Positions 1 through 64,000 of a stretch of 64,000 bases of DNA are shown one piece after another. Numbering within the stretch: position 1 is the stretch's first letter; every line of letters begins with the position of its first letter. Source of the stretch: Boswellia sacra (Eukaryota > Streptophyta > Magnoliopsida > Sapindales > Burseraceae); the NCBI GenBank assembly GCA_013180625.2, contig SNVD02004835.1:147518-211517 (forward strand). Direction: 5' to 3'. The translations under genes and the position numbers were made by a program. The notes below the pieces were generated by a model. That model was not told the DNA's origin, did no database searches, and saw only the letters and a program-made list of their open reading frames with translations.

Positions 1-1540
1 GTAATTAATTTTACATTTTTGGTAATGGTTGTTACGATAAACAGGGTATTCAAAACATGAAGATGGATGCAAATAGCCAAACCCAATAAATAAAAGATAG
101 TTGATTAGCGCTAAAATCATCAAAGAGATAAGTTATTGATTGTATTATTTAATTTTAAGATCTGCAACACAATCACATTTTACGAAAAGAAATAGAGATC
201 ATTAAAATATAATACCTAATTGAACCTATTATAATATTAAAATAAATATAAAATATATGAATGATACTAATATTATAAACTTACTTATCCAAACCTATTT
301 GACGCTATTAAGTGATTACTATGCTATCCATATTAATGTAATTAAAAATTTAAAATTCATTCATTACAAAAATCACGACACATCAGTTTATACAGATAAG
401 TTTGTAAGAATAGTATTACTCAAAATATATTTAATTTAATGGTGAGGATAATTGTAAATTGATTGAAAAGATAAAATTATAAGATTATTATTGTATCCTT
501 ACTAAATTTGGGACAGGTCTGATAAGGTTCAAAAAATAGGGGCCGGATACAAGTAATTTTTTTTAACTGACTTGAATTTGATATAAATATATTCTATCAA
601 TTTAATTAAAAAAGAGTGGAACAATGATTCCAATTTAATAATTCTAATTTCAAAATAGTTACACATAAACAACATTTTTTAAAAGTCGTATAGATACGAA
701 AGAGATATGAAGTCTGTGAGAAATAGAAAAAATTCATAATAATGATGATGATGATGATAACAGACATAGAATTTTTTGAAACTCACACTTAATATTTATC
801 ATTTAAAAAATGCTTTTCTTTGATTCTTGAATATGATAAAACAGATTGTTGTAACATTTTACTCATATCATATCAACACAAGACTATAGAAGATCCCTTA
901 GATTAGATTAATCAAACATGCAAAATTGAAAATTTAAAAATGAATAAACACAAATCTAACGTATCTAATACGGATCAAGGAACGATATATTATGATTATC
1001 ATATTGCAAGATAATAGTTATGGTAATCAACTTTGCAAAAGAGTTATTTATTTATTATTATTCTTTGTAAAATTTTGAATTCTTGGATGTTGGATCTGCG
1101 TTGATTAATCGATAACGACGTTGATACAGAAAGGGACATTGAGAGTAGATCTGCATTATTCTTGTGCTACAAGTTATTGATTAAATTAATTGTTCCAAAA
1201 AACTGCAGTAAGAGAATAATAATTAACTAGTAAAAGTCAAGGACAAATTAAATTATAACTAGATAACATTTTTAATTATGATGCTTTTTGAAATGTTTAT
1301 TCTATAATATTGTACCAAATACTGTATATGGTATTGTTCATACAAAAGGATTCGCATAGCCCCCATTCAGACTTGAGCTTTGACTTCACTAATCAGTTTA
1401 ATTTAATTTTGTTGAAAAAAGGCTCCCATATATGTATGCACGATCACATATGTTAATATTTATATAACAATCAAGAAGGACGTGTCCAACAGGAAATACT
1501 TTTTATAAACAAGCAGCGGTGCAGAGTTCCTTATTAAACT
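1..1540. other. AT-rich intergenic DNA, no gene seen
   Basis: No frame here shows a recognisable protein. The only open stretch (257-439, 60 codons) has AT-driven composition and no motif. A GAT trinucleotide run lies near 739-760. I see no transposon termini. The paralogous block shared with the right half of the window begins at about 1541. Confidence 0.6.
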
Positions 1541-2225
1541 AACGTAAGATCTCTCCGTCTTTTTCTTTTCTTTTCTTTCTTTTTCTTTTTTTTTTCAATA
1601 TAGATATATATTTGAAGTTTCAAGCATATATAAGAATCTTTATTAGGTGACGTTTTCTTTTCATGTGGGTTTCATACACAGAAAGTACCTTCTTAGAATG
1701 GAAACCTAATTACATTTTTTTTTCTTAAGAAAAATATTATTATTATTATTATTATTTGGAAATTTTAGATCTTTTAACATATAAACTAATGTTGGTATAA
1801 GAAAATTGATACAAATTTTTAAATACTATTTCTTCAATTTAATTCGGTACTCAAGTTTTATTCTAATATCAAACCATCCTATGTGCGTACGATTATATTT
1901 AGTTAAATGAAGATTGAAAATTTATGTTAAATAAGTATTTAAATTATAAAATACCGACGTGTCCTTGTTCAAAATAAATAAACATACTCTTGAGGCAGAC
2001 AAACCGTATTTCAAAGGAAACATCACTCCTTTGACTAAAGTTAAAAACTGACAAAAGCGCTGCAAAATTTCTTTTGCTACCACTTGTTCCATTTGACGCC
2101 ATACGTTTGTGACACTTGCAATGGTGCGTTGCTTATCTTTTCTACACCTATTAAATGCCTATCCAAAATGAAAGGACTCAGTTATTCATCTCTCTCAATT
2201 TTGATTAGCCAGAGCGAAAGAAAAG
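1541..2225 (+). promoter_or_regulatory. 5' flank and putative promoter of the first UGT74-like gene
   Basis: This flank aligns by eye with 32870-34140 upstream of the second UGT copy, except for about 700 bp present only there. The last 120 bp before the ATG are the most similar. Both copies share a run beginning gacacttgcaat, then a TATA-like box (about 2148-2160, ctattaaatgcc; second copy about 34060-34067, cataaaac), then a CT-rich leader and the same sequence (agccagagcgaaagaaaa) just before the start codon. Conservation supports promoter and leader, but no transcription start can be seen. Confidence 0.45.
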
Positions 2226-3790
2226 ATGGAAGACAAGATGTATAGAGGTCATGTTCTTGTAATACCTTACCCAAGCCAAGGTCACATAAACCCCACTCAT
2301 CAATTTTCCAAACGCTTGGCCTCTAAAGGTCTCAAAGCTACCTTTGCCATAACCAACTTCGTCTCCAAGACCATGACGTCTAAATCCTCTAGCTCACTGC
2401 AATTCGAAACCATATCAGATGGCTTTGATGAAGGTGGGTTTGCTAAAGCTGAGAGTATCCAAGATTATCTCCAAAAGATGGAAGCTGCTGGCTCGAAAAC
2501 CCTAGCTGAGCTCATCATAAAATACAGAAACTCCTCAACCCCTATCGATTGCATAGTTTATGATCCTTTCTTGCCTTGGGCACTTGAGGTTGCTAAGCAG
2601 TTTGGCCTTCTTGGAGCTGCCTTTTTCACTCAAACGTGCGCAGTTAACTACATATACTATCTTGTTTACAATGGGTTGTTGAAGCTTCCAATTTCTTCAA
2701 CACCAATATCCATTCCTGGATTGCCGTTGCTTGATCCTCCAGATATGCCTTCGTTCATTTATGTAGCAGGGCAGTATCCAGCTTACTTTGAGATGGTGTT
2801 GAATCAGTTCTCAAACACAGATAAAGCCGATTTTATTCTTGTCAATACCTTCTACAAGTTAGAAAGTGAGGTGGGTTTCTTTGTATGCATACATATACGT
2901 ATACGTATACGTATACGCATATCTACATGCATACACATATGCTTATATGTGCATACATGTGAACCTGCATACGTATATACCTTTTACTTCTTGTTTATGT
3001 GATCAATTCAACCTTCACCTAATTGACCTTAACATTGTGTTTGACTTGGTCATAGATGGTGGATTCAATGAATAAAGTTTGTCCGTTGCTGACAATCGGT
3101 CCCACGATTCCATCTGCCTACTTAGACAACCGTATCCAAAATGACAAAGATTATGACCTCAATCTCTTCACGTTGGACAAATCCGTCTGCATCGATTGGC
3201 TTAATGCCAAGCAGAAGGGATCTGTCGTTTATGTATCATTTGGCAGCATGGCTAATTTAAGCATCAGACAAATGGAGGAACTTGCGTGGGGATTGAAGCA
3301 AACAAATTTTTATTTCTTGTGGGTGCTGAGGGATTCCGAAGATACAAAGCTCCCAAAAGGATTTGTTGATGAGATAGGCGATAAGGGCTTGACAGTGAAA
3401 TGGAGCCCTCAATTAGAAGTGCTATCAAACAAAGCTCTGGGCTGTTTCTTCTCCCATGCTGGGTGGAATTCAACTATTGAGGCATTGAGCATGGCGGTGC
3501 CAATGGTGGTAATGCCACAATGGACCGACCAACCGACGGATGCTAAGTTTGTGCAGGATGTATGGAAGGTTGGTGTTAGAGTTAAAGTTGATGAGAATGG
3601 GATTGTGTCAAGAGAGGAGATTGAGAATTGCATAAGGGAAGTAATGGAGGGTGAGAGAGCAAGCGAAATGAGGAGAAATGCTAAGAAATGGAGGGAGTTG
3701 GCTATGGAGGCTGTGAGTGATGGTGGCACTTCCGACAAAAACATCGATGAATTTGTTTTCAAGTTAGTAAAGCACTCAGTATTGTCCTAA
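2226..3790 (+). CDS. UDP-glycosyltransferase, UGT74-like, two exons (2226-2870 and 3056-3790)
   Basis: Family-1 glucosyltransferase of 459 residues (215 from exon 1, 244 from exon 2), the usual length for the family. Such enzymes move glucose from UDP-glucose to small acceptors (carboxylates, hydroxyls, thiohydroximates) in the cytosol. The acceptor here cannot be predicted. Exon 1 carries the N-terminal QGHINP motif with presumed catalytic His20 and its partner Asp113 in VYDPFLPWA. Exon 2 carries the TIGPTIPSAYLD stretch typical of UGT74 enzymes and a 44-residue PSPG box at residues 331-374, starting WSPQ and ending in Gln, as expected for UDP-glucose. The box reads SHAGWNS where most plant UGTs have HCGWNS. 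The splice sites are GAG|gtgggt and catag|ATG, phase 0. The start is the first ATG and is conserved in the paralogue. An AATAAA lies at 3908. Only this copy is intact. Confidence 0.93.
2871..3055 (+). other. UGT intron with alternating pyrimidine-purine microsatellite
   Basis: A 185-bp phase-0 intron in the middle of the UGT gene, with GT and AG ends. It contains a TACG repeat (about 2889-2920) and further ATAC/ATGC alternation. The homologous intron at 34785-34961 has a CA run followed by a TA run at the same place, so this tract diverged quickly after duplication. Confidence 0.85.
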
Positions 3791-4651
3791 CCCAGATGTT
3801 TTGCTTCAATATTTCTTCCTCGTTCTGCAATTTAGGAAAATTTACCACAGTCTATGTATGTTGATTAATAGTACTGCTCAAGCATGGTTACCGTGTCATT
3901 GTTGATTAATAAATTCTCTTAAATTGAAGAATTTCATGGCTGCCTTTATAACCTTTTCTAATATTTGTGAGCCGTCTTAAAGATGTGGAGTGCCCCGCAT
4001 ATGGCGAAGAATCAATGTTAATTAATTAACCAATGGGTATCGATTGACAACTTGCAACCGTTAATGGATCATGCGCCAATACCACATCGCTTCAAAATAA
4101 CATTTCAAAAGCGAAAAATAACTGAAGAAGCGTGTCACTCTTGATTAAGAAATTCGCTTAAAATTGAAGAATTTCACGTGTTGTTTTTAAAACGTTTTGT
4201 AATTTTTGTGAGCCGTCATTAAGACGCGGAATGCCCCGCATATCTTGGATATGCAATAGTAATTATGTAAACGGGATTTTTTTATACCTCTTATCGAAAG
4301 ACTAAAATGTTCTCACTATCTTAATCAGTGCTTCATAAAATGCATATTGTGCCAAATCCAAGTCTCTACGTTGGAAGCATGAAAGCTTGTGGAAGAAATA
4401 ACTGACTGGAAAGTTCTTTGAAAGTTATGAATGAGTCTACCTAATATTGACTGGCACTTAATTGCCAATCAGGTAACAATCATTCAATTCCATAAGCTAA
4501 AAAAAAATAAAAAAATTACGAACTCATATCAATCCTCCATGTGGCAGACTCTACACACCTCGAAATTAGGATTTTAAGACATCAAGAAATATTCTAAAAG
4601 CTCAGTTAACTCATTGAGATCATGCCACTCTACACAAGGGGTGGTTGAGAT
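3791..4651. repeat. UGT 3' flank with a local direct duplication (3893-4010 and 4132-4245)
   Basis: No gene. Sequence from about 3893 (gtgtcattgttgattaa) to the phrase gtggagtgccccgcatat recurs from about 4132 with scattered changes, an offset of about 239 bp. The intervening part (4017-4125, including gcaaccgttaatggatcat) recurs in diverged form at 8690-8800, beyond the hAT insertion. The first part is also present after the second UGT gene (35790-35850). Confidence 0.6.
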
Positions 4652-7600
4652 CATAGACGAAGCCAGGATTTTTACCAAGGAGGGACAAATCCAAACAACA
4701 ATAAAATTTAAAATGACAATAAAACAATAAAGAAAAATAGTGATATCCATTCATACATTTTTCAATTTTACAATTGTTCTCGACGTGATTTCATATTTTG
4801 AAAGCGTTGAATGATAACTTCATTATCAATAGCATCAAATACATCCTTCTCTATATATACAATTAAGTTATCATTCAGCCATTGATATCCCATTCGATTT
4901 CGAAGATGGTTCTTGACAAAATTCATTGCTGAAAAGGCCCTCTCAACACTGGCTGTAGCAACTGGAAGAATTAATGCTAATGTCACTAACTTCCAAACTA
5001 ATGGATACACAATATCTTTTCTATACTCAACCATTCTCTTTGCAGGATCCCCAATTCCTTTCAATGCTGAAAATTCAATGCTAGAGCGCATATCCATAAT
5101 GTAAACATCAAGTTGAACATCAAGTGCCATGAGCTCCATTTCAGAAAAATCATTAGGATAGAATTCAGCAAGTCGCATCAATTTTTGTTTATCAAAAGCA
5201 CCAAACGAGTCATATGGACATAAACATGCTATACACAAAAGCAACTTAGTATTTGCCTCATTGAAGCGATTGTTTAGCTCTTGAAGTTGCGTATCCAAAA
5301 TAGTGTAAAACAAATCAATCCGATAATGATGCATATTTGTGATTTCTGGGGCATTACGCATAGACCGCCCTTCAATTATAAACCTATCATCCATGTTAGG
5401 GACATCAATGTCATGCTTAACACAAAAAGAATATACTTTACCTAATAAACTATCCAATCCTTTCTCCCTCATCATTTGCAATCCATCTTTACATACACTA
5501 ACCAATTTCATAGCATTCACAATATCTTGATCTTTTCTTTGAAGAGCTTGAGACAATTCATTTGCAAGGCCAAGTATATCTTTCATCAAAAAGAGAGTAA
5601 ACACAAAATTAAATGATTGCATCATCTTTGAAATATGTTTGGCATGAAATCTTTGTTCAGAGCATCCATCCCGTGTAATTATCTTAAGAACATCAATTAT
5701 GGATGAAAACATGATAGTAATGCTTATCAACGTACCATAATGTGATCCCCAACGTGTATCACCAGCATGTTTCAAATTAGTCTCTTGATTGAGACCTTGT
5801 CCACCTGAAAGTTCACCATTATTGATAGCTTCAATAACTTTAAGAGCTTGTTTCTCTCGAAGGATATCACTACGCTTAGATGAAGCTCCAACAATATTAA
5901 CAATGATTGCAATTATATTAAAAATATCATTAACATCTTCACGTTTCTTTACAGCTGCTACAAGAGCCAATTGGAGTTGATGAGCAAAACAATGAACATA
6001 GTAACCACAATTATTCTCATTCAAAATGAGTGTTTTAAGCCCATTGAATTCACCTTGCACATTACTAGCTCCATCATAGCCTTGGCCACGCAACCTAGAT
6101 ATGCTCAATCCATACTTACAAAATAGATTATCAAGTGTTGCCTTAAGTGAGAGAGCTGTGGTACTAGTAACATTTTCAATTCCTATTAGGCGCTCTACAA
6201 CAAGACCATTTTTGTTCACATAATGCAAAACAACAGCCATTTGCACTTTAACAGATATATCACGAGATTCATCAATCATAATGGAAATAATGAGTCACCC
6301 AAATATCTAATTATAACAATGCGAGTTTCAAGGGAAGCAGCACTTGCAATGTTTTTTTTGAATATCAGGTGATGTCAATTTAAGATTCTCAAGAGCATTC
6401 TCGAAAGTAACAGCTTTAACATCTTCATTATGCTTAGCAAGAAATTGCAAAAGCTCAAGGAAGTTTCCTTGGTCACTTGAACCATCAGATTCATCATTAC
6501 CACGAAATGCAAACCCTTGTCATAAAAGAAAACGAACACAATCAACCATGGCAGTCATCGAGTTCGATACTCAATTTTAGCTTGATCAGAATATCGAGTG
6601 AAGCAAGTTTCAATATGTTGACTTTGCTTCATTAGTAATTCACACATTGTTCGAGCATAGTTATGAGCACTATTAACACCTCCTTCACGGATTTTAAATT
6701 TTTCTTTCTTCTTCCAATTTGAAAACCCTTGACCAACGAAATAATCACCACCTCCTTGATCTCCAATTTCAGGCTTAAAAAGATAGTAATAAAGACAAAA
6801 TGCAACATCTTTTGCTATGCTATATTCTAACCATGTAAACTCATCAAACCGAGAAACAACAAATCGCCGTGAGATTTGCCCATATTTTGTAGAAGGAAAA
6901 CTATAGCCTCTAGGTTGGCAAGGTTTTCTTTGTAAGTATGCTCTCCGGACTTGATCCCTAATATTAGGATCATAATCTAAAGTTCGAGGTCATAGTCCAG
7001 GATCCATTGGAAGATCTCTCAAATCAACTTCTATATTTTTACTAGAACCACCACTATGTCTCTCTTGATGGGGTGGGAGTGCTACCTTTTTCTGTAAATA
7101 TTTCTCCAAACTGTTTCAAAACAAAAAATTTGTCATTACTTGTGTGAACGAAAGTGCAAAAGAACCAAATAATAAGAATAATAATAATAATAATTTATTT
7201 CAATATTAATAATAGGCAGTTTTAAAAGTACAAATACTAAATAAATAGATATTGAAATTTTAAAATTGTTAAAAAAACATGTTACGATTAGAAAAAAATT
7301 ATTTTTATATATAGAACTCAAACAAATATGATCAAAAATTAAGAATTATAATTTTTAAAATAATTGACCAAAAAGTCTATCAAAATCAAATGTAGGACAA
7401 CACGAAAATCAACTATTCACCGGCATAATCATCTAGACTAAAACTTTTTGATTGGAGGTAGGTTCCAGTTATTAGCTTTTGAGAAATCAGCTATCGCCAG
7501 AAACCCATTCCTAATCCACTCTAACTGCCAACAAAATCTATAATTTGGTTTATACAAATTTTCAAAGAGGGATTTCTTTTTTGTTTTGTTTAATTGTTTT

Positions 7601-8247
7601 ATTATTATAAATATCCACAATCTCACAATAATTAAATCTAATTAACATTTGTTTAAATTAGAGGTTTTTGGTTTCTATTTGATCATAATACAGCGTAACT
7701 ATATAATTTTTTAATATATTATATAGAATTAAAATATTTATATAAAAAATTGTAATATAAAAATAAAGTCCTACAATCATGATTCATGGCCAGCAGCTAC
7801 CCTTGCGAATTTAAGGAAAAAGAAATTGCAGCAAATTACTTGAAGAGTAAAAGCAAATAAGAAAACTGAAAAAGTGCAAAGTAATAAATAAAAGACAAGA
7901 GAAGAAGAATTTTATCTGAATATACACTACCTTCCAATAAATAGATGGACCACCACAAGATGAACAGGCATTGATTGGTGAATTGTCGCCAATGAAGTGA
8001 AGAAGAAGGAGAAGAAGAAGAAACGGAGTTACGGGACCACAAAACCAAAAAAAAGTAAAGTGTTTTTTAGGATTTGGTAAAGTGGACGGGCAAGACTTAA
8101 GAGGGAAGAAACCAATAAAAAATTATAATACAAATTTGTAATTTTAGACAATATAAGGGGCAAAATAGATAATGCATCCTTTTAAAAAAATTTCCAAATC
8201 CAGAAGGGGCAATTGCCCCTCCTTGTCTCTTCCTGCCTCCGTCCCTG
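4652..8247 (-). mobile_element. hAT superfamily DNA transposon, degenerate but with both termini
   Basis: The left end (4652, catagacgaagccagga) and the reverse complement of the right end (8247, cagggacggaggcagga) are imperfect terminal inverted repeats. Both are followed by an aaggaggg(g/a)caa motif. The flanking 8-mers gttgagat (4644-4651) and gctgacat (8248-8255) match at 6 of 8 positions, fitting the 8-bp target duplication of hAT elements. A minus-strand transposase occupies 4768-7070. The stretch 7130-8100 is AT-rich with no convincing coding. The ends are typical of plant hAT elements encoding TTF-type zinc-finger transposases. Confidence 0.8.
4768..7070 (-). pseudogene. hAT transposase with TTF-type zinc-finger region, broken
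   Basis: The longest open part (4768-6279, 503 residues from its first Met) contains the catalytic-core phrase MIDESRDISVK, the conserved RGQGYDGASN and CFAHQLQLAL stretches, DTRWGSHYGT, and a C-terminal hAT dimerisation motif (SVERAFSAMNFVKNHLRNRM). The upstream N-terminal part is recognisable at about 6560-7070 as the TTF-type region (KYGQISRRFVV, DEFTWLEYS) but is separated by stops and at least one frameshift near 6285. The transposase would cut and paste hAT termini. The core ORF is long, so a truncated product is possible, but the element is not autonomous as it stands. Confidence 0.85.
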
Positions 8248-9380
8248 GCTGACATTTAGGTTGAATGTGTGATCTCCTATGTAAGGAAAAAGATACATGA
8301 ATGTCTAACAGCTGCTATCAGCTGATGGGTTTTGCCATCCACAATGGAAGTTATTTGAGCTAGTTGGAGAAGAACATTCATCACCAGTCACTCTCACCAA
8401 TAAGAGAGTTGTCTCACCATCACCCTGCAACATTGGAAGCTGGTCTCCCTTAATTCACTCATATGTTAACATCAAAAGAGTTAGTTAGGATCAGTTTACC
8501 ACTATTTTCAGTTACATCTAGTCATTAAGCCTCAGCCACTCCTAACTAGAACTCTTCAGTCATCATTTGCATGCTAGATCAACTATTTCCTTGAACACTT
8601 GATACAAAAGTTCTAAGGTATATTTCTGTCATTAACTATTTTATTTTTGATACATGTAAAGAAATAGTATTAGTCCAGCATTTTTTGGCATCAACAAATT
8701 AATTGATCATTGGGTGTCGACTGATAACATATGCAACCATTAATGGATCATTCTCCAATGCCACAACGCTTCATATTAACATTTCATAAGCGAAAAAGCA
8801 GTTAAGAATTAATTTTTCAAATTTCTATGCAAACATTTAGAGTATTAACTTTGTCACTTTCTTAAAAGTCTAAATTAGTAGATGTCATTTCAACGGTAAT
8901 TATATTCTTCAACATGCCTCCTTAAATAAAATATCATGTCACATCATATGCTAGGGCTTTGCCTATTCTTACACTTTTACGCATAGGTCAAATGACTTTA
9001 ATATTATGTTAAAATTTATATTTATCACTTTTCTTTTCTTTTTCTTTTTTAATATTTAGCTAATAGTTGTAGGTAATGACTCAACATTAGGTTTATCTTT
9101 CAATATACCCCCTCTTATACAAAGGCCTTACGTGTTCTTATATGTGGAATCCTCACAAATCCCATTTTGGATCTTATAGAGTGAAACAATTTATTTTCTT
9201 GTAATTAGCATAATGTGGATTTGAATCTTAAAATCAATTATGGGTATTAAATCTCACCGATGATATTTGCTTTATAGCTCTATTGATCCCTTTTAATTAA
9301 ATGAATCATTATTTGCAGATATTTAAATACATTAATGAAGACATTTATTTACTTACGTTAATAAGAGTAATTATGTATCC
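8248..9380. repeat. Noncoding paralogous flank, left half of the copia target region
   Basis: No gene. About 8940-9380 aligns with 37150-37450, and the match resumes after the copia element at 19179-19330 against 37450-37625 (shared attcttcttcgtcataagt). Removing the hAT and copia insertions puts this stretch about 1.5 kb after the first UGT, the same distance as its partner from the second UGT. It is therefore part of the segmental duplication. The phrase about cctcacaaatcccattt also recurs in diverged form near 24450. Confidence 0.6.
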
Positions 9381-9385
9381 CATAT

Positions 9386-10308
9386 TGTTAGTATCAATAT
9401 GACACGTGGCAACTTTCATGCATATGACTAAAATTTTTTTTTGTCAACTTGTGATAAAAACATGTGTGACATTCTTTTTCTTAATACATTATGAGATATT
9501 TATTTTAGGAAAATATTTGATTAAATGATTATTGGAAAGCTTTTTGAGTTAGGAATACTTTTGATATTTATCCTAATTAGTTTAGTATTTTAGTTGATTA
9601 CAATTACGTATTTGGATTAGGATATTGCGACATGCTTTCCTATAGTTTATCTAGTCATCCTATTTTAGTTTTGCATGGATTTGATAATAATTAGAATTGT
9701 TGATTACATGAGTTATATATATATATATATCTATTCACGTAGGCTATATAAAGTGAAGCACTCAAGGCTTAACAGTAGAGCAAGAGAGGTGGTGTATATG
9801 CAGAAACGTGAAGTGCACTTGAGTGTCTTTGTTTTTCATGATCTTCATTGTAAAATCTTTATGATTGAGTGAGTTTAGACTGTGCATGACTCATATGCAT
9901 TGAGTATGTGCATAGATCTGATTGTTGAGAGCTATTGAGTCGTGTAAGCTTAAGAGAGTTGAGTGATTACATGATTCCGTAATAGTTATGTTGGTTATAT
10001 CTGACAAAACCGTTGTAGTTAAGTCCCACATGTCTATGAAGTGTAATATCACAAGAGTGTGCAAAGGACTTTGGTTGTGATCGAGGATGATCAAGTTTAC
10101 ATAGATTAGGTTAATGAGTGAGCAGGTGGCTACAACTGTAACGAGTCCTAACTCGAGTGTACACATATATAGCGTAGTGGATTGCAACTCTTATTGACCA
10201 TGGATGTAGGCTGATTGATATCCGAACCACGTAAAATTTTTTGTTTCATTATTCTTAATTGTTTTAGTTACGTCTATGATAACCATCCATTCATTGCAGA
10301 AACTAACG
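9386..10308 (+). repeat. 5' LTR of the Sirevirus-like element
   Basis: 923 bp, TGTTAG to CTAACG; the last base differs from the expected A. It contains an AT dinucleotide run (9715-9730) and a TATA box (TATATAAAG, 9745-9753) that could serve as the element promoter. It pairs with 18273-19173. Confidence 0.9.
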
Positions 10309-10324
10309 ATTGATATCAGAGTAG
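10309..10324 (+). other. Primer-binding site of the Sirevirus-like element
   Basis: The sequence ttgatatcagagt directly after the 5' LTR resembles the initiator-Met tRNA complement used by copia elements (compare TGGTATCAGAGC at 26428 in this window), with mutations. Confidence 0.65.
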
Positions 10325-10417
10325 GTTCACTGACATACAAAAGTAGAGATCAATTTTTTTTTTTTTTTTGCAGGTATGGAAGGACTATGGAATGGAAATT
10401 CAGTCACTTAACCAGCA

Positions 10418-12080
10418 TTGCTCGAGGATGGATATTATGCCTATTGGAATGTTAAAATGAAGATCTTTTTGAAGTCCCTTGATGATAGAGTTTGCACTAG
10501 CATTGTTCATAAATGGATACCGCCAATGAAGACCAATGAGTCTGGTCAACGAGTTGAGAAACCAGAAAACAAATGGATAGAAGCTAAATATAAACTGTCA
10601 AGCTAGAATTATAAGGGAATCAATGCTAGTTTTAGCATTGTCAATATTCAACAATTTGGATTGATCTCAAAGTGCACCACCATAAAAGAAGCATAGGATA
10701 TTCTTGAGGGAAAGCATGAAGGTACAAAGAAGATAAAAGATTCTAAATTACTTACATTGACTTCGAAGTTTGAAAATCTTACTATGCAAGAAGATAAGTC
10801 CATAAGTGATTTTCATGCTAGGCTTTGTGAAATAACTAATACTGCTTACATGCTTGGTGATGAATATTTTGAGGCTAAAATTGTAGGAAAGATCTTTAGA
10901 TCTTTACCAAGTAAATTTCAACCTAAAGTTACAGTTCTTGAAGAAAGCAATAATATGAAAACTATAAGGGTTGATGAACTACTTTGTTCTCTTCAAGCGA
11001 ATGAGATAGGGCTAAAATCAAGAAAGAAGGAAAAGAGCATAGCTTTCTTTGTTGCTTTAGAAAAGAAAGAAAGTAGAGATTTGGCTGATGAGCATATTGC
11101 GTTTTTGATAAATATATGAAGAAGAATTGGAAGAAGAAAAATCCTAAGAAAATTCAAAAAGGAAAGAGCTTTGACACAAGAAAATTTCTCAAAGAACTAG
11201 CCAAGCAGATTCAAGAGAAATCTACCAAAAAGGGCCAAGTACAATGCTTCAAATGTAAGGGATTTGGACATATATAATCTGAGTTTCCTAATTACAAGAG
11301 AAGGATGGATAGAAGCTTGTGTGCAACCTAGAGTGATAATACAGGAATAGAATCTGATAAAGAAGAACATTTTGGTAACTTTGTTGCAATTGCTGAAAAT
11401 GTGTCTGATAAAATCAAATCAGTTGTGTTTGACATAACTGAACAAAATAGATCAAACTGTGATGAATCAAATGCAGAGGAGGAATAAGATTATCATGTGA
11501 AACTTCAACTTGCTTATAATGCACTTTATAAAACATGGAAAAAAAATAAAAAGCGCAAATTAATAATCTGTAGAAAGAGAAAGAAGTTCTCAGATGCGAG
11601 AAGACATATGCAAAAGAATGCATGAGTAAGCTGTAGACAGTTGTGAAACAAAAAACTGAAGAGATTGAGAAACTCTTATTTGAACTTGTAGAGGCCCATA
11701 AGTGTATTGATGAACTTATAATCGATTCAGCTCAACTAGATCAAGTCTTCAGTCTTGGGAGAAAAAGCACAAATAAGCATGGCTTGGGATTTGATGAAGG
11801 TGATATTGCTTCAACTTCCAAAACAATTTTTGTTAAAGCCTTAACTAACATTTCAGGTTCAAGTTCAAATGCTAACTCTCAAAACTCAAAAGGTAAAGAT
11901 GTCTTTGTCTCACCCATGAGTTCTTTTAAGTCAAGCCTAGAAAAGCTAACCAAATTTGTTCCTACTTGTTATTTCTACAGTGTACAAGGCCATATCAGAC
12001 TTAGGTGTTATAAGTCTTCAAAATTATTGCATAATAAATCTATACAGTTAAGACAGTTACCTAAGACTGGACTAGTGTAG
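10418..12080 (+). pseudogene. gag of the Sirevirus-like element, interrupted
   Basis: Pieces in several frames. At 10418-10606 is the gag N-terminus (YYAYWNVKMKIFLKSLD). At 10757-11119 is the capsid-like UBN2-type region (MTSKFENLTMQEDKSISDF and LRSLPSK-like). A zinc knuckle at about 11240-11275 reads CFKCKGFGHI and then stops. A coiled-coil-like segment at 11643-11800 runs into SLGRKSTNKHGLGFDEGD, a phrase characteristic of the long gag of Sireviruses. A further CX2C-type stretch follows near 11975-12015. Gag would form the virus-like particle; here it cannot be translated as one protein. Confidence 0.8.
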
Positions 12081-12129
12081 GTTAAGAAATAGGTAACTAA
12101 GTGTAATGTTGCATTTACTGCTTTAAAAT

Positions 12130-13255
12130 CTACAGCTAATGATTTTTTATATTTTGGCAGTGGATGCTAAAGACACATGATAGGAAACAAGAACTTCTTG
12201 CAAGACATCAGATCTTGTAAGGAAGGGATAGTCACCTGTGGTGATGGAGCTAAGAGCAAAGTGCTAGGTAAATGTACCTTATGTTTTGAAAGCTCGCTTA
12301 AGCTAAAAAATGATTTCTTTGTTGAAGGGCTAAAAGCTAATTTAATCAGCATAAGCCAAATTTGTGATGACCAATTTGAGCTAAATTTTACAAAAAGTAG
12401 ATGCATGGTTTTAGACAAACATGAGAATTGCATTCTTAAAGGCATACAATCAAGTGACAATTACTATTTGTTAACAAACATTAATGCATTTTGTGCCAAA
12501 AAATCATATTTAGAGTTATGGCACCAAAAGCTAGGACACAAACTATAGAGACTTAGTTAAGTCAACTAAGACTCATGGAGTTAAGGGTATTCCTACTCAT
12601 GATGGCAAATCAAATGGTATTTATGGACCATGTTAGTTGGGCAAATAGATAAGAGGATCACATGGCTCTAGCACACACCTTAGCACTTCTAAAATTCTAG
12701 ATTTGTTGCATACAGACCTTATGAGATCCATGCACATTGAGAGCATTGCAAGAAAGAGGTGTGTTTTTATCGTTTTTGATGACTTTTCAAGGTCTACTTG
12801 GGTTGAATTCATTCATGAAAAATCTGACACATTTAAAGTTTTTAGGAACTTATGTATGAAAGTTGAGAATAAACAAATAAGGAACAATGGTAGAATTTTA
12901 AAAATCCGAAGAGATCATGGGAAAGAATTTGAAAATGTTTTCTATGCAAATTTTTGTAAATTTCATGGTATATCTCATGAATTTTTAGCTCTAAAGACAC
13001 CCGAATAGAATAGAGTAATAAAGTGAAAGAACAAGACTTTACTAGAGATGGCAAGAGTCATATTGAACAATAAGAGGTTAACAAAAAGGCTATGGGCAGA
13101 GATTACTAGCACAACGTGTTATATCTCCAATAGAGTGTTTTTAAGACTTGAAACAACACAAACCCCCCATGAAATTCTGGAAGAAAGGAAACCTAACCAA
13201 TATTTTCATGTTTTTGGTTGTAGGTGCATTATCTTGAATGATACGGAGTAGTTGG
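12130..13255 (+). pseudogene. Protease remnant, gag-pre-integrase and integrase of the Sirevirus-like element
   Basis: A decayed copia protease start is seen at about 12150-12185 (a stop interrupts it). It is followed by the GAG-pre-integrase region (YLELWHQKLGHKL, 12510-12548) and the integrase core. The core shows LHTDLMRSM and FVFDDFSR-like (12711-12800), DHGKEFEN (12911-12935) and a late segment at 13048-13251. Integrase would insert the cDNA copy; this one is split by stops near 12546, 13006 and 13249. Confidence 0.8.
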
Positions 13256-13699
13256 GAAAGTTTGATGCCAAGAGCGATGAAGGAGTATTTGTTGGATACT
13301 TAACCAATAGCAAGGCATATCGTGTTTATAACTTGAGGACCAAAATCCTTATGGAATTAGCCAATGTGGTGTTTGATGATACTGATGACTTCTCCATTTA
13401 TTCGCAAGAGAAAAAATTATTAGTTTGACAGAGAATGCAGAGGATACAAAAGATTCGAACTCAGCTGTTTTAGACTATAAAACAAAATCAGTTACGACTA
13501 TTACAACTGGTGTAGTTAACTCAGACAAAACTAAACCATGAGACAGCATTGATCTCGACAAAAATCAAATAAAAGAAGTTGGTGTTAGAAAAGAACCTCC
13601 TATGTGGATCCAAAGGGCACATCCTATAACTTCAATCATTAGAAGTCCAGAAAGCTTAATTTAAAATAAAAAGCAATGTGAGAAACATGGTAAGTCATA

Positions 13700-15240
13700 C
13701 TGGTTATGTCTCTTTAATAGAAAAAAAAAAATTCAATAAAGCTTTAAAAGAAGATGTCTGGATAAATGCAATGCTAGAAGAATTAAATCGGTTTGACAGA
13801 AATAAAGTATGAGTATTAGTTCTTAGACCAAAAGATGCAAATGTTATAAAAACTAAATGGATTTTGAAAAACAAAACTGATGAAAATGGGCAAGTCATTA
13901 GAAACAAAGCTAGATTAGTTATACAAGGTTATATTCAAATTGAAGGAATTGATTTTGAGGAAACTCTTGCATCTGTTGCTAGACTTGAATATGTTAGGTT
14001 GCTAATTGCTATTGCATGCATGTTGGACTTTAAATTGTTTCAAATGGATGTCAAGAAAGCCTTCTGGAATGGCTATCTTAATGAAAAGGCTTATATTAAA
14101 CCGCCCAAGGGATTTATTGATCTTACACATCCTGACTTTTTGTATAAGCTTCATGAAAGATTGTATGGTTTGAAACAAGCTCCTAGAGCTTGGTATGAGA
14201 GATTGACTAGGTTCTTGATTCAAGGAGGATACATTAGAGGAAGCAATGATAAAACTTCATTCATTAAACGTGCTTGAAGTTATTTCATTATTGCTCAAGT
14301 GTATGTTGATGATATTGTTTTCAATTCCGCAAATAAAATTAAAGCTAATGAATTTGTTGAGCTAATGCAAAGTAAATTCGAGATGAGTATGGTAGATGAG
14401 TTGAATTTCTTTCTTGGTTTACAAGTGTAGCAACTTTTAAAGTGAAATTTTTGCTTCACAATCAAAATATGCTAAAAACTTGGTAAAGAAATTTGAACTA
14501 GACAAGGCTAAGGCAATTAGGAGTCCCTTGAGTACCAACATCAAAGTAACAAAAGAGAATGTAGGTAATGATGTTGATTCAAGCCTTTATAGGACTATGA
14601 TTAGAAGTCTTCTATATTTGACTACAAACAGACTAGATATCAGTTTCAGTGTTGGAATATGTGCTCATTTTTAGTCATGTCTAAAAGAACTCTATTTATC
14701 AACAGTAAAGAGAATTATCGGGTATGTTCATGGGACATATGAATTTGGAATAGGGTTCACTAAAGGCACAAATACATGTCAAGCAAGTTATAGTGATGCA
14801 GATTGGGCCGGAAACATTGATGATAGGAAAAGCACTTTAGGTGGTTGTTTTTACCTAGGTAATAACCTAGTCTCATGGCACAGCCAGAATTAGAACAACA
14901 TTTCATTATTTACATCAAAAGCTGAATACATAGTTGTTGCACTCAGTTACTTTGAATGAATTAAATGATAAGCGAATATGGTATTAATACAAATTCTATA
15001 ACTTTGTTTTGTGATAACACTAGCTCAATTAATATCTCAAAAAATCTAGTCTAACATTATAGAACTAAGCACATTGAAATAAGGCATCATTTTATTAGAG
15101 AGCTTATTGAAACCAAAACAATCCACATTGAACATATCTCTACCAAGAATCAACTAGCTGACTTGTTTACTAAAGCACTTGATGCATTGAGATTTGAAAA
15201 ACTGAGAAAAGCCATAGACATTTATCAGTTATCTGCACAA
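13700..15240 (+). pseudogene. Reverse transcriptase and RNase H of the Sirevirus-like element
   Basis: The RT core at 13864-14277 has KARLVIQGY, FQMDVKKAFWNG and YGLKQAPRAWYE. After a stop, the active-site box YVDDI lies at 14302-14316. RNase H is visible at 14790-14960 (SDADWAG, DDRKST, SKAEY) and 15060-15200 (TKHIEIRHHFIREL, NQLADLFTKAL). The order RT then RNase H after integrase defines copia. Stops and small shifts at 14275, 14428, 14672 and 14893 make it non-functional. Confidence 0.88.
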
Positions 15241-16125
15241 AAACTGTGTTTACTTATGTTATTTATATTCTGCAGCATCATTAGTCAATTTTCTAATTTA
15301 AGCAAGGTTAAGCTATTTTGATTATTTGAATTTGTTGGTAGTTTAATGACAAAAACCACAGAGGGCTACCAATTATGATATGTGAAAGCTATCATTAGAG
15401 AGTAGTTTCAATGTATCTAAGAAATATGTTAAGGCAACTCACTCTAATGGAAGAGGGTACCTCATTTCATATGTGAAAACTAATCATTTTATAGCAATGA
15501 TTATTGATAAGATTAATGTTTGTGTGTGTAAGAAGCATACTCATATTAACTACTCAACAAAATTGAATGTTAAGATAATGATAATTGATTATGATATGTG
15601 TATAATCAGTTATGTTACATGCTTGGTTTTAAAATGATTTTACGAAGCTAAGATATTTTAGTTATGTAAAGTTTAATTGTTTTTAGATTTGTGCAGCATA
15701 ACTTTCGACCGATGCTTCATGTCTGACTTTGTTTGATTTTCTTATGTGTCGATGTGTCAAGAAGTGACCCATGTCAGCAAGGTCGTTTTGAGGGGGAGGT
15801 TGTTCAGTGGCGAGAAGAATTTGGTGATTTAAAAGCTTATGGATTTATAAGATTGCCTTGTTTAATGAAGATTTTCAAAAATATTTTTGGAAATTATCAT
15901 AATGAATGTGATAAAAATCTATGCAAATATATATTTTATCTTTCATCAATTTTGGAAAATCAATTTTATTCAAATTTGAACTCTTAGAATTTGGATTGGA
16001 TTGGGAATTTGTGCTGGTTATATCACACTTAGTTATTAACTCTTGATTATATAAATTCCATATTTGTTTTTATCCCTTTATTAACCCTATAATCGCTGCA
16101 AAACTTCTTCTTCTCTTCAACCACT

Positions 16126-17810
16126 ATGGCCAAACTTAAAGCTGTTACTCAATCTTCCTCAACTGAGTTTGAAACTACTAGTTCTTCATCATTCTCTGAC
16201 TCTTCGAATGAAGAGGAATCTAGCCAAAATGAATAGCAGGAACAATGAGAACAACAAACAAACCTAGAAGTCGAGCAAGAACAGTCGTCTCTAATAGAAC
16301 TAGAACAATCATCCATAAGAGAACTAGATTCACCTTCAACTACACCAGTTATGGTTGATCTTGCTATGAGTGAGGACGACGATGTCGTGCTTGATAAGGT
16401 TCAGGATCGTGTTAATCCTCACAATCATGAGTTCTTAAAAAAAGAGAATAAAACATGATTTAGAATATATATATCAAAGAGAGAGATTCGTGTGGAGAGG
16501 CCTTTCAAAGTCAATGACTTTGATGATTATCAGCTCAGAGAGATGCTTGAATCCAGACATTAGATGAAGACAGTAACCAATCTGACTACTCCTATTAAAT
16601 CTCTTGTTCAAGAATGTTATGCCAATATTTTGCCTTGCATTGATGATCCTAGGAGTTTTTATTATCATAAGGTTTATTGCGAGGAGAATTGATTAGATTT
16701 TCTCCTAATATCATAAACCAAGTTTATGAAATTCCCATTGGCATTCAACATACTACTGGTAATGATTTGAACACGAATGAGGTTACATATGAGCTAATTA
16801 GGAGTACTAATGTTCATTGGGATCCACGTGATTGTATTAATAAAAAACATTTGAGTTTGAAATATCATGTGTTGCATAAGATCACATAATATAATTGGTT
16901 CCCATCCACACACCAGACTAAAGTTAGAAAGGTTAGAGCCACGTTTCTTTACTGTGTTCGCACCAATCAACCAATTAATATTGGATTGTGGATGTACAAT
17001 TACGTTATTTAGATTGTAACATACCAATCTCATAAAAAACTATTAGTTTTGCCCTGTTTGATTCATGCTTTTTTGATGCAAAATGAGATTGAGTAGGAAG
17101 ATAATGAGCTTAACTTAACAGATTCTGGCAGCAAGAAAGGTTTCATGACAAGGATTAGGCATGCTCCTAAGGAAGAGAAAATACCTCAAGATAGCCTAAA
17201 CAGAAGAGACTCTTTAAGCCAGACCAGATGGCTTCTATTAATGAGCAGCTTGCTTATATCACTTATTCTTTAGCTAACCTTTTGCAGGAAAATCAAGCAA
17301 AGAAAAGCTTGAGAGCAAATCTAGTGTTGAGAAATAAATGGAGAAAAGAAAGAAGACAAACGAAAAGAAGATTAAAAACAAAGTGAAAACTGTTGGTGAA
17401 GAGTCTTCTTTAAAGACTGTAGATGGTACTCTAAAACCACCAGAACCTATATCAGTTCCTATTATATCTCCACCCCATGTCACACAACAAGCGGCTGAAA
17501 CTTTGGTGGACATTTCTTAAAATACATAAACCACAGTAGAGAGACAAGCAAGAGAGATTCATGAGACAATTGCTACTATTATTATCTCTATTGAAACCAA
17601 TGCTCAGCCAACTACCACATCAACTCTTGTTGATACTTCTCAAAAGCCAACATTTACCTGATTCAAGACTACTACTAGGAGATCCAAACTCTCAAAGCTA
17701 CCTATACGCAAGTCTGTCAGACTTAAATGAACTAGACTTAACTGAATGTTTCCTTTATTTTGTTTATTTTGGAACTTTGTCTTTGGCACTTGTAATGAAA
17801 CCAAATTAAG
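16126..17810 (+). pseudogene. Env-like / plant-transposon-protein region downstream of copia pol
   Basis: A reading frame begins at the ATG at 16126 (MAKLKAVTQSSSTEFE) with a Ser/Glu-rich start and stops at 16234. Recognisable continuation follows in shifting frames: VERPFKVNDFDDYQLREML near 16500, YANILPCIDDPRSFYYHK near 16620, and a region with LANLLQENQAKKS near 17275. Sireviruses often carry such an extra frame, sometimes called env-like, between RNase H and the 3' LTR. Its role is unknown. Assignment rests on position and composition rather than a strong motif. Confidence 0.5.
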
Positions 17811-18272
17811 GGGAGTAGTACTTAAGTTTTTTTATATTTCTTTGCTTAGCATTTTGGTTGACATTTAAACTTGCAGGAAATGGTATGTGGTTGAACTACT
17901 ATGCTATGCAGTTTATCTTGTGATATTTGTAGTATTAAATTGTGATGTTTTGCAGGCTTAATGTTAGATTAAGGGAGAGTGATTGATTCAATGTTGCTTT
18001 TACATTTTGATTTGAGTTTGTTGCAATTTAGTTTGCAAATTGCAAGCTATTGATGTTTTGTATCTAATAATTAATTATGTGCAGATACTGGACAATTCGA
18101 TTATGTTATTTCAGTTATGCTAGTGTCAATTGAAAGTTGGGTATTCTTGTTTTTGTGAATTTTTTACTATGTGTTTGCGTTCTGTTTTTAAGTTATATTG
18201 CACTTAACCATGCAGGACTTTGTTCACAAAAATATAAGGATGTTTTCATCACAAGTTCTCCAAGGAGGAGAT

Positions 18273-19173
18273 TGTTAGCGTCAATATGACACATGACAAC
18301 TTTCATGCATGTGAATAAAATTTATTTTTGTCAACTTGTAATAAAACATGTGTGATATTCCTTTCCCTATTACATTATGAGATATTTATTTTAAGAAAAT
18401 ATTTGATTCAATGATTATTGGAAAGCTTTTTGAATTAGGAAAACTTTTGATACTTATCTTAATTGGTTTAGTATTTTAGTTGATTACAATTTCCCATATG
18501 GATTAGGATATTGTGATATGTTTTCCTACATTTTATTTGATCATCCTATTTCAGTTTTGCAGGGATTTGATAATAATTAGAATTATTGATTACATAAATT
18601 ATATCGCTATTCACGTAGGCTATATAAAGTGAAGCACTCAAGGCTTAACAGTAGAGCAAGAGAAGTGGTGTATGTGCAGAAACGTGAAGTGCACTTGACT
18701 GTCTATGTTTTTCATGATCTTCATTGTAAAATCTTTATGATTGAGTGAGTTTAGACTGTGCATGAGTGATGTGCATTGAATATGTGTATAGATTTGATTG
18801 TTGAGAGTTGTTGAGTTATGTCAGCTTAAAAGAGTTGAGTAATTACATGATTCTATAACAGTTCTATTGGTTATGGCTGACTAACCCGTTGTAATTAAGT
18901 CCGACGTGTCTATGAACTGCAACATCATAAGAGTGTGTGAAGGATGTTGTGATCGAGGATGATCAAGTTTACATAGACTAGGTTAGTAAGGGTGGCTATT
19001 ACTATAAGAGTACTAAATCAAGTGTAAACACATACAGCATAGTGGATTGCAACTCTTGTTGCCCATGGATATAGACTGATTGATAGCCGAACCACGTAAA
19101 ATTTTTTTATTTTTTATTCTTAACTATTTCAATTATGTCTGTGATAAACATCCACACATTGTGGAGACTAACA
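18273..19173 (+). repeat. 3' LTR of the Sirevirus-like element, preceded by a polypurine tract
   Basis: 901 bp from TGTTAG to CTAACA. The tract aaggaggagat (18262-18272) directly precedes it and would prime plus-strand synthesis. Similar purine runs occur upstream at 15788-15800 (tgagggggagg), 17806-17816 (ttaaggggag) and 17969-17979 (ttaagggagag), a multiple-PPT pattern reported for Sireviruses. Confidence 0.88.
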
Positions 19174-19178
19174 CATAT

Positions 19179-19837
19179 GATATATAGAGCGTGAATTTGT
19201 CATATATACACTTTTTTATAACATTTTTTTTAAGAAAAGCAATAAAAATGATAACCTGAGCTCACCTACAATTCTTCTTCGTCATAAGTGGAACATTGTT
19301 TTCTTGTCAATTGAATTAAGTTGTAAAGTATTAATTACCATGGGACTAATAATTTGCCTATGGCATACCTTAATATCATTAATTTATTCTTTCTTATGTT
19401 TTTATAAGCAATGATTTTAGACTTCAACTCTGTACAAAACTCTTAATTATAACTTTAAGAATAATATTAGTCTTAACAACTTTACATACAAACTCTTATA
19501 TACAAATTAATTTGTCATAAAATGATTGAAGTAATGAATATACAGAATCAACTTATTTAATAAAAAGTTATGATATGTAATAATTTAGTGATGTTGATGT
19601 AGACAAATCGCACCAACGACAAGGGAACACATATTTGTCTTTCAATGGATGGGTCACCCTGGATGGAATCTATGCCTTCTTTTTCATCATTCGATCTTTA
19701 GGAGGGATGTTGTTGTCTAACCACGGTGCAAGCCTTCTCTTAGATAAGTTAATAACGAATGAAAAGTTGGGAAATAAAGAAGAATGTCAACACATTGGAG
19801 CTCCTTGGCATGTGCCCTTTGAGGCTCAAGTTAGCCA
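19179..19837. other. Noncoding, right half of the copia target region
   Basis: The first ~150 bp continue the paralogy with 37450-37625; the rest shows no gene. A phrase at 19710-19745 (gttgttgtctaaccacggtgcaagccttc, here abbreviated) recurs at 20430-20465 inside the neighbouring element, a short local repeat. Confidence 0.45.
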
Positions 19838-20975
19838 GGGGTGTTCACGGGTTAGATTAGGTTAGGTTTCACAAAACTTGACTCAATCCAATGACTCATT
19901 GGGTTATAAAAAATGGACCCATAGTTCGGTTTTCGAAAGTCTAAACCCGATATGCAATCTCTTACATCTGCTCAAGTCGGGTTGGTCGGGCTATACGTGT
20001 AGGGCTAAGCCTAATTTCACAATTTTATTAAATCATTTATCAACATTTCTATTAGGCCCATATATGGTTTAAAGTCTATATTACATATAAAATAAGGCCC
20101 ATTGACATTAATTATGCTATATTATATACAAAATAAGGCCACCTTGAAAGCCTTTAATGTGTTTTAGCCCGAAGATCTAGTTGACCATTTCTTAAAGCTT
20201 CAAATGCTACCATATTACATATATCTTGGGTGTCCTTGCTAGGAGTAGGAGTGCAGTAAACTCAAAAGTCATAATATCTGAGAAAAATAATAACCCAAAC
20301 CATATCTATTAGTGTATTAATTTCAAAACTCATATCCACAATGAGTACTATATAAAAATATAATAAAAGAAATAAAAAAATCCATAATTTGTCCCAATTA
20401 TTAGTCTTTTTCATCAAATGAGGAAAGATGTTGTCCAACCACTGTGCAAGCCTTCCCTTAGAAGAGATTGAAGGTAGTGACAATCGTGATAGAGTGATAG
20501 AGATTGAATGTTGTAGTGTACGGAGAACCACAAGCTTAGAGTTTGAATTTGATTTAGGAAACATAGAGATGAGACACGATGGAATAGAGTTGACTAGCAA
20601 CAATGGAGGGGAGTTGTGGCGCTACACAGTAAAGATGGAGAGAAGATGCAAGCTTTGAGACTTTGAGTTTGATTTACAAATTTTGGAATTCGGGTTATGA
20701 TAGTTTGTTTTCAATTTATATAAGTAATATGGTGTTGCAATGTCCATTGTAACCTTAATATCTCAACTAATTTTATAACGACAAATGGCAAAATGGAATT
20801 TTTTTGAAAGTATTATTTTTTTCAAGTTAGATGTAAGGACTCGATCACGAACCAACATCATAAAAGCCCGATTAGAACAACCCAATTTTGGGTTTTTTTT
20901 TTAGTACTACCCGATTAAAATTTGACCAACTCAATGAAAATCGATCGAGTCGAGTTGGATTATTTTGAACACCTA
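19838..20975. mobile_element. Non-autonomous element with short TIRs (ggtgttca)
   Basis: The left end ggggtgttcacggg (19838) and right end ttttgaacacct (to about 20975) are inverted copies. They are flanked by near-identical 10-mers, aagttagcca (19828-19837) and aagtcagcca (20976-20985). The interior has runs of ggg/ccc-type words (gtcgggttggtcgggct) and no long reading frame. It looks like a roughly 1.1-kb non-autonomous DNA element. The superfamily is uncertain, and the flank length would suit Mutator-like elements. Confidence 0.55.
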
Positions 20976-20985
20976 AAGTCAGCCA

Positions 20986-21599
20986 TGTTAATGTAAGGGA
21001 AAGTGCTTAAAATTTATGAAGGAGAGTGTATATGCCTAAGAATGTAAAAGAAATGTTGATATAATGATCGTTGTAACAGCATCACAATTGCTGAGGATAG
21101 CAAAACAGTGAAGGAAGTAGTGTTTTCCTCCTAAAGAAGACCCAAAACTCAAGAGAGATTCCTTGGACAATACAAATGACAACTACCTAGGGTTTTTTAC
21201 CCAAATTATAGTTTCCTTTCACTTAACCCTAATTATGATTTTTTAGTATTGCTAGACTTATAACCTCTATATAACCCAAACTTCACAACCTGATATGGCA
21301 ATGTACAAGACAAAATTTGCTAGAGGAGATAAAACAAAAAAAAAAAAGAATGAAGAAAGTTACATTTACAATAAAATTTTGCCATATAGACTACCATATG
21401 AGGTTGTACAGTTCTGATTATATAAAGGTTATAAGTCTAGCATTACTAATTCTTTTTATACTGCCTCTTGGCACATGTGAAAAATTTGGGCCACTTATCT
21501 TATCCCTGATGAGCGGTTTGATACAATTTCTTAGCCAACAAGTTGAGCCTTACAATCACTGTCAATGTGTTCTTTCTCTTTCAAGCAACCACATGGATG
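20986..21599. other. Noncoding spacer
   Basis: No motif-bearing reading frame. The open stretch 21317-21697 (126 codons) has no recognisable domain and overlaps the repeat that follows, so I do not call it a gene. Confidence 0.4.
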
Positions 21600-21914
21600 T
21601 GATCAATTTTTTGTTTTTGTTTCTTTGTCGATCAACATATACATTACTATACTCTTTCTTCTGGCCAGGACAAAACTCCTCTATAGTGGTTAATTAGATA
21701 AACTTGATTTTCACTAGTTTATGGCACATTTATTAAATTTCTTGATGTACAAAAGATAATTTAATAAGGAGTGATGCTATTTATCCCCCATTATTGAGTT
21801 AAAGAACCTGACTTTTAATAATTTTTTTATTTGCATAATTATAATCATCCTTTATTAAAATGAGTTAAAAACCAAATCTAATAAAAGTAAGTTTGCATAC
21901 AATTCTTCGTTATT

Positions 21915-23556
21915 AGTTAAATAATAACCCTGAGGTTTGACTTAATATCACAAATAACCTCATCTTTTTCAAAATAAGCATAAATGAACCTCATGTTTGG
22001 CCTAAAATCACAAATAACCCTAATGTTATCTTAACGCTATTAACTTGGATTGTTAATATATGAAAGTATGATAATACCTTTGTCATTGTCATGAAACTAC
22101 ATTAATATCGTTTGTCATTCAAAATTTTAAATTTTGGAAATTTCACACTAGTGTGATTCAAACTCTTTCACTTGAAGAAAAAAGCTTCCAGTCTTATCAT
22201 CATGTCAACCAATCAGTTGACTATAGTATGCATAAAGTTTTATTTATTTATAATATTAAATTTAAGAAATTAAAAAAAATTATCAAACCTATTACAACAT
22301 CCCTAAATTGTAATATAGGGACCAACAACTATATTAAACACCAAAAATTCTCTATGAACACAAAAAAAAAAATAATAATAACTAACTAAATCAAACCTAG
22401 AAACAAAGCCTTTTCATCTCTCTTCTCAAACACCTATAAACTCATCTTTCTCTCTTCTTTGCATTCAAGAATCAAGACCCAGAAAACCAAAAAAGTTGGA
22501 GAGATTTACTTTGCATTCATCCATACATTCAAGAATCAAACCTAGAAAGTCGGGGTAACAAAAGGAAACTAGCAACACAAAATTACAAATAAATAAAGAA
22601 AGAAAGAAAAACATAAAATAAACCAAATCCAAAACACCAGAAATTCACTAAAAAATAGAAAAAAAAGTACAAAAACAAAAACATGTTTAACTCTCCTCTC
22701 TTATTCCTCTGCACAACCATGGTCACAGCCACACGTAACTACAACCAAATCGATGCATATCACCACCTAAAATTGAAGGAAGAGGAGTAATGGCTTGTGA
22801 TGCAATAGCTTGCAATGATTATTTTGCAGCAATAAAAGACGGGATGAGGAGGAGGGAGGCAAGGAGAGAAAGAGACATCCCTTGGCTTGCAATGTAGGTC
22901 TACATTCATCCCTACATTCAAGAATCAAACCCAGAAAGTCAAGGTAACAAAAGGAAACCAGCAACACAAAATTACAAATAAATAAAGATAAACATAAAAT
23001 AAACCAAATCCAAAACACTAGAAATTCACTAAAAAATAGAACAAAAAAGAACAAAAACAAAAACATGAACTCTCCTCTCTTATTCCTCTGCACAACCATG
23101 GTCACAGCCACACGTAACTACAACCAAATCGATTCATATCACCACCTAAAATTGAAGGAGGAGGAGTAATGGCTTGTCATGCAATGGCTTGCAATGATTA
23201 TTTTGTAGCAATGAGAGAGGGGATGAGGAGGAGGGAGCAAGGAGCTAGAAAGAGACATCCCTTAGGGAAGAAAAGGTCTGCAAGAAGAAGATGATGAGGA
23301 GAGAGAAGAAAAAAGTTTTCATTTTTTTTGTTCCAAAATTTTATATTTTAGGGTTTGGATGATTTACAAGTTTGGATATAATGATTTTTTTATAAAGATT
23401 ATTAAATGATTTTATTTTTTGGGTTAGATTTATCATTTTACCCTTTCTATTATTATCATAAGATAGAAATTTAACAGTAGGGTCATTTCTGCTTATTTTG
23501 AAAAAAGATCATATCATTTGTGATATTAAGCCAAGCCTCAAGGTTATTAGTGAAAA
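21915..23556. mobile_element. Mutator-like non-autonomous element with ~70-bp TIRs
   Basis: The left terminus (about 21915-22000, ataaccctgaggtttgactt and then atcacaaataacctcatc) is an inverted copy of the right terminus (about 23470-23556), extending about 70 bp with few mismatches. The flanks (ttcgttatta on the left, ttcattatta on the right) are compatible with a 9-10-bp target duplication, and uninterrupted repeat units at 40.3-43.1 kb give the empty site. Long TIRs with this flank size are typical of MULEs. There is no transposase. A 389-bp direct duplication fills much of the interior. Confidence 0.7.
22526..23272. repeat. Direct duplication, two ~389-bp units inside the MULE-like element
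   Basis: Unit 1 starts at 22526 and unit 2 at 22915, both opening with cattcaagaatcaaacc. They share cacaaccatggtcacagcc and then atcaccacctaaaattgaag. Unit 2 ends near 23272. The copies differ by small substitutions and indels. No coding capacity is evident. Confidence 0.75.
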
Positions 23557-23714
23557 TTTTCCTCTTCATTATTATTTAGATTTTCTATGCCCATACAAAT
23601 CTCAATGTTGAACCTAATCTTGAAAAATTAAAATTTCAAAGAAAATTTATTTTGGTTTCTGAGCTTTCTTTGTCTCCATGGTCTGGAGAGAATCACAATA
23701 AGATGTTTATTAAA

Positions 23715-25000
23715 AAAAAAAAAGATAATATCACATACTACACTTAAGGTTTGATGAAATATCAATTGAAAATGTACTTTTGTATTCATATCACTATTGT
23801 CCTTAACCTTCTAGTATTTTTATCATTTAGCCCCAAGTGACGCTCAAATTTGATAAAGTTAATCCAACTCAATAATGAAAAATACTAAAAAGACAAATTT
23901 ATCCTTATCCTTTTATCTTTTAACAACTATGCATAACCCTAGACATTTAAACTAAACAAAGTTGCATAACCAAGCCACTGATTTGAATTACACAACCCAG
24001 TCGCCATTTGAATCACGTAACAGAAGAAATTATTGAATCGACTTGCACAACCTGAACCACTAATTTGAATCACATAACTTAACCGTGTGTAAGGCTATAT
24101 TTTTCTTATAAACGTTTGATATTTTTACTTAATTTGCGAAGTAATTTTGCAGCCTTAATGCAAAGCTTATTCATTATATTCTACCAGACAATGCCTCCAT
24201 GGCCAAACCTTGACATGAAAAATATTCAAAAGCAAAAAGCAAAGGTAAAGCAAGAATAGTTAGGGCCTTTTCCTATTAAGTTTGCCACTTCACCTACTTC
24301 ACCTAAAATGCTAAACTAGTAGGTGTCGATCAACGTTAGTTTTATCCCTTCGATATACCCCATCACATGCAAGAAAAATTAAATTTATCTTTGATATAGC
24401 CTTTCATATGTAAGGGGTCTCATGTTTTCTTTCACATGGACCAAACCTCACAAGCCTCTTTTAGGTCTTACATGCGGGCCTACATATTTTCTTTTTAATT
24501 TATAGTGGATGGATTCAAACCTTAGACTATTGGGTCAAAAGACTTTGATAACATGTTAATTAATTTTCCTACTTTACCTAAAAACTTAAGCTAGTAGGTG
24601 TGAGCTCAACATTAAGTTTATCATTCAATACTTCAAGTGATGTTGTCTTTGTCTTTATTGTTTTTTTTAGCTTTCAATCTATGGATGAGATCGAACAATT
24701 TCTCTTCTGCATATGACTATGTTCTACTTTCGCCTACTGCTGAAAAAAAAAAAAAGACTAATAGAAATGGAACTTCCTGTGTGCTTGATATATTTACCTT
24801 CAACATTAAACAACGAATAGAGAGAGATGATTGCTTTCAACTATTGACAGATTTCGTTGGAGATTTTTTCCTTTCAATTTTATGGATGAAAATTGATGGA
24901 TAATAGTTGTTATTTTTTATGAATTTTTCTTTTGGCCCCTACATTTCTTAGTGACGTTACGCCAAAACTTTAGGGTAGTTTGTGATATCATCCCAAAAAA
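23715..25000. mobile_element. Second element with long TIRs (about 1.3 kb)
   Basis: The left arm at about 23724-23765 (gataatatcacatactacac) and the reverse complement of the right arm at about 24955-24995 (gatgatatcacaaactaccc) match over some 35-40 bp, each preceded by poly-A or poly-T. The interior has no transposase. It resembles MULE-type MITEs; the A-rich flanks prevent a clear target-duplication call. A 24637-24903 open stretch inside has no motif. Confidence 0.5.
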
Positions 25001-25844
25001 AAAATGCAAAAAGTAAATTGTTGTTAGTCAAGATCCTAATAAATTCCTAACTAAAAATCACTTTAAAATTTAACAACTTCCAACTTTAAATTTCTAGTGT
25101 TTCAAAAACATACAAGTATAATTTTGATAGCAAACTCATCATTGTTATTATATTAGTTATTGAATAACAAGAGCAGAGAAAGAGATACCAAATAAACAAG
25201 GAACTAGTAACCTATTTTGCACTAATTAATCTGACAAAGCAATATAAAGGATATATTTATTATTTTTTTCTTAAAGATGATGAATAAATAAAGTTGTTTT
25301 TCATATACGATGGAATCTTTCTTAGGGGGTGTATTTTAAAAGGCAATTTGTAAAATTAATTGGGGTGATTTTAGTTATAAAATTTTTGTAAAAAAAAAAA
25401 TTAATAGAATAAATGTTCCTTTAGGCCATTGGTGGGGGACGAAATAGCATCACTCTTTAATAAAAATGTTAAGAGAATAATAAAGTCATTGGTCTTGACC
25501 CCATATGCTTTTTGGGTCAGATATATATATATATATTCCAAAAGGCAAACCATCTTGTATCATGCACGATTTATAAATAACATGAATAATCTAAATTTTA
25601 ATCACATATTCATGTTTTGATTAGAATAAGAGTTAAATTGATGAAGGTAAATTAAATTTATTTGTTTCTTCTCATACGAAATTTACTAAATTAAGATTTT
25701 CTTTGTCCTTTGATTAATTTGACATTATCTCTATTTAATTTGTTAGTTGATATGACAAATCCTCCTCTAGCTCTTTAAATGTGTAGTATCATATATGTAT
25801 AGGTTATAGGTTATGTAAAAAAAAAAAAAAAGTTTTGAACAAAA
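25001..25844. other. Noncoding flank upstream of a UGT remnant
   Basis: AT-rich with a TA microsatellite (25521-25536) and poly-A runs (25389-25399, 25817-25831). No gene. If the UGT remnant at 25845 was once a gene, this was its promoter side, but no resemblance to the other two UGT promoters is evident by eye. Confidence 0.4.
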
Positions 25845-25921
25845 ATGGAGCATCAAATTAGAGATATTGGAATTCAAATCCTTGTAATCTCTATCCCAAT
25901 ACAAGGTCATATAAACCCAAT

Positions 25922-26425
25922 TGTTACAGCCCGCCCAATTTGCTTGCTAGAGTGGCCCAAAATGTGCACAAAGGCTTGGCCCGATTTCTAGAAGGCATGC
26001 AATCCAAGCCCATTTTCTAGAAACTTTAGCAAGTCAATGGTAGTTCACCTACCACATGTAAATATCTAGATATTTTGGTAGGCTATTCTAGATGCTTAAT
26101 TGTGACTGTCGGATGTAATAAATCCTAGCCATTCATTTTGGAGGTGGATTAGTATAAATACCCCTCCATGGCTCATTTGTAAGGCACCAAGCAATTACAA
26201 TACAAAGCATTGTAAGAGTTCTCTTGTGTAATACAAAGCTCATTTGTATTAGCAATACTTGCCTCTAAGTTCCTTCTCTTCTTCTAGCCTCTAAAGCTCT
26301 TTTGGCTCAACGGTCCTAACTTCTCCTTGAGCGAGAAGCAAACTTCAAGGCTTACTTAGCAACTTTCGGGTTCAAGTTGTCTAAGTGCCGCACGAGCAGC
26401 TGCGCTAAACTCTAAGCTCGTGACA
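25922..26425 (+). repeat. 5' LTR of the gypsy element
   Basis: TGTTACAG to CGTGACA, 504 bp, with a TATA box TATAAATA at 26153-26160. It is the same length as the 3' LTR. Confidence 0.95.
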
Positions 26426-26441
26426 GTTGGTATCAGAGCAC
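26426..26441 (+). other. Primer-binding site of the gypsy element
   Basis: tggtatcagagc at 26428-26439, two bases after the LTR, is complementary to the 3' end of initiator methionine tRNA, the usual primer for this group. Confidence 0.9.
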
Positions 26442-26460
26442 GGTTCGAGTACAAGAGCAA

Positions 26461-27966
26461 ATGGCATCCGACATGGAGATGAATGTGGAGGAGCAAGTCC
26501 GTGGACGTGAGGAACAACCTCAACCTCAACCACGCCCACAAGGAAAACGAGGTAAGTCCAAAGCTCTGTCCTCAGAATCCTTAGAGCCTCGTGTTGCTAG
26601 CATTGAGCAATCTCTTTCGAGTATGGACAATACTATCGAGGGCCTCTTCGATCGTCTCGAAGGCCTAGAGACGGATTATGGAGAGATCACCCAAGCAACA
26701 AAGTCCACAATACTCGAATTTAGTGAAAACCTCACACGAGAGCTCGCTAGCTTACGAAGCTTTGTGGAGCATGAGTTGCGTGCCATTCGTGCGGAAGTGG
26801 AGGAATCACGCACGGAATGGGAGAAACACCGTTGCGAACGTGCTAGCCCTTCTTACTCAAGTCCTAGTGGGCTAAGCAACATGCAAGTGCCAACTCCCGC
26901 TACATACCATGGCACTCGCAACGCCACGGAAGTCGAAAACTTCCTATTCGGCTTGGAGCAATATTTCGAGGCGAAAGGTGTCTATGATGATGCTTCAAGA
27001 ATAGGCATTGCGCCTACTTTCCTTCGTGATGCAGCCCAATTGTGGTGGCGTCGTAAGCATGGCGACGCGGGCAAAGGCATCGTCATCCTCCGCACATGGG
27101 AGGACTTCAAGAGAGAGCTACGGAAGCATTTCTCTCCAAGCAATGCGGAAAAGGAGGCAAGAGGTCGCCTCCGTCGTTTGAAGCAAAGTGGCACCATTCG
27201 CGAGTACATCAAAGACTTTACCACAATCATCATTGAAATCGAAGGTATGTCCGAAAAAGACTCCCTCTTCTACTTTCTTGATGGGCTCAAAGATTGGGCA
27301 AGGGTTGAGCTTGAGAGGCGTGGCGTGCAAAATCTTGATGACGCCATAGCCATAGCCGAATCTCTCGTTGACTACACATCCCAATCGAAGGAAAGAAAGC
27401 CCAACCATGGCAAAGGTGGGGGAGAGCGGAATGCCAAGAAAGGACATGACCGAAGGGATGGTGGTGCACGCAAGGCTTTCGGAGGGGACAAACGAGACAC
27501 GCCTAACAAAGGTAAGTTCGAAGCCCCTAAACCTAAAAGTCCTTGCTTCATATGTGATGGTCCTCATTGGGTTCGGGATTGCCCAAAGAGGAAGACTCTC
27601 AATGCCCTTGCCGCTCAACATGAGGGCGTAAACAATGAAGAGCCACAAGCGGGGATGGGTTCTCTCCGCACAATTGGCGCACTCAAAAGACCCACACCTA
27701 TGCAAAAGGGTCTTATGTATGTGAGCGCCACAATCAATGGCAAAGACGTGCGTGCGATGCTTGACACGGGAGCCACGCACAACTTCATTTCGGAAGACGA
27801 GGCCAAACGGCTAGGCCTCAAATACACCAACGGAGGTGGCACCATCAAGGCGGTAAACTCACCCGCCAAAGCAATCTTGGGAGTGTCGAAGGCAACAACG
27901 GTCAACTTGGCACATGGAACGGTAAGCTTGATTTCTCCATTGTTCCCATGGATGATTTTCAAGTAG
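26461..27966 (+). pseudogene. gag-protease reading frame of the gypsy element, ended early by a frameshift
   Basis: A 501-codon frame from the ATG 35 bases after the LTR. A coiled-coil-like region occupies residues 30-130 and a retrotransposon gag domain about 140-300 (TYHGTRNATEVENFLFGLEQ, LRDAAQLWWRR, FKRELRKHFSPSN). A zinc knuckle near 362 reads CFICDGPHWVRDC (CX2CX3HX4C), and the aspartic protease has its [10 protein letters not shown] site near 431. The frame leaves the protease at about 27911 and ends at 27966, while the proper continuation ([21 protein letters not shown]) lies in the next frame, consistent with loss of one base. Gag and protease would otherwise be fused to pol. Confidence 0.92.
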
Positions 27967-30900
27967 TGCTTGGCATGGAATTCTTCGACCAAGTCCATGC
28001 TTTCCCCATACCATCTTCCAACTCCCTCAACATACTCGACGGGAGTCATTCATGCATGGTGATGGCGGAGCGTGCAACAAAAGTTGAAGGCAAAATGCTC
28101 TCCGCACTACAATTCAAACGGGGAATGAAGAAGGATCCAAGTTTCCTTGCCACCGTTCGAGAACTAAACGATGGAGAGGATGTTGCCATTGCCAAGGACC
28201 CAATGCCAAGGCAAATCCAAGCCATCCTTGAGAAATACAAGGATGTCATGCCCCAAGAACTTCCAAAGAAGTTGCCTCCACGACGGGAAGTGGATCATGA
28301 GATCGAGTTGGAGCCCGGTGCAAAGCCTCCAGCCATGGCGCCTTATCGCATGGCGCCACCCGAACTTGCGGAGTTGAAGAAGCAACTCCAAGATTTACTT
28401 GATGCGGGTTACATCTAGCCCTCCAAAGCTCCATATGGTGCACCCGTCCTCTTCCAAAAGAAGAAGGATGGATCTCTCCGCATGTGCATCGACTATCGGG
28501 CACTCAACAAGGTAACAATCAAAAACAAGTACCCAATACCTTTGATTGCGGAGTTGTTCGACCAACTTGGGAAGGCTCGATACTTCACCAAGCTTGATTT
28601 GAGATCGGGGTACTATCAAGTGCGCATTGCAAAGGGTGACGAACCAAAGACCGCATGTGTAACAAGGTACGGTGCTTATGAATTTCTTGTTATGCCATTC
28701 GGTCTCACCAATGCACCCGCCACCTTTTGTACTCTCATGAACAAGCTCTTTCATCCCTATCTTGATCGGTTCGTGGTAGTCTACTTGGATGACATTGTCG
28801 TCTATAGCACAACTCTTGAAGAGCATGTGCGACATCTCCAACAAGTCTTCCAAGTCCTCCGCGACAACGAGCTTTATGTCAAGAAAGAAAAATGCTCTTT
28901 TGCACAACAAGAGGTAGAATTTCTTGGCCATCGAATTCGGGATGGGAAGCTTATGATGGATCAAGCGAAGGTGAAGGCCATTCAAGAATGGGAGCCTCCA
29001 ACCAAGGTACCCGAACTTAGATCTTTCCTTGGGTTGGTTAATTATTATCGGCGGTTTATCATGGGCTACTCAGCCAAGGCCGCCCCTCTCACGGATCTTC
29101 TCAAGAAGAACCGCTCATGGCACTGGTCCGAAAAGTGCCAACACGCCTTCGAAGAACTAAAGAAGGCCATATGTGAAGAACCGGTGTTGGTGCTACCCGA
29201 TCACACCAAGCCTTTTGAATTACACACGGATGCATCCGACTTTGCCATAGGGGGAGTTCTCATGCAAGAAGGGCACCCTATTGCATATGAGAGCCGCAAG
29301 CTCAATGATACGGAGCGGAGATATACGGTCCAAGAAAAGGAGATGACCGCCATCATCCATTGCCTACGGGTTTGGCGACACTACTTGCTTGGTTCCCACT
29401 TTGTCATCAAAACCGACAATGTGGCAACAAGCTATTTCCAAACTCAAAAGAAGCTCAGCCCCAAGCAAGCAAGATGGCAAGATTTCTTGGCCGAGTTCGA
29501 CTATAGGCTCGAGTATAAAGCGGGCAAGGCAAATGTTGTGGCCGATGCCCTAAGTCGCAAGGCGGAACTTGCCACCCTAAGTGCAAGTCGTCCACAAAGT
29601 GTGCTCATTGACCGCATCAAACAAGGCCTAGAGCACGATCCCTTAGCCAAAAATCTCTTGAAGTTGGCAAGAGAGGGGAAGACACGACGCTTTTGGCTTG
29701 ATGAAGGTCTACTCCTCACAACCGGGAATCGCTTGTTTGTGCCAAGACATGGGAACTTGCGGAAGGAAATCATCAAGGAGTGCCACGACTCTAAGTGGGC
29801 TGGTCACCCAGGTATGGCACGAACCCTTGCGCTCGTGCAAGATTCTTATTATTGGCCTCAAATGCGGGAAGACGTGGAAGGCTATGTCAGAACTTGCCTT
29901 GTGTGCCAACAAGACAAGGTTGAGCACCAACGTCCAGCGGGTTTGCTAGAACCCCTACCAATTGCGGAAAGGCCATGGCAAAGTGTGTCGATGGACTTCA
30001 TCGTGGCCTTGCCAAAATCCGAAGGGTATGGGAGCATCATGGTGGTAGTCGATCGCTTTAGCAAATACGCCACCTTCATACCCGTTTCTACGGATTGCAC
30101 AGCGGACGAAGCCGCTCGAGCATTCCTCAAACATGTAGTGAAGCTATGGGGAGTTCCACAAAACATTGTAAGTGATCGTGACCCTCGCTTCACCGGTCGA
30201 TTTTGGGGAGAACTCTTTAAATTGTTGGGGACCGACTTAAGCTTCTCTACAAGCTTTCATCCCCAAACCGATGGGCAAACCGAGCGCATAAATGCCTTGC
30301 TCGAGTTGTATTTAAGGCATTATGTGAGCGCTCACCAACATGATTGGGCAAAGTTGCTTGATGTTGCCCAATTCTCTCATAACCTCCAAAGGAGCGAGGC
30401 AACGGGCAAGAGTCCCTTTGAGATTGTGACGGGACAACAACCAATGACACCACATGCCATAGCCTCGACATATGGAGGAAAGAGCCCAGCGGCCTACAAG
30501 CTTGCAAAGGAGTGGCATGAACAAGCCGACATCACAAGAGCATGCTTGGACAAGGCCGCCAAAAAGATGAAGAAATGGGCGGATACAAAGAGACGGAGCC
30601 TCACGTTCCAAGAGGGGGACGTGGTACTTGTTAAGCTCCTACCCCAACAATTCAAATCACTTCGTAAAGTGCACAAGGGGTTGGTACGAAAATATGAGGG
30701 TCATTTCCCAATTATCAAACGAGTGGGTGAAGTCTCTTACAAGGTACGCTTGCCCCCTAACCTCAAGATCCATCCGGTCTTTCATGTGAGCTTCCTCAAG
30801 CCGTATCATGAGGACAAGGAGGATCCAAGTCGAAGCAAGTCCAAACGAGCACCCACAGCCGTCGTCACCTCATTCGATAAGGACGTAGAGTACATCCTTG

Positions 30901-31073
30901 CGGATCGAGTAATTCGAAGGAGAGGAGTTCCACCATACACCGAATACTTGGTGAAGTGGAAAAACCTTCCGGACAGCGAGGCGAGTTGGGAACGCGAAGA
31001 TCTCTTGTGGCAATTTAGCGAACACATCCAACGCTACAAGGACGAGAGCGCGCCGAGGACGTCGCGAAAATAG
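27948..31073 (+). pseudogene. pol of the gypsy element: RT, RNase H, integrase, chromodomain, with one in-frame stop
   Basis: One frame from the frameshift to the TAG at 31071-31073, interrupted only by a TAG at 28416-28418 at the start of RT. RT shows [22 protein letters not shown] and the active site [11 protein letters not shown] (near 28780-28805). RNase H has [16 protein letters not shown]. Integrase has the HHCC finger ([16 protein letters not shown]) and D, D, E signatures ([32 protein letters not shown]). The end carries a chromodomain ([16 protein letters not shown]). From 28482 the open part is 863 residues. The order RT-RNaseH-IN defines gypsy. Confidence 0.95.
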
Positions 31074-31084
31074 GTGGGGGAGGA
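31073..31084 (+). other. Polypurine tract of the gypsy element
   Basis: ggtgggggagga lies directly before the 3' LTR and overlaps the last base of the pol stop codon. It is the plus-strand priming site. Confidence 0.9.
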
Positions 31085-31588
31085 TGTTACAGCCCGCCCA
31101 ATTTGCTTGCTGGAGTGGCCCAAAATGTGCACAAAGGCTTGGCCCGATTTCTAGAAGGCATGCAATCCAAGCCCATTTTCTAGAAACTCTAGCAAGTCAA
31201 TGGTAGTTCACCTACCACATGTAAATATCTAGATATTTTGGTAGGCTATTCTAGATGCTTAATTGTGACCGTCGGATGTAATAAATCCTAGCCATTCATT
31301 TGCGAGGTGGATTAGTATAAATACCCCTCCATGGCTCATTTGTAAGGCACCAAGCAATTACAATACAAAGCATTGTAAGAGTTCTCTTGTGTAATACAAA
31401 GCTCATTTGTATTAGCAATACTTGCCTCTAAGTTCCTTCTCTTCTTCTAGCCTCTAAAGCTCTTTTGGCTCAACGGTCCTAACTTCTCCTTGAGTGAGAA
31501 GCAAACTTCAAGGCTTACTTAGCAACTTTCGGGTTCAAGTTGTCTAAGTGCCGCACGAGCAGCTGCGCTAAACTCTAAGCTCGTGACA
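31085..31588 (+). repeat. 3' LTR of the gypsy element
   Basis: 504 bp, about 98.8% identical to the 5' LTR by direct reading (roughly six substitutions). TATA box at 31316-31323. Confidence 0.95.
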
Positions 31589-31914
31589 CAATGCTCTAGT
31601 TATTCAAGTGTCTAGTCTCAAAAGGCCTCAAAGTAATCCTAATCACCAACAAATCATGTCGCATATCCATGCATAACCAAAGTTGCTCCATCAATGTTGA
31701 GTATATGTGCGAGAGGTTTAATGAAGCAGCAACAATAGAAAACTTTGATTTGCAGAAAGAACGATTCAAAGTTGTATTTCTACAGAGCCTAGCAAAAGTG
31801 ATTGAAACAAACTTTGGTTGCTATTTTTTCAAATCATTCTAAAATACTTGTATTGCCTGATGCTAGCTGAGAGTGCATATATTAACAATCTGTTATTCAA
31901 CACATCCATAGTTC

Positions 31915-32434
31915 ATGCAATTTATCTCCTACCATATATCCTCCATCAATAATATATGAAAATAATGTAGCTTATATTGCTCAAGTCAGAGGAGGATACA
32001 TCAAAGAAGACAAAATATAGCATATATCATCCAAGTTCTTCTATACACATGAACTTCACTTCCAAGGACAATCTTACACATCTATTCACCAAAATTTTAC
32101 TAAAATCAAGATTTGAGAGATTAGTATATAAGATTGGTATGTGACAGCCCAACAAGCAACCAAATTGATATATGATCTTTTGCCATAATTAGAGGGAGTA
32201 GTCATCAAAGGAAGCGTTATAAACACATATGCACTATACTCTTTTTGCCTTCGACCAGGTTTTGTACCACTGGATTTTCTTGGCATGATTTTAATGAGAC
32301 AATAGAAGGACATCGAACAGAACTTTATAATTTACTGTTCAATATTATTTCTTTGCTTTGGTTTTGTCCCAGAGGATTTCTCAAGCAAAGTCAAATGCAA
32401 TTATTTTAAGTGGTGAAATCTAAGAGGGAGCTAG
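31915..32434 (+). pseudogene. Ty1/copia RNase H tail and pre-LTR region
   Basis: The 3' end of a copia pol. At about 31940-32060 are IYENNVAYIAQ-like and KFFYTHEL phrases. At 32067-32147 the frame reads LFTKILLKSRFERLVYKIGM and then stops, the usual end of copia RNase H. The stretch 32220-32330 (ctatactctttttgcctt) is the conserved noncoding region copia elements have before the 3' LTR. A PPT-like aagagggag (32422-32430) precedes TGTTTTAAA at 32435, a possible LTR start. The 5' part of the element is missing. Confidence 0.75.
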
Positions 32435-32870
32435 TGTTTTAAATTGTGCAATAGATTTCACCACTTGCCTTCCATTTGCTTGCTAACCTATATCATTACT
32501 TTTGTGCTGTGCAAACATTATTGGCTATCATTTTGGCCAAACAGATTGAAATGGGTGGCAAGTAGTCTATAAATAAAACAACTCCCACCCTTCCCCTCAC
32601 ACAAAAGCCCAGCAGCAACCCCCCAACACCCCCCCACCCCTGCCCTCTGCTGCGCCCCCTGCCCCCCCGCCTCTCCCCCCTCCCCCCCATCCCCATTTTC
32701 CCTTCTTATTTACTTCTTAATGCAGAAAAATGTTACTCCATTTACATTCAAGTTAGCTTATTGTTTCATTACACTACATATAATTGCACCAACTTGTAAG
32801 CTTATTTACTTAAATTATAATACAGAGTTCTTTATTCACCTATCTCGTGTATATATATATATATATATCT
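32435..32870 (+). other. Possible copia LTR remnant with an extreme C-rich tract
   Basis: Follows the copia PPT and contains a TATA-like box (ctataaataaaac, 32569-32581). Between about 32605 and 32697 the plus strand is dominated by runs of three to seven C, so the minus strand is G-rich. No LTR partner is visible. A TA repeat at 32850-32868 marks the left edge of the block-2 duplication. Confidence 0.45.
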
Positions 32871-34140
32871 AAACACGTAAGATGTCTCTCTCTCTTTCTT
32901 TCTTTTTCAATATAAATATATGTACTTATAGTTTTAATTATGGGTGGGCACTTTGACCCAGACCGACCCGATCAGGTTGTTTCGATTTGATTGGATATAT
33001 TGATTAGGAAAACCTGAAATCAAGTAAAAAATGTACAACCTGCCAATTATCGAGTTAAATTGGGGTTATATGTGCAAACCCAATTATATAACCGACCCGA
33101 CAATATAATATTAAACTAAATAAATTTTATACACATGGCAGCCTCGTAATGAATAGTTTCATTTTATTAGCATACACCCACACATATGGAATAAATAGTA
33201 TATAAACTTCATAATTGAAGAAACCCTAGCCGTACCACTAAACACTCCTTTGGCCTTGCTTTCTCTCAAATACTCTACTACTCCACCGTAGTTACAGCTC
33301 AACCAAGCGCGCTTATCGTCCAGCCAAGAACAACCTCCAGTTAGCTTTGGTTTTCCTTGCTTCTTGGCTTTTTTCTTTACAAATATAGATCACAAGTCTC
33401 CTTTAACTGTAAAAACCCTAGCCATCTTTTCTATAGACTTTCAGTTCTGTCCTTATCTCTTCAACTCTCAATTATGCTACTATTTTTCTTCACTTCTCTC
33501 AACATTGTTCCACCACTGAACCAACTATCAACCTCCACCAGAGATAGCGATGAGCGTCGATTTACAAGCCAACAATCTAACTGGTTGAGTGCAGCAATCA
33601 ACTCCCAAGAGCAATAGCTAGCAGCTCCGTCGCCAATAGCTCAATTACATTGTTTTTCTCAAGAAAAATATTATTAATTTCCTTTTAAAATGTAAGATCT
33701 TTTAACATATAACCTAATTTTGGTTTAAGAAAATTGATGCAAATTTAGAAATAGTATTTGTTCCATTTAACTCCACTGTCAAGTTTTATTCTAATATCAA
33801 ACCGTTCTATATACGATTAGATTAAATTAAATGAGTATTGAAAATTTATGATAGATAAGTATTGAAGTTGTACAATGCTGACCCATTTTCTTGTTCAAAA
33901 TAAATAGTACTTTCAAGGAAACCGCACCCTTCTTTGACTAAAGTTAAAAATTGATAAACATGAAGCAAATTTCTTCAATGCGATGCCACTTGTTTCATTT
34001 GACAATTAACGTACATTGGTGACACTTGCAATAGTGCGCTGCTCATCTTTTTCTACACCCATAAAACAGCCTACCCAGAATGATATAACTCAGTTCTTGT
34101 TCATCTCTCTCAAATTTGGTTAGCCAGAGCGAAAGAAAAA
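32870..34140 (+). other. 5' flank of the second UGT copy, with a ~700-bp block-2-specific insert
   Basis: 32870-32935 and 33645-34140 align with 1541-1620 and 1715-2225 upstream of the first UGT. The stretch in between (about 32935-33645) is absent there. It begins with a gggtgggcac, acccagaccgacccga type sequence and contains two AAACCCTAG telo-box words (33222, 33412) and CT-rich leader-like DNA. No protein is recognisable; the open stretch 33357-33617 has no motif. It may be an insertion carrying a promoter or leader fragment, but the termini are not clear. Confidence 0.5.
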
Positions 34141-34798
34141 ATGGAAGACAAGATCTATAGAGGTCATGTCCTTGTAATTCCTTACCCAAGCCAAGGTCAC
34201 ATAAACCCTACTCACCAATTCTCCAAACGCTTGGCCTCCAAAGGTCTCAAAGCTACCTTTGCCATAACCAACTTCATCTCCAAGACCATGAAGCCTAAAT
34301 CCTCTAGCTCAGTGCAATTCGAAACCATATCAGATGGCTTTGACGAAGGTGGGTTTGCTGAAGCTGAGAGCATCCAAGATTATCTCCGAAAGATGGAAGC
34401 TGCTGGCTCAAAAACCCTAGCTGATCTCATCATTACATACAGAAACTCCTCAACCCCTATTGACTGCATAGTTTATGATCCTTTCTTGCCTTGGGCACTG
34501 AGGTTGCTAAGCAGTTTGGCCTTCTTGGAGCTGCCTTTTTCACTCAAGCATGCGCTGCTAACTACATATATTATCTCGTTTATAATGGATCCTTGAAGCT
34601 TCCAATTTCTTCAACACTAATATCCATTCCTGGATTGCCGTTGCTTGATACTCCAGATATGCCTTCGTTCTTTTATGTGGCAGGGCAGTATCCAGCTTAC
34701 TTTGAAATGGTGCTGAATCAGTTCTCAAACATAGAGAAAGCCGATTTTATTCTTGTCAATACCTTCCACAAGTTAGAAAATGAGGTGGGTTTCTTGGT

Positions 34799-34832
<34 letters not shown>

Positions 34833-35696
34833 CCAGTATGTACGTACATACATTTATGCATACATGTTACCTGCATACATATATACCTTTTACTTCTTGT
34901 TTATATGATCAGTACAACCTTCACCTAATTAACCTTAACATTGTATTTGACTTGATCATAGATCGTAGATTCAATGAATAAAGTTTGTCCTTTGCTGACA
35001 ATCGGTCCCACGATTCCATCCGCCTACTTAGACAACCGTCTCAAAAATGACAAAGATTATGATCTCAATCTCTTCACGTTGGACAAATCCGTCTGCGCCG
35101 ATTGGCTCAATGCCAAGCAAGAGGGATCTGTCGTTTATGTATCATTTGGCAGCATGGCTAATTTAAGCATCAAACAAATGGAGGAACTTTCGTGGGGCTT
35201 GAATTTAACAAATTTCTATTTCTTGTGGGTGGTTAAGGATTCCGAAGAGACGAAGCTGCCAAAAGGATTTGTTGATGAGATAGGCGATAAGGGCTTGATA
35301 GTGAAATGGAGCCCTCAATTGGAAGTGCTATCAAACAAAGCTCTAGGTTGTTTTTTGTCCCATGCTGGGTGGAATTCAACCATTGAGGCATTGAGCATGG
35401 CGGTGCCAATGGTGGTAATTCCACAATGGACCGACCAACCGACGAATGCTAAATTTGTGCAGGACGTATGGAAGGTTGGTGTTAGAGTCAAAGTTTATGA
35501 GGATGGGATTGTATCAAGAGAGGAGATTGAGAATTGCATAAGGGAAGTAATGGAGGGTGAGAGAGCAAGCGAAATGAAGAAAAGTGCTAAGGAATGGAGG
35601 GAGTTAGCTATAGAGGCTGTGAGCGAAGGTGGCACTTCCGATAAAAACATTGATAAATTTGTCTCCGAGTTATTAAAACACCCAGTGTTGACCTAA
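34141..35696 (+). pseudogene. Second UGT74-like gene, disrupted by a 1-base deletion in exon 1
   Basis: Close paralogue of the gene at 2226, with the same start, intron position and stop. Exon 1 is 34141-34784 (644 bp against 645) and exon 2 is 34962-35696 (244 codons). Where copy 1 has gggcacttgagg, this copy has gggcactgagg (about 34497-34500). The frame shifts immediately after VYDPFLPWA and ends at 34596. Everything else (QGHINP, Asp113, splice sites, the PSPG box WSPQ to WTDQ with SHAGWNS) is preserved, so the lesion is recent, polymorphic or a sequence error. As written only about 120 residues of UGT are made before the shift. Downstream ATGs could start C-terminal fragments without the catalytic His. 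Confidence 0.88.
34785..34961 (+). other. Intron of the second UGT copy, with CA and TA microsatellites
   Basis: 177 bp, gtgggt donor and catag acceptor as in copy 1. CA run at 34800-34819, then TA run at 34820-34832. Confidence 0.8.
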
Positions 35697-37149
35697 ACCA
35701 GATGTTTTGCTTCAATATTTCTTCCTCGTTCAGCAATTCAGGAAAATTTACGAAAGTCTATGTGCGTTGATTAATAGTACTGCTCAAGCATAGTTACCAT
35801 GTTATTGTTGATTAATAAATTCTCTTAAAATTGAAGAATTTCACGGTTTGCTCATAAAACCATACAATTCTCCCAATCTAAATCAAGCAGCTCTTAGATA
35901 AAGAAGTTCTATTCGATATAAGTAAGAGAAGCGATATTCTTAAACAAATAGCGAAATCAGAATCAAGTCAAGATGATATGGATCAACTCCTTCTTGCACC
36001 AAATAGCTTACCATTTCACTTACATATTAGGTTAGTTTTTTGAATTAGCACCTGAAACTTCTATAGTAGTAACTTTTCATATTTATATGCAAATATATCT
36101 ATTACCATATGACTATATATTATTATGATATAAATATTAGGTATCTTGTTATTACCAAAATTTTATCGGCTTATGAATTATCTAAATAATTACCAAACCA
36201 AAAAAATATAACCTTGGACTGATGATGAATTTTTAACCACTATCTACACACGTGCATCAGCTTAGTTGATGACTGCCGACAGCGATTTTTTGCTTAGTTG
36301 ATGACTGCCGACAGCGATTTTTTTTTCCTCTCTTAAATTATTGTTAAATTAGATGTAAATTAATTGGTTAGCTCCATTCCTTGCAAACGGGTCTTTCATA
36401 TTCACTTCATGTTTCAACTTTTAAAAGTTTTTGATCATGCTTAAAAAATTTATCAAAAGAGAAACCGGTTTCCAAGGAAAGTCAAGTGTATTTTCTTTCT
36501 TCTTTTTATAATCTATGATGCATGAAAGGTCCAAACTGACACCGATTAATTGACCACACTTGAGTCAATATTGTTTAATTTTACCACGTTAATTGGACTA
36601 AAGAGTTAATTAGGGATAACAAAATGCGAGTTGGGGTAACAGATATTCTTATCCTCACCCCAATCTCCATTTTATAATTATCGGGTAGGATTGAGGATTT
36701 CTCCTATCTAAAAAGAGATCTCCAATCCCTAACTTGCTCCAAAAAGTCATATGAATAAAATTTTTCTTTGTCAGCATTATCGAATTTTGTTTTTTTTTTT
36801 CCCCTTCCTTGTAACAATTATCATAATGTGCATGACAAAATGCAATGTTAACTTCTAAAATCAAGTACAAAGAATAAAATTTAAACATATTCAATCGTTA
36901 AGCCTATAAACAACTAAAAGGAAAGTAATGTAAGTATTAAGTACAATTAAACAAATATAACTAAAAAATTAATAAAGTATTAAGTAAAATAATCCATCAA
37001 CGAAAGAAGTTTCACAAAAAAGTAATAATACTGTTACAAATGTTTTATATAAATACATTCATGCAAACTGATATGGCATGATATTATTAGATGACATTAA
37101 TTAAGATGGTATAATATTATTGACTGCTAATAATAAATAATATTAATAT
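35697..37149. other. Intergenic, with a 32-bp tandem duplication
   Basis: Begins with a 3' UTR-like stretch matching that of copy 1 (AATAAA near 35815). At 36260 and 36292 the sequence gcttagttgatgactgccga plus its tail occurs twice in tandem, period 32. No gene is seen; 36655-36894 is open on the minus strand without motifs. Confidence 0.5.
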
Positions 37150-37636
37150 TTGTACAACGATCTCCCATGTTCTAACATGTGGACTAAGTCTTACAAATCT
37201 CTTTTCACGTATTACGAAGTGAATCAACTTATTTTCTTGCAATTTGCCTTGTGAGATTTGAACTTTAAAATCAGCTATGAACATTAAATATTAATCCCTA
37301 TCATGACTGATAATATTTGATTTGCAAATTACAAATTATTTTTATAGCTCCATTGATGATTTTTAATTAAATAAATAATTATTTGTAAATATTTAAATGC
37401 ATTATTGAAGATATTTGCTTATTTATATTAATAAGAATAATGATATACATTCCAAAATAATGTCTCCCACATGATGTTGTGTATATATATGAAATGAATT
37501 TATCTCAAACACACATATTTTAAATCACATTTTTTATATTTTAAAGAATACCAATCGAAGCGACTTGTCGAGCGCACTTAACATTCTTCTTCGTCATAAG
37601 TTGAATGGTTGTTTCTTGTCAATTAAATTAGGTATG
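37150..37636. repeat. Paralogue of the copia target region of block 1
   Basis: Aligns with 9080-9380 followed directly by 19179-19330 (shared ttattttcttg, tagctccattgat, attcttcttcgtcataagt). It has no copia element and so gives the approximate empty site for the Sirevirus insertion. Confidence 0.65.
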
Positions 37637-37649
37637 ATTGGTGTGTGTG

Positions 37650-37680
<31 letters not shown>

Positions 37681-37684
37681 CAAT
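37637..37684. repeat. Self-complementary microsatellite, potential hairpin
   Basis: attg(GT)5 at 37637-37650, (AT)7 at 37651-37664 and (AC)8 plus caat to 37684. The outer 14 bases on each side (37637-37650 and 37671-37684) are exact reverse complements, so the tract can fold into a long stem or cruciform. Confidence 0.9.
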
Positions 37685-40309
37685 AGAAGCGTTTATTTTA
37701 TTTTTTTATTTTAAAAAAATTGTGTATGACCGGTGTAATAATTATGAACCAAATTTTTGTAGCTTAATTAATCGTAAGTTGGATCAATTCTTTTTTTTTT
37801 TTAAGTCCAGCCCATTAATTAAATATATAAAAGAAATTGGATCAATTTTATTTTTTTCTTTGAAGCCTGCCCATTAGATTAAATACCAAATAAAAAAATT
37901 AATTTTAAATTTCTTTATTAAGAGTTGATTGATTTATGTGGCTGGTTAGACTATAAAGTAGGGGACAACAACATTGAATATATAGTTTTGATCTAAAAAT
38001 AATAATAATAATAAAATTAGTGCTTGATTTTTTAGGTTGCAAAGGAGAAGAATAATCTAGAGAGGGAGAAAGAGAACAAGACAGTAAGATTGAGAGACAG
38101 AATGAGTTTTTTTTTTTTTTTTCAAAAGTTTAAAAGCAAAGCAAGTGGTGGTCAAGGCATTATATATAAAGAGGACTTTTTGTTATGAAAATAATAAGAT
38201 AATACATGATTTTTTGAAGCTTATACTACACGGCTTGCAAAGATTAGGATAAGAAAAGGAAAATAATATAATAAGTTTGATATTTCTTTTATCTTAGGCT
38301 TATATACACATTTATTAGGGTTTTAAAGACAAGAAAAGAGAATTTAGGTAAGAGAGAGAGGGAGAGAGAGAGAGCAACATTGGAAGTTAAGATGCAAGCA
38401 GTAGAGTTTCATGTTTATTGAAGAAAGAAAATCACGAGGAGCAATTGAAAATCAAGAAGCACAGATGAGGAAGTCAGGGGAAAAGAAAAAAAATTTAGGC
38501 AGTGTTTATATTTTTAAATTATATCCAGTAATTTTATTTTATTTTATTTAAATTAAGTTTTCTAAAAAAATATTTCATTTATATTATAGGTAAAAAAACC
38601 AAGGGAAGATCAGTTAGTAGCCCTTGAAGCTAATTAAGAATAATAATTCTCAATTTTTGTGAGCGAAAATTTTATCAAGATTTATTTATTTTATAGTTAA
38701 TTCTTTATATATATGTGTGTGTTTTCTATTTCAGTATTAAAAAATTAAGTAATTGATGATTTTAGGAAATAGAAATTATTTTTATGTTGATTTTTATAAT
38801 TAAGGAGAAGAAAATTTCAGTTATTTTATTTTTTCAATAGGATATGGGAAATTATGATTCTTGAAGCGTACTAGAAATTGATAATTTTTGGAGAATTATT
38901 TGATTTACTAAATTTTCAATAAATTTTAAAATTTATGAAAAATGGTGAATTTATGAGAAATTATATGATTTATTAATTTTGAATGAATTTCAAAAATTCA
39001 AAAAATTTGTGATGTTGGGAATTATCAGTTATTACTACAGGTAGTTAAATAATTATTTAGAGGGAAAAAATCACCTTATAAGTACCCTTCCTCATGATAT
39101 TTGGCCATACGCATGTGTATGCTGATGTGATACGTGTGATATGGATTCGCCATACGTATGCATATAATGATATCGCAATGTACGTGATATTCGTTAGGTG
39201 ATGATTATGTTGGCAAAATGATGATATAATATATGATATGAGATTTTCCCTCTGTACTTGTGTGCACCAAATATGATAGATTTCTTGGGGATACTTATTT
39301 GGTACAAATTTATTTGTGATATCCTGATTTCCTAAAATACAGTATTGTTATTGAAGTAAAGTTGTTATTACTTTTATTGTTCTGACATTTCAATTTACGA
39401 TAACCATTTATGAATTGAGTTTATGGCACATAAACTATTCTTGAAATTTTTTACTGTTTTTATATGATTTAAAAATATTTATGAATTTACTAAAAAGAAT
39501 CCACTCACTAGGTCGTTTGCTTACTCCTTTTCCTATTTTATTATTTATTTGTCCCCCGCACAGGTTGCTAAATTTAGTGCTGAGCATCTCCTGTTGCACA
39601 TAAATGGCCACAAGACTATAGCTATACTTGGTCTTTTTGTTCACATATAAATACTTTTATTTTCTAGAAATTCTATTAAACTGAATTATATCACGAAGAT
39701 ATGTTTTGCCATTGTATTGAGTTGAAACAAGAATTTTTAAAACTAGTGGCTTTGATATGATGAATATTAAAAGTGTTTTGAATAAAATTTCAAGTTGTGA
39801 TTTAATTGAAAAACAGAAGCAGCTTTGCTGAAAATGTGTTTTAAGTAATTTTAAATATTGCATAAAAACTTAAATCTTATGGTGATTTTAAATTGATTTT
39901 TATTGGACTTTGTTTAATTATTATATATGAATGATTCGGTAGGTCTTGTCAATGGGATTTAATAGTGTTTATTAAATTGATTTTTATTTTTTTAAAAGAA
40001 AATGACAATAAATCACTATTCATAAGACCATTTTACTCCAACTCCATTAGTTCGTAGTAAACAATATTGAAAATTTTTAAAATTATTTTTTTCTTTTTTC
40101 ACCTTATTTACCTCTCAGATTACTTTTAATTTTATTGAATCACTTCATCAACCATATTTATCCAATGAAAGAAGTATTGTATAATCAATTTTTAGATAAA
40201 GTTGACTAATTTCTAATTTTATAAATTTCACTTCAAAAAAAAAATTTAAAAAGGGCTTATCCAGCCTTTGTGAAGGTAGAATAAGTCTAGCTTATACGAC
40301 AATAATTGG
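37685..40309. other. AT-rich intergenic DNA, nothing supported
   Basis: No protein motif in any frame. It contains a GA run (38350-38373), homopolymers, and a patch with alternating catacg/gatat words (39105-39230). A phrase at 39505-39545 (ccactcactaggtcgtttgc) resembles text seen in plant LTR-type noncoding repeats, but I find no partner copy or termini in this window. Confidence 0.4.
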
Positions 40310-43135
40310 TGGATGCATGTAATAAAGCCAAATTTAAGGAAATAGCTAGAGTCCAGCTGATGTACGGGCACAGCAACTGGACTTTTAAGGGAGGGTTGTG
40401 AAAAAAATTGTAAACACAACTTTTTAACGCCCCTGAAAGTTGTAAAAGCAGCCGCGTATGCGTACGCTGGCTGCACTGTAGTGAGACCCCAAATTTAAAG
40501 CTCTACCTCAGTTTACTTGGTTATTGATAGATTGAGTATTCACTCTTTCCAAAAGTAAATTAAAATCATGATCATTGAAATCTATTCCGAACTTTTGTTA
40601 CAAAACTAGTGATGTTGATGTTAATCAAGGTTTTCATGCTTTTGCAGAGAAGCAATTAATGATTAAGTCTAATTTTTTTTTTTTTTCCGATAGACATACA
40701 GGGGACTCTTTCTTGTAGCCGGACAAAACACCGTGATAGTGGTTAATTAGATAAACTTGATTTTCACTTGTTTCTAGCACGTTCATTATATTTGCTGATG
40801 TAACAAAAGATGATTTAATAAAGGGTGATGCTATTTGTCCCCTATTATTGAGTTAAAGAACCCCACTTTTAATAGTTTTTTATTTACATAAGTATCTTTA
40901 ATTAAAATGACTTAAAAACCAAATCTTATCAAAGTATATTTACATACCATACTTCTTTATTATTATTAAATTTTACGGCATATAAATCCTAAAGTTTAAC
41001 CTAATCTTAAAAGAGTCATTCTATTCAACCATATTTTTAACTCTTGAAACCCAATTTCTTAGTTCACCTTATTAAAAATTTTAAATTGATATTATTTTTT
41101 AAATAAACCCTACTTACGGCAATAATTGGTGGATGCATGTAATAAAGCCAAATTTAAAGCTCTACCTCAGTTTGCTTGGTTATAGACAGATTAAGTATTC
41201 ACTTTTTCCAAAATTAAATTAAAATCATGATCATTGAAATTTATTCCGAACTTTTGTTACAAAAGCAGTGATGTTGATGTTAATCGAGGTTTCCATGCTT
41301 TTGCAAAGAAGCAATTAATGATGAAGTCTAATTTTTTTTCCTTTTCCTTTCCGATAGACATATAGGGGACTCTTTCATGTAGCCGGACAAAACACCTTGA
41401 TAGTGGTTAATTAGATAAACTTGATTTTCACTAGTTTATAGCACGTTCATTATATTTGCTGATGTAACAAAAGATGATTTAATAAAAAGTGATGCTATTT
41501 GTCCCCTATTATTGAGTTAAAGAACCCCACTTTTAATAGTTTTTTATTTGTATAAATATCCTTAATTAAAATGACTTAAAAATCAAATCTTATCAAACTA
41601 TATTTACATACCATTCTTTATTATTATTATTAAATTTTCTATACTGGCGTATAAATCCTAAAGTTTAACCTAATCTTAAAAGAGTCATTCTATTCGACCA
41701 TATTTTTAACTCTTGAAATCCAATTTTTTAGTTCTCCTTATTAAAAATTTGAAATTGATATTATTTTTTAAATAAACCCTACTTACGGTAATAATTGGTG
41801 GGTGCATGTAATAAAGCCAAATTTAAAGCTCTACCTCAGTTTGCTTGGTTATAGACAGATCGAGTATTCACTCTTTCAAAAATTAAATTAAAATCATGAT
41901 CATTGAAATTTATTCTGAACTTTTGTTACAAAAGCAGTGATGTTGATGTTAATCAAGGTTTTCATGCTTTTGCAGAGAAGCAATTAATGATTAAGTGTAA
42001 CTTTTTTTCTTTTCCGATAGACATATAGGGGACTCTTTCTTGTAGCCGGACAAAACGCCTTGATAGTGGTTAATTAGATAAACTTGATTTTCACTAGTTT
42101 ATAGCACGTTCATTATATTTGCTGATGTAACAAAAGATGATTTAATAGAGGGTGTTGCTATTTGTCCCCTATTATTGAGTTAAAGAACCACACTTTTTAT
42201 AGTTTTTTTATTTATATAAGTATCCTTAATTAAAATGACCTAAAAACCAAATCTTATCAAAATATATTTGCATACCATTCTTCTTCATTATTATTAAATT
42301 TTCTATACCGGTATATAAATCCTAAAGTTTAACCTAATCTTAAAAGAATCGTTCTATTCAACCATATTTTTAACTCTTGAAACCTAATTTCTTAGTTCTC
42401 CTTATTAAAAATTTTAAATCGATGTTATTTTTTAAATATACCCTACTTACAGCAATAATTGGTGCATGCATGTAATAAAGCCAAATTTAAAGCTCTACCT
42501 CAGTTTGCTTGGTTATAGACAGATTGAGTATTCACTATTTCCGAAATTAAATTAAAATAATGATCATTGAAATTTATTCCGAACTTTTGTTACAAAAGCA
42601 GTGATGTTGATGTTAATCAAGGTTTTTGTGCTTTTGCAGAGAAGCAATTAATGATTAAGTCTAATTTTTTTTCTTTTTCTTTTTTTTTTTCCTTTTCCGA
42701 TAGACATACAGGAGACTCTTTCTTGGAGCCGGACAAAACACCTTGATAGTGATTAATTAGATAAACTTGAATTTCAATAGTTTATACCACCTTCATTATA
42801 TTTGCCGATGTAACAAAAGATGATTTAATAAAGAGTGATGTTATTTGTCCCCTATTATTGAGTTAAAGAACCCCACTTTTAATAATATTTTTTATTTGTA
42901 TAAGTATCCTTAATTTAAATGACTTAAAAACCAAATCTTATCAAAGTATATTTGCATACCATTCTTCTTTATTATTATTAAATTTTCTGTACCGGCATTT
43001 AAATTCTGAAGTTTAACCTAATCTTAAAAGAGTCATTCTATTCAACCATATTTTTAACTCTTGAAACCGAATTTCTTAGTTCACCTTATTAAAAATTTTA
43101 AATTGATATTATTTTTTCAATAAACCCTACTTAAA
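40300..43135. repeat. Tandem array, four units of about 660 bp
   Basis: The landmark agctctacctcagttt recurs near 40499, 41159, 41828 and 42491 (spacing about 660, 669 and 663). Each unit contains ggatgcatgtaataaagcc (second base of the word varies), gtgatgttgatgttaatc, a pyrimidine run, tagtggttaattagataaac, and ttattgagttaaagaac. The last unit fades at about 43135. Units differ by point changes and by the length of the T/C run. No coding. A single counterpart sits at 21.6-23.6 kb. Confidence 0.9.
40338..40488. mobile_element. 151-bp MITE-like insertion in the first array unit
   Basis: The 10-mer ccaaatttaa is duplicated on both sides (40328-40337 and 40489-40498). The other three units run straight through this point. 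The ends contain imperfect inverted words (ctagagtccagc on the left; ctacagtgcagc as the reverse complement of the right). It also contains a GC-rich hairpin-like segment (gcagccgcgtatgcgtacg). The superfamily is undetermined; a 9-10-bp duplication suits Mutator-like elements. Confidence 0.75.
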
Positions 43136-43480
43136 TTTCTAAATTACCCTTCTTCTTTTTCAATCTTAAAATTAACTTTAATTACTCTTACATGATAAAG
43201 AAACTAACAATGGGATTTCTTCTTCACTTAATTCAAATTGAATATTTATTGATTTTTTATTTGAAAAATGATTCTATGAATGTTAAACTTGAACTAATCA
43301 TTCAGGTAATGTTCATTGTAGCATTTCGTTAAAATATTTTGAATGATGAATTGCTAAGGAAGTTCACTATTTCATTTACTTGTCAAGTATTTTATACAAA
43401 ACGTGCAAGCAAATGAACAAGGGAAAAATTAATGACAATTGATTAGGAAAAAATTATGCAAAAATTATGCTACACGATTC
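43136..43480. other. AT-rich spacer
   Basis: No feature recognised between the array and the copia relic. Confidence 0.4.
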
Positions 43481-45545
43481 GTGAAGTAACAGTATAATTC
43501 TCTGTTATGATTATGCTGACTGAATAGAATATCTGCTCTAGTAATGGCTTGATATCTACTGAGTAATGACTTGATTTTTGTTTCCTTTACATGCCCCCTC
43601 AAGCTAGAGGGGAATGACCATGAACTCCTAGCTTGGTACCAAGAAGACAAAATGAATCCTTGGAGAGCTGTTTAATAAAGATATATGTAGGTTGAGATGC
43701 TAAAGGAATGTAGCGAGTAATAAGATGCCCTATTGCAACCTTTTCACGAACAAAATGATAGTGTAGCTCAATGTGCTTGGACCATGGATGGAACATGGGA
43801 TTGACGGACATATGAAGGCACTAGCATTATCACAAAACAATTGAGATAGATTAGGCAATGAAACACCAATATCCTGTAAAAGAAAAGTGATCCAAGTAAT
43901 TTCAACTATATTAGAAGCCATAGAGCGATATTTAGCTCTAAACCAGAGCGAACCACAGTAGGTTGCTTCTTTGAGCTCTAAGAAATGCAATTTGTCGAAA
44001 GAAAAATACAGAAACCAGAGCTTACTGTGTCTTGTTAATGGATAACCAACCCAATCCAAGTCATAAAAACATAAAGAGAAAGAGGACTGCGAGTAAGAAA
44101 ACGGATGCCATTATTTTGAGTACGTTTCAAATATTGCAAAATGCATTCTACAACTTTGAGATGAACTATGGTTGGATTATCAAAATGTTGACAAACATGA
44201 TTAATAGCATGTATAATATCTGGCCGAGTGAAATTCAAATACTGCAAGGCACCAACGATACTCTGAAAACTTGTAACATCAATAGGATTATGATTTGAAG
44301 GTGTAGATTTCTCTCTTTAGTACAATAGGAGTATTATTGGGAGAGCTGTCAAGCATCTGCGTTCACTTGAGGAGGTCCAAAATGTATTTGGATTGACAAA
44401 GAAAGAGCCTACAAAAGAAAGGTTTTATTTCTACGCGAAGGAAGTAGTGTAAGTCGCCATGATCTTTGATGGTGAATTCACATCCAAATATGAATGATAA
44501 GATTATCAATAAGCTTGTCATTATTTCCAACAAGAAGAATGTCATCCACATAGATAAGAAGAAGAACAAGAGTGTTTTAGGCACGATAGATAAAAAGGGA
44601 AGAATCAGTGTTGAATTAAAAATATAGATAGGCGATCAAACCAAGCACGTGGGGCTTGCTTTAAGCCATGCAATGGCTTTTGAAGCACGCAAACATATTT
44701 TGGAAATTGAGGATGAGCAAAACCCTGAGGCTGCTCCACATAGACCGTTTCCTTGAGTGTACCATGCAAAAAAGCATTTTTCACATCAAATCGACGTATT
44801 TTTTTGATTGAAAAAGATATCTAAGGCAATCACAACGCGGATGGTTGTTGGCTTGACGACAAGACAAAAAGTTTCATCATACTCAATGCTGCATACTTGA
44901 GTAAAACCCCTTGTGACCAATCAAGCTTCAAATCAATCAACTAAACCATCCTCTCAATATTTAATATGATATACCCATGTAGACCCAATGACATTATTTG
45001 TAGTTGAACATGGAACCAGTCGCCATGTGTTATTAACATGAAGAGCATGTAACTCCTCTTTTATGGCATTTATCCACCGTGAATCTTGAAGAGTAGACTA
45101 CAAAGTTTTAGATTCTTTGGGCAACTCCTTCTTATCAGCAAGAAAGAGCTTTTTGGAGATAAGAGAAGGATCATCCTTAAGCTTGCGACGAGTGATCATT
45201 CAATGTGCGTTACCAGTTGCTTGTTGAGATGAAACATCATGGTGAGAGCGAACTGATTCAAGATTTCACCTAGAAGTGGACTCGAAAGAAGCTGGTGCAA
45301 CCGACTCATTACAAGATGTCTCTATATTTTCTAATTGCATTTCATCATTAGAAAATTCAGGAGACAAAGTCAATGAGATGTCATTTTGAGTTGTAACAAC
45401 AGGATGATGCTTATCAATATTTAGAGATGGAGATTTTGGTAGTGCATATGAATAATGCCCATTATTCGCATCAGATTCAGTTGGCTACAGATCGATTGAT
45501 GAACCATCTAGACGCACGTCAGTATTTTGTGATTGAGAGTTTGGT
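43480..45545 (-). pseudogene. Ty1/copia pol relic on the minus strand (RT and RNase H)
   Basis: Read from right to left. An integrase-RT linker (near 45070-45120, INAIKEELHALHVNNTWRLV) is followed by RT (TRGFTQ, YDETFCLVVK, FFAWYTQGN and LKASPTCLV near 44640-44930). Next come the decayed catalytic box and DHGDLHYFL (44440-44480), then LNFTRPDIIHAINHVCQHF and ILQYLKRT (44110-44245). RNase H ends with FIKQLSKDSF and LGVHGHSPLA (43620-43690). A PPT-like cttgagggggcatg (minus strand, near 43593-43606) would precede the 3' LTR. Many stops. Gag and the 5' LTR are missing. Typical old fragment. Confidence 0.85.
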
Positions 45546-45556
45546 AATTGATTAAA

Positions 45557-45962
45557 CACTACTGGAAAAGTAGGCTTTTACTGCACCCATCTACGACGGG
45601 CATATAAAAATGCAATAAAAAATAAACTATACAGCGGGCTACCACGACCGCAGTAAAAAACCAATAAATTTACCACAGTCTATAAGGAACTGCAGTAGAA
45701 GCTGATGAAAGATATTACCATTTCCCTCCTCTCTCTCGTCTAATTTCTTTCTCCCTAATTTATAATCCCTAATTTCCTTCTCTCCCATCAACCCAAATCC
45801 CTAGCTAATTCCTTCGCTCCCATTGATTCACCTCCTCTCATTTGTCTCTCTGGCCTCTCCCTCTAACTCTATCTCCCTCCATCGCTGTCGCTGCCTCTGT
45901 CTTCGTCGGCATCTCAGTCACTCTCTCTTGTCTCCATCTTCATCTCAGACCTACAGGTATCC

Positions 45963-46004
<42 letters not shown>

Positions 46005-46285
46005 CTTTCTCTGCAAATTTCTCAAATTCTTACTTGTTGTGTAGCTATTCTGCGTAAAGAGAGACACTAATTTGAGAAATTGGAGACAATTTCTTCTCTT
46101 TTGTCTTGACACCCCTTTGCATGTCAATTCATTCTGCCTTGTAAGAAGTGTGATGCAGCCCTTTTTGTCTCTAAATTCATTGTACTTCTATTTTATGTTT
46201 CTTACTATTTGCTAGAAGTTTCATTTGATGCTTTTATTTTTTGTCCCCTAGATTGGCTTTGACTTTGTGACTTTGTTTTTGTTTT
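45557..46285 (+). mobile_element. Lone CACTA-type terminus followed by a leader-like CT-rich region
   Basis: cactactggaaaagtaggct at 45557 has the CACTA consensus start, preceded by aaa. Within 110 bp there are several tactgc / gcagta words resembling subterminal repeats. The downstream DNA is pyrimidine-rich, contains a CT run (45968-45992) and ends a possible exon at 45956 (cctacag, then gtatcc). Two overlapping short open frames (45823-46057) have no motif. No matching inverted end (ccagtagtg) is visible to the right within the window. Confidence 0.5.
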
Positions 46286-46309
46286 CACTACAAGAAAAAT
46301 GCTCATATT

Positions 46310-46640
46310 ATATATTTGGTGGTCTTAAAAACGCCACCAATGGCACCGCCAAATATGATCAATTTAGCATATTTGGCGGTCATAAGACCGCCAAATATGC
46401 ACGTTACTATACTTGGCGGTCAAAAACCGCCAAGTATAAATATTTTTAAAAAATTAAAAAAATATATACTTGACAGTTTTTAGCCGCCAAATATGCACGT
46501 AACTATACTTGACGGTTTTTGACCGCCAGATATAATAGATTTAAAAATTAAAAAAATATATACTTGGCGGTCAAAATAGTTTCAAAAATTAAAAAAAAAA
46601 ATACTTGACAATTTTTAGCCGCCAAGTATTTAAAAAAATT
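46310..46640. repeat. CACTA subterminal palindromic repeats (ttggcggt / accgccaa)
   Basis: At least ten copies in both orientations of a word built on tacttggcggt or its variants. Several are paired head to head to form near-perfect palindromes (for example ttggcggtcaaaaaccgcca at 46413-46432). In CACTA elements such subterminal repeats are the binding sites for the element-encoded TnpA-like protein. None are seen at similar density at the right end. Confidence 0.8.
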
Positions 46641-46845
46641 AATATATATATAAAACAGGTATCATTGTTAAATAATACAATTTTATAGCATTCTTTGTCC
46701 ATACACTAATCTCATTGCAATGAGTAGAAATTGCAAGTTGAATGAAATCTATGTACAGCTCCCACCTTTAATTCATATTATATTGAAGACCACGAGAAGA
46801 AGACATTCATTCCAATAAAGCATCCTTTTTCCTTCAAACTTTCTC

Positions 46846-47720
46846 TCAGTCAATATCATCCTCATCCTCTCTAAAAGCCTCTGCCTCAACATTCAAGTCA
46901 TTGACCTTGAAACTTTCACTTGTGTTGCCTGTAGTAATGCAAAGGGAAATGGTTGATGAATAATGACTAACAAACTTGTTAAATAGTAAGATCTAGGAAC
47001 AACAAAATCCAATGCAAAAGTACTAGAAAGATAATTAATCCACGTATAATGGCCATATATAAATGTGTTTGAAAAAGAGAAACAAACACCTGCATGCAAA
47101 TTCTTTAAGCATATTACTTTGTGTCAGTAACAAATACACAAATATGATGTCTACACAACACACCATAGATTAATTTAACTCTATAGCAGTCCTTGATGGT
47201 TATCTTTATGGTTATCATACTAAATTAAACTGACATTTAAAACAAGTTGCCTGCCAATGAAGCCTCTTCCCAATAGACATCATCATCTCCCTCATCCTCT
47301 TCACGTTCAGACTTCATGCCCACTTGACGATTAGAAGACATTCCAGAGAGACCATCAGCAATGGCTGTGTTTGAAAGTTCAGGTTGTTTCTTAGCAGCTT
47401 CTTCTAGTTCCTGTTGTTTCTTAAGCAGAGCAACATAATAAGCTTTAATATACTCATCCTGCAAAATGAGTAAATATGTTATACATTGAGCAAATGAGAT
47501 GGAGAAAGAAAGAATCCAGATCACAACAAGAAAAGTAATAATGTCATTGTACTAGTCTATATACTATGTTTATCATCTTCAACAGTAGACTTCTTGTCGT
47601 TTGAGAATCCTCCAGCTGCTGAACTCCCATCCATCTTTGACTCCTGCTTGACCTCTCCATGTTGTTCCTTTGTGAGATTCATCCCTTGCTTGATCATCCA
47701 AGGTGGCAAAATTTTCACAC
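46846..47720 (-). pseudogene. 3' part of a TFIIE-alpha gene (general transcription factor IIE large subunit), captured in the CACTA element
   Basis: Three exon-like pieces in gene order on the minus strand. 47720 to about 47565 reads ILPPWMIKQGMNLTKEQ and GEVKQESKMDGSS. 47458-47251 reads DEYIKAYYVALLKKQQELEE and NRQVGMKSERE with an acidic tail. 46928-46846 reads SESFKVNDLNVEAEA and EDEDDID. These match the C-terminal half of plant TFIIE-alpha. Introns are retained (cag|G acceptors at 47458 and 46928), so genomic DNA was captured, not cDNA. The donor after the middle exon reads GC instead of GT. The final conserved Trp codon after DDID is TGA. The zinc-ribbon and winged-helix N-terminus is missing. 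Confidence 0.8.
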
Positions 47721-48621
47721 ACTCACGTGATCAATTCTAACAATGTTCAATGGAAAATATTAATGTTCTGTACTCATTCTTACAACCAATGAACCCCATG
47801 GAATTTTAATTTTATAACTCATGGAATTTTAACACTCAAAAAAAGAAAAAAATATATGTCTCTTAAAATGAAAATATAAAGGGAAAGGAAGCTCAAAAGC
47901 ATTGCCAATAAACAATCCTCTAAAACCAAGTCTGTAATCATGTATTATATGATGAATGATCTTCTTAAGGTTCCTAGAGCGAATATGTTAAAGCGGGAAC
48001 TTAAAGGTCCAGTTTAGAATTAAAGATACAAATATTGAAGACACAAATTTTTAAGCAGGAAATTTCAAAATATATCCAAAAATTAATGCAAAGCATAACT
48101 GATAGAGTTGAAAAAGGCTTCCATTCCCGTGAGTGTAAAATATCCTAGATAAACAATAAAGAAGAATCCTATTCCACCATATCTAACTTCCCTGAAGCAA
48201 TTCCCTAAATATACAAAAACCAGTATTATTGACTATCAAACACTGTTAGAAATAGATAAAATTTCTAAAAAATTATAATTAATCAAATTAGATTACTTTC
48301 TAATACACCTTTATGGACATGAGCTTGACTACTCCTTCAAAATTAATAACTTAATAAAAAGGCAATAATAAGAATATAAATTACCAATAAAAGAAATCCT
48401 TCAACTGTTAAACCATTATCATTTGTCATGTAGTCAAACAAGATGGAGATGTTACAAATGACACATCAAACTCACAATTACTAAGAGTTATCTAATCATT
48501 AATCAATTAGGCCCACAGCAATTACATATCATCACAACCAAGAGAAACTAGGAAAGAATATATGAAATGCTTTAAATAACTAAGTAGAGGAAAACAAATG
48601 TCAAATATTTATCAGACTTGC

Positions 48622-48785
48622 CTGCCTTGTTCAGACCAGGGCCTAACAAATGAGGGATTTGCTTGATCACATATTTTGATGCTAAAAAGGCAAGGTACTT
48701 CTTGGCAAGTTTCTTAGCCAATTTCTTGTTTTGTTGAGCTTCTTCAAACCTTCAACATCCATGTAATCCAAACCAATCTTTTCTG
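48622..48785 (-). pseudogene. RPL10A: Ribosomal protein L10a (uL1) exon fragment, captured in the CACTA element
   Basis: The minus strand reads [19 protein letters not shown] and, after a shift of one base in an A run (about 48740), [20 protein letters not shown] and [12 protein letters not shown]. This is the highly conserved middle of the 60S protein L10a. The piece starts at a splice-acceptor-like position and ends at NKAG followed by gcaagt, a GC-type donor. It is one exon only and frameshifted, so it cannot encode a ribosomal protein. It has the same orientation as the TFIIE-alpha fragment. Confidence 0.82.
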
Positions 48786-51216
48786 CTTGCAACATAAATT
48801 ATACAATTAAATGTAACTCAACATATAATATCATAACTTAAATAATAAACATGTTAGGATGATAGTAACATAACACAAAGAATCAAAGCTCCAAAATTAG
48901 AAAGTTATACAAACAACCATCAAGACTATGCAATAAATTTGCAAATTTTGAAATAATATCTATACTTGCAAATGACAATAATGATAGAGAACATGAAATG
49001 ACCTCGGCAAGGAATAAAATATTAAATAAATGAGAGTTTATTATTATTAAACTTGTTATGAAAGGTGAATTTCACCAATGCGACACATGGACATTATGAA
49101 CTTATCCTCAAGACATATGTGCATTAACTTGGCATCAGATTATTAGCTATAGACACAACCCATGACTGAAGCCTTTGTATAAATCTAAAAGACCTTAATT
49201 CAATTTCATGAAAGCGAACTTATCAATAATATTTTCATGTATTTTATTTAACAATAAAACATGGCAAAAGACCATTGAGGACATAGCTTCATTACTGTGT
49301 GAGCTCAATAATCTATTTAAGATCAACAACCGTAGAATTTAGATTTACATCGGCACAAAGGCAAGAAAAGAACTTGCCGTAAATGGAAAATAAATCGTTA
49401 TATACTGTATTAAAACTAAATCACTTCATCGATTTCATCCAATAGCTAACATATAATTTTGAAATTGACAAGTTAAATTGTTGAAACAATATTAGATAGA
49501 AAAAACCGATAAATAGAACTTTTTTTATTTTATTATATTTTAATCATTCTTTCATAAAGCTTCAATAGAAAAATGTAGAAATTTCACGTCTTAACTTTCC
49601 AAAATTTACAAACAAACATTTCAGCTAGAGGAAAGAATTCCCATTTGAAACGAATTTAACCACAGTCACTTTACCCTAAATATTAAAAAAAATGAAATTA
49701 AGCCTTAGAAGGATTCTGATAAATTAAGCCTAACACATAATATACAGCAAGTTGAGTTCAATTTGATTTCTTTAGAAATCAAACCAAAAAAAAAAAAAAA
49801 GAAACTATCAAGCTCTCTAATTTTCTATCTTTTCGTGAATTTCCCGAACACATGAGAAATTAATCCCAAAAAATAAAAACCCAAATCCAGTGTTGAGGAA
49901 TTAAAGAAGATAATAGGATGGAATTAAAATCTATTACGTAATTACAGTTGAAATCAAACTTTACTTGTAGAGAGAGGAAAAATGATCTGCAAACATTTGG
50001 TTAACTTGAGAACCTCTGATGATGAAACGCAAAAATTTGTAAAAATTAAGCACAACCGAAGTTAAAACACCACAACCTTCCCAAATTATTTAGCTAACAA
50101 CCAAGGCATAACCAAATTAGAAATGAAAAATAAAATCCCAGAAATTGTTTTACTAAAACCAATTAAAAAATTATTCAGTTCACATGCTCAACAACAATGG
50201 ATCTAAAATAAAAAAAGAAAATTGTGATTTAGATTGCGAAAAAATGACTGACCCGAGAGCTTTATGGGCATAGATCGAGACTTCTTGAGAGCCAAACATT
50301 TACAGATTTCACTTTTGAAATCGTTAGAGCACGGTTAGAGTCAAAGATTGGGGAACGTGAAGATGAAGATGAGGAGGATAATGAAATGATGATGGAGATG
50401 GAGAGATCAGTTGATGATGACGATGAGAGGGATGAGAAGGATGAGAGCATGAGTTTGAGCGGCTAAGATAAGAGGAAAAATGCTGTAGAGCATAGATCAA
50501 GGAGTGGGCATGTAGGGTTTGTTGCTAATATCAACCTAAACGACGTCGTTTTGGCATTATTGGTTTTTTGAAGCACCATTTGGTTTTAATTAATTTTTAA
50601 AATAAATTATAATAATTTTTACTTAACCACAAATATTATATTATTTCAAAATAAAATTTATTTGAGATTCTTAATTCCTTAATTTTTATCAAAAAAATTT
50701 AAAAAAATGTGATTTTTCACTTTGAAATTATAAAATAATCTTATTTATTTCATACAATTTCCACGTTTAAAATTTTACTTCTCTATAATTTAATATCTAA
50801 ATTTTTTTTCATATATACAATAATATTATCTTTTATTTAAGGATTTTAAAAATTTTAATTTTAATTGTAACATCAAATTATATTATTTAATCAATATTTT
50901 GACATTTATAACTTCTTTATTTTATTAAAATTCAAAATATTATATTCACATACTTGAAAAGAAAAAATGAGAAGATGGGGGGAAATGAAAAAATAGAGGG
51001 AAATGTGAGAGGGAAAAAGGAAAGATTACATATTTATATACTTGTCACACTTTTATAAATATGTGATAAATATGTGATTAAATGAAAACAAAAAATGACA
51101 AATAAGATGAATAGGCAGGTTTGACTTCTATACCCATGTTATATTTCTCATTTTTTAAAAAAACTGCTAAATAAAAAAATTGTAAAATGACAAATATGCA
51201 AAAAATTCTTGTAGTG

Positions 51217-54200
51217 TTTATTTAGTTTTAGCTTTTTTATTTAGTTTATATCCTTTTTTCTAGGCAAAGTGGCTGGTAGAATCTGCGTTGGTTCCATTGA
51301 GGCTTTTCCAAGAGCGATGTGAGGTAAGATTAAGTTTGAATTAATAATAAATGCTTTTAAAGAAAAGAGTGATTGCTCTTCCACTAACTTCCTAGACCCA
51401 CTGCACCAAACATAGCTTAAATATGCAAGTCAACCACACGCATCTCTCCATCACAAAATTGTTATTGAAACCCTAATTTATTTATAGATTGTGCTTGCCT
51501 GTATTTCTATTTGATTCTTATACTCTTGTTACTCTAATACTCCTTTTTCTTTCTCTTTTTCCTGGCTATTGGAGCTCATCATGCCGAAACCGAAGAGAAT
51601 GCGATCGCAAGAGATCTCGGGCTTGCAAACAACAATGTGAAAGGTTCTCTTCACCTTCTTCTCTTTTGGCCTCTTTCTTCCTCCGTAACTACGATGCCGT
51701 TTTTAATTTCGGTTTTCTTTTCTTGATATGTGTTTAGGGATGCCAAGGTCTTTGAAGATAATGCCGCTGAGAAGGTGCCTTTGCTGGAGACTTTTCCAGG
51801 GGTAAAACTTAAATAGAAATAAGAATAAAAGTTCCTTTTAATTTTAATTATCTAACTTTTGCTCTTTATTTGGTTAATTTATACTTTCTTTTATAAGTTC
51901 TTTTTAATAAAATTAAGCTTATGGTCAGATGAATTTGATTGATAGTTTGAAAGATTTTATAGTCTTGGCCATTGTGGGGGCTTTTCATCTATGAGCGATA
52001 TGATGTCGTTAAATGTCCATAATTCTTCTATTAGCAATTACTTTAGAATTGAAAGCTAGGTAAGTTATTGTTTTTTATAGAAGATTGGTTTTGTTAGTCA
52101 TTTATTTCATAATTCTGCATAAATATTGTAAAGCATTTTAGTGGCTATCTACAATTTATAAGTTTAATTGTTATTGGATTACTGGATGTCGATCTGAGTA
52201 ATTGAGAAGGAGAATGAAAATTACAAAAGGAATTGTGCGAGCTTTGCCCTAGTTAAAGTACTTTTTTTTTATATTTAATTTATTCTCTTCACCTTTATGA
52301 CTTCTGTGGCAGTGTTATAAATCATTGACAGTTTTTCTAAGTTTTACTGTTAGTTTTTTTTTCATTTTTTTTAATTGAATAGAGTTTACATATAATTTTA
52401 TCAACTTTTCTTTTTCATTGCTTAATAAGGCTCTAATTGTTTCTAGCATCTACTGTTCTTTAAATTTTGATTCTTTTATGTCAACTTCACTCTTACGTAA
52501 TAGTGTTTTAATTTCGATATTCTATTCATGTGTCTTGGGTGTCATTAATTTAACAATAAATTGAATTGAATATGTATTCTTGATCATGATTATTAGGATC
52601 TGAATAACTATATCTTGAGACAATTATATTAGGTTTTATGATTATAATACAATATACCTTAATAAATAAATTGAAGGCAGTTGACTATGAGGCTACTTTC
52701 ATTTATCATATGTTTGGAATTTATTTTGCTACAAAATTGCTCCTTATTTTATTCAGTTTTATTTTATATTCATTCTTAGTATGAAAACCAATACTAAAGA
52801 TTTTAAACAGTTTTCCATTTGTTTTGTTGTACTTTTATAGGTCAATATGATGGTTAAATTAGTGCTTATTTTTTAAACTAACTAGTACTGATCTTCCTTT
52901 GACTTGAAGGCCACGAAGATTACAGCAGGTTGAGGCCACTTAGTTACCACTGGTGCAGACTTCAAGGTCGGGAAGAATATAGCAATGGTATTTAAATTAC
53001 TTTGCTTGAGTATTGTTTTCTAGCAGTAGTCTTATCTCAACAAAACCCTTTATGACCTGAATAACTTTTCTTTTTGCGTTTTCCTTTATTTTCTCTTTTT
53101 GCATTTTTTTTTTTTTGTGGACCAGTTTTGACATCATTTTCCACTAATTTTCAGATAGTATTCACACCATGCGAAGCAATAAGTGATTGCTATGCTTCAA
53201 CTTATCATGCCCAAAGCCTTAATCTTTACCAGGTCAAGTCGATCATCAAGCAGAGTTCCAATATAATTCCTTTGTGACGCTGGTATATAAACACGAGGCT
53301 ACATGTCAAGAACATGAAACACAAATTTGATTTCTTTTTTTTTGACATTAGATTGAGACAGCTAAAAAAATTTGCCGATAATTAGCTCACACAAGATATA
53401 CAAAATATTCATATGGATACAAGATTAACACAATATATTCTTTCTCATAAGTAGAGTTTAGTTCAAAGTCACCGCCTGTACTCATCTCCACAGTCACCAA
53501 TCACTTTGAGCAAATCCTTTCCCTTTTTCGTAACTTCTTGTAATATTTTGCTGTCTCATGCTTCCCAAATTCTTGGATTTAAGTTTCAGTATTACCAGCG
53601 TATGGAAGTAAACAGCCCTGTACCACATGGGCTTTATAACCTTACAACTTTGCTTGTGAAGAAAGAGTCTATTGATCTTGATAGCATGTGAGTAACTTGT
53701 GAACAATTTTATTCTGGTGCTGATTTTTTTTTATTTAGGGTCATCCGGGGGTATGAAGGCTTTTGTTTATTTGTGCAACTTTCCTGTTGATTGGTAATTT
53801 AATTAAGTGGTGACTGTTCTTTGTAGAATGCTTGTGAGAATACTACTTAAGAAATCTTTTCTTTTCTTTTTTGGTTTCTGTATGAAACTTAAGAGTAGGA
53901 GGATTCGTGTGTGAGATCTTTTTCTTTTAATGATGAGAGTTTCAGGCAATCGAAGCCAATCCGATGTTAAATATCTTGCCTTATTTCTTTATAATGCTTC
54001 TTATTTTGAATATTTGAATTAGTTGTACTACCTAATTTTATCTATATCAAATACTTGTAGAACCTGAATTTGTGACACTGAATTTTTGAATGGTGTTATA
54101 TTAACGTGAATATTATATAAAAATAAATGGTGTTATTAATGTGAATATTATTGTTTGAGTGGATTTGATTTTTGAATTGAAACTCAGTGGATGGCTGATC

Positions 54201-54263
54201 CTCTTCGCTGGCTAAGCTGATATCTTCTTTGGACATTTTTTATTTTTTATTTTTGCTATTGAG
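51217..54263 (+). other. Exon-like segments of unrecognised gene(s)
   Basis: No long frame, but several intervals look like exons. The best is 51264-51323, 60 bp between ttctag and gtaaga, open in one frame as AKWLVESALVPLRLFQERCE. A second, about 51575-51640, ends tgaaag|gttctc. A third at 51738-51800 starts after tttag and ends ccaggg|gtaaaa. Their joined frames are not consistently open, and I do not recognise the protein. Further weak candidates lie at 52910-52990 and 53157-53277. The rest is AT-rich intron-like DNA. They may be pieces of one degraded gene or separate captured fragments. Confidence 0.4.
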
Positions 54264-55000
54264 TGGAAGACTGGGTAAAGAAGATGCGTCTGATCGTGGT
54301 ATTATGGTCAGAGCTTTAGAAGACATAATTACAAATATGTCCCTTACTTCTGATAGTGTGGAAGTCTCTTATTTGCAGGTATCAAACTCTTATGTTGCAC
54401 AAAAATTCACTTGTTTTTCAGGGCTCGTGTTACTTTTTGGTTCTTTTTGTTGCTTAAATGCTGTGTCACCTTTGGTAGACATGGTTGTGAGTTGTTGCTT
54501 GAGCAAAAGTCACTAGATATGATCTGTTTCTTCAATAGAAATGTTTATTTTCCGAGTCATTTAGGGAAGTCTGAACATGGATACATCTCAGGATGCACTA
54601 GAAAAGGTTGTTAAGTTTATAGCATTTGTGAAATATTTTGGAGTGGATGCCAAAGTTGTTATAAGTTCTGGTCTAATCATCTGATATTTTATGAGGATCG
54701 TTTTCATTTCATGGGGTTTTTTAACCAAACTTAATGCTTACTCTTGGAGGTAAGTTGTCATCTCATTCGTATGCAATGAAATTTACTGTTGTCTTTGTTC
54801 TCTGATGGATTATGACTCTCACTATTATTTCATATTTGTTTTTCAGTTGTACATGGAATCTATACAAGATTTGCTTGCTCCAAAGAAGATTAATATCCCA
54901 ATTAATGAGGACAAGACTGGAGAAGTTTCATTGCCTGGTGCAACAATAATTAAAGTTCAAGATCTTGATCATTTCTTAGAATTACTGCAAATTGGTGAAG
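54264..55000 (+). pseudogene. ARK-type (armadillo-repeat) kinesin motor fragment, two exons, cut by an LTR element
   Basis: Exon 54264-54378 (after ttgag, ending CAG|gtatca) reads GRLGKEDASDRGIMVRALED and then VEVSYLQ. Exon 54847-55000 (after ttttcag) continues in phase as LYMESIQDLLAP, INIPINED, TGEVSLPGATI and FLELLQIGE. This is the kinesin motor core just after the P-loop, with the NED.TGEV insert seen in plant ARK/KIN-U kinesins, closest in memory to the ARK3/KIN-UA type. Plant ARK kinesins act on microtubules in cell morphogenesis. The P-loop exon, all upstream exons, the rest of the motor, coiled coil and ARM repeats are absent. The second exon ends abruptly at the LTR start at 55001. 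One codon is missing in INEDKTGEV relative to what I expect. Confidence 0.8.
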
Positions 55001-56417
55001 TGATGCGTTCGAAACTAGCAAGTATACTAGTCGCACAAGTAATAAAGTGATAAGTAAGATATCGTTCCCACGAGGATTGATTCTAATTGAATTTGTTATT
55101 CGAAAGCGAAAACAGAATAAATGGGGGGGTTTTGTTGATTGATTAACTAAACTCAATTCGAAAGCAAATGAAGAATAATACAATGCAAAGTTAAATCAAT
55201 TGAGAGATACACAATAAAAGAAATCTGGTTAAGGGATTATTCTCTACCACAAGATATGGATTTGCGAATTAATTGTAAAATTGTCATCCAATTACACCAT
55301 TGAAATTATCAACCGTAGATAACAACAAGCTCTGTTATCCCAATCTTTCCTTACTTTGTTGTTAAATAAAACAGGCTCTTTATTTAATCTCTATCCATTA
55401 AACAACCTAGAACAAGCTCTCTAAATTTAATTCAATGGATGCATTACAATAAGAAAGATAGGTTGATCTAAGCAATAAACACACAAGCTCGGATTATTTA
55501 ACTTAGGTTGTATTCTCCAATTGCAATCTCTGATCACAATTTTGCTACTAAGGATTAGAAATTCAAGACAATTACGGATCAAGATTTCTAGTCTAGCAAT
55601 AGACAACAACCAGATTATATTCAGTTGGCCATTCCCAAATACAATCTAGCAAGCAATCATAAGCATTAGATATGGGAAAATACAAGCAACTTCAATTAGA
55701 GAATTGGATAACAACTTCTTGCACAATCAACTCACAAAAACCATATCAGGGGCTTTGAAATCACCCTCAACCAATTCAGATTCAGTTACACATGTTTAAG
55801 AACGTGGTAAATACAATACAACATGGAGACATTCCAGAAAATGAAAGGGAAGGGAAAAACTTAGCAAATTTGATGTAATTCTCTTTGGATTGTAGTTCTT
55901 CCTCTTTCCAAGCTTCCTTTCTCCTTCAAGAACTCCAGGAGATGAAAGAATTCCAGAGCTGCAGCCTCCACCACGTTCTCCCCTCTTCAAGTTATGAAAA
56001 TAAAACCCTAAAATGTGTTTAAATACTCTGCTACAGTAACGTGCTACAGTGTCCCGTATTATACATGCTACAGTGATGTGTGGAATTACATTTCTACACT
56101 TCTCACACTGTTTTGATTACAACTTTCGGTACACTGAATGGATTCATAAACCGTAAATTTCTCCAAAAAGTAGACTTCGAGAGCTTTTCAACGGTATATG
56201 ATATGTCATCGGGTTCATTGTATATCAATACAATTAAATCCGAGAAGATGGTTGACTAGCAGAGGTGAAAATGAAGGGTTTTACTCCATTTTTGTGCAAG
56301 TTGCTCCAAAACTCCTACAAACATCAAAACCACACAAAAACATAAAAATACCAAGGAATATAGCAAAGAAACATGGACGAATTGATATAAAAGTAATACA
56401 TAAATAGACACCTATCA
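55001..56417 (-). repeat. 3' LTR of the LOG-carrying element
   Basis: 1417 bp. On the minus strand it begins TGATAGGTG (56417) and ends CGCATCA (55001). It pairs with 62803-64000+. It contains direct ctacagt words near 56030-56075. Confidence 0.9.
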
Positions 56418-56432
56418 AATTCCCCCACACTT
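56418..56432 (-). other. Polypurine tract of the LOG-carrying element
   Basis: Minus strand aagtgtgggggaattt immediately before the 3' LTR start. Confidence 0.85.
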
Positions 56433-58394
56433 AGACTTTGCTAGTCCTCGAGCAACTAAAATGATACGAAACAAAACTAAACCGAAACAGAATCAAAGAA
56501 AAATTAAAACACACAAATGCTTCAACTTGCAAATAGGCCTCAAAGATTGTACTTAATTATAACCCAAGGAAAACTTCAAAATAATGCACTTGATCAAGAA
56601 TTTTATCTCAAAGATTAGTTTCGCTTCATTTCAATTCCTCAAGTGTGTGTGTGTAGAGCCATTCTCACCTAATCACTTGTAACCCGGATGAGTTTATGCA
56701 TAAAAATGAATCATATTTAATATTGAAGATGTGTGTATAAATGAACTCCATAGGCCTGCTTTTCAAGTCACTCTCCACTAATGTAGACATGCACAACACC
56801 AAGGATCAAGTAGGACTTTATTAAGCTTGTAACGTTTGGCTTGGGTGAAGGTATGATAAAGGATAATAATTTGGCTCAAATCACCCACAAACACATAAAT
56901 CATTCAAGAATATGTAGAGCTCAACCCTATAACACAACTTCATTTCAATTCACCAGGTTACTCCCCCAAACTTATTTAGAACACTCAATCTTTTTTTTTT
57001 TTTTTGCAGAAAACAAAAGAAAACTACACCCCCACACTTTGTTGTTTCATTCTTTTTAAGAACACTTAAGGGTATAGATCTCTTATTCTTCTTCTTTTGT
57101 TCTCTTTTTTTCTTTTTTTTCTTTTTTTCTTTTTTTTATTACACTTCCCTCCCCCACACTTAAACAACACATTGTCCCCAATGTGTAAGTATGTGGACAA
57201 TAAGTACAGATTGGCTTTTTTCTTTTTTTTTTCAAACACAATGGAACTCACTTGCATTGCTCATGACACATTCCAACCTCCTCTAACTTTCCAAAACCAG
57301 AACATAGCTCAAAATTTAATTGTGAATGATCTACATGCTCATAGGTAAGGGATTAACTGTTTGGAACAAAATCGTTTTAGGTTAGGAAATCTTTTAGTGA
57401 GTTAACAAAGAAAAAGGATTACAAAGGCTCAAAGGGGTAACTAGGGATCAATTTCTGTCAAGGTTGGCTATTAAGGCTCAAACGGTCCAAAGATGGCCTA
57501 AATCATTTCCCCAATGTTGCACAGTCTCGGATTTCGCCTTGAGTGACCATCAAACAAGTTCTAGAATTCATTGAAATCTGAAGAAACATTTAAATTACAT
57601 AAACTTTCTCTAAGTGAACAAATAACTCAGTGATAATAGCTCAGTGCTCAATGTTGCGCAAGGAATCAAAAGCAAAGCGAAAACCAATAAACATTTCAAG
57701 CACACAGATCCATGCATCATTTATCATTTTCCAAGAGTTATTCTTAATTCAATCATTATCTTATCATCGACCCACAAATGCAAGAAAAGAGGTACGTGGC
57801 GTTGTTACACCTGAGTCAAGATTGTATATTTCAACAATCCTTAGGACCAGTAGCCCGCAGACTTAAGGTTTCCAGCCTATATACCTTTATTATGAAAGAA
57901 CAAAACAAGAAACAAGACACTTCAAACAACATGAAATAAACAAACTACAGATTTATTGAGAGAGAATGCGTTTCAAGAGTTAAGAAAACCCCATATTCTG
58001 CCATTCTCAGGTTTTTCCACAATGTTTTTTTTTTTTCGAATCGAAACTGATAAAGACAAAAACACACAACAACTCGAAATTACATAAAACTAAACTTACT
58101 CAGAAAATAATAAAGTCCAACAAATCAGAAAACACAAACAAGTCAGTTAGAATGGGTCTAAAAAGTTTAGAAGTTAGCCTCCTTATTCAGCCATTATGGA
58201 TTAAAGAAATCCAGAATGCGTTTCAAGAGAACTTGAACTTTTCAAGCCACCACTCTAAAAGCCAAGATTAGAAAATATTACCTGGGGTGAAAGAAAATAA
58301 CCTGAAAAAAAACCTCAAAAGAATGACATGAAAAATCTCAAATAAACACACTAAAAAGAAAGCAAACAAAACGAAGCAAACCAGCAAATAGAGA
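56433..58394 (-). other. 3' noncoding region of the LOG-carrying element
   Basis: Lies between the LOG stop and the PPT. It contains long T/C-rich runs on the plus strand (56990-57006, 57105-57138, 57219-57232), a second gtgtggggga-like purine word on the minus strand near 57154-57162, and a short inverted phrase (acacattgtccccaatgtgt, 57168-57187). Open stretches are short and motif-free. There is no RT, RNase H or integrase. Confidence 0.6.
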
Positions 58395-59045
58395 TTACAG
58401 ATGGAGGGTTAAATCCAGTTGACGCCTTTTGTTGCCTTCTCCAAACCAATTTATCCGAGCCATTGTTGGATCAGGTGAATAGACGAATTCTTGTAGTTTG
58501 TCAATTAACTCTCCTGCAGTTGAAGCTGTAACCAGAATTTGCCTTGCTGACGGTGAGATGAAATTTTTTTCTACAGCTTGATCAAGAAAGGACAACAAAC
58601 CATCAAAAAATTTATTAACATTTAACAAACCAATGGGTTTCCGATGGATGTTTAGCTGTGCCCAAGAGGTGATTTGAAATATCTCCTCTAATGTACCATA
58701 ACCACCCGGCAAAGCTATAAATGCATCGGACTTAACAACCATATGTGCAATACGCTCATGCATACTAGAGACCTGTAACTCTTCCCCGATTGTGTTGCCT
58801 ACGATATCTCGTACAGCTACTGGTTTAGGGATAATGCCGAGAACTTTGCTCCCTCCTAGGGATGCAGCTGTTGACACACACCCCATTAACCCAAGACTAC
58901 CCCCTCCATAAATCAAATTAATACCCCTCGCAGCTAATGTCCTACCAAGATCAAGAGCTGCTGTGGTAAACTCTCCATCTTTACCAAATTGCGATCCGCA
59001 AAATACGCATATATTGCGGAATCGCCGAATTGGTGTTTTCTCCAT
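58395..59045 (-). CDS. LOG: Cytokinin riboside 5'-monophosphate phosphoribohydrolase (LOG family), intronless
   Basis: A 216-residue uninterrupted ORF, the usual full length for plant LOG enzymes, which release active cytokinin bases from their riboside monophosphates in one step in the cytosol or nucleus. It is a Rossmann-like lysine-decarboxylase-type fold. FCGSQFGK lies at residues 15-22, YGGGSLGLMG at 46-55, the catalytic Arg in MHERIAHM at 98, and the signature PGGYGTLEE at 113-121 with its Glu. ITSWAQLNIHRKPIGLLNV follows at 125-143. All key residues are present; only FCGSS reads FCGSQ. Plant LOG genes normally have several introns and this has none, so it is probably a retrocopy. It lies within an LTR element, in the same orientation, where RT and integrase should be. 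The start ATG has an AG-rich context (tagaaATGg). A TATA-like tatatac lies about 100 bp upstream and a G-box repeat 145-385 bp upstream. Confidence 0.93.
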   Translation of the reverse strand: MEKTPIRRFRNICVFCGSQFGKDGEFTTAALDLGRTLAARGINLIYGGGSLGLMGCVSTAASLGGSKVLGIIPKPVAVRDIVGNTIGEELQVSSMHERIAHMVVKSDAFIALPGGYGTLEEIFQITSWAQLNIHRKPIGLLNVNKFFDGLLSFLDQAVEKNFISPSARQILVTASTAGELIDKLQEFVYSPDPTMARINWFGEGNKRRQLDLTLHL

Positions 59046-59139
59046 TTCTACAAGTGCTCTAATCTTGTGTAAGACACGTTAGATATTATGCTTTTCAATT
59101 GCAAGACAGGTTATGGAATGACATATGAAAATATGCAGA

Positions 59140-59152
59140 ATGTATATATACA
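59140..59152 (-). promoter_or_regulatory. TATA-like box upstream of the LOG ORF
   Basis: Minus strand gtgtatatatac, about 100 bp before the LOG ATG at 59045. Position and sequence fit a TATA box, but AT-rich DNA gives such words often. Confidence 0.35.
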
Positions 59153-59184
59153 CCCATAAAACTCTCAAATTTTGACACATGGGG

Positions 59185-59430
59185 ACATACTTTCGGTGGG
59201 GGTTGCTCGATGCAGATTTATCGCCCCAAGATTTGAAAAAATGAGATATGCTTTCGGCGGGGTTTGACAAAACCTACACACTTGTCTCCCACGTGAAGCA
59301 TGAAAAATGGAAATATAATTTCGGTGGGGTTTGACAAAACCGCCACACTTATCTCCCACGTGAAGCATGAAAAGTAGAGATATACTTTCGGCGAAGATTG
59401 ACAAAACCTCCACACTTGTCTCCACGTGTG
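59185..59430 (-). repeat. Tandem repeat, four units of about 61-67 bp, three with a G-box (CACGTG)
   Basis: The landmark ctttcgg(t/c)gg recurs at about 59190, 59251, 59318 (as atttcggtgg) and 59385. Units share tttgacaaaacc and then ctcccacgtgaagcatg. CACGTG occurs at 59290-59295, 59357-59362 and 59423-59428, spaced 67 and 66 bp. G-boxes bind bZIP and bHLH regulators in plants. The array sits directly upstream of LOG and could act as an enhancer; that function is inferred only. Confidence 0.85.
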
Positions 59431-59657
59431 TGTATGACATGGGGTAGTCATATGGTTTGTCAAAAAGAAAACTTGAAATTAAAACAAACAAAATCAACAA
59501 ACAACAACAACACAAAAACAACATTGATAATCAGATCAAACGAAACAAGAAAGAATAAAATTCGACAACAACAACACACATTCAAATATACAAGTAGTTG
59601 TGATTGTGGCTCACATCTTCCTCTGGTTTTTACGTCCAGTAACGGCTGAAACGCCTT

Positions 59658-59903
59658 CTATGAGTCGGGGATTTGCTTCCCATCCAGTTTTCTTATAAAC
59701 TGGCAAACAGGGTCTTTTTTAGTCAGATTCCCTAGACTATAACACTGCAATTCATCACGAAATTGTGTCCATAGATTAAGCAATTCACGCTGAACAATTC
59801 CAAAAGAATGTGACTCGAGAGTTAACAAAACATTATCCAGCGACTCATTACTCAAACCATTCTTAATAAATGAAAGTTTTATCTTCTCTATTCCTGGACG
59901 CAA
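59658..59903 (-). CDS. Hypothetical 81-residue ORF between the cysteine-rich ORF and LOG
   Basis: Starts at an ATG (59903) that overlaps the end of the preceding ORF (59863-60279) by 41 bases in another frame, an arrangement like compact viral genomes. It reads MRPGIEKIKLSFIKNGL and then ELLNLWTQFRDELQCYS. It has no signal peptide, membrane segment or motif that I recognise. It has the same orientation as LOG and the host element. It may be a fragment of a larger captured gene. Confidence 0.4.
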   Translation of the reverse strand: MRPGIEKIKLSFIKNGLSNESLDNVLLTLESHSFGIVQRELLNLWTQFRDELQCYSLGNLTKKDPVCQFIRKLDGKQIPDS

Positions 59904-60279
59904 AACCTAATGAACGACAAGTCTGGTTACAATTCCATCTAGCACATTTATAACATACTTGTAACCTTTTCGCTCTTCGCCTCTTGGCGTAGTAGCTCTG
60001 TCCCAGACCAGGCATGTATTTTGCGAGATTAATGTCCGGCTCACCGGACAATCTCACCTTGGCTTCGATAAGCCATCGAATATCCGCAGGCAGATTTAAG
60101 AGCATCAATACCCAAAGTCTAGTCATCCGTACTTTATAAATTTTAAACACAGCATTTTGAGGAAGTGAAGGAAAATACTTACGAAGGTTCGACAGAAAGA
60201 TATCGGCATCCATTGAAGAAGAGAAAAGGAGAGTTATTACCGATAATGCGATGAGTTTGTTCTTCTCCCAGATATGCAC
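59863..60279 (-). CDS. Cysteine-rich basic ORF resembling a flexivirus nucleic-acid-binding protein
   Basis: 138 codons from 60279, or about 116 from an internal ATG at 60213 (MDADIFLSNLRKYFPSL). A hydrophobic stretch with LPADIRWLIEAKV is followed by a strongly basic run (YAKRRRAKR) and directly by a CX2CX4CX3C cluster (CYKCARWNCNQTC). That order, and the spacing of basic run to Cys cluster, is what small 3'-proximal nucleic-acid-binding proteins of Betaflexiviridae-type plant viruses (Carla_C4-like family) show. Those proteins bind nucleic acid and often weaken host RNA silencing. I see no in-frame stop, but nothing shows expression. Alternatives are a chance Cys-rich frame or an unknown host zinc-binding protein. 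It would be a captured viral fragment inside a retroelement. Confidence 0.5.
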   Translation of the reverse strand: MHIWEKNKLIALSVITLLFSSSMDADIFLSNLRKYFPSLPQNAVFKIYKVRMTRLWVLMLLNLPADIRWLIEAKVRLSGEPDINLAKYMPGLGQSYYAKRRRAKRLQVCYKCARWNCNQTCRSLGFASRNREDKTFIY

Positions 60280-60600
60280 GTTTCAAACCTTCAGGCAATG
60301 GTTTCAGATCCCCTTTGGATGTTTCCTCAAGCTGTTGCACAAATGAATTCGAAGTACGGACTGATCAAATTAAACAAAAGGAAGGAAAAGAAAAAAGCAG
60401 AAACGAAACTAAAGACACATAAAAGAGATAACAACACCCTAGCAAACAACATCAAAAACAAGTCAAAAAATATAAAAACAAATGGACAGATGGGCAATAG
60501 GATAAAACCTGATCCAATTTGATGGCCTATGCAAGGAATCTCCCTCGATACACAAAAAATCGATCATTTATTTAAACTCATTTTATTTTTTCTTTTTTTT
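60280..60600 (-). other. Junction region between truncated pol and the inserted ORFs
   Basis: No recognisable protein. A-rich on the plus strand (60370-60490). The boundary between gypsy pol similarity (ending near 60620) and foreign sequence (from about 60280) lies here. Confidence 0.45.
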
Positions 60601-60609
60601 TTTCAAAAA

Positions 60610-61140
60610 CATTGGGTTGCTCCCAATAAGCGCTTGGTTTTAACGTCCTCAGCCTGACTTTGGTTCCATCATGGGAGGATCCAATTTCTGTTGTGCTTCT
60701 CTAATGGGCTTGGATCCCTCTTCTAACAAGATACGGTCAATGCATATGATGGGCCTTGGATTTCAACAATTGTCCACTCAATAGCTATTTTGTGATCTGT
60801 AAGTATTCGGACGAGTTTTTCTTATTGTATTCGTGCAAGGCCCATTTCCATTGTAACTCGCAAAGTATCATTCTCACCCAAGAATCCATAATTCAAATGA
60901 TCTGGAAGTGACTTAAGCTCCAAGGTATTGGCTTTCATCACAGAAGGAAGAAGTTTCTCATTAGATAAGGCAATTCAATGTACGAAACATCATACCTATT
61001 TGTGGTGATAGCTATAGTCTCATCCAAGCTTGTCACAGCTTCCTCCACTTCTTTAGCCACTTGTATCAGCTTTCTTGGTTCTTTGAAACTTTCTATCCTT
61101 ATGTGTTCACTAATAGCAACATCCACTCCATTCTTGCGAG
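60610..61140 (-). pseudogene. Protease-RT linker and RT start of the Athila-like element, truncated
   Basis: Minus-strand pieces in shifting frames. ELPYLMRNFF and SLDETIAITTNRYDVSYI (60960-61150) come first. LELKSLPDHLNYGFLGEN and ARIQ follow near 60840-60930, and LLEEGSKPIREAQQKLDPPM near 60650-60720. The last is the phrase that opens RT in Athila-type gypsy elements. No RT catalytic motif follows, so pol is deleted or replaced at this point. Confidence 0.72.
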
Positions 61141-61626
61141 TTAACTCAAACATTGTTGTGGCAAATAATCAATAACGTCAACTGCAAAAACAGAATGTAA
61201 GTCATTAGAGTACCTCATTTCCTCAAAAATATTAAAACATATCACCTTGCCATCAAACTCTATGTTCAATGTGCCATCATGAACATCAATCTTGGTTTCT
61301 AGGCAGTTTTTCAAGAATGGTCTCCCTAAAAGAATCGGTGTTGGATTAGGGGATGTCTCATCCTCCATTTCAAGAACATAAAAGTCTGCTGGAAATACCA
61401 ATTGATTCACCTTCACAAGCACATCTTCCACAACTCCCTTGGGATATGCATTAGAACGATCAGCAAGTTGAATGATAATACCAGTTTCCGCAAGGGGTCC
61501 AAGATTCAAGGAAACATAAATAGAATATGGCATGACATTAATAGATGCTCCTAAATCTAACATAGCTCTTTCAAACTTGGTATTACCAATGGTGCATGGA
61601 ATGGTGAACGTACCTGATCTTTGCAT
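61141..61626 (-). CDS. Athila-like retroelement aspartic protease region
   Basis: 161 codons. GTFTIPCTIGNTKFERAMLD, then the active-site phrase LDLGASINVMPYS, QLADRS, and ILLGRPFLKN with the hydrophobic-hydrophobic-Gly motif of retropepsins. It would process the element's polyprotein. The frame is open, but upstream junctions with gag are broken. Same orientation as gag and LOG. Confidence 0.85.
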   Translation of the reverse strand: MQRSGTFTIPCTIGNTKFERAMLDLGASINVMPYSIYVSLNLGPLAETGIIIQLADRSNAYPKGVVEDVLVKVNQLVFPADFYVLEMEDETSPNPTPILLGRPFLKNCLETKIDVHDGTLNIEFDGKVICFNIFEEMRYSNDLHSVFAVDVIDYLPQQCLS

Positions 61627-61903
61627 TTCGGAGAAATTTTTCTTTGCAATACAGCTGAAACATTTTCCCCCACGCTTACCTTCTCATTTCCTTTCAACTT
61701 TCTCTTGTTGGTGCATAACTCCTTCAGAAATTTGTATAACGAGGTACTTGCGCGATAAAATCCAGAAGTGGTACATTTACCCTCGATTTTGCCAAAAAGT
61801 TTCTTAAAAAAAAAAAAAAAAGATTTTCTGTTCTTGTTTCCTCCTTCTTCGATTTTGCAAATCACTAGGAAAAAGTGAGGAGTAACATATGAAGTACTGG
61901 GAG
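61557..61903 (-). pseudogene. gag-protease junction, degenerate
   Basis: The minus-strand frame contains FYRASTSLYKFLKELCTNKR, the spacer that precedes the protease in Athila-type gag-pol, with a poly-A tract (61807-61821) and frame changes. Not separately functional. Confidence 0.55.
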
Positions 61904-62725
61904 TTAATAGGATTTACCTGAGAAGTCAATGTTTTGGTTCATGGGTGGATGTGGTGTCATCTCCTTCATCAGTTTTGTGATTTTCCCGGTAAGACATCTA
62001 ATTGCTCTCCACTTTGCAAAGTTTATCGCACTAGCAAGTCTCGCTGGATTGATCACCGTTTGACAAGATAATTCTTCTGAGCCTTGGCCCTCGAATTTGC
62101 TCATGCTAGTGGCCAATTGTCCCATTTGATTTGGCAGGTTTTGGATACTTGCCCCAGTTTCCTGCTGGAATTGCATTGTGTTAGTGGCAAGTGCATTAAC
62201 AATATCTTCGAGAGACATAACTGAGTTTTGCGAAGTTGGTTGCGGTGCTGGATGTGCCATTGGTGGTGGTTGCATTTGAAATGGTTGCTGCACTCTAGGT
62301 TGATTGAAACTTTGTGGCCGATTTGGTATCACATTTGGAGTGATTGGTTGATGATTCCAGTAACTGAAATTATGTTGATCTTCCCATCCAGCATTGTAAG
62401 TGCTAGAGAAAGGATAATACCATTGCCTCGTTTGTCCTGGAAATCCACCCATGGCATTGGCTTGTTCCATATATTCTTCTTGTAAAGTTGGATACATGTC
62501 GATTGGATGCTCCATCGTAGAATATTTCCCACATTCATAAGATTTTTGTATATCTCCTACAGCCATGTTTTCCACAAGAGAGGTTAGCTCAGAAAGTTGT
62601 TGTTCAATGTTCGGAGTGCTTACCTCATTTACTCTCCATGGTACTTGGGGCTCAAATCCGCTACTGAATTGATAGAAGTTTACTGCCATGTTGTCTAAAC
62701 ACAAACAATCAGAAAAGAAAAACAA
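61904..62725 (-). pseudogene. C-terminal part of Athila-like gag
   Basis: 273 codons. A decayed zinc knuckle (ECGKYSTMEHPIDMYPTLQE) is followed by NAMGGFPGQTRQWYYPFS, a Pro/Gln-rich stretch (QPFQMQPPPMAHPAPQPTSQ), and the conserved LEDIVNALATNTMQFQQETG and SIQNLPNQMGQLATSMSKFE. The N-terminal capsid domain that should precede this is missing: the ORF starts only about 55 bases after the PBS, so several hundred codons have been lost. Confidence 0.82.
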
Positions 62726-62778
62726 AGAAAATATGAATCAACAATGAAAACAAAATAACAAATGAATTAGAAAATCAA

Positions 62779-62796
62779 TCCCCGGCAACGGCGCCA
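62779..62796 (-). other. Primer-binding site of the LOG-carrying element
   Basis: Minus strand TGGCGCCGTTGCCGGGGA, six bases from the 5' LTR end. This PBS is shared by many Athila/Tat-type plant gypsy elements. Confidence 0.9.
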
Positions 62797-62802
62797 AAAA
62801 CT

Positions 62803-64000
62803 TGATGCGTTCGAAACTAGCAAGTATACTAGTCGCACAAGTAATAAAGTGATGAGTAAGATATCATTCCCACGAGGATTGATTCTAATTGAATTTGTTA
62901 TTCGAAAGCCAAAACAGAATAAATGGGGGGTTTTGTTGATTGATTAACTAAACTCAAATCGAAAGCAAATGAAGAATAATACAATGCAAAGTTAAATCAA
63001 TTGAGAGATACACAATGAAAGAAATCTGGTTAAGGGTTCTTTCTCTGCCACAAGATATGAATTTGTGAATTAACATAGAATTGTAATCCAATTACAGCAT
63101 TGAAGTTATCAACCGTAGATAACAACAAGTTCTGTTATCCCAATCTTTCCTTACTTTGTTGTTAAATAAAATAGGCTCTTTACTTAATCTCTATCCATTA
63201 AACAACCTAGAACAGCTCTCTAAATTTAATTCAATGGATGCATTATGAAAAGAAAGACAGGTTGATCTAAGCAATAAACACACAAGCTCGGATTATTTAA
63301 CTTAGGATATATTCTCCAAATGCAATCTCTGATCACAATTTTGCTACTAATGATTAGAAATTCAAGACAATTACGGATCAATTTTTCTAGTCTAGCAATA
63401 GACAATATCCAGATTATATTCAGTTGGCCACCCAAATACAATCCAGCAAGCAATCATAAGCATTAGACATGGGAAAATACAAGCAACTTCAATTAGAAAA
63501 TTGGATAACAACTTCTTGCACAATTAACTCACAAAAATCATATCATGGGCTTTGAAATCACCCTCAACCAATTCAGATTCAGTTACACATGTTTAAGAAC
63601 GTGGTAAATACAATACAACATGGAGACATTCCAGAAAATGAAAGGGAAGGGAAAAACTTAGCAAATTTGATGTAATTCTCTTTGGATTGGAGTTCTTCCT
63701 CTTTCCAAGCTTCCTTTCTCCTTCAAGAACTCCAAGAGATGAAAGAATTCCAGAGCAGCAGCCTCTACCACGTTCTCCCCTCTTCCAAGTTATGAAATAA
63801 AACCCTAAAATGTGTTTAAATACTCTGCTACAGTAACGTGCTACAGTGTCCCCGTATTATACATGCTACAGTGATGTGTGGAATTACATTTCTACACTTC
63901 TCACACTGTTTTGATTACAACTTTCGGTACACTGAAGGGATTCATAAACCGTAAATTTCTCCCAAAAGTAGACTTCGAGAGCTTTTCAACGGTATATGAT
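62803..64000 (-). repeat. 5' LTR of the LOG-carrying element, partial at the window edge
   Basis: Matches 55001-56190 over its visible 1198 bp. The remaining ~220 bp lie outside the window. Confidence 0.9.

Follow-up and report, generated by a model that had tools for sequence, protein, structure and literature searches.

A pol-deleted Ty3/gypsy element of Boswellia sacra with a carlavirus-type nucleic-acid-binding gene and an altered LOG-family gene

LOG-family domains in plant Ty3/gypsy LTR retrotransposons are not without precedent, since the LOG (YgdH) domain was already reported in gypsy elements of Citrus and Populus in the text portions of Alvarado-Marchena 2022 (PMC9289625, citing Steinbauerova 2011), likewise as part of a plant Ty3/gypsy element. 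Gypsy elements of orchids that encode an AlkB m6A demethylase, described in the same text portions, are similar in that a gypsy element carries an accessory enzyme gene (PMC9289625). Athila/Tat (OTA) elements, as described in passages of Neumann 2019 (PMC6317226), combine extra open reading frames (ORFs) beyond gag-pol with large noncoding stretches, as is the case here; in these passages, the usefulness of the extra ORFs of plant LTR elements is considered doubtful, and Athila is set apart from Tat by the absence of an archaeal RNase H (PMC6317226). Here, we compare with these systems a LOG-bearing locus in a 64,000-nucleotide stretch of the B. sacra genome (the window), which probably represents a nonautonomous, pol-deleted Ty3/gypsy copy whose nucleic-acid-binding gene (NABP) and LOG gene form a fixed accessory pair in the 3' extra-ORF region.

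Anatomy of the element and deletion of pol

Positions 55001 to 64000 of the window are occupied by a single Ty3/gypsy element on the minus strand, and the locus comprises the following features.

54846-55000, plus strand: kinesin motor-domain exon of a host gene, split by the element (PF00225, E 2.4e-8 on 54805-55047)
55001-56417, minus strand: 3' LTR in the element's sense, a direct repeat of 62803-64000 with TG...CA ends
56418-56430, minus strand: polypurine tract (PPT) GTGTGGGGGAATT, abutting the LTR start
58395-59045, minus strand: intronless LOG ORF of 216 aa (PF03641, 6e-39; 2a33, 2.9e-68)
59144-59150, minus strand: TATA-like box, candidate internal promoter, 105 bases upstream of the LOG ATG
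59234-59434, minus strand: tandem array of three 67-bp units bearing CACGTG motifs, located between NABP and LOG
59661-59903, minus strand: downstream piece of NABP in another frame, resembling by eye the C-terminal part of intact NABPs
59866-60279, minus strand: upstream piece of NABP (PF05515, 1.5e-7; PF01623, 1.3e-5; both above the gathering score)
60661-60664, minus strand: junction of a pol deletion of about 2.65 kb, where the alignment to relatives L011, L015, L024 and L028 breaks
60665-60974, minus strand: remnant of the PRO-RT linker and the start of RT, from reading frames and alignment to pol-bearing copies
61144-61626, minus strand: aspartic protease (PF13650, 1.2e-5)
61907-62725, minus strand: gag-like ORF of 273 aa, an open frame at the gag position with matches in relatives
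62779-62796, minus strand: primer binding site (PBS) TGGCGCCGTTGCCGGGGA, at the expected position
62803-64000, minus strand: 5' LTR in the element's sense, truncated at the contig end

Paired LTRs with TG...CA ends, PBS and PPT are thus all present. Over 1197 aligned bases, the two LTRs show 51 mismatches and 6 gap columns (K2P 0.044; 96% alike); dating drew on those copies, 10 of the 20 fetched, that contained both LTRs within the retrieved stretch. The gag-like ORF owes its label to its position and gave no Pfam gag match. Since the upstream LTR is truncated where contig C2452 and the window both end, the target-site duplication of this copy is unreadable, while among 10 relatives inspected by eye, all five with both ends readable carried 5-bp duplications. 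The kinesin exon was unbroken at the insertion site in all four other copies fetched (L061, L062, L063 and L064), indicating that LOG arrived here by insertion of the element, as opposed to being a host LOG with LTRs on either side. The LTR pair, PBS, PPT, protease and strand together confirm the initial annotation's proposal that LOG lies inside one LTR retrotransposon and in its orientation; the nested-LTR reading of a host gene, which it had named as a possible refutation, is contradicted by the uninterrupted kinesin site and by the recurrence of the element order elsewhere.

That annotation had also put LOG at the very spot from which RT, RNase H and integrase are absent, but the deletion junction lies about 1.6 kb upstream of LOG. 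The same junction is present in the window copy and in 11 of 11 short relatives, across which the alignment is continuous, establishing the loss of pol as a shared deletion. Pol domains were detected in all four relatives scanned with Pfam (L011, L015, L024 and L028), out of 20 fetched copies, L009, L012, L014, L020 and L021 being without a pol call. The ORFs of L015 and L028 display the RT-RNase H-integrase order, and the order in pol-bearing relatives is pol, NABP, LOG, LTR. LOG as a replacement of pol is thus ruled out, as these relatives carry both. The family would belong to the Athila/Tat side of Ty3/gypsy. RNase H models matched only one stretch of L015, between RT and integrase; the PBS is of a type that we take to be that of Athila/Tat.

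Catalytic residues, base pocket and source of LOG

The LOG frame was confirmed as full length and intronless: 216 codons run open, without the interruptions seen at the corresponding places in two host LOG loci from this genome. The protein scores above the cut-off for PF03641 and TIGR00730 and reaches 116 bits for the NCBIfam LOG equivalog (cut-off, 300), a library meant for bacterial and archaeal genomes. The PGGxGTxxE motif and catalytic Arg98 and Glu121 (corresponding to Arg99 and Glu122 of LOG phosphoribohydrolases) are retained, as are the catalytic residues in most of 118 LOG homologs. In the adenine/prenyl pocket, however, Ile99 and Gln124 stand in place of Lys100 and Glu125 of CgLOG, so that the claim of a LOG with all recognised catalytic motifs holds for the catalytic Arg and Glu and fails for two pocket residues. 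All 25 family-A rows have Ile for Lys100 and Gln for Glu125, and both residues are replaced in 108 of the 118 homologs (a set that, here and in the tree below, omits the double LOG copies P0001 and P0002). Both are present in 120/120 AtLOG3-type plant LOGs and in 79/79 readable bacterial LOGs among the best 80 loci listed (L135 was unreadable and seven others were read with a stop letter).

Because of this altered pocket, cytokinin activation by the element-borne LOG is doubtful. A working cytokinin-activating enzyme, which by raising free cytokinin would drive division and favor germline copying, would agree with the PF03641 and TIGR00730 matches, with the retained catalytic Arg and both motif Glu, and with the purifying selection on LOG described below. 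This reading is possible, but the Ile and Gln found throughout family A and the low equivalog score, albeit from a bacterial and archaeal library, make us doubt it, as do findings in the quoted sections of a CgLOG study, where the pocket residues bind the adenine and prenyl moieties, and replacing the AMP-binding residues by alanine removed almost all activity (PMC4979012). We favor instead that LOG would still cleave a nucleoside 5'-monophosphate-like substrate through its ancestral Arg/Glu chemistry, ordinary cytokinin nucleotides being unlikely as its best substrate. The paired pocket change thus predicts a LOG-fold enzyme with a different substrate.

The absence of introns fits capture of LOG from mRNA. 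It would equally be explained if LOG had been taken from a bacterium, which we consider unlikely. The window LOG is 54.1% identical to AtLOG3 and 44.8% to Pseudomonas LOG, but across the 118 homologs the medians are barely apart (49.5% and 46.4%, respectively), and a quick tree, built with one in six host rows and with retrotransposon-type rows of 190 to 260 aa, gives no root for the retrotransposon group. Against a bacterial source, 105 of the 118 homologs are closer to AtLOG3, the best 80 bacterial loci listed reach at most 52% identity (62/80 at 44 to 48%), and Xanthoceras and similar sequences with Lys/Glu cluster with host LOGs in that tree.

NABP and LOG are paired and under purifying selection

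Between pol and LOG lies a carlavirus-type NABP gene, broken in the window copy and absent from the initial annotation. Its window scores are 32.1 bits for PF05515 (gathering score, 23) and 25.5 bits for PF01623 (gathering score, 20.9); L009, L011 and L012 give 41.0 to 41.3 and 23.8 bits, respectively. Intact copies encode 182 to 184 aa with a conserved Cys and a basic KRRAKR-type stretch, which presumably resembles the carlavirus motif. The predicted structure (pLDDT 59.6) was too poor for use, and viral contigs scanned for NABP and LOG gave no confirmed match.

Among the matches listed, LOG adjoins NABP in 20 of 20 NABP loci chosen blind to LOG, the LOG match starting 244 to 325 bases into the post-NABP stretch in every case, and 20 fetched LOG copies gave an LTR match in 20 and NABP in 19. 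Other copies with the same LTR, which the initial annotation had suggested looking for, are thus at hand, and the LTR-NABP-LOG-LTR order recurs, demonstrating that the two genes travel as a pair. The best 150 listed LOG places show 95 to 100% protein identity and 143 have no stop; as copies were drawn from best-150 match lists, copy numbers are lower bounds. An element able to spread LOG, as had been proposed, is borne out by a family amplified to at least 150 LOG places, while the analogy to an oncogene-carrying retrovirus is strained, as LOG is an established component of a large family and a hormone function for it is doubtful.

Between subfamilies, dN/dS was 0.16, 0.22 and 0.37 for LOG and 0.14, 0.19 and 0.20 for NABP, values somewhat lowered by the use of stop-free frames (LOG, 24 A, 7/12 B and 1/8 C; NABP, 4 A, 7 B and 3 C). 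The two sets overlap in six B loci and in none from family C, and the LOG set omits L024 (one stop) and broken-frame loci. The corresponding dS values for LOG/NABP, 1.33/1.45, 1.12/1.13 and 0.57/0.64, are alike for both genes. These ratios, far from the value near 1 that would have spoken against a maintained LOG, establish purifying selection on both genes between subfamilies. Of the two explanations offered earlier for the intact frame, selection is thus upheld, while a very recent capture is ruled out by the LOG dS of 0.57 to 1.33.

LOG and NABP as neutral passengers of no use would agree with the many broken insertions and with a LOG dN/dS of 0.51 within family B. This ratio would, however, be expected if inserted copies decay; among the matches listed, LOG is full and open from its ATG in 7 of 20 NABP-picked loci and in 0 of 8 in family C. 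Low between-subfamily dN/dS (0.14 to 0.37) at dS of 0.57 to 1.45 for both genes and the catalytic residues kept in most homologs make neutrality very improbable. A host LOG with unrelated LTRs inserted around it, as one locus alone might look, is refuted by the element order, which recurs across many loci together with 5-bp target-site duplications, by the four intact kinesin sites and by host LOGs elsewhere whose coding sequence is interrupted, and retains practically no probability.

Between NABP and LOG, the TATA-like box is conserved in 20 of 21 family-A rows, is present in all 12 family-B loci, at -57 or -53, and occurs in only 1 of 8 family-C loci; at least two CACGTG motifs are found in 19 of 21 family-A rows.

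Proposed account and comparison with known systems

In the account that we favor, pol-bearing members would have the structure LTR-PBS-gag-PR-RT-RH-INT-NABP-LOG-PPT-LTR, and the short form would probably be mobilized in trans by them. NABP and LOG would be kept for their use in the element's own copying, and individual copies would decay after insertion. The TATA-like box and CACGTG repeats suggest that LOG may be transcribed from its own internal promoter. Carlavirus relatives of NABP bind nucleic acid and possibly blunt silencing, and by analogy NABP may do likewise. Extending this, we tentatively envisage, as a rather doubtful possibility, a widespread plant retrotransposon clade in which a two-gene counter-host cassette would have persisted for tens of millions of years, a virus-type, silencing-blunting NABP accompanying a LOG-derived enzyme that has moved off cytokinins and would instead bind or destroy a different nucleotide, possibly a plant-immunity signal, under its own internal promoter. 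Having remained together under purifying selection as the family expanded, NABP and LOG offer a testable case for counter-host genes. As named Populus LOGL10 matches fall among the homologs, and several clusters have tens to hundreds of members, some "LOGL10" annotations may be retrotransposon genes.

No publication joining "LTR retrotransposon" with "viral nucleic acid binding" was found among the matches listed. The orchid AlkB elements differ in enzyme and plant lineage and, according to the text portions of PMC9289625, in that their enzyme was assayed. The survey in Neumann 2019, in the passages concerned, set a minimum of 250 codons for extra ORFs (PMC6317226), so that ORFs of 182 to 216 codons fall below its threshold. 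NABP scores above gathering for both carlavirus nucleic-acid-binding models (PF01623 and PF05515) but, unlike the carlavirus protein, is encoded by a retrotransposon and has 182 to 184 aa when intact. For the Citrus and Populus YgdH elements, the text portions of PMC9289625 mention neither an NABP partner nor a pocket change nor a derivative lacking pol, and the NABP-LOG pair, together with the paired change in the LOG base pocket, looks new.

Two passenger genes in one LTR element

A single Ty3/gypsy element carries both a LOG (cytokinin-activating-enzyme-like) ORF and NABP, a carlavirus-type nucleic-acid-binding gene:

55001-64000, minus strand: single LTR element with LTR pair, PBS and PPT
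59866-60279: NABP ORF directly upstream of LOG, matching PF05515 and PF01623
58395-59045: LOG ORF, open, 216 codons, matching PF03641 (E 6e-39)

The element described in the initial annotation, an LTR retrotransposon with a full-length intronless LOG, proved to be real and more than one odd locus. Its PBS and PPT lie at the expected positions, its protease matches PF13650, and a Pfam search of the gag-like ORF gave no gag match. The window ends with contig C2452, which cuts the upstream LTR; across 1197 aligned bases, the LTR pair (K2P 0.044) differed by 51 mismatches and was gapped in 6 columns, giving an age of 1.7 or 3.1 million years under two literature rates. The element splits a kinesin exon, of which the genome holds elsewhere four full-length matches and two partial ones, limited to roughly bases 2-94 of the query. 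All four full-length copies (L061, L062, L063 and L064) are uninterrupted at the element's site; L063, with a stop slightly beyond it, may be a pseudogene. Near-identical exon copies or alleles lie on contigs C1854, C7075, C5034, C6477, C6838 and C7264.

The NABP ORF scored 32.1 bits against PF05515 (Viral_NABP, cut-off 23) and 25.5 bits against PF01623 (Carla_C4, cut-off 20.9). In the window copy a break splits the gene between two frames; intact proteins of 182 to 184 residues are present in relatives and other plants. A homolog search gave 333 of 344 candidates at E <= 1; named matches among the 120 listed came from Populus, Orobanche, Striga and Rhamnella and, among the 120 listed for LOG, from Xanthoceras, Reevesia, Diplodiscus, Pterospermum, Populus, Melia and Rehmannia. 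The homologs P0007 (LOG) and P0121 (NABP) probably share one contig, since each is on a contig of 8723 bases. Upstream of NABP, a short frame (LKPLPEGLKRAYLGEEQT; 60182-60364, minus strand) looks by eye like the PRO-RT linker (60825-60974, minus strand), as if NABP-LOG had brought along a piece of another element.

Family copies and the loss of pol

Searching the genome (638.6 Mb, 7431 contigs) with the window LOG gave 14768 first-look places. The best 150 of these were scored; all covered residues 1-215 or 1-216 at 95 to 100% identity, and 143 were stop-free. Twenty copies (L009-L028) were hand-picked from the 150 and fetched. All 20 had the LTR, and all except L020 had NABP.

Eleven of the 20 were short like the window copy (L010, L013, L016-L019, L022, L023, L025-L027). 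A Pfam search of the long frames of four others found RVT_1 in L011; RVT_1, RNase H and an integrase zinc finger in L015; zinc finger and integrase core in L024; and RNase H, zinc finger and core in L028. When the window PRO-to-NABP stretch was aligned to these four pol-bearing copies, every alignment broke within a few bases of 60661-60664, where they hold about 2.63 to 2.67 kb of extra sequence, while all 11 short copies were continuous there (L013 has a separate gap nearby). Because the break is common to all four and absent from the short copies, the short form is, judged from these alignments, the product of one deletion and was later multiplied, probably with the help of proteins from pol-bearing copies. 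Ten copies were examined by eye for target-site duplications, and all five with two readable ends (L017, L019, L022, L023 and L025) had 5-bp duplications; LTR divergence across the 10 was 0.008 to 0.131. The left flank of L010 showed a second PPT-like stretch before the 5' LTR, as in tandem elements with a shared LTR.

Conservation of the NABP-LOG pair

Since LOG-based picking favours intact LOG, a second search was made with NABP, using P0121, a query from a source other than the window. It gave 13697 first-look places, and 133 of the best 150 were stop-free. We read 1.5 kb downstream of 20 hand-picked NABP loci, and in all 20 a LOG match began 244 to 325 bases into the stretch. Twelve of these loci form a further subfamily, B, and the other 8 a third, C, beside the window's subfamily A. 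The main LOG match was 65 to 70% identical to the window LOG in 15 loci and lower in five; the frame was complete and open from the ATG in 7/12 B and 0/8 C loci. In L044 (family C, contig C5482), the LOG frame passes into a VSYTHLDVYKRQ-like peptide, an artefact that arises when sequencing-adaptor sequence is translated; adaptor remains may be present in the assembly.

Selection was measured by Nei-Gojobori dN/dS on stop-free frames alone, which somewhat lowers the ratios. For LOG, in agreement with the retention by selection suspected initially, the ratios between subfamilies were 0.16 to 0.37: 0.16 for A-B (dS 1.33) and, with C represented by the single locus L036, which has lost its ATG, 0.22 for A-C (dS 1.12) and 0.37 for B-C (dS 0.57). 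Inside A (LOG-selected copies) the ratio was 0.14 and inside B 0.51; an earlier count on 25 LOG-selected copies had put the overall ratio at 0.15 and that of private changes at 0.29. NABP gave 0.14, 0.19 and 0.20 between subfamilies and 0.20 to 0.29 within them. The dS values of the two genes, from partly overlapping locus sets, agree closely, and NABP and LOG therefore probably diverged as one unit.

The family-A spacer between the genes contains 67-bp tandem repeats, and 19 of 21 rows have at least two CACGTG motifs, against 0.07 per spacer expected from base composition. A TATA-like box lies 104 to 114 bases upstream of the LOG ATG in 20/21 family-A rows; family B has a TATAAATA box at -57 or -53 in 12/12 loci, and family C a TATA-like box in 1/8. 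Shuffled spacers gave a match at -25 to -130 in 9 to 14%, so that single cases count little, and the recurrence is partly due to shared ancestry. These motifs suggest that LOG could be expressed from an internal promoter in the spacer. The roughly 70 bases that follow the NABP stop, at the spacer start (59585-59657, minus strand), are near-identical by eye across A, B and C, the remainder differing among them, and may form a conserved non-coding element.

The LOG pocket, host genes and known elements

The window LOG gives a gap-free alignment with AtLOG3 (2a33) over residues 7-200. With the C-terminal part of AtLOG3 as genome query, three of the 150 best places were host-like (82 to 84%), and the other 147 matched at 54 to 59%, as element copies do. 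Coding breaks after LPG and KPV in both host-like loci read (L049 and L050), and also after KLE in L050, whereas the element LOG is unbroken at these positions.

A Corynebacterium LOG study (PMC4979012) proposes Arg99 with Glu122 as the catalytic pair, assigns adenine binding to Met96, Lys100 and Glu121, and infers a prenyl site made up of Met96, His97, Lys100, Glu125 and Trp129; changing AMP-binding residues to alanine, except Ser19, almost abolished activity. In the window LOG, Met96, His97, Arg99, Glu121, Glu122 and Trp129 are retained, but Ile replaces Lys100 and Gln replaces Glu125; 25/25 family-A rows carry these two replacements as well. Among 118 homologs, unsorted as to host or retrotransposon origin, the 100/125 pairs were Leu/His (40), Ile/Gln (35), Met/Gln (10), Met/His (10), Lys/Glu (9), Ile/His (4) and others (ten); Glu125 never occurred without Lys100, and Lys100 occurred once without Glu125. 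Lys/Glu was found in AtLOG8, in 79/79 readable bacterial LOGs (one more was unreadable) and in all of the best 120 matches of one AtLOG3 query, which cover AtLOG3-type plant LOGs and not every plant type. A quick tree built from 143 rows required 2 changes of the label of this comparison, versus 28 in shuffles. Chiefly because this paired change stands beside kept catalytic residues and selection, plain cytokinin activation by the element LOG appears doubtful. In Xanthoceras sorbifolium, P0001 and P0002 each contain two LOG copies in tandem; the single-copy matches P0069, P0081, P0099 and P0108, two of which represent 39 and 35 sequences, retain the ordinary Lys/Glu pocket.

The literature searched, which lacked most subscription papers, yielded no report of a retrotransposon with an NABP gene. 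A LOG inside a gypsy element is itself not novel, and the headline of the initial annotation is less surprising than thought; the greater interest lies in the conserved NABP-LOG pair and the pocket-changed LOG. A scan of 121 angiosperm genomes reports that gypsy consensus sequences from two Citrus species and, under a looser filter, from Populus trichocarpa contain the YgdH (LOG) domain, in agreement with an earlier report (PMC9289625). These Citrus and Populus elements carry a LOG-family domain, as does the window element.
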